Positions 1-33,748 of a stretch of DNA of 33,748 bases are shown here, piece by piece. How positions within the stretch are numbered: position 1 is the first letter of the stretch; each line of letters starts with the position of its first letter. Below the pieces are notes generated by a model. That model did not search any database, had not been told where the DNA came from, and worked only from the letters and a program-made list of their open reading frames with translations. Source of the stretch: Bacteroidales bacterium (GTDB lineage: Bacteria > Bacteroidota > Bacteroidia > Bacteroidales > 4484-276); the NCBI GenBank assembly GCA_014860585.1, contig JACZJL010000100.1:1-33748 (forward strand). Direction: 5' to 3'. Made by a program: the position numbers and the translations under genes.

Positions 1-1211
1 GGGTCGCCCTGGAACAGGTATTTTACGATCAGACCGCCAAAAATACCATTCACAATCTGCGGGATGGTGATTGACATATTGAAAAGTCCCATAAACATTC
101 CCATTTGTTTGGCGGGGATGGAGTTGGCCAGCATGGCATAGGGCATGGCAAGTATGCTTCCCCAGGCAATCCCAATCCCGATCATCGGTATCCAAAGCAG
201 CTCATGATTGGGTATTATGGCAAACGAAAGGAAAGACAATCCACCCAAACCGAGCGCAAGGGCATGGGTAGGTTTGCGCCCGATGATACGGGCTATTTTT
301 GGCAGCAATAGTGCGATGGCTGCAGCCACTCCGTTGTAAATTCCGAAAAGCAATCCCACCCAGTCACCGGCTTGTTGATAGGCAGCAGAATCAGGATCGG
401 TGGTTCCAAAAAAATGTTGCGCAATGGCCGGGGTAGTAAAAACCCACATGGAGAACAAAGCAAACCAGGAAAAAAATTGAACAGCCAGCAATTGCCACAT
501 GGTGGCTGGAATCCTGAATTTGGTCGTTTTCTTTTCTTCTTTTTTTTCATCATCGTAAAATTCCGGTGGATACTCGCTCGTGGTAGTCACCGTCCAGACG
601 ATGGCGGATATGAGGACAGCGGCGCCGAAGTAAAATGAGTACACAACATTTGGAGGAACAAGTCCTTTACCGGCGGCTTCGGTGGAAACTCCAAACCAGT
701 TACCAAGGATGTAGGGAAGCCATGAGCCCACCACAGCTCCGATTCCAATTAGAAGCGACTGAATGGAGAACCCGAGTGTGTGCTGCTCGGGAGGTAGTTT
801 ATCGGCTACCAGCGCCCTGAAAGGTTCCATCGAAATGTTGATTGAAGCATCCATAATCATCAACAACCCGCCGCCAATAAACATCGGTGCAATGAAGGTG
901 GCCAGTGAAGGGGCATTCGGCATAAGGATCAGGGCGATGCTCGTAAGAATGGCGCCGGCAAGGAAATAGGGACGGCGTCTGCCAAAGCGGTTCCAGGTCC
1001 GGTCGCTGAAATACCCAACAATAGGCTGCACAATCATCCCGGTGAGGGGTGCTACCAGCCAAAACCAAGAGAGATGTTCAACGTCTGCGCCGAAGGTCTG
1101 TAGAATCCTTGATGCATTGGCATTTTGAAGGGCAAACCCAAATTGAATTCCAAGGAATCCAAAACTCATGTTCCAGATTTGCCAGAAAGAGAGACGCGGC
1201 TGTTTTTTCAT
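1..1211 (-). CDS. MFS transporter, SLC45/sugar-type (3' end cut by window edge)
   Basis: The minus strand is open from an ATG at 1211 to the left edge of the window (403 codons, no stop), so the C-terminus is missing. The protein is strongly hydrophobic with many predicted membrane helices. Residues 66-82 hold the cytoplasmic loop 2-3 signature of the major facilitator superfamily, GYFSDRTWNRFGRRRPY; the arginine-rich GRRRPY form is typical of the SLC45/sucrose-maltose type. A charged lysine- and glutamate-rich stretch in the middle looks like the central loop between the two six-helix halves. Known members move sugars with protons or sodium across the inner membrane; the substrate here cannot be read from sequence. 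It diverges from the acyltransferase at 1302 and has its own TAnnTTTG box 30 bp upstream of the start codon. Confidence 0.85.
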   Translation of the reverse strand, partial: MKKQPRLSFWQIWNMSFGFLGIQFGFALQNANASRILQTFGADVEHLSWFWLVAPLTGMIVQPIVGYFSDRTWNRFGRRRPYFLAGAILTSIALILMPNAPSLATFIAPMFIGGGLLMIMDASINISMEPFRALVADKLPPEQHTLGFSIQSLLIGIGAVVGSWLPYILGNWFGVSTEAAGKGLVPPNVVYSFYFGAAVLISAIVWTVTTTSEYPPEFYDDEKKEEKKTTKFRIPATMWQLLAVQFFSWFALFSMWVFTTPAIAQHFFGTTDPDSAAYQQAGDWVGLLFGIYNGVAAAIALLLPKIARIIGRKPTHALALGLGGLSFLSFAIIPNHELLWIPMIGIGIAWGSILAMPYAMLANSIPAKQMGMFMGLFNMSITIPQIVNGIFGGLIVKYLFQGD

Positions 1212-1240
1212 TGTATTTTCCTCATTTTTAAATCAAGCGG

Positions 1241-1248
1241 CAAATATA
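1241..1248 (-). promoter_or_regulatory. Putative Bacteroidetes -7 box for the MFS gene
   Basis: On the minus strand this reads TATATTTG, an exact match to TAnnTTTG, 30 bp upstream of the MFS start codon. No clear -33 TTTG partner was found. Confidence 0.5.
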
Positions 1249-1259
1249 GTGGATTTGGT

Positions 1260-1267
1260 TACTTTTG
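1260..1267 (+). promoter_or_regulatory. Putative Bacteroidetes -7 box for the acyltransferase gene
   Basis: TACTTTTG matches TAnnTTTG, 35 bp upstream of the ATG at 1302. It lies back to back with the divergent box at 1241-1248. No convincing -33 element at the usual spacing. Confidence 0.5.
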
Positions 1268-1301
1268 CCGTGAAAAATTCTTCAGCATTTATTCTGGGCC
1301 A

Positions 1302-2042
1302 ATGACCAAACAAAAAGTACCCTTTAAACTTGCATGGATCAATGTTGCATTTGTGACGGTTTTAGCCATTTTAGCAGTGCTCTCCCCTTTTCTCATGCTA
1401 CCGGCTTTTATCCTGATGCTTTTTGGGAAGCATAAAACAGCCGATTTTATGGTCAATGCAATTGCAGGATTCTATTCAAGGTTTGTGTTTGTGTTGTTTG
1501 GAATAAAGGTGTTGGTGAAAGGAAAGGAAAATATTCCAAAAATCGGGAATGTGTGTTTTATCAGTAATCACCAGGGTTTGGCCGATATCCCCCTTATCGT
1601 TGGTTATATTCCAAAGACCGTTGGTTTTATTGCAAAAGTGGAGTTAGGAAGAATTCCCATCCTTAATATCTGGATGCGAGCGATGAAATGTGTGCTGATT
1701 GACCGCCTGAATGCCCGCAATGCTGTGTTTGCAATCAATCGTGCCATCGAAAATATCCAGCAGGGTCACCCCATGGTGATTTTTCCTGAAGGTACACGAA
1801 GCCGGAGTGCTGTGATGGGGCAATTCAAGCCGGGCAGCTTCAAACTGGTGACAGGTTCCGGTTGCTTTGCTGTGCCTGTTACGATCAATGGCACTTATAA
1901 CATTGTTGAAACTACCGGTAAAATCGCTTCTTCAAGGCTAACCCTGACGATCCATCCGGCTATTGATGTTTCAACATTAAGCCCTGATCAAAAAGCGAAA
2001 CTCAGCGAGCGTGTTCATGAAATAGTGAAATCAGCCCTTTGA
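1302..2042 (+). CDS. plsC: 1-acyl-sn-glycerol-3-phosphate acyltransferase (PlsC family)
   Basis: A 246-residue acyltransferase. The family moves an acyl chain onto lysophosphatidic acid to make phosphatidic acid at the inner membrane, a core step of phospholipid synthesis. Seen directly: two hydrophobic segments near residues 11-42 and 57-72, the catalytic HX4D box (NHQGLAD, His90 and Asp95), and the substrate-binding FPEGTRS box at 161-167. The frame is open further upstream to 1125, but that extension would run through the divergent promoter and overlap the MFS gene, so the ATG at 1302 was chosen; it follows a TAnnTTTG box at a sensible distance. The length fits the family. Related lysophospholipid acyltransferases share these motifs, so the acyl acceptor is inferred. 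Confidence 0.88.
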   Translation: MTKQKVPFKLAWINVAFVTVLAILAVLSPFLMLPAFILMLFGKHKTADFMVNAIAGFYSRFVFVLFGIKVLVKGKENIPKIGNVCFISNHQGLADIPLIVGYIPKTVGFIAKVELGRIPILNIWMRAMKCVLIDRLNARNAVFAINRAIENIQQGHPMVIFPEGTRSRSAVMGQFKPGSFKLVTGSGCFAVPVTINGTYNIVETTGKIASSRLTLTIHPAIDVSTLSPDQKAKLSERVHEIVKSAL

Positions 2043-2073
2043 TAGCCTTATTTTTCAAATGATACAGATGAAA

Positions 2074-2541
2074 TTACTCCACTTTTGTCCAGTAGGTCGT
2101 CCTTCCAATCAGTGAAATCCCAATGTAGCCGCGAACTTTTAGGATGTTTTTGGTATCGTCAGTAAAGGCCATATAACAACTGTAGGTTTTCCCGCTTTTC
2201 GGGTCGTAGATCTCACCACCTTCCCATTCGTCATCGCCATCGAATTTGAAATTTGAAAGTAGAGTAAGTCCCATGATTGGCCGTTTTTTTAATTGTTCAT
2301 CCGGGTTTTTCTTATCCAGTTTTGGCTTTCCTGTTTCATCATCAATGGGGGTTTTGAGCCAAACAACATTCCCATAAAAAACGCCATTTTTATTCTCAAT
2401 CTTCACATGAGCATCTTTGTCCTCATTCAGCCAAATACCCACTATATCATTGCCTTTGACCTGCGCTTTTACGGCTGTTGCAAAAAGCCCAAACATAAAA
2501 AGAATTACAAAAAAAGATCCTGTTCTCATTGTTCTCGTCAT
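2074..2541 (-). CDS. DUF2147 domain secreted protein
   Basis: A 155-residue protein with an N-terminal signal peptide (basic start, hydrophobic core, cleavage near VKAQ around residue 27). The mature part matches the DUF2147 pattern: GIWLNEDKDAHVKI near the start, NPDEQLKKRPIMGL in the middle, then GGEIYDPKSGKTYSC and a C-terminal GYIGISLIGRTTYW. These small beta-rich periplasmic or outer-membrane proteins are common in Bacteroidetes and Proteobacteria and have no established reaction. A second in-frame ATG at 2529 could be the true start, giving a shorter signal peptide. It is transcribed towards the plsC-like gene and ends 31 bp from it. Confidence 0.8.
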   Translation of the reverse strand: MTRTMRTGSFFVILFMFGLFATAVKAQVKGNDIVGIWLNEDKDAHVKIENKNGVFYGNVVWLKTPIDDETGKPKLDKKNPDEQLKKRPIMGLTLLSNFKFDGDDEWEGGEIYDPKSGKTYSCYMAFTDDTKNILKVRGYIGISLIGRTTYWTKVE

Positions 2542-2695
2542 CGTTTTAAAGTTTTATGGTTATGAAAAATTCAATTTATTTAGATTCTACTTTTAGTTGT
2601 CCACATACCAGTTTATTATCTCTCCCCTGCACCATTCCTCCATCACTCCCCGCCGCATACTGCTTCTGCATCGGGCAAGCATTTCCCCAATTTTT

Positions 2696-3376
2696 TCACT
2701 CTACCCTCCAGTCAATCTCCTCAATTCCGTTTGTTTTCAGGTAAGCATTGGTTGTTGAAAAATGTTTGTTTCCAAAAAATCCTCTGCTGGCAGAAAGTGG
2801 CGAAGGATGAGGCGATTTCAGCGTCAAATGTTTCCTGGTGTCTATCAAAGCTTCCTTTGCAATGGCGTAATTTCCCCAAAGCAAAAAAACAAGGTGATCC
2901 CTATATTTCGATAAATTTGCGATAGCGGCGTCGGTAAACTGTTCCCAGCCTCTGTTCTGATGCGATCCGGCCTGCTGTGCCCTGACAGTGAGGGTTGCAT
3001 TGAGTAAAAGGACGCCCTGTACGGCCCAACTTTTCAAATTTCCATTCCGGGGAAACGGAATCCCGAGATCATTGTTCAACTCTTTGAAAATGTTTTGCAG
3101 TGAAGGGGGTTGCTGCACACCTTCCGGAACAGAAAAACAAAGTCCATGTGCCTGGCCGGGACCATGATATGGATCCTGGCCGAGAATCACAACTTTCACT
3201 TTATCGAACGGTGTGAGATTGAATGCAGTAAAGATAGCCGGTCCCGGAGGATAAATCGTGTATTTTGATTTCTCCTCAATCAGAAACTCCTTTAACTGTT
3301 CGAAATAGGAGGCCTCAAACTGATCAGCAAGTAACTTTTTCCAGCTTTCTTCTATCGTTGGATTGACTTTAGCCAT
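2696..3376 (-). CDS. ung: Uracil-DNA glycosylase, family 1
   Basis: Removes uracil from DNA as the first step of base excision repair, in the cytoplasm. The 226-residue protein has the family 1 water-activating motif GQDPYHG at 66-72, with catalytic Asp68, the PPS loop at residues 90-92, a buried LLLNATLTV strand around 123-131 and the minor-groove loop HPSPLSA starting at His190. Length fits the E. coli enzyme. An upstream ATG at 3418 would add 14 residues not seen in the family, so the ATG at 3376, which starts with [12 protein letters not shown], was preferred. No TAnnTTTG box was seen upstream. About 155 bp without a recognisable gene separate its 3' end from the DUF2147 gene. Confidence 0.95.
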
Positions 3377-3507
3377 CTTTAGTAATTTTAAACCCCTTAA
3401 AAATTTTTTAGCCGGCAATATTATGAATAAAAAAATGTTTGCTTTAAAAATTTTACTTCAATTTTTCAATTCAATATCAGGCGTTAAATAAAACGGTGCG
3501 TAAAAGT

Positions 3508-3645
3508 ATGAAAAAAGTAATCAAAGCTGCAATCATGTTTGCAATTGTCCTCATGGTGGGGTATATATTCACCTCCTGCAAATCAACGGGCGAATGTTCA
3601 TCGTATGGCGAAGTCAGGAAATTTCAGCGTGACGCCCGCAGATAA
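3508..3645 (+). CDS. Small lipoprotein (45 aa)
   Basis: A short gene of 45 codons. The product starts MKKVIKAAIMF, has a hydrophobic core and then a lipobox-like FTSC with Cys24, so it should be lipid-anchored after signal peptidase II. The 22 mature residues hold a second cysteine, a YGEVRKFQ stretch and a basic end (RDARR). I recognise this only as the style of tiny Bacteroidetes lipoproteins and assign no function. It lies 60 bp upstream of the envelope protein at 3706 and on the same strand, so the two may be cotranscribed. The frame also holds two good signals together, a signal peptide and a lipobox, which supports it being real despite its size. Confidence 0.65.
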   Translation: MKKVIKAAIMFAIVLMVGYIFTSCKSTGECSSYGEVRKFQRDARR

Positions 3646-3705
3646 TTTACCCTTCTCATTGTGAACAATTGTGACATCAGAACAATTCATTAATAAAGTG
3701 TCCTG

Positions 3706-4479
3706 ATGCGTCATTTTTTCCACATAATATTCATTTTTCTGCTGCTTTCTGGAGCGAATTGTTTTGCACAGTCTGACCTCACTGAGTTTGATCGTATTGA
3801 TACCGTGCTCAACAAGGTAATCCTCCGCCATGAAACGACAGGTGGGGCTATGTTGCACACCGGTGGATTTGGATTTCTGATCAGGAAAGGTTACAACGCC
3901 AACTGGTTTAGGAAAAATCTGTGGGAAGTGGAGTTTGCCGGAATGCGTTCGGACAAGCAGGTCAGGGTGAATTTTTACGGCACCTATTACAGCAACGCAA
4001 ACAGCTACGTTTACGGGAAGTTGAATAAAGTATATGTGATGCATACAGGGCTTGGGCAGCAACACTTACTTAATACCAAGCCTTACTGGGGTGGGGTAGA
4101 AGTGAGGTTCACCTACTATGGAGGCCTTTCACTCGGAATTGCCAAGCCTATTTATCTTTATATTATCAATCAAAGCGGCTTCAATACCATCGAAAGCCAG
4201 CGCTATGACCCTGAAAAGCATTTTATCGACAACATTTACGGACGCGCTCCTTTCCTTGATGGCATCGAAAAAACCAAATTCTATCCTGGCTTTTACGGAA
4301 AGGCAGGATTGAATTTTGAATTTGGTGAATACAATACAAAGGTTAAGTCTCTGGAATTAGGGCTTTTGCTTGATGGATTTCCGATCCCGGTACCCATCAT
4401 GGCTTTCAACGATCCCCACTATTATTTCCTTAACTTTTACCTTAACTTCACATTCGGAAAGCGCTTCAACAAATTCTGA
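3706..4479 (+). CDS. Predicted exported envelope protein, beta-barrel-like
   Basis: A 257-residue protein with a clear signal peptide (hydrophobic FFHIIFIFLLL, cleavage near CFAQ at residue 22). The mature protein is rich in alternating aromatic and glycine residues and ends in an aromatic-rich stretch, HYYFLNFYLNFTFGKRFNKF, which fits a C-terminal beta strand of an outer-membrane barrel. I know no named domain for it. It lies between a small lipoprotein gene (60 bp upstream) and thpR (6 bp downstream), so transcription with thpR is likely. An outer-membrane location is inferred from composition only; a periplasmic beta-rich protein is also possible. Confidence 0.7.
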   Translation: MRHFFHIIFIFLLLSGANCFAQSDLTEFDRIDTVLNKVILRHETTGGAMLHTGGFGFLIRKGYNANWFRKNLWEVEFAGMRSDKQVRVNFYGTYYSNANSYVYGKLNKVYVMHTGLGQQHLLNTKPYWGGVEVRFTYYGGLSLGIAKPIYLYIINQSGFNTIESQRYDPEKHFIDNIYGRAPFLDGIEKTKFYPGFYGKAGLNFEFGEYNTKVKSLELGLLLDGFPIPVPIMAFNDPHYYFLNFYLNFTFGKRFNKF

Positions 4480-4485
4480 TCAGGC

Positions 4486-5055
4486 ATGAAACGACTTTTT
4501 GCAGCCATCAAGGTTGATCCTGACGCCACATTTTTGAAAACCTACAGCGAACTCAGGCAAATGCTCAGAGCCGGGCAGATTACCTGGGTTGATGATCGTA
4601 AAATCCATATCACGCTCAAATTTTTTGGCGACACCCCCGAAGACAGCATCCCAGGAATGATCGACCTGTTTGCTGAAATCGCATCTCGTCATCCTTCATT
4701 TGAAGTTGATCTTTCAGGTACCGGCATTTTTGGAAGTTCATACAACCCACGGGTCATCTGGTTTGGAATGAGCCATTTGGAAGCCATTGGGATGCTTGCA
4801 GAGGATGTATTGAACACTTTCCATAATCATGGCTTTCCGCGTGATGAACAGCATTTCAGACCACACCTTACTATTGGCAGGATCAAGCACTTCGAAAGCA
4901 AAAAGTACTTTCAGCAGGTGATCGACAGGTTTAAGACCACTTACCTTCAAAATATTCAGGTCAGCCGGTTTGAACTGATCGAAAGCAAACTCACACCACG
5001 CGGCCCGATTTATACCACACTTGAAACTTTTGGATTAAAGGAAAAGAAAGCTTGA
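4486..5055 (+). CDS. thpR: RNA 2',3'-cyclic phosphodiesterase (2H family)
   Basis: A 189-residue member of the 2H phosphoesterase family (LigT/ThpR). Family members open 2',3'-cyclic phosphates at RNA ends and were first described as 2'-5' RNA ligases. The two catalytic H-x-T motifs are present: HIT at 41-43 and HLT at 127-129, and the N-terminal RLFAAIKV strand and the RPHLTIGR context are typical. Length fits. It starts 6 bp after the predicted envelope protein, so it is probably in the same transcript, though no functional link is evident. It converges with the repeat-protein gene at 5090 with 34 bp between them. Confidence 0.92.
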   Translation: MKRLFAAIKVDPDATFLKTYSELRQMLRAGQITWVDDRKIHITLKFFGDTPEDSIPGMIDLFAEIASRHPSFEVDLSGTGIFGSSYNPRVIWFGMSHLEAIGMLAEDVLNTFHNHGFPRDEQHFRPHLTIGRIKHFESKKYFQQVIDRFKTTYLQNIQVSRFELIESKLTPRGPIYTTLETFGLKEKKA

Positions 5056-5089
5056 TTTTTAAGAAACCGAATTACCTGGTAAACGTCCA

Positions 5090-5503
5090 TTAAAATGGCA
5101 TTCTATGATAATCAAAGGTCTGATTGTCAACGAATGTTTTTACTCTTTGGGCAATCCGTATAAATATTTCTAGGTTTTGTGAATGAAGCCATTGAATGGC
5201 TTTTTCATCGCCGCGGCAGGCTTCCGCAAGCAGTGCCAGGAAGGTGAAATTGTTTTTTTTTAGCCAATCGAGTGCCCTGTTATCATCCACTGCAGCCGCA
5301 TCAAAGGCTGCATAATGCCGGTAACCATTGCTGATCAGCCATTGGATGGCTGGCGTGTTTGCACGAATGGCGTTGGAAAGTGCCGCCAGTTCGGGATACC
5401 CGTTATCAAACAGCCACTGGAAAAATTCTTTTTTTCCGGCTACAGCCATCTCAAAGGCCAAAAGAATTTTTACAGGATAATCATAGAGTTGCTTCATGTT
5501 CAA
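5090..5503 (-). CDS. Small protein of four 25-residue helical repeats
   Basis: A 137-residue protein without signal peptide. From about residue 28 it is built of tandem 25-residue units with the pattern (I/L/F)-x-W-L-x-x-N-x-x, then a short Ala/Leu helix, then a charged turn ending in Ala: units start at FQWLFDNGY, IQWLISNGY, LDWLKKNNF and IQWLHSQNL. Each unit looks like a helix-turn-helix hairpin, so the protein is probably a short solenoid. The unit is shorter than an ankyrin repeat (33) and I do not recognise a named family. A second ATG at 5497 (MKQLYDYP) is an equally possible start. It lies downstream of the radical SAM gene on the same strand, separated by 151 bp that include a hairpin. 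Confidence 0.7.
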   Translation of the reverse strand: MNMKQLYDYPVKILLAFEMAVAGKKEFFQWLFDNGYPELAALSNAIRANTPAIQWLISNGYRHYAAFDAAAVDDNRALDWLKKNNFTFLALLAEACRGDEKAIQWLHSQNLEIFIRIAQRVKTFVDNQTFDYHRMPF

Positions 5504-5577
5504 GGCATTTATTGGTCAAATTTACATGAAACTTTTCACTTACAATCAGTCGGATGAAAAGGTACATCCGGGATAAA

Positions 5578-5611
5578 CTGTTGAAAATCAAATTTGATGG
5601 ATTTCCAACAG
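5578..5611. repeat. Imperfect inverted repeat downstream of the radical SAM gene
   Basis: The arms CTGTTGAAAATC (5578-5589) and GATTTCCAACAG (5600-5611) pair at 11 of 12 positions with a 10-base loop. It may act as a weak minus-strand terminator for the radical SAM gene, but it lacks a strong T tract. The left arm contains GTTGAAAATCA, a string that recurs in the MITE-like element at 15094. Confidence 0.5.
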
Positions 5612-5654
5612 CCACCAGTTCCTTCTTTTTGCCTGTGTACTACATTCAACTTTC

Positions 5655-6452
5655 TTAGTAAACACTACTCTTCACCCTGATTTGGCTCAGCTTATCGGCA
5701 ATTTTCATCAGCTCTTCTTTAGGTACCACCCTAAGCCCTGGTGCAGGGGTCTGCCGGTCGATCGGGTATAGCATGACATACCGGGGTTTGATAAATCGGA
5801 TATGGCCAAGCCATGCATGTACTTCGGCAGTGGTGGTATTGTCAACGGTTTGTCCGTCAACTTCGCCGGTAAGAAAAAGTGTTTGAATGATGGCTTTATG
5901 TCCGAATTTTCGAAGGTTTTGCACAATCCGGTCCAGTGTAAGTTCCTTCGATCGGGGCCGGTTGATCAGTTGGAAGGTAGATTCAAGCCCGGCATCAAGT
6001 TTAAGGATGTTATTGTCAACTTTGCTTAACGCGTTAAAAATTTCGGTTTTATGGATCATGCTCGAGTTCGACAATACTGTAACCTCGGCGTCAGGGAAGA
6101 ATTTGTCACGAAGTTTCAAAGTATCATAGATTATTCCCGGGAATTCCGGATGAATGGTAGGTTCTCCATTACCGGCAAAAGTGATGGAATCCGGGATGTT
6201 GTTTTGAACCTTGAGATGAATCAGTTTTGTTTCTAATGCTTCGGCCACCTGGGCGCGAGAAGGCAATTGTTCCAAAACCCCTGTTTCGTCAGGAGACCAG
6301 CCACATTCACAGTAAATGCAATCGAAAGTGCAGATTTTCTTGTTTGTAGGTAATAAATTAATTCCCAATGAATTGCCTAGTCTCCTGCTTTTTATGGGGC
6401 CAAAAACTGTCTCGCTGAACAGAAACCCAGATGATGAATTCACGTTATCCAT
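5655..6452 (-). CDS. Radical SAM protein, COG0731-like Fe-S oxidoreductase
   Basis: A 265-residue radical SAM protein. The 4Fe-4S cluster motif is C-x3-C-x2-C at Cys41, Cys45 and Cys48 (CTFDCIYC), with an extra Cys50 right after it. FAGNGEPT further on is the usual GxGEPT-like strand that helps bind S-adenosylmethionine, and GPIKSRRLG near the start is typical of the COG0731 group, which shares ancestry with the wyosine base enzyme. The reaction of the bacterial members is not settled, so no substrate is assigned. Start at 6452 gives MDNVNSSSGF. It is divergent from the polyprenyl synthase gene with about 100 bp between. Confidence 0.85.
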   Translation of the reverse strand: MDNVNSSSGFLFSETVFGPIKSRRLGNSLGINLLPTNKKICTFDCIYCECGWSPDETGVLEQLPSRAQVAEALETKLIHLKVQNNIPDSITFAGNGEPTIHPEFPGIIYDTLKLRDKFFPDAEVTVLSNSSMIHKTEIFNALSKVDNNILKLDAGLESTFQLINRPRSKELTLDRIVQNLRKFGHKAIIQTLFLTGEVDGQTVDNTTTAEVHAWLGHIRFIKPRYVMLYPIDRQTPAPGLRVVPKEELMKIADKLSQIRVKSSVY

Positions 6453-6529
6453 AAGCTTTCTTTTCTCTTAAAACAATTTTTTAAGCGGAATGTTATCTTG
6501 ACCAAAAACAGCACGTCAGATAAATTATC

Positions 6530-6537
6530 TACTTTTG
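6530..6537 (+). promoter_or_regulatory. Putative -7 box for the polyprenyl synthase gene
   Basis: TACTTTTG matches TAnnTTTG and ends 16 bp before the ATG at 6554, implying a very short leader. Confidence 0.55.
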
Positions 6538-6553
6538 ATCGCCAAAATATTTC

Positions 6554-7528
6554 ATGCCTGATCTCAAAGACATAAAGCAGCCCATCAGCGAGCATCTTGC
6601 CTCATTCGAGGATAAATTCCGTGATTCCATGAAAACCCGGGTTGCCTTGCTCAATTACATCACACAATACATCATCAGGCGAAAAGGCAAACAGATGCGG
6701 CCGATGTTTGTCTTCTTTTCAGCCGGAATTACCGGGCAAATCACCGAATCAACCTATCGTGCAGCATCGCTGATCGAGTTGCTTCACACCGCAACCCTCA
6801 TTCATGACGATGTGGTGGATGATTCAAACCTTAGAAGGGGATTTTTCTCCATTAATGCACTCTGGAAAAACAAAATTGCCGTGCTGGTTGGCGATTATCT
6901 TCTTTCGCGCGGATTGTTGCTTGCGCTTGACAGCAATGAGTTTGACCTGCTGAAGATCGTTTCAAATGCTACACGCGAAATGAGTGAAGGTGAGCTACTT
7001 CAGATCGAAAAAGCCCGCAGGCTCGACATTAAGGAAGAGATTTATTTTGAGATCATCCGAAAAAAAACAGCCTCCCTCATTGCTTCCTGTTGCGCTGCCG
7101 GTGCTCATTCGGCAGGCGCAGACCCAGATACAGTGAAGAAAATGCACCAGATTGGTGAATATGTCGGTATTGCTTTCCAGATCAAAGACGACCTGTTCGA
7201 TTACCAGGACAATAAGCGCGTAGGAAAACCCAATGGTATTGATATCAAAGAACAAAAAATGACCCTGCCCCTTATTTATATGTTGAACAACTCTTCATTT
7301 TGGGAAAAAAGAAAAGTGGTTAATGTGGTGAAACGCCACAATAACAACAGCGAAAAAGTGGATGCAGTGATTGATCAGGTGAATCAAAGCGGTGGGATTG
7401 AGTATGCCACCCAAAAGATGATAGAGTACCGGCAAAAGGCTTTTGATTTGTTGGCTGACTTTCCCGGATCTCCTATGCGTCGTTCGTTTGAGCAATTGGT
7501 TATTTACACTACAGACCGTACCAGGTAG
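6554..7528 (+). CDS. Polyprenyl diphosphate synthase (trans-isoprenyl, long-chain)
   Basis: Condenses isopentenyl diphosphate units into a long all-trans polyprenyl diphosphate; in this phylum the usual use is the side chain of menaquinone. The 324-residue protein shows both aspartate-rich motifs: the first at 85-90 (DDVVDD, preceded by IH) and the second at 212-216 (DDLFD, preceded by K211). The region before it (GKQMRP at 45-50) binds IPP. Length and motif spacing match octaprenyl/heptaprenyl synthases rather than the shorter farnesyl enzymes, but chain length cannot be fixed by eye. The start codon follows a good TAnnTTTG box. TsaB follows on the same strand after 188 bp with its own promoter box, so these are probably separate units. 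Confidence 0.92.
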   Translation: MPDLKDIKQPISEHLASFEDKFRDSMKTRVALLNYITQYIIRRKGKQMRPMFVFFSAGITGQITESTYRAASLIELLHTATLIHDDVVDDSNLRRGFFSINALWKNKIAVLVGDYLLSRGLLLALDSNEFDLLKIVSNATREMSEGELLQIEKARRLDIKEEIYFEIIRKKTASLIASCCAAGAHSAGADPDTVKKMHQIGEYVGIAFQIKDDLFDYQDNKRVGKPNGIDIKEQKMTLPLIYMLNNSSFWEKRKVVNVVKRHNNNSEKVDAVIDQVNQSGGIEYATQKMIEYRQKAFDLLADFPGSPMRRSFEQLVIYTTDRTR

Positions 7529-7642
7529 CCGCAATTAACTCTCACAACAATACTTTGTGCAGATGTTTAGCCTATTGCCGTTATGGAAATCAATTTCACA
7601 ATCTCCGCAGTCTTAACCGAAATCTCTTCACAAATTATGTCA

Positions 7643-7650
7643 TACTTTTG
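7643..7650 (+). promoter_or_regulatory. Putative -7 box for tsaB
   Basis: TACTTTTG matches TAnnTTTG, 66 bp upstream of the ATG at 7717. Confidence 0.5.
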
Positions 7651-7716
7651 CAGTCATAAGTTCATTTGCTGAAAGTACCTGGTAAAACACAAACTTTTCC
7701 TACAATCGCTACATAT

Positions 7717-8424
7717 ATGCCTGTTATTCTTCATATTGACACTGCTACACAGTTTTGTTCGGTTGCCCTGAGTGATGATAAAACCCTCATTTCCTGCAAA
7801 GAAAGCAACAAGAAAAATGCACATTCACAAGTTATTACGATGTGGATTAATGAATTGTTGAATGAAAATAACCTAAAACCTGGTATGATTGACGCTGTTG
7901 CAGTGAGCAAAGGCCCCGGTTCCTACACGGGTTTACGCATTGGTGTGTCCGTCGCAAAAGGACTTTGTTTTGCTCTCGATAAACCACTGATCTCCATTGG
8001 AACACTGCATTCAATGGCAGTGGGTATGACAGAGGGTTGCCGCACTGAAAAAAGATTGGCAGACAATTTTCTTTTTTGCCCGATGATTGATGCAAAGAGG
8101 ATGGAAGTTTATTCAGCTATTTTCGATAAAAACAACCAACAGATTAGAGAAATAAGAGCGGAGGTGATCAGCATGGACTCTTTTTCGGAGGAATTGAAAA
8201 ACCATGTGATTGTTTTCGGAGGGGATGGCGCTGAGAAATGTAAGGCGATTCTGACACACCACAACGCAATTTTACTTGACGCTTTTCAGCCTTCAGCAAA
8301 ATTTATGGTATCGCTTGCCATGGAGAAATTTGAAAAGAACGATTTTGAAAATGTGGCTTATTTTGAGCCCTTTTACCTGAAAGATTTTGTTGCAGGATTA
8401 CCCAGAGTTAAAGGGCTTCGTTAG
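7717..8424 (+). CDS. tsaB: tRNA threonylcarbamoyladenosine biosynthesis protein TsaB
   Basis: TsaB is the inactive-kinase-fold partner of TsaD; together with TsaE they attach threonylcarbamoyl to A37 of ANN-decoding tRNAs in the cytoplasm. The 235-residue product starts with the ASKHA-fold strand VILHIDTAT and carries the family hallmark GPGSYTGLRIG at 66-76. The open frame extends upstream only through a non-ATG codon at 7666, so the ATG at 7717 was taken. The last part of the protein (NVAYFEPFYLKDF) is the usual C-terminal helix region. None of its partner genes is in the window. It is a single gene between polyprenyl synthase and a lipoprotein gene. Confidence 0.93.
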   Translation: MPVILHIDTATQFCSVALSDDKTLISCKESNKKNAHSQVITMWINELLNENNLKPGMIDAVAVSKGPGSYTGLRIGVSVAKGLCFALDKPLISIGTLHSMAVGMTEGCRTEKRLADNFLFCPMIDAKRMEVYSAIFDKNNQQIREIRAEVISMDSFSEELKNHVIVFGGDGAEKCKAILTHHNAILLDAFQPSAKFMVSLAMEKFEKNDFENVAYFEPFYLKDFVAGLPRVKGLR

Positions 8425-8513
8425 CCTCCTCGCTTATTGCAATCCTGAAATCAACGAAGTAAGTCGAAAATCATGCAAAATCCCTATGGAAAGGATTATC
8501 CTCGGGCATTCAT

Positions 8514-8521
8514 TATCTTTG
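8514..8521 (+). promoter_or_regulatory. Putative -7 box for the lamin-tail lipoprotein gene
   Basis: TATCTTTG matches TAnnTTTG, 22 bp upstream of the ATG at 8544. Confidence 0.55.
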
Positions 8522-8543
8522 CCAATATTTTAAGTTGAATTCA

Positions 8544-9929
8544 ATGATGATCCAGCGGACAATCACTGCATTATTATTTTTAATGGTTTCTCTGCCATTG
8601 ATGGAAGGCTGTTCTGAAGACACAGAACCGGCAACCATTCCTTTGCTCACCAATCTACAGGTCACACCACGAATACCATCCGCCGGCGAATCAGCAATTG
8701 TGTCCGTATCTGCCTCTGATGAATCAGGGATAATGTCTGTACTCTTATTTTATAGCTTTAACCAGGGGACTTTTCAGTCTTTTCCAACAGATCATTCCGG
8801 AGATAAGTACACAGGGATAATACCAGGCCAGCCTGTCAACACCATAGTAAGCTATTATATTGAGGCAAAAAACAATAGTGGAAATATGGCCTACTTACCG
8901 GATGGGGCTCCAACTGTACCGGCATCTTACATAGTCGGGGCTCCCGACGTGGTGCTAAACGAAATTTATTCCCAGGGGACCAGCCAGGCGCCAGATTGGA
9001 TTGAAATTTTCAATCTCTCCGACACACAGGCCAACATCAGTGACTATAGCATTTATGACGATGGCGGATATTCAGGCAGCAGGCCAAAGAAAAAATTTCC
9101 TTCGGGAACGATCATTCCGGCAAAAGGATTCATTTACATCATTGTTGATGACAATTCCCCTGATGGGAGTGGATTTGGGTTAATTGCCGAGGGTGAAAAG
9201 GTTTGGCTTGAAAATCAGCAGGGGTCAGTAATTGATGCCATTGAATTCCCCTTTTTGTCAGAGAATCAGTCATATGGTCGTTATCCTGATGGAACAGGCA
9301 ATTGGAGAATTTTAGATTATGTTACCAAAGGCACTGCAAATATCGAAAGCCCTCCTGTTTCAGAAATCATTGTGAAGTGGGATTTTGATCAAGATGGCGA
9401 TTTGACCCCTGAAATTGGCTCTGGTTCAGTTATTTTAGTCGGAGGTGTAGTGGAAGTGTCACAGGATTCTTCACTCAGAATTACTGACTTCCCCGGGCAG
9501 TTTGAATACTCTGGAGAAGCAGGGTTGGAACTGATGTTCAGCACTGTTGGGTTTGATTTTATTTCTTTTGAATTCAAGCAGCGAGCATCGGGAACAGCTT
9601 CCCGATGGGCCGAAATTCTTTACACTCCCGATGGAGGGGGCCTCTGGCGGAAAGCTTTTAATAACAATGGAGGTTTATCTCCACATGATTTGTTTTATAC
9701 TTTTACCTTCGATTTGGGTCAGGTAACTGAGGCCAACAACAATCCCGACTTTGGACTGCGGATCGTATCCATCTTTTCGCCGGTGGCCTTTGACGATGGA
9801 CTGGGCGAAAATTACGGGGCGGATGAGGCCTATCACAGAGCAAGAACAATTGATGGAAATCCTTATTCTCCCGGAGGAAACTGGCGGTTCAAGGAAGTTA
9901 TCATAAAGGGTATTCCCTTAAAAAAATAA
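8544..9929 (+). CDS. Lipoprotein with lamin-tail domain
   Basis: A 461-residue exported protein. The N-terminus is a lipoprotein signal ending in LMEGC with Cys23. Residues about 30-120 look like an Ig-like beta domain (VTPRIPSAGESAIVSVSAS). Residues about 130-260 match the lamin-tail (LTD) fold: VLNEIYSQG, DWIEIFNLSD, DYSIYDDGG and GRYPDGTGNW. The last 190 residues form a third beta-rich domain containing NNNPDFGLRIVSIF, a pattern shared with the T9SS protein at 11772. LTDs in bacteria occur on surface and extracellular enzymes, but no catalytic domain is visible here. An in-frame TTG at 8535 is a less likely start; the ATG sits right after a promoter box. The CYTH gene follows after 53 bp. 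Confidence 0.8.
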   Translation: MMIQRTITALLFLMVSLPLMEGCSEDTEPATIPLLTNLQVTPRIPSAGESAIVSVSASDESGIMSVLLFYSFNQGTFQSFPTDHSGDKYTGIIPGQPVNTIVSYYIEAKNNSGNMAYLPDGAPTVPASYIVGAPDVVLNEIYSQGTSQAPDWIEIFNLSDTQANISDYSIYDDGGYSGSRPKKKFPSGTIIPAKGFIYIIVDDNSPDGSGFGLIAEGEKVWLENQQGSVIDAIEFPFLSENQSYGRYPDGTGNWRILDYVTKGTANIESPPVSEIIVKWDFDQDGDLTPEIGSGSVILVGGVVEVSQDSSLRITDFPGQFEYSGEAGLELMFSTVGFDFISFEFKQRASGTASRWAEILYTPDGGGLWRKAFNNNGGLSPHDLFYTFTFDLGQVTEANNNPDFGLRIVSIFSPVAFDDGLGENYGADEAYHRARTIDGNPYSPGGNWRFKEVIIKGIPLKK

Positions 9930-9982
9930 ACAAATGTTGATCAAATGGTTAAGCTGCGTTTTTAAAATCAAATCATCAATCC

Positions 9983-10450
9983 ATGGCACAGGAAATCGAA
10001 CGTAAATTTTTAGTTAAAGGGAACTTTAAACCTTTTGCAACTAAAAGTACAAGGATTATACAGGGATTTATTTCGTCGACGCCGGAGCGGATTGTCAGGG
10101 TCAGGGTTATGGGCGACAAGGGATACATCACCATTAAAGGTATCGGTAATAAGGAAGGAACAACCAGATACGAATGGGAGAAAGAAATTCCGGTGAATGA
10201 AGGGCATGAACTGCTAAAAATATGTGAACCCGGAGTCATCGAAAAAACCAGGTATTTGGTGAAATACGGAGAACACACCTTCGAAGTAGATGAGTTTCAC
10301 GGACGTAATGAAGGACTGATCATTGCTGAAATTGAACTGAATTCGGAGGACGAACAATTTTCAAAGCCGGATTGGCTTGGAGATGAGGTAACAGGCGATG
10401 TTCGCTATTACAATGTCAGGCTGATAAAAAGCCCCTTTTCAACCTGGTAA
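9983..10450 (+). CDS. CYTH domain protein (triphosphatase tunnel enzyme)
   Basis: A 155-residue protein that starts with the CYTH signature ExExK (E4-I-E6-R-K8), followed by alternating basic and acidic residues on beta strands (RIVRVRV, YEWEKEIP, FEVDEFHG, IAEIEL) that line the metal and triphosphate tunnel in this superfamily. Small bacterial CYTH proteins usually hydrolyse inorganic or organic triphosphates; class IV adenylate cyclases share the fold, so the substrate is not certain. It lies 53 bp after the lamin-tail lipoprotein gene on the same strand and may be cotranscribed with it, though no functional connection is evident. Confidence 0.88.
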   Translation: MAQEIERKFLVKGNFKPFATKSTRIIQGFISSTPERIVRVRVMGDKGYITIKGIGNKEGTTRYEWEKEIPVNEGHELLKICEPGVIEKTRYLVKYGEHTFEVDEFHGRNEGLIIAEIELNSEDEQFSKPDWLGDEVTGDVRYYNVRLIKSPFSTW

Positions 10451-10581
10451 AGTCTCATCAATTGAAGCATTGTTTGCAAAGCAAGGGATAAAACCGATGG
10501 GTGATTTTGGTATTTTTTGGAAATAATTTGAACCAATATAGAGTTTTAAGCTTACTTTGTTGAAAATCAATTTTCTTACTG

Positions 10582-11754
10582 ATGAATAGAATTTCCATTT
10601 GTTTCACCATACTGCTTCTTTTTATTTCGGGTTCCCTTTTTGATGTCAAATCACAATCGATAAAAGTCGACCCCGATTTAAATGAAAAACTTAATTCCGG
10701 AATCATCATCGCACGCCCGGTGATTCAGATACCTGTTGCAGTGTATGAAAGTTCCGGTATTGCTGTTGCCGGTCCCAATCGCATCTGGTCACACAATGAT
10801 GCCGGAAATACCAATGAACTGTTTTGTTTTGATACTACCGGGAACCTGGTACGTGCACTGCTGATCCTGAATGCCACAAACATTGATTGGGAAGATCTGG
10901 CAAGGGACGACCAGGGGCGGATTTATATCAACGATGCAGGAAATAATGAAAACAACCGGACAGACCTGAAAATTCACAGAATTCCTGACCCTGCAACCAT
11001 TGTCGGAAGCGTGGTGGAAGCAGAAACAATCAATTTTATTTTTGAGGACCAGTATAATTTTCCACCCCCCGAACCCAACCGCAATTTCGACATCGAGGCG
11101 ATGCTTTGGAAAAGTGATTCGCTTTATTTATTTACTAAAAACCGCAGCATCCCGCAGAACGGAATGTGCAAAATGTACCGCTTACCGGCAAATCCGGGGA
11201 ATTATACTGCCATGCTGATGGGTTCGGTTTTTCTGGGATTTACCGATAGTGAAGCGAGGGTAACATCAGCCGACCTCAACCTCGAAACAGGAGAGGTTAT
11301 TTTGCTTACGAGTACCAAAATCGTATCATTTGTCAATTACCCGTATAATCATTTTTTCGAAGGCGATAAAACCGAACATTTTTTTTCTGAACCCATTGTT
11401 CAGATTGAAGGGGTAGATTTTGTTGACAATGAAAGACTTTTTCTGATCGAAGAAGGGAGTAAGCGTGGTGGCGGCTATTTGTATGAAGTACTTTGGCAAC
11501 CAGCCAGCAGCGTTACTGAGATTCCGCCTGGAGGAATTCATTTGTTTCCAAATCCGTTCACCAACAATTTGAACATTGCAAAAACCTTTGATGGAGAAAT
11601 TCGATTTGATCTTTGGGATGTGAGCGGAAACATAATTATGCAAAACATTCCGGCTGAGCGTGAACTTACTTTACACCAACTCAGCCCCGGAATCTACTTT
11701 GTCAGGCTGATATTCAACAACGAGAGCCAGATGAGGAGAATCGTGAAACTGTAA
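10582..11754 (+). CDS. T9SS type A sorting domain protein with propeller-like N-terminal region
   Basis: A 390-residue secreted protein. It has a signal peptide (hydrophobic ICFTILLLFISGS) and a C-terminal T9SS type A sorting domain over about the last 75 residues, recognised by HLFPNPFTNNLNI, LWDVSGNII, LSPGIYFVRL and the terminal RRIVKL. This domain directs proteins through the type IX secretion system to the cell surface. The central part has repeated strand-turn units (GIAVAGPNRIWSHNDAG, DWEDLARDDQGRIYINDAGN) that resemble a beta propeller, but I cannot name the family. It converges with another T9SS cargo gene, leaving 17 bp between the two stop codons. Confidence 0.85.
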   Translation: MNRISICFTILLLFISGSLFDVKSQSIKVDPDLNEKLNSGIIIARPVIQIPVAVYESSGIAVAGPNRIWSHNDAGNTNELFCFDTTGNLVRALLILNATNIDWEDLARDDQGRIYINDAGNNENNRTDLKIHRIPDPATIVGSVVEAETINFIFEDQYNFPPPEPNRNFDIEAMLWKSDSLYLFTKNRSIPQNGMCKMYRLPANPGNYTAMLMGSVFLGFTDSEARVTSADLNLETGEVILLTSTKIVSFVNYPYNHFFEGDKTEHFFSEPIVQIEGVDFVDNERLFLIEEGSKRGGGYLYEVLWQPASSVTEIPPGGIHLFPNPFTNNLNIAKTFDGEIRFDLWDVSGNIIMQNIPAERELTLHQLSPGIYFVRLIFNNESQMRRIVKL

Positions 11755-11771
11755 AATTCCCGGGGTTAAGG

Positions 11772-13730
11772 TTATAATTTCACCATTCGTGTATTGATCA
11801 CTTCACCGTTCACATTCACCTGCAACAGATAAACACCCGCCTTCAGTTTACTGACGTCAATTGTTGAAGGATTGTGATGAAGTTGGATTTCAGCCCTATA
11901 ATTTCCGTCAATTCCTCTGATTACGAGATGTCCCGATTCAAAAATTATCTCCTCAACAGACAAAACAATTTCGTTTCCCGCAGGATTTGGGACGATGTGA
12001 ACCTGCCTGCCAGTGAGAGGTTGAATGGGTGCAACATTCGAAGCCTCCATACTTGCAATTGCGGATAAACCGTTGGTTACAAAAAATCCGCTATTTTGAG
12101 GTAAATCAGGATGGTAGGTCACGTTGAGATGCAATATCTTGTCTGTACTTTCCCTTTTCAATCGAAGATTAAACTCTTCAAATTCAATCAGCCCGTCTTT
12201 TTCGGTGGTTGTCGGATCGTCGCCGAACAAAGTAATTGCAGTGCTTTCGTGTTGCCAGGTTACAGCACCATAGTATTTACTATCGGCTCCTGTTGCAATG
12301 ATCGCATCGCCTGGTTGTAAATGAATTGCCGATGTGGTAGGGATAGCAATTGTATGCATGATAGGGGTGGGATGGATCTGAAATGTCTGGAGTACATCTG
12401 CCGTTTCAGGGCTGAATTTTTCTGTAAATGCTATTCCATCAGATTGGCCATCACATTCCGGAAATTCAATCGTTGCCTGGTTTTGCAAAAGTGTCAAATA
12501 AGCATTGCCAGGCGCAATTACCTGCAGAGTGTTAATTCCCATCGAAGGCCAGTAAACCTGGTTTCCTGCTATTTCTTTGACAACGATCAAATTATTGGAC
12601 ACCTCAGCAAAAAGTTCAGCAACGGGCTGAGGGCATTCAGTCATTACGGGCAGGTAATTCCAACCTGCATTTAGTGTTAAAGTAAGAGTTTCCTGCATTT
12701 CGCCTCCAATAACTATTTGTGATGGATTTTCAACTTTTACCGAATAACCCGTCTGATAATTCCATTGATTCAAGGTATTGACTCCGGTTGAAGGCCAGTA
12801 AAATCCACTGAAATTCTGTAGAATGACCAATTGGTTTCTGGCGGGGTAGAAAATCCGGTCCAACTCCGGGTTGGTGGGGATGATATAAGATGAGATTCCA
12901 CTCCAGCCTTCTGTCAGATTGATGACATGGTAAGCATTTGCTGCTACCTTGCCTTCGAGACTGAAGTTATTGAAAACGACATTTTTATTCTCATCTGCCA
13001 TCATGTTGCTGCCGAGAAACCGGATTCGGATACTGAAGTCCGGGTTGTTGTTGACCAGCATAAACGTTCCCATCGAAATCTGGTCATCGCCCAGGCCATG
13101 ACCCGGTGGAGGAGGTGGCGACTGGGTGGCGCTGTCGGTAAAACTGATTTCATAAAGCAGATATTCGCTGTCAAGCGGAAAAACGGTAGTTATCAGTCCG
13201 GTGGAGATCCAAACAGGGTTACCGGCGGCGACGGAATAATCAATTTTTAATGCATCCGCAGCGCCTTCGTCTTTAGCGGCAAACCGGAAAACCAACTCAC
13301 GGAATCCTGTGGAGGGGAGATGAAAAACGAGTGTATTTTCTCCCCCATTTCCCGCAAATGGCTGCTTAACCAGTATGCCGGTCATCCCGGAAGCTTCATA
13401 GGTGATGTGATTATTGGCCGATGGTTGATAATTAATTGGAGTAGGGGAGTCCTTACGTTCCAGGGATGCTTTTCTCCAATTTGGGCTGAAGGGGTTAAAC
13501 GGATAACCTGTAAGCGCTGAATGGTATTGGAGCATCCCCCCGCTGAGTTGCCCATATGTCGCATCAATGGTTTGTAAAGGCGTGGCTGCCGGGATCGAAT
13601 TTCCGAAAAACCAGGAATGAATGATGAAGATGTCTTCATTTTTCTTCTCCGGAGGATTGGAGGCCGGAAGTGAAAATGCAGATGCCTGGAATAAAAACAG
13701 CATGAGAAACCAGGATAATATTGTTTTCAT
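11772..13730 (-). CDS. T9SS type A sorting domain protein, multidomain surface protein
   Basis: A 652-residue secreted protein. The start at 13730 gives MKTILSWFLMLFLFQASAF, a good signal peptide; the longer frame to 13793 would run through a TAnnTTTG box. Residues about 60-265 form a beta domain with the NNNPDFSIRIRF pattern also seen in the lipoprotein at 8544. Two tandem units of about 85 residues follow, marked by GWSGISSYI...YWPSTGVNTL and GWNYLPVM...YWPSMGINTL. The C-terminal 75 residues are a T9SS sorting domain (IVPNPAGNEI, LKAGVYLLQV, terminal TRMVKL). No catalytic motif was seen; a surface or adhesion role is only an inference. Confidence 0.85.
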   Translation of the reverse strand: MKTILSWFLMLFLFQASAFSLPASNPPEKKNEDIFIIHSWFFGNSIPAATPLQTIDATYGQLSGGMLQYHSALTGYPFNPFSPNWRKASLERKDSPTPINYQPSANNHITYEASGMTGILVKQPFAGNGGENTLVFHLPSTGFRELVFRFAAKDEGAADALKIDYSVAAGNPVWISTGLITTVFPLDSEYLLYEISFTDSATQSPPPPPGHGLGDDQISMGTFMLVNNNPDFSIRIRFLGSNMMADENKNVVFNNFSLEGKVAANAYHVINLTEGWSGISSYIIPTNPELDRIFYPARNQLVILQNFSGFYWPSTGVNTLNQWNYQTGYSVKVENPSQIVIGGEMQETLTLTLNAGWNYLPVMTECPQPVAELFAEVSNNLIVVKEIAGNQVYWPSMGINTLQVIAPGNAYLTLLQNQATIEFPECDGQSDGIAFTEKFSPETADVLQTFQIHPTPIMHTIAIPTTSAIHLQPGDAIIATGADSKYYGAVTWQHESTAITLFGDDPTTTEKDGLIEFEEFNLRLKRESTDKILHLNVTYHPDLPQNSGFFVTNGLSAIASMEASNVAPIQPLTGRQVHIVPNPAGNEIVLSVEEIIFESGHLVIRGIDGNYRAEIQLHHNPSTIDVSKLKAGVYLLQVNVNGEVINTRMVKL

Positions 13731-13764
13731 CGTTGGGAGTTTTAGGAATTGACAGACTAATTTG

Positions 13765-13772
13765 CAAAAATA
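13765..13772 (-). promoter_or_regulatory. Putative -7 box for the T9SS cargo gene
   Basis: Minus strand reads TATTTTTG, an exact TAnnTTTG match 34 bp upstream of the ATG at 13730. It supports that start over the longer frame. Confidence 0.5.
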
Positions 13773-13796
13773 GAATTTTAGCAAAAACACCATCGA

Positions 13797-15080
13797 TCAA
13801 TTTGTTGTGGAATGGGGCAGGTAGGCCACCTGGATGGTACGCCGGCTGCGCTGCTCAAGCAATATAGATTTCCCTTTGAAGTATACATCAAGTATCAGGT
13901 CATTGAAATTTCTTATGGTAAGTAACTCAAGCCCCCTGTTATAGCGGATGTCGAATTCATTTTTCAACTCGTCTAGCATTGCGTTCATTTTATCAGCCGG
14001 ATCATTGGTGATGATCGTAAAGCTGATGGCCGCGTTTTGCATCAGGTTGATTTTTAAATTCAGTTGATCGAATACACCGAAAAGCTTGTATAATTTGTCT
14101 TCGGCAATAAAGGAAAAATCTTTCGAGACAAATGAGACCAGTGCCTGATCCTGTTTTTTGATGAAAAACGGAACGTTGGTATCTCCTGAACTATGGTTGT
14201 CGATGAGCGTTCCGGAGGCCAATGGATGGAAAAAAGATTTGATTCTGAGTGGGATTGATTTGTTTTGAAGGGGTTTAATGGTTTTTGGATGAAGGATCTT
14301 TGCCCCGTAAAATGCCAGTTCGATCACATCATAATAGGAAATATGGTCAATCTTCACGGTTTCGCTGAAGCAAGCCGGGTCAGCATTCAACAGGCCATCC
14401 ACATCTTTCCAAACGATCACCTCTTCTGCGTTGAGGCAGTAGGCAAGAATGGAGGCGGTGAAGTCAGAACCTTCTCTGCCTAAAGTGGTGGTTTTCCCAT
14501 CAGTCGAAAAGCCGATGAATCCCTGTGTAATCATCATTTGCCCATCCTGGTTAAGTTTTGTTGCGTTTATTTGCCGGGTGATCAACTCTTCCGTTCTGAT
14601 CCAATCCACCGCAGCATCTCTGAACCGGTTGTTGGTCGCAATCATCTCAGTGGCTTGAATTACGCTGTTTTTCAATCCACATTCCGTCAGATAATTGCTG
14701 ATAATCGTTGTCGTCAGGATTTCACCTAAAGGAACAATACGGTCATAAAATTCGTCATACGAACAATCCGGCTGGTCTGTCAATGCTTCCAATTTCTTAA
14801 AAACCCGGCTCACCTGCTCATAACAAGAATGTGAAGATTGATCAAACAGGCTTTTTACAATCTCAACATGAAAATCTTTTACCAGCGATATTTTGCTTTT
14901 TAAATCCGGAGTTTTGTAAAAAGCCGCATTGACGACTTTTTCCAGGGCGTTGGTTGTTTTACCCATGGCCGAAAAAACCAGGATTAACTGCTCTTCGGCA
15001 AAGTGTGACAGAATGCCTGCAACGTTTTTAACCGCTGCAGCGCTGGTTACAGATGCTCCTCCAAATTTAAATATTTTCAT
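13797..15080 (-). CDS. Aspartate kinase, monofunctional
   Basis: Phosphorylates L-aspartate, the first step towards lysine, threonine, methionine and diaminopimelate. The 427-residue protein has the N-terminal kinase motif KFGGAS at 5-10 (Ala where Thr is more usual), VFSAMGKTT at 35-43, the TTLGREGSD loop at 198-206, and VWKDVDGLL for the aspartate/ATP region. Residues about 300-427 look like a pair of ACT regulatory domains (VSFVSKDF, INLMQNAAISFTIITND). No homoserine dehydrogenase part is attached. The gene is preceded within 5 bp by a MITE-like insertion (15094-15255), so its native leader and promoter have been displaced or replaced. Feedback control by an end-product amino acid is expected from the ACT region but which one is not readable. 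Confidence 0.92.
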   Translation of the reverse strand: MKIFKFGGASVTSAAAVKNVAGILSHFAEEQLILVFSAMGKTTNALEKVVNAAFYKTPDLKSKISLVKDFHVEIVKSLFDQSSHSCYEQVSRVFKKLEALTDQPDCSYDEFYDRIVPLGEILTTTIISNYLTECGLKNSVIQATEMIATNNRFRDAAVDWIRTEELITRQINATKLNQDGQMMITQGFIGFSTDGKTTTLGREGSDFTASILAYCLNAEEVIVWKDVDGLLNADPACFSETVKIDHISYYDVIELAFYGAKILHPKTIKPLQNKSIPLRIKSFFHPLASGTLIDNHSSGDTNVPFFIKKQDQALVSFVSKDFSFIAEDKLYKLFGVFDQLNLKINLMQNAAISFTIITNDPADKMNAMLDELKNEFDIRYNRGLELLTIRNFNDLILDVYFKGKSILLEQRSRRTIQVAYLPHSTTN

Positions 15081-15093
15081 TTGTTCGAATTAG

Positions 15094-15255
15094 CGTCAGC
15101 AAGAAAACTCCATTTGTTGAAAATCATTGTTTGCCCCAACCCTCCCGACTTTGTCGGGATAAATTCCGGTAGCAATGATTTTCAACGATTTACTCCCTTT
15201 ACGGTGGGGTAATTAAATCGTTGAAAATCAAATACAGGGTGTTTTCTTGCTGACA
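15094..15255. mobile_element. MITE-like element, 162 bp, with 8-bp target duplication
   Basis: The element has terminal inverted repeats: GTCAGCAAGAAAAC at 15095-15108 and its exact complement at 15241-15254, each followed outward by one mismatched base. Immediately outside lie identical 8-bp direct repeats CGAATTAG at 15086-15093 and 15256-15263, the mark of transposition. There is no open frame inside. Internal inverted repeats: 15116-15129 with 15173-15186 (14 of 14), 15176-15192 with 15214-15230 (17 of 17), and a small hairpin CCCGAC-TTT-GTCGGG at 15144-15158. It lies between the response regulator stop and the aspartate kinase ATG. No parent transposase is in the window, so the family is unassigned. 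Confidence 0.8.
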
Positions 15256-15281
15256 CGAATTAGGCCGGCAAAATTAACAGA

Positions 15282-16664
15282 TTACTCCACAACCTTATGG
15301 ATCACAATTCCATGTTTCTGAATGCGATGTTTCAGGGCGTCGCGCGAAATGCCAAGCAGTTCGGCAGCTTTGATCTGGTTGCCGTCAGTCTTTTTCAGTG
15401 CAGCTTCGATGATTGATTTTTCGTGGTCGTCAAGATTGAAGGTAGCTATTTCACTCTTTGTGCTCTTCTCGTTTTTAATCATAAAATCATCCACGGTAAG
15501 TTGCTTTCCGTCCGACAGGATCAGGGCGCGTTCGACAAGGTTGCGCAGTTCACGAACATTTCCGGGGAAATGATAAGGCTTAAGGTGGCTAAATACGTTT
15601 TTTTCAATTTCGGGGATGCTTCTTTTCTTTTTACTGCAAAGCATGGTTACAAAATGCCTGAGCAATGGCTCCACATCGCCCGGCCTCTCGCGCAGAGGAG
15701 GAATATGAAGGGTAAAGGTGTTGATCCTGTGATAAAGATCAAGCCGGAATTTCTGATCATCAATCAATTGCTCGATGTCTTTGTTTGTCGCGGAGATGAT
15801 TCGTAAATCCACCTCAATTTCTTTTGAGCCGCCTACCGGGGTGATTTTTCGCTCTTCCATGGCCCGGAGCAGTTTGGCCTGCAACGAGTAAGGCATATCA
15901 GCAATCTCATCAAGAAAAAGGGTTCCTCCGTTGGCCAGTTCAAAAAATCCTTTTTTGTCCTCTTTGGCATCGGTGAATGCTCCCTTTTTATGACCAAAAA
16001 ACTCGCTTTCGATCAGCGTATCGGGAATGGCAGTGCTGTTGACAGGGACGAATGGTTTTTTACTTCTGTCGCTCGCATAATGGATGATTCGTGCCAGGAC
16101 TTCTTTGCCGGTGCCATTCTCACCCGTAATCAGAACGCTGGCATCCCGGTCTTTGGCAACACGAATTGCCATTTCGGTTACTTTGCGGATACTCTCGCTA
16201 ACTCCTATGAAATCGCGCTCAATAACCGACTCCAGTTCACGGGAAATCAGTGAGCGCTGATTTTCTACTGTTTTTAACTTTTGGGCCAATTGAACATATT
16301 TACCGGTGCGCTCGATGGCAAATATTATTTCGGAAATATTAAAAGGCTTTCGCACAAAATCAATTGCTCCCTGCCGCTGTGACTCAATCACTACATCAAT
16401 GTCTTCCTGGCCACTCACCATGATTACTTCGGTGGCAGGATTGTCCTGCCGGATCTTTTTTAAAATCTGTATACCGTTCAGGTCGCCGGGGATCATAAAA
16501 TCGAGCAATACGATATCTATGTTTTGTTTTTCAAGGGTTGCAAAAGCAGTAGCTGAGTCGTTCGCCTCATACACATTGAAACCTCTTCGTGAAAGGTGAT
16601 GTACAAGCTGCGAGGTGATCCGTTTTTCGTCATCTACAGCAAGAATGGTTAATGGCTGGTTCAT
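15282..16664 (-). CDS. Sigma-54-dependent response regulator (NtrC/AtoC type)
   Basis: A 460-residue transcription activator with three parts. Residues 5-125 are a receiver domain with acidic D11/D12, phosphoacceptor Asp55 and Lys106 (RKPF). Residues about 150-380 are the AAA+ domain that remodels sigma-54 RNA polymerase: Walker A GENGTGKE at 181-188, the sigma-54 contact loop GAFTDA at 228-233 (GAFTGA in the classical members), Walker B GGTLFLDEIAD at 246-256, and the RLDLYHRIN sensor region. The last 32 residues are a Fis-type helix-turn-helix (NQIKAAELLGISRDALKHRI). No histidine kinase is next to it, so its partner is unknown. It is divergent from the AsmA-like gene and has its own TAnnTTTG box. 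Confidence 0.93.
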   Translation of the reverse strand: MNQPLTILAVDDEKRITSQLVHHLSRRGFNVYEANDSATAFATLEKQNIDIVLLDFMIPGDLNGIQILKKIRQDNPATEVIMVSGQEDIDVVIESQRQGAIDFVRKPFNISEIIFAIERTGKYVQLAQKLKTVENQRSLISRELESVIERDFIGVSESIRKVTEMAIRVAKDRDASVLITGENGTGKEVLARIIHYASDRSKKPFVPVNSTAIPDTLIESEFFGHKKGAFTDAKEDKKGFFELANGGTLFLDEIADMPYSLQAKLLRAMEERKITPVGGSKEIEVDLRIISATNKDIEQLIDDQKFRLDLYHRINTFTLHIPPLRERPGDVEPLLRHFVTMLCSKKKRSIPEIEKNVFSHLKPYHFPGNVRELRNLVERALILSDGKQLTVDDFMIKNEKSTKSEIATFNLDDHEKSIIEAALKKTDGNQIKAAELLGISRDALKHRIQKHGIVIHKVVE

Positions 16665-16681
16665 AAAAAATGATTTTAACG

Positions 16682-16689
16682 CAAAAGTA
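16682..16689 (-). promoter_or_regulatory. Putative -7 box for the response regulator gene
   Basis: Minus strand reads TACTTTTG, a TAnnTTTG match 18 bp upstream of the ATG at 16664. Confidence 0.5.
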
Positions 16690-16732
16690 AACTATTGAAT
16701 TGAAATTATATATGCACACATTTGAAATCCTT

Positions 16733-16740
16733 TATCTTTG
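16733..16740 (+). promoter_or_regulatory. Putative -7 box for the AsmA-like gene
   Basis: TATCTTTG matches TAnnTTTG and lies 24 bp upstream of the ATG at 16764. It makes the ATG at 16722, which would lie upstream of it, unlikely. Confidence 0.55.
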
Positions 16741-16763
16741 TTCTACATATTAACATCCTTACC

Positions 16764-18515
16764 ATGAAATTGCCCAAGCTGATTCGTGTTTCCGGGATTG
16801 CTGTGTTGATCCTGGTTTTTATTATTGTCGGCGCTGTTATCCTGTTTGACCGGTATGCTGAAAAGATTGTTGAGACTTACCTGCAAAAGTACTATACAGG
16901 ATCTGAACTTAGCCAGGTTTATGACATCAAATATGATGGAATTGGAATTGGATTGATTTCCGGAAAAGTTCACCTGAAGGGGGTTAAAATCAGCCCGAAA
17001 AGTACTTTTTTCGATACACCGGACAGCCTGCGCTTTAAGTACCCGCTATTACTGGAATTGAACCTGCAAAAACTTTCAATATCCGGCCTGACAAGAAACC
17101 TGTCCGGAGATCTTGGACGCATCTCCCTGCAGTCTGTTGGGATTGATGAACCATCCATCAAATTGATTGACCACCTGACTGCAAAGGAAAAGAAAATGAT
17201 CCTTGAACTCAAAAAGCAAGGACTGCCGGATACACTGACAAAAAAGACTGCTCTGCCACACATCATCGTTGACGAACTGCTGGTAAGCGAAGGTCAGTTT
17301 GAGTTTTATGACCGAAACCACAAAAAAAGTGTTTTCAGTGTCGGTAATGTGACAATTGCCGGGGATGCCATCGATTTTAAGCCAAATGAAAAAGGTAAAA
17401 TTGTCTTTTCTGAAAAATCGGGCACACTCACCCTAGGTTTTAAGAACATCAATTACCTCACAAATGATGGATTCTACAAGATCAATTTGGGCAACCTTGA
17501 AATTAACCTGCCGGAATTCGTCATAATAGCTGAAAATTTTAAACTTATCCCACAGTACGATAAACAGTCTTTTGGCAGGAAATTCAGGCGGCAGACTGAC
17601 CGGATGGACGTAGCAGCAAAAAAAATAACAATTGGAAAATGGGATATTGAGAAATGGCAGAATGAAGGGCAGATTTGGATTGATGAAATTGTTGTTGATG
17701 GGGTGATGCTCGATATTTACAGGGATAAAAGTGTTGAACCCGATCTCACTATTTTCCCGAAACTTCCGCAGGAAGCGCTGGCATCAATGGATGTTGGACT
17801 GAATATCGGAGCAGTAAGAGTGACCAATGCCGAAATATTTTACCAGGAACAGATAGCTGGTGCAAGTGAGGCCGGGAAGGTACCGATCGTAAACATGCAA
17901 GCAACAATGAACAATGTTACAAATATTGAAACCGTGAAAAATACCTCAGGTCACATGAAATGGGAGTTGACAGGTAAAGTATTCGGGCATGGCAGCTACG
18001 AAGTCCTGATAGATTTTCATGGCTCTTCCCATCCGGCTGATTTCAGCTTTTCCGGCAGTATTGGAGGGATGGATATGACTTTATTAAACCAGATGATTGT
18101 CCCTAATGAGCACATACGTATTGATTCTGGGTACATGGTTTCAACAACCTTTAACGTGAACGCCAGCCGAACAAATGCCACCGGTGAAATGCACCTGCAA
18201 TACAAAGACCTAAAAATTACCTTGTTAAAAGATAAAGATGAGGAGGGGCTGAAAGACCGGGGACTATTCAGTTCGCTGGCCAATGCTACCATTCGCATTT
18301 TTAAACTTGACAAGAAAACCGGGGATGTTGAAACTGCATATATTCACTACGATCGCGACCTGAATAAAGGTGTTTTCAACTATATCATCAAGTCCCTGTT
18401 GAATGGTGTAATGGCTTCAGTGCTGCCAAGCAAGAACATTACACCCGAAGAGCAAAAAAAGAAACAGGAAAAAGAAAACCGGAAAAAGGCACGTCAGGAG
18501 CGAAAGAAAAAGTAA
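16764..18515 (+). CDS. AsmA/DUF748-like inner-membrane anchored envelope protein
   Basis: A 583-residue protein with one N-terminal membrane helix (about residues 9-28, IAVLILVFIIVGAVILF) and a long, beta-rich remainder that should lie in the periplasm. Features typical of the AsmA/DUF748 group are the repeated strand patterns (GKVHLKGVKI, LNLQKLSISGL, AAKKITIGKWDI, LNIGAVRVTNAEIFY) and the late GYMVSTTFNVNASRTNATGEM block. Related proteins form bridge-like lipid-transfer structures between membranes; that role is inferred here. The C-terminus is very basic and Lys/Glu-rich (about 25 residues), probably disordered. An earlier ATG at 16722 precedes the promoter box and was rejected. The stop codon overlaps the first of three 33-bp repeats. 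Confidence 0.75.
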   Translation: MKLPKLIRVSGIAVLILVFIIVGAVILFDRYAEKIVETYLQKYYTGSELSQVYDIKYDGIGIGLISGKVHLKGVKISPKSTFFDTPDSLRFKYPLLLELNLQKLSISGLTRNLSGDLGRISLQSVGIDEPSIKLIDHLTAKEKKMILELKKQGLPDTLTKKTALPHIIVDELLVSEGQFEFYDRNHKKSVFSVGNVTIAGDAIDFKPNEKGKIVFSEKSGTLTLGFKNINYLTNDGFYKINLGNLEINLPEFVIIAENFKLIPQYDKQSFGRKFRRQTDRMDVAAKKITIGKWDIEKWQNEGQIWIDEIVVDGVMLDIYRDKSVEPDLTIFPKLPQEALASMDVGLNIGAVRVTNAEIFYQEQIAGASEAGKVPIVNMQATMNNVTNIETVKNTSGHMKWELTGKVFGHGSYEVLIDFHGSSHPADFSFSGSIGGMDMTLLNQMIVPNEHIRIDSGYMVSTTFNVNASRTNATGEMHLQYKDLKITLLKDKDEEGLKDRGLFSSLANATIRIFKLDKKTGDVETAYIHYDRDLNKGVFNYIIKSLLNGVMASVLPSKNITPEEQKKKQEKENRKKARQERKKK

Positions 18516-18610
18516 AAGTGTTTTTTCTGTTTTACAAAATCAGGGTAAAAGTGTTTTATTCATTTTACAGAAATTGGCATAAAGTGTATTTTTGATTTTA
18601 CACTTTGGTC
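18512..18610 (+). repeat. Three tandem 33-bp repeats, each a small inverted repeat
   Basis: Units start near 18512, 18545 and 18578, with the AAGTG core recurring exactly 33 bp apart. Units 1 and 2 begin GTAAAAGTGTTTT and end with TTTTAC, so GTAAAA can pair with TTTTAC inside each. Unit 3 is more diverged but has AAAGTG at 18581-18586 facing CACTTT at 18601-18606. The first unit overlaps the AsmA-like stop codon. They may act as stacked weak terminators. Only three units, and no unique spacers of constant length, so this is not a CRISPR array. Confidence 0.7.
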
Positions 18611-18624
18611 ATAGAAACCTGTCT

Positions 18625-18840
18625 TTAACCCAACTTAAACCTCAGATATTTGATCTTTTCCCCCTTTTCTCTGAACATCTCTTCATAAAATGTGCGTATG
18701 GAAACCACATCGTCGTTTCCGGGATGAGTGTCCACATCATAAGTGTGAAACAGGAGGTTAAGATTCTGTTCAGCGATTACTTCGAGGGTGTAATCGAAAA
18801 TGGCAGTGCTGTCGGTTTTAAGGTGAACGGAGGCTACACC
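18625..18840 (-). pseudogene. trmB 3'-end remnant (duplicated fragment)
   Basis: On the minus strand, positions 18828-18625 align without gaps to the last 68 codons (including the stop) of the intact trmB at 20299. I count 26 differences in 204 bp, about 87% identity. Most fall in third codon positions; only a handful of residues change (for example TAFFDY to TAIFDY, DTNPG to DTHPG, final F to G). Weak similarity extends to about 18840 with a 9-base gap. The N-terminal two thirds, with the methyltransferase SAM motif, are absent, so it cannot make an enzyme. The pattern suggests the copy diverged as part of a working gene before it was truncated. Confidence 0.9.
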
Positions 18841-19046
18841 GCCGTTTTTAAGTGAAAGTATTGTATACCGGACTTAGGATTCAAGCATTAAGATGACCAT
18901 TAATTTGAGATTTCTCTTAAATTGTCCAATTTTGACATTGTTGTTTCAAATTAACAAATATTTATCAATCAAATATTTATTAAAAGATGTCTCTCTTTTT
19001 GTGACTTTTTAAGAATTAATAAATTGGTAAAACAGTACTCATGTAT
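18841..19046. other. AT-rich intergenic stretch without a gene
   Basis: About 200 bases, very AT-rich with runs such as CAAATATTTATCAATCAAATATTTATT, here shortened in meaning to a direct repeat of AAATATTTAT near 18955 and 18971. No open frame, RNA or hairpin of note was seen; it leads into the promoter of the gene at 19097. Confidence 0.5.
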
Positions 19047-19054
19047 TATTTTTG
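19047..19054 (+). promoter_or_regulatory. Putative promoter of the gene at 19097
   Basis: TATTTTTG matches TAnnTTTG. A TTG at 19024-19026 lies 20 bp upstream, the usual spacing for the Bacteroidetes -33 element, making this one of the better promoters in the window. Confidence 0.6.
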
Positions 19055-19096
19055 CCACGATAAGTTCAAATTCATTAATTACTAATTTTTACAATT

Positions 19097-19747
19097 ATGT
19101 TAAAACAAAAATTTACCCGAGGATTGATTTTGCTGATGCTATTTTTAAGCATGAGTGCCTTTTTGCCTGTAATGGCGCAAAACCTAATTGCTGATCCCGG
19201 ATTTGAAGCGGGAACACCCAACCCTTCATGGGTTGAGTCATCAACAAATTTTGGAACACCGTTATGTACAATTGGTTCGTGTGGGACAGGTTTAGGTACC
19301 GGCCCACACACTGGAAGCTGGTGGGCGTGGTTTGGTGGTATTTCTGCTTATGAGGCCGGAGAAATGAGTCAGTCATTGGTTATTCCCAATGGAACGGCAA
19401 ATTTGAGCTTCTGGCTTGAAATTCCTGTATCAAGCGGCAATGGCTCGGATTATCTCACAGTAGAAATTGACGGTAACACCATTGCTACTTTTTTGGAAAG
19501 TACCCCTGGTTATTTAACTTACACCCAGGTAACGCTTGATGTAAGTGCTTATGCAGATGGCAATTCACACAATGTAAAGTTTTACAGTGAGATTTTCGGA
19601 CCAACTACCACCAATTTTTTTGTTGATGATGTTGAGTTGATTGCAACCCAGGCGCCACCTGCTGTTCCAATACAACCCTGGAGTATTTTGCTTGCGGTAG
19701 GTTTAATTGCAGGTGTGGTTTTCTTTAGGTTTTTCAATATCCGGTAA
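19097..19747 (+). CDS. Secreted beta-sandwich protein with C-terminal membrane sorting-like tail
   Basis: A 216-residue protein. It has a signal peptide ending near PVMAQ (residue 28). Residues about 30-185 look like a carbohydrate-binding-module style beta sandwich: NLIADPGFEAGTP, SWWAWFGG, GEMSQSLVIP, LTVEIDGNTIATF and FFVDDVELIA. The tail is proline-rich PPAVPIQPW, a hydrophobic stretch SILLAVGLIAGVVFFRFF and a final NIR, that is, spacer, membrane helix and basic end. This is the layout of C-terminal sorting tags processed by exosortase-like or related enzymes, though the exact motif is not one I can name. It lies in the segment between the two trmB copies and 36 bp upstream of the gene at 19784. 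Confidence 0.75.
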   Translation: MLKQKFTRGLILLMLFLSMSAFLPVMAQNLIADPGFEAGTPNPSWVESSTNFGTPLCTIGSCGTGLGTGPHTGSWWAWFGGISAYEAGEMSQSLVIPNGTANLSFWLEIPVSSGNGSDYLTVEIDGNTIATFLESTPGYLTYTQVTLDVSAYADGNSHNVKFYSEIFGPTTTNFFVDDVELIATQAPPAVPIQPWSILLAVGLIAGVVFFRFFNIR

Positions 19748-19783
19748 TTAATAATTGAATTAAAACATTTAAAGCATAAAGAC

Positions 19784-20128
19784 ATGAAAAAAATAGTATC
19801 ATACGTATTAGTTACAGCATTCACATTTATGACTTTCATTTTAACTGCCAGTGAACCTGCTGATCAGAAAGCGTTGGCATCCACACAGAAAAAATTGGTG
19901 GAAATGAAAACGCAGTTGAATTTGAGTTCCGACCAGGAAACTAAAGTACAAGCGGTTTTGTACGATGCTTTCAGCAATGTAAATTCAATCCAAAAACAGG
20001 AAGGGCTTACAAAGGAGGAGAAAATTGTGAGATACAATAAGAATAGCGAGAACTTTCAAGGCGAGCTAAAGAAAATCCTGACCAAAGAGCAATACGATCA
20101 GTACCTCAGTTCAGGGAGAGGACAATAA
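19784..20128 (+). CDS. Small exported helical protein, Spy/CpxP-like in layout
   Basis: A 114-residue protein with a signal peptide (MKKIVSYVLVTAFTFMTFIL, cleavage near TASE). The mature 90 residues are almost fully helical and charged, with the LNLSSDQETKV and ILTKEQYDQYL motifs that recall the LTxxQ motifs of periplasmic Spy/CpxP-type proteins and similar small Bacteroidetes proteins. A chaperone-like or stress role is therefore possible but unproven. It follows the gene at 19097 after 36 bp and is followed by a strong terminator at 20177, so the pair forms a short operon. Confidence 0.75.
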   Translation: MKKIVSYVLVTAFTFMTFILTASEPADQKALASTQKKLVEMKTQLNLSSDQETKVQAVLYDAFSNVNSIQKQEGLTKEEKIVRYNKNSENFQGELKKILTKEQYDQYLSSGRGQ

Positions 20129-20176
20129 ATTTGGCTCTTACATAGATCACAATTATCTGATTGTTTCAGATGAAAA

Positions 20177-20212
20177 GATGCCCGCGAGTTCAAAAGCGGG
20201 CATCTCTTTTTT
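20177..20212 (+). terminator. Rho-independent terminator
   Basis: GATGCCCGC (20177-20185) pairs perfectly with GCGGGCATC (20196-20204) around a 10-base loop, followed by TCTTTTTT. It closes the 19097-19784 pair. It is the clearest terminator in the window. Confidence 0.92.
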
Positions 20213-20298
20213 GCTGTGTGTCAGTAAAATAATTTTGTGCTACAAACAATTAGCTGGTTTTAGCATATTCAACTCATGAAGGAAAAGGCTTCTATGAT

Positions 20299-20964
20299 TT
20301 AAAAAAGTTTGAACCTCAGATACTTGACCTTTTCTCCTTTCTCCCTGAACATTTCTTCGTAAAAAGTTCGGATAGAAACCACATCGTCGTTTCCGGGGTT
20401 AGTGTCCACATCATAAGTGTGAAACAGGAGGTTAAGATTCTGTTCGGCGATCACTTCGAGGGTGTAATCGAAAAAGGCGGTGCTATCGGTTTTCAGGTGA
20501 ACGATAGCGTTACTGCCGGCAACATGGCGGTAACGGGTTAAAAACTGTGGTGAAGAAAGTCGTTTTTTAGCTCTTGGTTTTTGCGGGAGAGGGTCAGGAA
20601 AGGTGATCCACAACTCATCCACTTCTCCGGGAGCGAAAATATCGCTGATGAGCTGAACATGCGTGCGAACAAAAGCAACATTGGTCATGGCTTCATCAAA
20701 TGAAGTTCTGGCACCGCGCCACATTCGTGCCCCTTTCACATCAATTCCGATGAAATTTTTGTCAGGATAACGTGCTGCCAGACCCGTTGTAAATTCTCCT
20801 TTACCACAACCCAGCTCAACTACAAGGGGATTTTGGTTGTGGAAAAAATCAGTTCTCCATTTCCCTTTGAGGGGGAAACCCTCTTTGAGTAAATCGAAGT
20901 TTGGCTGAAAAAAATGCGGAAAAGTTGCGTTTTCAGCAAAATGTTGATGTTTCCTTTTGGTCAC
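20299..20964 (-). CDS. trmB: tRNA (guanine-N7)-methyltransferase
   Basis: Methylates N7 of G46 in the variable loop of tRNAs using S-adenosylmethionine. The 221-residue protein has the SAM-binding motif VVELGCGKGEF at about 48-58, FIGIDVKGARMWRG for motif II, the TFPDPLPQKPRAKKRL substrate region, and HLKTDS near residue 157. The N-terminal FAENATFPHFFQP is also typical. Length is normal. It is the last gene of the minus-strand run from cobB, 35 bp after the SPOR protein. Its last 68 codons are duplicated at 18625-18828, so the 3' end of this gene may have been a site of recombination. Confidence 0.95.
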   Translation of the reverse strand: MTKRKHQHFAENATFPHFFQPNFDLLKEGFPLKGKWRTDFFHNQNPLVVELGCGKGEFTTGLAARYPDKNFIGIDVKGARMWRGARTSFDEAMTNVAFVRTHVQLISDIFAPGEVDELWITFPDPLPQKPRAKKRLSSPQFLTRYRHVAGSNAIVHLKTDSTAFFDYTLEVIAEQNLNLLFHTYDVDTNPGNDDVVSIRTFYEEMFREKGEKVKYLRFKLF

Positions 20965-20999
20965 TGGCGCAGGTTTCTTTTGATTACCAGGAAAATTGA

Positions 21000-22100
21000 T
21001 TATAGCCTGAGCAGCCAGATGTTGGGATTGTATTTTACCCGGACTTTTTCAAGTTCAGTCAGTGCTTCTTCTTTTCTGATAAAAGCGGCAATGCTAACAC
21101 GGTAGTAACCATTATCAGCCTGACCGATGATTTTCGGGTCGTAACCGTCGTTGGCATATTCAGCGATGAGGATATTGGCATTCTCAGTTTTTTCGAATGA
21201 ACCGGCAATCAGGTGGTACATCCTGGTATTAAGTTTCTCTGTCGGAGCAACGGGTTTGATTTCTTCTTCAACCGGGGTTGCGCTTGCCACCGGTTCAGTT
21301 TTTGGCTCAATGTTTTCATCGGCTCCGGTATTCATCTGGTAAATATTTTTTGAGACCAAATCATCTTCCTGATTTGGCTGAGGATTTGGCTGTGCTTCAG
21401 GGATGATCTTTGTTTGTACCGGTAACCAGACAGGGTCGGTATTTTCGGCAATATGCAGGTGAGTTTCAGTTTTTGATGAAAAAGTAGGGAGAAATCCGGT
21501 TTCATTTTTTACAAAATTATTGAGGCTGTCGAAATTTATCATTACCAGTGTAATGAGCAGAAAAGTGGCAGCAACGCCGGATGTCCAGTAAGTGGCAGTC
21601 CTGAGGTTTTTTTTATTTTTTGGTTGCTGCCTGCGATCGGTATAAACAGGTTCGGTTTTCCTGACCTGGCGATGAATGTTACGCTGGATTGGGGGTGAAA
21701 CGAATGACGAAAGACCAAAGGCATCTTTCAGGTAGTTGACCGTATTGTCCTGTTCGAACTGGATATTGGCGTCGGTATCGAGATAAAGTATTCCAATATT
21801 TACCAAATTGACGCGCTCTCCTGATTCAATGCGCAACAACAGTTCGCCGGCAGCATCTTCAATCTGTTGCAAAGCACTTTCAAATGAAATGCCGTTTTGT
21901 ATGGCAATATAGCTGGCCAGCAGGCCGTCGTTGGATTTCAGCTCCTTGTTGAATAAAATCTTTTTGGAGGGAGGATGAAATGAATGTTGACCCGGGTGGA
22001 TCTGTGCGGGTTGATAATTGCACACAAACCCTCCAAAACCTGGCATTATTACGCAGTCGTGCTCATGCAATAATTCTCCAATATAATTGCTGATTTCCAT
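21000..22100 (-). CDS. CCDC81-like HU domain and SPOR domain membrane protein
   Basis: A 366-residue protein. Residues 1-135 resemble the two prokaryotic HU-like domains of the CCDC81 group (IGELLHEHDCVIMPGFGGFV and then GERVNLVNIGILYLD), a combination typical of Bacteroidetes. A membrane helix lies at about 173-190 (GVAATFLLITLVMINF), then a proline- and glutamate-rich linker, then a C-terminal SPOR domain from about 292 (YHLIAGSFEKTENA, GYYRVSIAAF). SPOR domains bind denuded peptidoglycan glycan strands at the division septum. The layout therefore suggests a cytoplasmic N-terminus and periplasmic SPOR domain, probably linked to cell division; this is inferred. It lies between kdsB and trmB. 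Confidence 0.88.
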   Translation of the reverse strand: MEISNYIGELLHEHDCVIMPGFGGFVCNYQPAQIHPGQHSFHPPSKKILFNKELKSNDGLLASYIAIQNGISFESALQQIEDAAGELLLRIESGERVNLVNIGILYLDTDANIQFEQDNTVNYLKDAFGLSSFVSPPIQRNIHRQVRKTEPVYTDRRQQPKNKKNLRTATYWTSGVAATFLLITLVMINFDSLNNFVKNETGFLPTFSSKTETHLHIAENTDPVWLPVQTKIIPEAQPNPQPNQEDDLVSKNIYQMNTGADENIEPKTEPVASATPVEEEIKPVAPTEKLNTRMYHLIAGSFEKTENANILIAEYANDGYDPKIIGQADNGYYRVSIAAFIRKEEALTELEKVRVKYNPNIWLLRL

Positions 22101-22156
22101 GATTCGATGGTTAAATTTTCGACCTGCTAAGGTACATCAAAGTAGTTTTACGAAGA

Positions 22157-22894
22157 TTAAATGTTGATAATTTTTGCAAGATCTTCCGGAGTGTCCACTG
22201 CAAAGCCTTCAAGATCAGTTTCGGTGGTGTGGATAACTAAACCGTTTTCGATCCATCGCAGTTGTTCGAGCGACTCGGCCAACTCCAGTTTTGATGGTGG
22301 AAGGCTTACAATTTCGGCCAATACATTGATTCGATAACCATAAATACCGATGTGTTTAAAAAAATCAGTTGTATCATGCCAGTTCTTCTGATCAACCCCG
22401 CGAAGATAAGGTATTGGTGATCGGCTGAAATAAATGGCTTTGCCATCTGTGCCGGTCACAACTTTCACAACATTTGGATTGAAAAGCTCTTCGGGTGAGC
22501 TGATCTTTTTGATCAGCGTAGCAATCTGAACGGAAGGATCTGTGAATAATCGGGCCATGTTATCAATTTGCTGTGGGTCGATAAAGGGCTCATCTCCCTG
22601 GATGTTGATCACAACATCAGGAAGATTTCCGTTGATTTTTTCAACAACCTCAAAGCAGCGCGAGGTTCCGCTTTGATGATCGGATGAGGTCATGGTTACC
22701 TCGCCGCCAAAAGCCGCTACATGATCAAAAATAGGTTGGTCATCAGTCGCAACGATCACCTTATTCAACAAAACTGATTTGGAAGCTTGTTCATATACGC
22801 GCCGGATCATTGACTTTCCTTTGATATCGGCCAGTGGTTTGCCCGGAAATCTTGTGGAGGCAAACCTTGCGGGAATGATGCCGTAAATTTTCAT
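22157..22894 (-). CDS. kdsB: 3-deoxy-manno-octulosonate cytidylyltransferase
   Basis: Activates Kdo with CTP to CMP-Kdo for the inner core of lipopolysaccharide, in the cytoplasm. The 245-residue protein opens with the nucleotide-binding motif [15 protein letters not shown] at 7-21, and has VIVATDDQ, the DEPF metal site in [12 protein letters not shown], and [11 protein letters not shown]. Length matches the enzyme. Its start codon overlaps the prfB stop by 4 bases, so the two genes are translationally coupled. A Gram-negative envelope with LPS is implied. Confidence 0.96.
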
Positions 22895-23992
22895 TTTACC
22901 GGTTTTTTTTGTCCGTACTCCATCAGGTAGGCCTTGATAAAGCCATCAATTTCGCCATCCATCACAGCCTGCACATTGCCGGTTTCATAGCCGGTTCTGA
23001 CATCTTTTACAAGTTTGTAGGGGTGCATCACGTAAGACCGGATCTGTGATCCAAAATCAATCCGGCGCTTTGTCCCTTCAATTTCGTTTTGTGTTTCCTG
23101 CCGCTTGCGCAATTCGATTTCGTACAACTGCGACTTTAGCATTCGTAAGGCTTTTTCTCGGTTTTGCGCCTGTGAACGGGTTTCCTGGCATTCGACAATA
23201 ATTCCTGAGGGGGCATGTTTTAACCTTACAGCCGTTTCGAGCTTGTTCACATTCTGCCCGCCCGGCCCGCTCGAACGGAAAGTGTCCCATGAAATATCCG
23301 CAGGATTGATCACAATTTCGATGGTTTCGTCAATCAGCGGGTAGGCATACACTGAAGCAAAAGAAGTGTGGCGTTTGTTAGCTGCATCATATGGTGAAAG
23401 GCGCACCAGCCGGTGAACACCATTTTCGCACTTCAGGTAACCGTAAGCGTATTCACCCTCAAATTCAAGCGACACCGATTTAATCCCGGCCATCTCGCCT
23501 TCCTGAAAATCAAGTTCGGTTACTTTATAGCCGTTGAGTTCACCCCATCGGATGTACATCCGCATCAGCATTTCGGCCCAGTCCTGACTCTCAGTACCAC
23601 CAGCACCCGGATTGATATGCACTACTGCACTCAGTTTGTCCTCTTCATCGCTCAGCATGTTTCGGAATTCCAGGTCATCGAGCAGCCTGGCAGCCACCTG
23701 GTAAGCCTTGTCCAACTCAGGCTCACCGGCTTCTCCCTGGTTATAAAAATCGAAAATAACTATCAGGTCTTCATAGGCCGTCATCAAATTCTCATAGGCC
23801 GAGGTCCAGGATTTGATACTCTGGATCTCTTTCATGATTAGTTCGGCTTTTTTTGGGTCGTTCCAGAAACCCTCCTGGTGTGAGATTTTCTCTTTTTCCT
23901 TTATCAGTTCAAGTTTGGCGTCAATGTCAAAGGTACCTCCTAAGAGCGCCTACTCGTTTTCCAAGCTCTTTGATGTTTTCGGGTAAAGTCAT
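22891..23992 (-). CDS. prfB: Peptide chain release factor 2, made by programmed +1 frameshift
   Basis: RF2 reads UGA and UAA stop codons and triggers peptide release. The gene starts at the ATG at 23992, encodes 21 residues ([21 protein letters not shown]) and meets an in-frame TGA at 23927-23929. A +1 shift after CTT then continues [14 protein letters not shown] in the frame that runs to 22891, giving 366 residues, almost the length of E. coli RF2. Seen in the protein: [14 protein letters not shown], the stop-recognition tripeptide as SPY at 199-201 (SPF in E. coli), and the catalytic GGQ at 244-246. It lies 21 bp after recX and overlaps kdsB by 4 bases. Confidence 0.95.
23927..23941 (-). 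promoter_or_regulatory. prfB programmed +1 frameshift site
   Basis: The minus strand reads AGG AGG TAC CTT TGA C. The internal AGGAGG lies three bases before the CTT slippery codon, the same spacing as in E. coli prfB. When RF2 is low, the ribosome pauses at UGA and slips +1, so RF2 controls its own level. This is well established in other bacteria; its use here is inferred from the perfect match. Confidence 0.95.
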
Positions 23993-24013
23993 GTGATATT
24001 TAATTGTAATGTT

Positions 24014-24472
24014 CTATTCAAAATGGTGTTCCAATAGTTCAGGTTCGTAACCTTTGGAGCTTAAGAACGCCATTAGTTTTTGTTTTCTTATGAATGGATC
24101 GTTTTCCTTTAATTCCTTTGATTTTATTCTGACCAAATGCTCCAGGTTTTTCAGGTACTGAAACTGGTCAATTTCACTCAGGGCTTTTCTAATGATTTGC
24201 ACCGGAATATTTCGTCTCTCAAGTTCCAGTTCAATTTTCACCACCCCCCATTTATTCTGGTTAATTTTGCTTCTTGTGAACAATTCGGCGAATCGCTGTT
24301 CTGCGATGAAATTTTCATCCTCCAACCGACTGATAATATCATCGGTCATCTCTTGTGTAGCTCCCCAGGCTGTTAGCTTTTGTGCAACTTCTGATTTGCA
24401 GTGCTCATTTGCTGCGCAATATTTCCTGGCTTTATTTAGCAGATAATCATCCATAAGCAATTCAAAATCCAT
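24014..24472 (-). CDS. recX: Regulatory protein RecX
   Basis: RecX binds RecA filaments and limits strand exchange. The 152-residue, helix-rich protein shows the family layout of three three-helix repeats: the ARKYCAANEHCKSEVAQKL repeat, the DENFIAEQRFAELFTRSK block (D-x2-F-x5-FA being the hallmark), KWGVVKIELELERRNI, and the C-terminal KQKLMAFLSSKGYEPELL. It overlaps the end of cobB by 11 bases and precedes prfB by 21 bp. recA is not in the window. Confidence 0.9.
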   Translation of the reverse strand: MDFELLMDDYLLNKARKYCAANEHCKSEVAQKLTAWGATQEMTDDIISRLEDENFIAEQRFAELFTRSKINQNKWGVVKIELELERRNIPVQIIRKALSEIDQFQYLKNLEHLVRIKSKELKENDPFIRKQKLMAFLSSKGYEPELLEHHFE

Positions 24473-25154
24473 TGGTTAAAAGTTGTTTTACCAATTCCGG
24501 AACCGCCTTTGAAGCCTTTTCATTGATAAATGTAAGGTTCTTTTCAGGGGAATATCTTGGTGCACCAGGATCAATAATATATTTCGGAATGCTCTGTCGT
24601 GTATAGCGGATCAGGCCGGCGGCAGGATAAACGACCAGCGAGGTGCCGATAATCATCATCAGGTCGGCAGTTTTTACCATCTCAATTGCATGGTTAAGTT
24701 CATCAACGGGTTCACCAAACCAAACAATATGAGGCCTGAGTTGACTTCCCTTTTCGCATTTGTCGCCAATTTTCAGCTCCCAGCCGTCGATTTCATATAC
24801 CAATCCCGGATCAACCGTGCTTCTGGCTTTCCTTAGTTCGCCATGAAGATGGAGAATTTTACCGGAGCCCGCTCTTTCGTGCAGATCGTCCACATTCTGG
24901 GTGACGATTTCCACATTGAACTTCTCTGCGAGCATTGCCAAAGCAAAGTGCGCTTCATTTGGCCTTACTTCAAGCATTTGCCTGCGCCTTGCATTATAAA
25001 ACTCAAGCACAAGCGCCGGGTCTTTCTCCCATGCTCCCGGTGTGGCTAAATCTTCAAAACGGTGGGTTTTCCAAAGGCCGTCGCCATCCCTGAAAGTCTT
25101 TATTCCGCTTTCGGCGCTAATGCCTGCTCCGGTGAGAATGACTATTTTTTTCAT
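24462..25154 (-). CDS. cobB: NAD-dependent protein deacylase (sirtuin, class III/CobB type)
   Basis: Removes acyl groups from lysines using NAD. The 230-residue protein has GAGISAESGIKTFR at 9-22, TQNVDDLHERAGS at 85-97, catalytic His104 in HLHGE, and RPHIVWFGE. Tyr53 and Arg56 (FYNARRRQ) are the pair that favours succinyl and malonyl groups in CobB and SIRT5. The two zinc-binding CxxC pairs of most sirtuins are missing: the region between HLHGE and RPHIVWFGE has just one cysteine. It is the first gene of the run to trmB, and no promoter box was found upstream. About 280 bp of plain intergenic DNA precede it. Confidence 0.93.
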   Translation of the reverse strand: MKKIVILTGAGISAESGIKTFRDGDGLWKTHRFEDLATPGAWEKDPALVLEFYNARRRQMLEVRPNEAHFALAMLAEKFNVEIVTQNVDDLHERAGSGKILHLHGELRKARSTVDPGLVYEIDGWELKIGDKCEKGSQLRPHIVWFGEPVDELNHAIEMVKTADLMMIIGTSLVVYPAAGLIRYTRQSIPKYIIDPGAPRYSPEKNLTFINEKASKAVPELVKQLLTNGF

Positions 25155-25434
25155 TTTGCTGACATGTCTGGTATTCAGGTTTAAATTTTATTCAACGATG
25201 ACATGAGAGAACCAATAGTTACCGTGGTTAAAAGATTCTTATTCACAATTATCAAACGTTCCGGTTTATTTGCGCAATGACTGCCTAGGAACTATTGAAT
25301 CCCAATTTTGATTTTCTTTATTGCTGCAGACATTTTCCTTCGGAGTAATTTTTGATTTTTACAATTTAGTGTAATCTCAAATCATCAGGCCAACCCGTTG
25401 TTTCTTTGCTCAACCTGCCTTAGTTATCAGACCT

Positions 25435-26202
25435 CTAATAGTAAAAATGATCTTTTGCCATCCGGTTCCTGAACGGAATGATCCATCCTGCTTTTATTCC
25501 GTAAAGCATATCGAGACGTTTGGCATCATCGCGCTGCATGGTGTCGAAATTCATCGAGCGCCGGCTTTGGGTAAAGGCCTGCACGAACTCAAATCCAATA
25601 AAAAAGTTGGCAAGTTTAGACTCGCCAAGATGCAAATAGCCGATGAACTGACTTGTACTAAATCCGTTGGTGAGCCGGTCATACCCTTTTTTGTAATCAT
25701 CCCTCAGTGCTGCAACCATGTTTTCCTCGACAGCGATATGAATCCTGTGCTGGAGAAATCCTGCGCCTGCTGTCAGCATGAGGCCGGAGTTGGGATTCGA
25801 ACCAAAAACAGGGATTATTTTTCCGACGCGGGCCATGGCATAAAATCCCCGCTCGAAAAAACTTACATTGGCTACCTGTCCCTGGTCGCTGATCACAAAA
25901 CCATCAACGGTGAGCAGGTTTTGTATCAGGCTGTCTTCGTTTATTTTGTTGCCGAAAACGAAATTCAGATCAGCACCAATTAACCAGTTGCTTTTTGTTT
26001 TGTGCTGAAAGCCCGGACCTACAGTCGAACTCAGTCCAAACCTGTCAGCCATATCTCCGCCGGGAATCTGGAACCCAATTGACGGATAGACCATGAATAT
26101 GCTTTCAGCCTCAGACGTTTTTTTCTTTTGCTGGTCCTGCCCGGCAGCAAAAAAAACGAGATACAGGGAGAATATGAACGAAAGGAGAAATCTCATTTTC
26201 AT
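25435..26202 (-). CDS. Predicted outer-membrane beta-barrel protein
   Basis: A 255-residue exported protein with a signal peptide (MKMRFLLSFIFSLYLVFFAAGQ, cleavage after about residue 21 of this frame). The mature part has alternating polar and hydrophobic strands with many glycines (MVYPSIGFQIPGGD, WLIGADLNFVFG, LMLTAGAGFLQH, FFIGFEFVQAF, YGIKAGWIIPF), as in 8-12-strand barrels. I know no named family. The frame is open to 26262, but a TAnnTTTG box at 26215-26222 lies inside that extension, so the ATG at 26202 (or 26196) is the likely start. It sits immediately downstream of the deoxynucleoside kinase but with its own promoter. Confidence 0.72.
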   Translation of the reverse strand: MKMRFLLSFIFSLYLVFFAAGQDQQKKKTSEAESIFMVYPSIGFQIPGGDMADRFGLSSTVGPGFQHKTKSNWLIGADLNFVFGNKINEDSLIQNLLTVDGFVISDQGQVANVSFFERGFYAMARVGKIIPVFGSNPNSGLMLTAGAGFLQHRIHIAVEENMVAALRDDYKKGYDRLTNGFSTSQFIGYLHLGESKLANFFIGFEFVQAFTQSRRSMNFDTMQRDDAKRLDMLYGIKAGWIIPFRNRMAKDHFYY

Positions 26203-26214
26203 CAAAATTGAACG

Positions 26215-26222
26215 CAAAGATA
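26215..26222 (-). promoter_or_regulatory. Putative -7 box for the beta-barrel protein gene
   Basis: Minus strand reads TATCTTTG, matching TAnnTTTG, 12 bp upstream of the ATG at 26202. It excludes the upstream ATG at 26262. Confidence 0.5.
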
Positions 26223-26265
26223 GGGATTTGGCAGCAGCCGGCAGAAATTTGTTTGACTTCATCAG

Positions 26266-26916
26266 CTATTCCGGTTTTGGGTTTATAAGGTGTACCCCTG
26301 TGGCGTATTGACCTGACAATACATTGATCATCAACTTATAGTCTTCCTCTTTGTGTACAAAGTCCAGTTGGTTGGTGTCGATGATCAAAATACGCATGTT
26401 CGACTGTTTTTTGATAAAATCGAGATAACTGTCCTGGATTTTTTCCAGGTAATCGGCTTTGATATCAAGTTCATAGTTGCGGCCACGACGCCTGATGTTG
26501 GCTAAAAGGTGTTCGATGTCAAGGTACAGGTAAACCAGCAAATCGGGCTTGGGCAGGGTTTCGCTAATGATTTCAAACAATTTCTTGTACAGCGAAAAGG
26601 TATCGTCGGGCAGGTTTTTACGGGCAAAGATGAACGACTTATGGATGAAATAGTCAGAGATGGTGAAGTTGGTGAAAAGGTCGCGGTGGGTGAGTTCCTT
26701 TTTAAGCTGTTCAAAGCGTTCGGCCAGAAACGAAAGTTCAAGCGGGAAGGCATATTTATCCGGCTCTTTGTAAAATTTCGGCAGGAAGGAGTTATCCTCA
26801 AATTGCTCCAGAATCAGCTTTGCGTTGCACTCGGCAGCAATACGGGTGGCAAGGGAGGTCTTGCCGGCGCCGATGTTACCCTCGATGGAGATGAAGTTGT
26901 AATCAGAGAATTTCAT
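26266..26916 (-). CDS. Deoxynucleoside kinase (dAK/dGK-like)
   Basis: A 216-residue salvage enzyme that phosphorylates a deoxynucleoside at the 5' position. It opens with the P-loop EGNIGAGKTS at 12-21, followed by LILEQFEDNSFLPKFY (the E of this motif acts as general base in the family), a LAERF-containing helix, ISDYFIHKS (DRY/ERS-type region), and the LID arginines in ANIRRRGRNYE. The substrate base cannot be determined from sequence; deoxyadenosine or deoxyguanosine is usual in this clade. It lies 223 bp downstream of folK, past an AT-rich inverted repeat. Confidence 0.88.
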   Translation of the reverse strand: MKFSDYNFISIEGNIGAGKTSLATRIAAECNAKLILEQFEDNSFLPKFYKEPDKYAFPLELSFLAERFEQLKKELTHRDLFTNFTISDYFIHKSFIFARKNLPDDTFSLYKKLFEIISETLPKPDLLVYLYLDIEHLLANIRRRGRNYELDIKADYLEKIQDSYLDFIKKQSNMRILIIDTNQLDFVHKEEDYKLMINVLSGQYATGVHLINPKPE

Positions 26917-26983
26917 AAGGTTCTTGTGTCATATTTTTTTAAATTGCTGCTTTTTTTGGCACAAATTCCAAAAAAGCAAAAAG

Positions 26984-27125
26984 CAAATACCAAATAAATC
27001 ACAAGTACAAATATCTAAATTTCAAACAGCCTGCCTGCGTGCCTCTGGTAGACAGGTAAGGATGGAAGTTGAAGGTTTTGTTTTGAATTTTTAAAATTCA
27101 AAATTTTGAATTTATTTGTCATTTG
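26984..27125. repeat. AT-rich intergenic inverted repeat
   Basis: CAAATACCAAATAAAT at 26984-26999 faces ATTTATTTGTCATTTG at 27110-27125 (14 of 16 paired). A perfect 20-bp palindrome centred on AAAATTTT lies at 27094-27113, and CCTGCCTGCGTGCC near 27030 stands out as a GC-rich patch. No open frame. Such sequences are often dispersed intergenic repeats in Bacteroidetes genomes, but other copies are not in this window. Confidence 0.55.
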
Positions 27126-27139
27126 TTTCTTGTCATTTG

Positions 27140-27667
27140 TTATTTCAGGCTTGCCCAGGTTAGGGAGTTAGGCTGTTTTGGTTTGTAAAGCTTTACTTTA
27201 AGCCGGTCGTCGCAATTCAGCAGCAGTTCACTGATGGTTTTATGAAAAACCGGATGTACCAGATCAGGAGCTATCTCATTTATCGGGGTCAATACAAACC
27301 TGCGCTTGTGCAGTAAAGGATGCGGCACTACAAGTCCATTTTCGCTAATCACCCTATCCGCATAAAACAACATATCGAGGTCAATCAGCCTTGAAGCATA
27401 CCCGCCATTTCCGTTGCGCTTTCGTCCAATCACTGTTTCGAGTTCCAATAGTTTAGTGAGCACGTTTTCAGGACTTTCGAATGTATTTACTTTGATCACC
27501 TGATTTAGAAAAATATCAGCCGTCTCAAATCCCCAGGATTCCGATAAATAAAGCGATGATCGCATAGTGATTGTTCCAATGGTTGAAATGATCAGATCGC
27601 GGGCATTTTGTAAGTTCCTCTCCTTGTTTCCGAGGTTACTCCCGAGTTGTATAAAGCATGTTTGCAT
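27140..27667 (-). CDS. folK: 2-amino-4-hydroxy-6-hydroxymethyldihydropteridine pyrophosphokinase
   Basis: Transfers diphosphate from ATP to the pterin in folate synthesis. The start at 27667 gives 175 residues beginning MQTCFIQLGSNLGNKERN, the typical family opening. ESWGFETADIFLNQVI is the pterin region, and RLIDLDMLFYAD is the metal-binding signature (the two aspartates bind magnesium). HPLLHKRRFVLTPINEIAPD completes it. A longer frame to 27739 would run through a promoter box and was rejected. The last few dozen residues (CDDRLKVKLYKPKQ) are lineage-variable. It diverges from sppA with 105 bp between starts. Confidence 0.94.
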   Translation of the reverse strand: MQTCFIQLGSNLGNKERNLQNARDLIISTIGTITMRSSLYLSESWGFETADIFLNQVIKVNTFESPENVLTKLLELETVIGRKRNGNGGYASRLIDLDMLFYADRVISENGLVVPHPLLHKRRFVLTPINEIAPDLVHPVFHKTISELLLNCDDRLKVKLYKPKQPNSLTWASLK

Positions 27668-27696
27668 TTGTAAGGTAAAAATCGTTGAAATCGGGC

Positions 27697-27704
27697 CAAA
27701 ATTA
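27697..27704 (-). promoter_or_regulatory. Putative -7 box for folK
   Basis: Minus strand reads TAATTTTG, a TAnnTTTG match 29 bp upstream of the ATG at 27667. On the other strand CACCTTTG at 27729-27736 is a one-mismatch candidate for sppA. Confidence 0.45.
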
Positions 27705-27772
27705 CGACAACTTTTCAGAAATAAATTCCACCTTTGCAATTCAATTATTATTCATCTAATACAATGTAAGTT

Positions 27773-29548
27773 ATGAAACAGTTTTTTAAGTTCATGTTCG
27801 CCTCTATGCTAGGCTTTTTAATCATGTCGGTCATCCTTTTCTTATTTTTTATAGGGATGATTGCCTCCCTTGCAACAATCATGGATAAAGAAGCCGTAAA
27901 AGTGGCTGAAAACACCGTGCTTCATATCAAGTTTGACACAGAGATTCGTGACCGGTCGTCGAAAGACCCCTTCTCAAGTATTGATTTTGCATCCATGCAG
28001 CCCATATCATCACTTGGGTTGAACGACATTCTGAAAAATCTGGAGAAAGCGTCCAAAGACCCCAACATCAAAGGCATTTACCTCGATTTAACTTCTGTTC
28101 AGACAGGTTTTGCCAATGTACAGGAGATTCGTAGAGCGCTGCTGAAATTCAAGGAGTCTGAAAAATTCATTATCGCCTACAGTGAGACTTTTTCCCAGGG
28201 AGCTTATTACCTGGCCTCTGTTGCCGATAAAATTTATCTCAACCCTGAAGGGATGCTCGATTTCAATGGCATCTCCGCGGAGTTGATGTTTTTCAAAGGA
28301 ACATTGGAAAAGCTTGATCTCGACATGCAGATTATCCGTCATGGCAAATACAAAAGCGCCGTAGAGCCGTTTATGCTCGAGAAGATGAGTCCCGAAAACC
28401 GGGAGCAGATGATGGCGCTGATCAATGGTGTCTGGAAAGAAGTATTAAATGGTATTTCCCAATCAAGGAATATCAGTAAGGATGAGCTTAACCGCATCGC
28501 TGATGAACTGCTGATCCGGAAGCCGGAAGATGCTGTTTCACTTCGTTTTGTTGATGGCCTGAAATATCATGATGAAGTGATCAGCGAATTGAAAAACCTG
28601 ACCTCAACTGCTGAGGATACTGAACTGGAAACCCTGACACTTGCAAAATACTTTGATGCTCCGGACCCGGTAAAAGAAAAAGTTGATCGTCAAAACAGGG
28701 TGGCTGTAGTTTATGCCATTGGCGAGATCATTTCGGGTAAAGGGAGTGACGATGTGATTGGTTCCGACCGCATTGCCGAGGCCATCCGCGATGCGCGCAA
28801 GGATGACAAGGTGAAAGCCATTGTCATGCGTGTCAATTCCCCGGGCGGAAGCGCATTGGCATCTGATGTGATTTTGCGCGAAGCCAAACTGGCCGCCGCC
28901 GAGAAACCATTTATCGTTTCGATGGGTAATGTGGCTGCTTCAGGTGGTTATTACATTTCAGCCGCTGCTCATACCATCTACGCCGAACCTTCAACCATTA
29001 CAGGATCCATCGGGGTGCTGGGAATGATCCCCAACATCGAACAGACCATGAAAAACAAGCTGGGGGTCACCTTCGATTATGCCAACTCCAACGCAAATTC
29101 TGATTTCATGACTTTGACCAAACCGCTCACACCGATGCAGCGAGATGTGATCCAGGGCTATATCGAGGATGTTTACAAAACCTTCGTAAACCATGTAGTG
29201 GAAGGACGTGGAATGACCTTTGAGCAGGTGGATGAAATTGGACAGGGACGTGTGTGGATTGGGAGCGATGCCCTCGAAATCGGGCTGGTGGATGAGCTTG
29301 GCGGAATCAACGAAGCCATCGCCGCCGCTGCAGCAAAAGCCGAACTCGATACTTACTCCATTAAAGAATTCCCTGTACAAAAAGACTTCTTCGAACAACT
29401 GCTGGAAGAACTTACAGGGGAAAGTTCAATGGAAGCACGTATCCGTGCCGAACTTGGACCGCAGTACAGGCTTTACCAACAGTTGCGCTACTGGCAAAAC
29501 GCTTCCGGTATTCAGGCCAGGATGCCATTTGATATTTATTTAAACTAA
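27773..29548 (+). CDS. sppA: Signal peptide peptidase SppA, 67-kDa type
   Basis: An inner-membrane serine protease that clears leftover signal peptides, acting on the periplasmic side. The 591-residue protein has one N-terminal membrane helix (about 10-37) and two tandem SppA domains, as in E. coli SppA (618 residues). The catalytic dyad is split over the two halves: Lys194 in GKYKSAVEP and Ser390 in NVAASGGYY. Other landmarks are SQGAYYLAS in the first half, VNSPGGSALASD, and TITGSIGVLG. The start at 27773 is close to a weak promoter match and divergent from folK. A non-coding stretch of about 380 bp follows. Confidence 0.95.
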   Translation: MKQFFKFMFASMLGFLIMSVILFLFFIGMIASLATIMDKEAVKVAENTVLHIKFDTEIRDRSSKDPFSSIDFASMQPISSLGLNDILKNLEKASKDPNIKGIYLDLTSVQTGFANVQEIRRALLKFKESEKFIIAYSETFSQGAYYLASVADKIYLNPEGMLDFNGISAELMFFKGTLEKLDLDMQIIRHGKYKSAVEPFMLEKMSPENREQMMALINGVWKEVLNGISQSRNISKDELNRIADELLIRKPEDAVSLRFVDGLKYHDEVISELKNLTSTAEDTELETLTLAKYFDAPDPVKEKVDRQNRVAVVYAIGEIISGKGSDDVIGSDRIAEAIRDARKDDKVKAIVMRVNSPGGSALASDVILREAKLAAAEKPFIVSMGNVAASGGYYISAAAHTIYAEPSTITGSIGVLGMIPNIEQTMKNKLGVTFDYANSNANSDFMTLTKPLTPMQRDVIQGYIEDVYKTFVNHVVEGRGMTFEQVDEIGQGRVWIGSDALEIGLVDELGGINEAIAAAAAKAELDTYSIKEFPVQKDFFEQLLEELTGESSMEARIRAELGPQYRLYQQLRYWQNASGIQARMPFDIYLN

Positions 29549-29902
29549 TTGAGGTGTCCAATTAAGTAAGTTTTCTCAGAAAATTTTTTGTCCATCTACT
29601 TAGCATGCACTAAAGAAGCTACCTGGAAAGCAGGTACATGCTTTATGATTGTGAACCCCAACTTTGTGTCACGTACGTACGGGATTGTGTTTGCTTTGTG
29701 AAACTTCCCCGCATGGGACGAGACAGGTTGTGTAACAGCATGTTGAGCTATATCACAAAGTAACACGGACAAGACACAGAGATTCGCAAAGAATGCTTGA
29801 TCAACTTCAATTATATCAGTGAGTTGGAGTATGTATTATGGTGGACACCATAATACATTTATTACCACAATTCACCTTACCCACAAGTTCTAATATTTGA
29901 CC
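29549..29902. other. Intergenic region without a gene
   Basis: No open frame or RNA gene was found between sppA and the fucosidase. It holds a 28-bp perfect palindrome at 29831-29858, and a stretch near 29755-29800 (ATCACAAAGTAACACGGACA and neighbouring ACAAG/ACACAG strings) that looks like worn repeat sequence. Confidence 0.5.
29831..29858. promoter_or_regulatory. Perfect 13-bp inverted repeat upstream of the fucosidase gene
   Basis: ATGTATTATGGTG at 29831-29843 pairs exactly with CACCATAATACAT at 29846-29858 across a 2-base gap. The dyad centre is about 60 bp upstream of the -7 box at 29903. This is the shape of a dimeric regulator's operator; an RNA hairpin is possible but no T tract follows. 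Confidence 0.55.
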
Positions 29903-29910
29903 TACTTTTG
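29903..29910 (+). promoter_or_regulatory. Putative -7 box for the fucosidase gene
   Basis: TACTTTTG matches TAnnTTTG, 17 bp upstream of the ATG at 29928. Confidence 0.55.
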
Positions 29911-29927
29911 ACTGAAAAATCATAGAA

Positions 29928-31448
29928 ATGCGAAAGACAGTCATTTTAATAATTTGGATCGGGTTGATAATTGCCAATGCTGGAAAAGCTCAGCCAAAGC
30001 CCAACTATATCACTATTAGTAAGCATGATTCAGCGGATGAGATGATCCGCAAGGCTGCCAACGTGGTCCCGACGGAACGGCAACTCAGGTGGCAGCAACT
30101 GGAGCTGACTGCCTTTTTTCATTTCGGGATCAATACCTTTACCGGTAGGGAATGGGGTGACGGCTCGTAAGATCCCAGTCTATTTAATCCGGAAAATCTG
30201 GATGCCGGGCAATGGATTAAAACCATCAAAGATGCAGGCTTCAAACAGGTTTTGCTCACGGCTAAGCATCATGATGGCTTTTGCCTGTGGCCAACCAAAA
30301 CAACAGCACATTCGGTGAAAAGCAGCAATTGGCAGGATGGAAAAGGAGATGTGGTGAAGGCAGTGGCTGAATCTTGTAGCCGGAACAGCATTGGGTTTGG
30401 GATTTATCTGTCGCCATGGGACAGAAATGCAAAAAATTATGGCACCGATGCCTACAACGATTTCTTTGTTGATCAGCTTACCGAGTTACTCACGCAATAC
30501 GGGCAGGTGGATGAAGTTTGGTTTGACGGGGCCTGTGGCGAAGGAGCAAACGGCAGGAAGCAGGAATATGACTTCATGCGATGGTACAAGCTGATCAGGG
30601 AGTTGCAACCGCAGGCTGTGATCGCCATCATGGGACCGGACGTACGGTGGGTGGGAACCGAAACCGGTGTTGGAAGATTCACCGAGTGGAGTGTGATACC
30701 CACTGACCATCTCGACCTTCAGGAGATTGCCGGACGGTCTCAGAACGACCTCATCTTCAAGCCTCAAAGAGACCTGATGGAAGAGGATTTGGGCAGCAGA
30801 GAAAAGGTCTATTCAGCCAAAGGGCTGGTGTGGTATCCTGCCGAGACTGATGTTTCAATCCGCCCAGGTTGGTTTTACCGCGAATCGGAGAACAACCAGG
30901 TGAAAACACCTCTGCAGTTGATGGATATCTATTTTACCTCAGTCGGGATGAACAGCGTGTTGTTGCTGAATATTCCACCTGACAAAAATGGATTGATCAG
31001 CGAATTTGATGTTATAAGTTTGATGGGATTCAACTCGTTGCTCGACAAGACTTTTACCAAAAACCTGGCTAAAGGCGCCACCATCAGCAGCAACAACGGA
31101 ATTAACCCGGATCTGATGCTGGATAATAACTTAAAAACTTTTTTCACCACAAAAAGTGAATCAGACACCTCAACAATCATTGACATTCTTCTTCCTGAAA
31201 TACGGACATTCAATGTATTGAGCCTGCAGGAAAACATTGCCGTTGGTCAGAGGGTGGAGGATTTTTGCCTGGAATACCGCGACAGAAATAACGATTGGAT
31301 TCAGATCATCACCGGCACAACCATTGGTCACAAACGGTTACTCCGCTTTGACGAAATCACCGCCAGGGAACTTCGCCTGAAAGTTTTAAGCAGCCGGCTC
31401 AATCCAACAATTTCGGAGTTTGGGATCTTCTACTATCAACCTGAATAA
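29928..31448 (+). pseudogene. Alpha-L-fucosidase (GH29), broken by an in-frame TAA
   Basis: Read as one frame, this encodes a 506-position protein: a signal peptide ([15 protein letters not shown]), a GH29 catalytic domain and a C-terminal F5/8-type domain from about residue 370. Codon 81 is TAA (30168-30170), right after [10 protein letters not shown] where the family normally has E or a similar residue before DP; a single G-to-T change from GAA would explain it. The frame is otherwise intact, with LLTAKHHDGFCLWP and the nucleophile Asp200 in VWFDG. GH29 enzymes remove alpha-L-fucose from glycans. The downstream part could start at TTG 30252 but would lack the signal peptide. A sequencing error or recent nonsense mutation are the main explanations. 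Confidence 0.88.
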
Positions 31449-31804
31449 TCGGTTAAAATCCGGATGTTCCACTATTACCTGGTTCAACTTGGCATTTTTT
31501 TTTCATCGCATAATGTACAATTGCCAACATTGGTTCTTTCTTCGAATTTGTAATATGTTATGATGTAGTCAATTCCCTGTTTCTATAAAATTGAGTTGAT
31601 TTCCAAACGCAATTACCCAAAGCCGATCCCTGAAACCATTTCAAAAACCGGAATTTTTTAATTCGTAAAAACCTTTATAGTGCGCATCTCTTCATTTACC
31701 AAATTCCGGGAAAGTAATGGTTATGGCAGCCATCAATACGAAACAGGATTTACCGGGATCCAGCGGGTTCAATGTTGATATGATTTCGGTGACTCACGTA
31801 AAAG
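31449..31804. other. Intergenic region without a recognisable gene
   Basis: About 350 bases with no sustained open frame on either strand. Its base use between 31680 and 31800 looks faintly coding (AACATTGAACCCGCTGG on the minus strand), so a worn gene remnant is possible, but stops interrupt every frame and nothing could be identified. Confidence 0.45.
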
Positions 31805-33121
31805 CTAATAAAGACCAATGAATTTGCTGGTGTAGTCAACCATAAATAGCGGCAGGTTAATAAATCCTTCCTCTTTTCTGAGGTTACGCAATGAAAAGCG
31901 CAGGCTGAGTTCAGGCGAAAAATTTTGACGATAAGCAATGAGGCTTCTGCTTTTGATGTTTTCGTCCGATTTCACCTCCACCGGGATTATTTTATTCTGA
32001 TGCTGAATCAGGAAATCAACCTCGGCCAGATTCCCTGAACGCCAATAACGGGGCAAACCTTCGAACTGTCTAAGCAATCCGCTAAGAATAAAGTTTTCGG
32101 AAAGCATGCCCTTAAACTCAGTCAAAAGGCGGTTACCTTCGCCATACACCGTCGGATCGAGCTGTGACAGCCTCCTAAGCAAGCCTACATCCTGTAAATA
32201 AACTTTGAATGACGATAAATCATCATAAGCCGACAGGGGTAGTGCAGGTTTTGAACTTGCATGAATTTTACATACAAGCCCTGCATTTATAAGCCAGTTG
32301 AGCGCATCTTTGTATTCTCTGGCACGGGCGCCGGTTTTTATCGTTTGATAAAGAAACTTTTTATTCTCCCGGGCTAATTGTGATGGGACTGAATCCCAGA
32401 TATGAAAGATCTTCTGAATGTCTTTGTTTTCGACATGTTTTGAGAAATCCAGACGATAAGCATTCAAAATATTTTGCAATGCCTCCTGGGTAGCGCCTAC
32501 ATCGCGAAGTTCCAGCAAAGCTATCACCGCTTCGGGCATTCCTCCTGAGATGAAATACATCTTTAGTTTTTCCTTTAAAGGATTGAAAAAAATATCAGGA
32601 ATGGCTTCAATTTTTTCGAGCGAGTCGAGATAAGCAAACAAGGGAGAGTCGGCAGCGGCTAAAAATTCTGCAAAACTGAGCGGATGCAGGTTCATAAAAT
32701 CAACCTTGCCCACCGGAAACGAAGCTCCTCGCGCCATAGCCACGCCAAGTAAAGAACCTGCGCAAGCAACTTTGTATTCGGGCGCTTCTTCATTAAAATA
32801 CTTGAGGGCATTGAGGGCATCGTTGCACTCCTGTATTTCGTCGAAGATAATTAATGTACGCTGAGGGTGAATGGGACCGGCGTTTACCAGGGTAAGGCTG
32901 TCAATGATTTCGCGAGGTTCTTTGGTGTCGGCGAAAAACTGTTTTAACCCCGGTTGTTTTTCGAAATTGAAGTAGGCAGTGCTATCAAAGAAAGACTGGC
33001 CAAATTGTTTCAAAACGTAAGTTTTACCAACCTGCCTGGCGCCCTGGAGGATAAGCGGTTTGCTTCGGGGATTGTCCTTCCAGGTAACCAATTGTTGTAA
33101 AATATCCCGGTTAATATGCAT
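31805..33121 (-). CDS. AAA+ ATPase with DUF4143 domain
   Basis: A 438-residue ATP-binding protein of a large, often horizontally spread family. Walker A is GARQVGKT at 27-34, Walker B is LIIFDEIQE at 90-98 with Asp94 and Glu95, and CAGSLLGVA is the sensor 1 region. DUF4143 follows from about 205 (RLDFSKHVENKD, VYLQDVGLLRRLS), ending in VDFLIQHQNKIIPVEVKS, a D...ExK arrangement like that of PD-(D/E)XK nuclease folds. The cellular role is not established; some relatives are proposed to act on DNA. The gene has a CRP-like dyad at 33146 just upstream of its start. Confidence 0.9.
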   Translation of the reverse strand: MHINRDILQQLVTWKDNPRSKPLILQGARQVGKTYVLKQFGQSFFDSTAYFNFEKQPGLKQFFADTKEPREIIDSLTLVNAGPIHPQRTLIIFDEIQECNDALNALKYFNEEAPEYKVACAGSLLGVAMARGASFPVGKVDFMNLHPLSFAEFLAAADSPLFAYLDSLEKIEAIPDIFFNPLKEKLKMYFISGGMPEAVIALLELRDVGATQEALQNILNAYRLDFSKHVENKDIQKIFHIWDSVPSQLARENKKFLYQTIKTGARAREYKDALNWLINAGLVCKIHASSKPALPLSAYDDLSSFKVYLQDVGLLRRLSQLDPTVYGEGNRLLTEFKGMLSENFILSGLLRQFEGLPRYWRSGNLAEVDFLIQHQNKIIPVEVKSDENIKSRSLIAYRQNFSPELSLRFSLRNLRKEEGFINLPLFMVDYTSKFIGLY

Positions 33122-33145
33122 AAATCACATTTTAAGTGCCGATAG

Positions 33146-33161
33146 TGTGAATAAAATCACA
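33146..33161. promoter_or_regulatory. CRP/FNR-like dyad upstream of the DUF4143 ATPase
   Basis: TGTGA-ATAAAA-TCACA is a perfect 5-6-5 dyad of the CRP type, 25 bp upstream of the ATG at 33121. AAATCACATTTT at 33154-33165, which contains its right half, recurs at 33122-33133, 32 bp away, about three helical turns. Binding by a CRP/FNR-family regulator is inferred only from the pattern. Confidence 0.5.
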
Positions 33162-33295
33162 TTTTTGGCAGTTATCTGTGGCAAAGGTACTGTAAGTTTT
33201 GTATCTGCAAAAAAAACCGAACGAAAAATCCTTTCTGAATTTTTTCAACTATCAAATTTCAGGATCCCTCTGCCATACCGAAGCCCGGCCCGAGC

Positions 33296-33748
33296 CTATT
33301 TCATTAAACCAGCCAGGCCTTCTACGAGCTGTTGATGACTGATAAACTGATCAACCAACGGATTAGCCAGCGAAAAAGCCTGCACCTTCACTTTTTTTCC
33401 TTTCAGTGCCAATAACCCTAAGTCCTCCAAATCCCAATCCTGCCTGAGGCTTTGACGCACTTCCGCCGACATCACCAGCGATTTTTTTACCTGTCGCGTA
33501 AGCCCTTCCAGCCGCGCGGCAATATTTACCGGATCGCCTATGATAGTGAAATCCATCTTTACCGAAGAACCTAAATTGCCTTCCACCACCGCTCCTTTAG
33601 AAAGGCCAATGCCACAATAGAGCAGGCGCAGCACACTATCGGAAGGCGCCGCTTGCCGCAAGCGCTCAAGTTCTTCCAATATCTCCAGGCTGGCCTGAAC
33701 AGCCACATCTGCCTGATCCGGCTCAAAATAGGCCAACACACTGTCGCC
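33296..33748 (-). CDS. Class III adenylate/guanylate cyclase, C-terminal part (5' end outside window)
   Basis: The frame is open to the right edge, so the N-terminus is missing; the GTG at 33739 is an internal codon of the domain. The visible 150 residues cover the end of the catalytic domain: GDSVLAYFEP (Asp is the second metal ligand of the family), GIGLSKGAVVEGNLGS, the MDFTIIGDPVNIAARLE core with conserved Asn and Arg, then the terminal LKGKKVKVQAFSL. These enzymes make cyclic AMP or GMP; the substrate-selecting residues are not readable with confidence here. Regulatory domains probably lie upstream. Confidence 0.88.
   Translation of the reverse strand, partial: GDSVLAYFEPDQADVAVQASLEILEELERLRQAAPSDSVLRLLYCGIGLSKGAVVEGNLGSSVKMDFTIIGDPVNIAARLEGLTRQVKKSLVMSAEVRQSLRQDWDLEDLGLLALKGKKVKVQAFSLANPLVDQFISHQQLVEGLAGLMK

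What the first reader, a model, noticed from the sequence alone, without database searches (positions are those of the whole stretch)
18625..20301. Duplicated trmB 3' end encloses two small secreted-protein genes
The last 68 codons of trmB occur twice in the same orientation, 1.5 kb apart: intact gene at 20299 and remnant at 18625-18828. The layout (5' part, 3' end, cargo, extra 3' end) is that left by integration of an island at a gene 3' end, or by recombination that replaced the end of trmB. The 26 differences are mostly synonymous, so the copies diverged under selection in separate working genes before the remnant was stranded; a simple local duplication followed by decay would not give this. 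The cargo is two small exported proteins and a terminator. No integrase is present.
Basis: partly seen in the sequence, partly recalled or inferred. Interest (0 to 1): 0.65.

Follow-up and report, generated by a model that had tools for sequence, protein, structure and literature searches.

The report
Recombination scar at trmB gene end
In an uncultured bacterium related to Bacteroidales, the end of a tRNA-modification gene is present twice around two small extra genes, most likely the scar left when DNA from a related bacterium recombined in and gave the gene a new tail; it is a neat example of a known process rather than a new system.

Summary
A 221-nt direct repeat (18624-18844 and 20298-20518, 85% identical, offset 1674) consists of trmB codons 150 to stop, with 26 differences in 204 nt. 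Divergence is uneven along it. In codons 197-220, 14 of 15 synonymous sites differ but only one amino acid does. The 32 codons before are nearly identical (4 differences in 96 nt), although codons 172-196 are the least conserved block of the C-terminus in 9 of 10 family relatives. So the repeat is a mosaic; only its last 25 codons clearly look like two alleles that diverged under selection. No second trmB tail was seen in 421 other genomes with a trmB match. No integrase, transposase or tRNA was found (29 of 68 ORFs scanned). Best explanation: DNA from a related species, carrying its own trmB tail and a two-gene cassette, recombined into trmB near codons 165-197, gave trmB a new tail and displaced the old one. 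In outcome it resembles the displaced icd tail at prophage e14, but it lacks the marks of an integrase element. Direction and donor are unproven. New example of a known kind; modest interest.

The parts
20299..20964 (-). intact trmB, tRNA (guanine46-N7)-methyltransferase, 221 aa, GTG start
   Evidence: NF001080 272.7 bits; PF02390 E 4.7e-30; the only full-length match in the genome
20299..20376 (-). allele-divergent tail of the intact gene, codons 197-221 plus stop (proposed replaced tail)
   Evidence: 14 of 15 synonymous sites differ from the remnant in codons 197-220
20377..20472 (-). codons 165-196 of the intact gene: near-identical zone, proposed crossover or conversion zone
   Evidence: 4 differences in 96 nt; contains most of the counterpart of the 45-nt exact run 18727-18771
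18625..18843 (-). displaced trmB tail (remnant), codons 150-221 plus stop
18625..18702 (-). remnant codons 197-221 plus stop, the other allele of the tail
18844..18845 (.). abrupt end of trmB homology, proposed non-homologous junction
   Evidence: tblastn of TrmB against 18516-20298 found no convincing match to codons 1-149 (best other E 1.7)
19097..19747 (+). cargo gene 1: 216 aa, N-terminal hydrophobic helix, beta-rich middle, C-terminal helix with basic end (sorting-signal-like)
   Evidence: no Pfam match; weak choice-of-anchor J, below cutoff; low-confidence model, mean pLDDT 59; homologues in 2 of 394 other phylum genomes at E 1e-5
19784..20128 (+). cargo gene 2: 114 aa, N-terminal hydrophobic stretch, all-helical
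   Evidence: weak DUF4890, below cutoff; model mean pLDDT 71, all helical; no PDB match with E <= 0.001
20176..20205 (+). 10-bp stem hairpin followed by a T run: likely terminator after cargo gene 2
   Evidence: RNA fold of 20145-20225, -31.2 kcal/mol for the whole stretch, z -4.8
16722..18515 (+). AsmA/DUF748-like gene, the neighbour on the remnant side
   Evidence: PF05359 E 6e-7 but below Pfam's cutoff; not beside trmB in the loci examined

Best explanation
The locus is the scar of integrase-free uptake of DNA from a related species. The incoming piece carried the 3' part of that species' trmB together with two small genes for exported proteins. It paired with the resident trmB and crossed over inside codons 165-197. 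The other end was joined without real homology at codon 150, either because the piece had circularised before a single crossover or by homology-facilitated illegitimate recombination. The result is an intact hybrid trmB with a new last 25 codons, the cassette behind it, and the old tail displaced 1.67 kb away next to the AsmA-like gene, where it is now decaying. Shown: the repeat, its mosaic divergence, the intact TrmB frame, the rarity of the arrangement in the genomes searched, no integrase in the ORFs scanned. Inferred: direction of transfer, which tail is native, the mechanism of joining, a donor in the same genus or family, any benefit of the cassette.
For: Mosaic: the best three-segment split is codons 153-164 (7 of 34 nt differ), 164-197 (4 of 100), 197-221 (18 of 73), codon-permutation p 0.02; scan statistic for 25 codons with two differing, p 0.004. 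Synonymous sites changed: 14 of 15 in codons 197-220 against 2 of 17 in 172-196, Fisher p 7e-6. Not constraint: pooled over ten relatives, codons 172-196 keep the same codon at 61 of 133 shared residues and 197-220 at 78 of 159, against 23 of 24 and 9 of 23 between the two copies. Rare: no second trmB tail in the 421 other genomes with a trmB match (52 of 58 relatives at E 1e-3; 372 of 394 class genomes at E 1e-8; 3 genomes are in both); the candidates for two matches are a gene in two pieces in G194, a gene split over two contigs in G006 (overlap 96% identical), and weak 27-28% matches in G034, G051 and G057. Cargo genes have no match at E 0.01 in 18 of 19 relatives each. The remnant holds the amino acids unusual among relatives at codons 154, 164 and 189, as expected of decay (one relative, G002, also has H at 189). 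No integrase, transposase or tRNA found. Precedent: in E. coli, 56 of 60 analysed integrants gave the PCR product of a partial target duplication, 14 sequenced at 109-950 bp, ascribed to single crossover by a circular molecule that had lost part of the homology (PMC3240628, passages).
Against: No genome with an uninterrupted AsmA-trmB arrangement and no donor was found, so direction is unproven. The statistics rest on 68 codons and 26-30 differences depending on the borders, and zones and window width were chosen after seeing the data. A two-segment model is also significant (p 0.012) with its break at codon 218, not 197. The left diverged zone is 12 codons only (p 0.009 over all nt, 0.075 at third positions). 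Cargo GC (0.43 and 0.38, window 0.433) does not mark it as foreign. A plain reciprocal crossover does not create identity, so conversion, or a patch identical beforehand, must be assumed too. Homology-facilitated illegitimate recombination usually leaves a deletion, not a duplication (PMC3240628 passages).
Confidence: 0.6

Rival explanations
1. Integrase-type insertion at the trmB 3' end, like e14 in icd: an element carried its own trmB tail as attachment site, restored the gene and displaced the native tail; the integrase was lost or acted from elsewhere.
For: The yardstick looks alike: in E. coli K-12 the displaced icdC tail is 55 codons with the stop, 9 silent and 2 amino-acid-changing codon differences, homology ending just after the stop codon. 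Here too homology ends at the stop codon.
Against: No integrase in the 29 ORFs scanned. In e14 the homology begins with an exact match (11 nt) and differences are spread; here the remnant begins with a diverged stretch and the near-identical zone is internal. No displaced trmB tail in the 421 other genomes with a match. The 6 phage records matched by the tail match the whole TrmB when the full protein is used, so they are not carried tails; of 6 plasmid records 4 are annotated trmB, 2 have no annotation under the match; no viral contig, by a search that reaches close relatives only. A paper search for trmB with integration terms listed 4 papers; in two the passages concern the unrelated TrmB transcription regulator, the other two were seen in the listing only.
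Confidence: 0.15
2. An old second, complete trmB (paralogue or acquired homologue) stood in tandem; its first two thirds were deleted when or after the cargo arrived, and gene conversion made part of the two tails alike.
For: Explains silent saturation of the last 25 codons, and the near-identical patch by conversion between neighbours 1.67 kb apart.
Against: No convincing trace of codons 1-149 between remnant and cargo; no second full trmB in the 421 other genomes with a match; few amino-acid differences in codons 165-220 (codons 189 and 213), too few for long decay of a spare copy.
Confidence: 0.15
3. Assembly artefact: a chimeric metagenome contig that joins two related species at the identical stretch.
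For: The genome is a 194-contig draft and the copies share a 45-nt exact run, long enough to mislead an assembler using short words.
Against: A wrong join at the shared stretch swaps flanks but cannot create a truncated trmB joined to unrelated DNA at codon 150; that junction needs a real molecule or a second error (inference). No reads were available to test it.
Confidence: 0.1

Closest known systems
E. coli K-12 prophage e14 in icd with displaced icdC tail
   Same: Intact gene with a replaced, mostly silently diverged tail; displaced old tail at the far side of the insert; homology stops at about the stop codon (PMC6379469 passages)
   Different: e14 carries an integrase and is 15.2 kb; its homology starts with an exact match. 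Here about 1.45 kb lies between the copies, no integrase was found, and the near-identical zone is inside the repeat
Partial gene-end duplication by single crossover of a recircularised incoming molecule, and homology-facilitated illegitimate recombination
   Same: Homology at one end, non-homologous joint at the other; direct partial duplications of the target gene of 109-950 bp by the circular route (PMC3240628 passages)
   Different: Those were selected laboratory events; here the alleles are diverged and the event is inferred. The illegitimate route usually gives deletions (same passages)
Displacement at T6SS effector-immunity and Rhs loci
   Same: New 3' part plus cargo inserted, old material pushed downstream, integrase-free model (PMC5361080 passages; Rhs work seen only as cited there)
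   Different: There the displaced genes are immunity or toxin modules; here a housekeeping gene keeps the same function and its old tail decays

Membership tests
Gene-end displacement by recombination without an integrase | Intact target gene plus truncated same-orientation copy of its end, flanking unrelated DNA | tested here: met
Gene-end displacement by recombination without an integrase | Mosaic divergence within the repeat (recombined zone between diverged alleles) | tested here: met
   rests on 68 codons, zones chosen after seeing the data
Gene-end displacement by recombination without an integrase | Empty site in a close relative and identifiable donor allele | tested here: inconclusive
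   The two congeners are only 70 and 75% identical in TrmB and have other genes downstream
Gene-end displacement by recombination without an integrase | Natural competence or conjugation as source of linear DNA | not tested
   competence and conjugation genes were not searched
Integrase-dependent genomic island at a gene 3' end (e14/icd type) | Site-specific recombinase gene in or next to the insert | tested here: not met
   29 of 68 listed ORFs of 80 aa or more, among them both cargo genes and the main neighbours on either side, scanned with Pfam: no integrase or transposase
Integrase-dependent genomic island at a gene 3' end (e14/icd type) | Exact core at the start of the displaced tail | tested here: not met
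   Codons 151-154, 157, 160, 162 and 164 differ at the remnant's start; the long exact runs are internal
Integrase-dependent genomic island at a gene 3' end (e14/icd type) | Recurrent use of the same gene end in other genomes | tested here: not met
   0 displaced trmB tails in the 421 other genomes with a trmB match; short tails below the E-value limits would be missed
TrmB (tRNA guanine46-N7 methyltransferase) | NCBIfam equivalog score above cutoff over the full length | tested here: met
   NF001080 272.7 bits, cutoff 132, residues 1-220; TIGR00091 is just under its cutoff (111.9 against 112.65, same call)

The most novel reading that the evidence does not exclude
The roughly 1.45-kb two-gene segment is a minimal integrase-less cassette that uses a carried trmB tail as its attachment site and is moved in trans by another element's recombinase, so that trmB is a hidden insertion site for surface-protein cassettes in this lineage.
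Probability: 0.06. Interest if true: 0.55.

Novelty: new member of a known kind. Interest (0 to 1): 0.25.

Why it matters
It shows, in one locus, how a housekeeping gene can receive a new tail from another species while its protein hardly changes, and how a small cassette can enter without a mobile-element gene of its own. Such scars would be missed by searches for integrases and miscalled as pseudogenes; uneven silent divergence inside the repeat is a usable signature for finding more.

Tried and rejected
Synonymous constraint as cause of the near-identical zone: rejected, the zone is not conserved in ten relatives. Remains of the rest of a second trmB between remnant and cargo: none convincing. 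A second displaced tail in relatives: none; candidates were a contig edge (G011, match ends 2 nt before the contig end), one gene in two pieces (G194) and one gene split over two contigs (G006, overlap of 170 nt at 96%). DNA search of 18600-20350 in 395 class genomes: 21 genomes besides the own one matched, by stretches of 26-70 nt; the best (G373, 70 nt at 80%, E 3e-10) lies in cargo gene 1, and some others fall in trmB itself. A tree of codons 153-220 put both copies together against the rest (88/86 support) but cannot tell which is native; the tree of the last 24 codons separated them with weak support (85/42); G009 and G011 were left out as partial. Polarising by outgroups: in codons 153-196 relatives favour the intact copy at 8 of 11 sites, the remnant at 3; in codons 197-220 it is 8 against 7 with one tie. 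Structure of cargo 1 was too uncertain to search; cargo 2 had no significant fold match. A homologue of cargo 1 (L125) was read but not analysed. A resemblance of cargo 2 to LTxxQ periplasmic proteins of the Spy/CpxP type is recalled, not tested. Paper searches on displaced ends: none for five terms together; 10 papers, of which 8 were listed and none was opened.

Full report
What is there. The window is a complete 33,748-base contig (C100) of a 4.7-Mb, 194-contig draft genome, 96% complete. Named relatives found by TrmB are Bacteroidales and other Bacteroidota, the nearest a 'Bacteroidales bacterium' at 65% identity. Two same-orientation copies of a 221-nt segment lie at 18624-18844 and 20298-20518. 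The right copy is the end of an intact TrmB gene, 20299-20964 on the minus strand. The left copy holds codons 150-221 and the stop, with no stop inside. Similarity ends at the stop codon on one side and at codon 150 on the other. Between the copies lie two genes on the plus strand and a hairpin with a T run.

The divergence is a mosaic. They are not evenly placed. By the Nei-Gojobori count, codons 197-220 have 14 of 15 synonymous sites changed and 2 nonsynonymous changes; at the protein level only codon 213 differs there (codon 221 differs too). Codons 172-196 have 2 of 17 synonymous sites changed, codons 153-171 5 of 13.8. The contrast of 14/15 with 2/17 has Fisher p 7e-6. A free three-segment fit puts the borders at codons 164 and 197, with 7 of 34, 4 of 100 and 18 of 73 nt differing; permuting codons gives p 0.02. 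A two-segment fit has p 0.012 but puts its break at codon 218, which does not help my reading. Zones for the Fisher tests and the width of 25 codons were chosen after seeing the codon table; the scan gives p 0.004 for 25 codons with two differing and p 0.013 for a run of 15 identical codons.

Constraint does not explain the near-identical zone. In ten family relatives, codons 172-196 are the least conserved of the three C-terminal blocks at the protein level in nine; G005 is the exception, and G011 covers only part of the region. Shared residues there use the same codon in 61 of 133 cases, against 78 of 159 in codons 197-220. Between the two copies the figures are 23 of 24 and 9 of 23. So in their last codons the copies are as silently diverged from each other as the intact gene is from other members of the family, and just before that they are nearly the same.

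What the differences say about history. With relatives as outgroups, the remnant holds the unusual amino acid at codons 154, 164 and 189 (G002 shares the one at 189), and the intact gene holds the unusual one at codon 213. Four of 11 nucleotide differences in codons 153-196 are of the amino-acid-changing kind, against 1 of 16 in codons 197-220. This fits a remnant that has been decaying for a short time, plus a tail that differs because it comes from another lineage.

Relatives. Of 59 genomes searched, the own one included, 53 have a TrmB match at E 1e-3. None of the other 52 shows a second trmB tail: second matches in G034, G051 and G057 are weak (27-28% identity), and the two pieces in G006 are one gene split over two contigs. 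In 395 class genomes, own included, 373 have a match at E 1e-8, and besides the own genome only G194 has two, which are pieces of one gene. Three genomes are in both sets, so 421 other genomes with a match were seen. Tails too short or too diverged for these limits would be missed. The genes upstream of trmB (SPOR protein, cytidylyltransferase, release factor, RecX, Sir2) are kept in the family. What follows trmB differs between genera, though G004 and G008 of one genus share theirs: an LptF/G-like gene and tgt in one congener, a YchF-like GTPase in the other (these names are recalled from the sequences, not scanned). The AsmA-like gene was found in 0 of 15 fetched trmB loci from 14 genomes, in two of which almost nothing downstream of trmB is held, and trmB in 0 of 6 fetched AsmA loci, some of them short. 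Cargo gene 1 has no match at E 0.01 in 18 of 19 relatives and a weak one in G018; it has homologues in 2 of 394 other phylum genomes at E 1e-5. Cargo gene 2 has no match in 18 of 19 and weak ones in G013.

Mechanism. A plain crossover between two alleles leaves the pattern of differences unchanged. So the near-identical zone means that conversion accompanied the exchange, that the segment upstream of codon 197 was duplicated from one allele, or that it was alike beforehand. Two known routes give a similar layout without an integrase. One is a single crossover by a recircularised piece, which explains the partial target duplications in 56 of 60 analysed E. coli integrants (PMC3240628, passages). 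The other is homology-facilitated illegitimate recombination, proposed for displaced effector modules in Vibrio (PMC5361080, passages) and for variable segments in E. coli (PMC2884548, passages); it usually leaves deletions. Short, mosaic donor segments are frequent in B. subtilis transformation (PMC13344027, passages). The diverged stretch at codons 153-164 and the duplication itself favour the circular route; the outgroup comparison, in which the remnant carries most changes in codons 153-196, favours the linear route. I do not choose between them.

The integrase alternative. The e14 prophage in E. coli icd gives a close yardstick: a displaced tail of 55 codons with the stop, 9 silent and 2 amino-acid-changing codon differences, homology ending just after the stop codon (PMC6379469, passages). 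The trmB case works like it in outcome. It fails three tests of membership: no integrase in 29 scanned ORFs, no exact core at the start of the displaced tail, and no recurrence in the genomes searched. Searches of phages, plasmids and viral contigs showed no element carrying only a similar tail; the phage matches are whole trmB genes, and two plasmid matches without annotation were not examined.

Limits. Nothing here proves direction or donor: the two held congeners share only 70 and 75% of TrmB residues. The genome is a draft, and no reads were available. An assembly error would not by itself make the truncated copy, but I cannot exclude one.

Noticed in passing
18512-18605: Right after the AsmA-like stop codon lie two imperfect 33-nt units (76% alike) and perhaps a third, each with a GTAAAA...TTTTAC-like inverted pair; only weak partial matches elsewhere in the genome, folding not exceptional (z -1.5).
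   Followed up: partly
19097-19747: Cargo gene 1 ends in a proline-rich short motif, a hydrophobic helix and a basic end, resembling C-terminal sorting signals (recalled resemblance); no library family matched it above cutoff.
   Followed up: partly
19024-19054: Upstream of cargo gene 1 there is a TTGG / TATTTTTG pair that resembles the Bacteroidota promoter consensus as recalled; not scored by any tool.
   Followed up: no
L033 (G011:C438), L036, L038, L042, L043: In four family members contigs end inside or just after trmB; for G006 the two pieces overlap at 96% identity. These are fragmented drafts, so it may be chance.
   Followed up: partly
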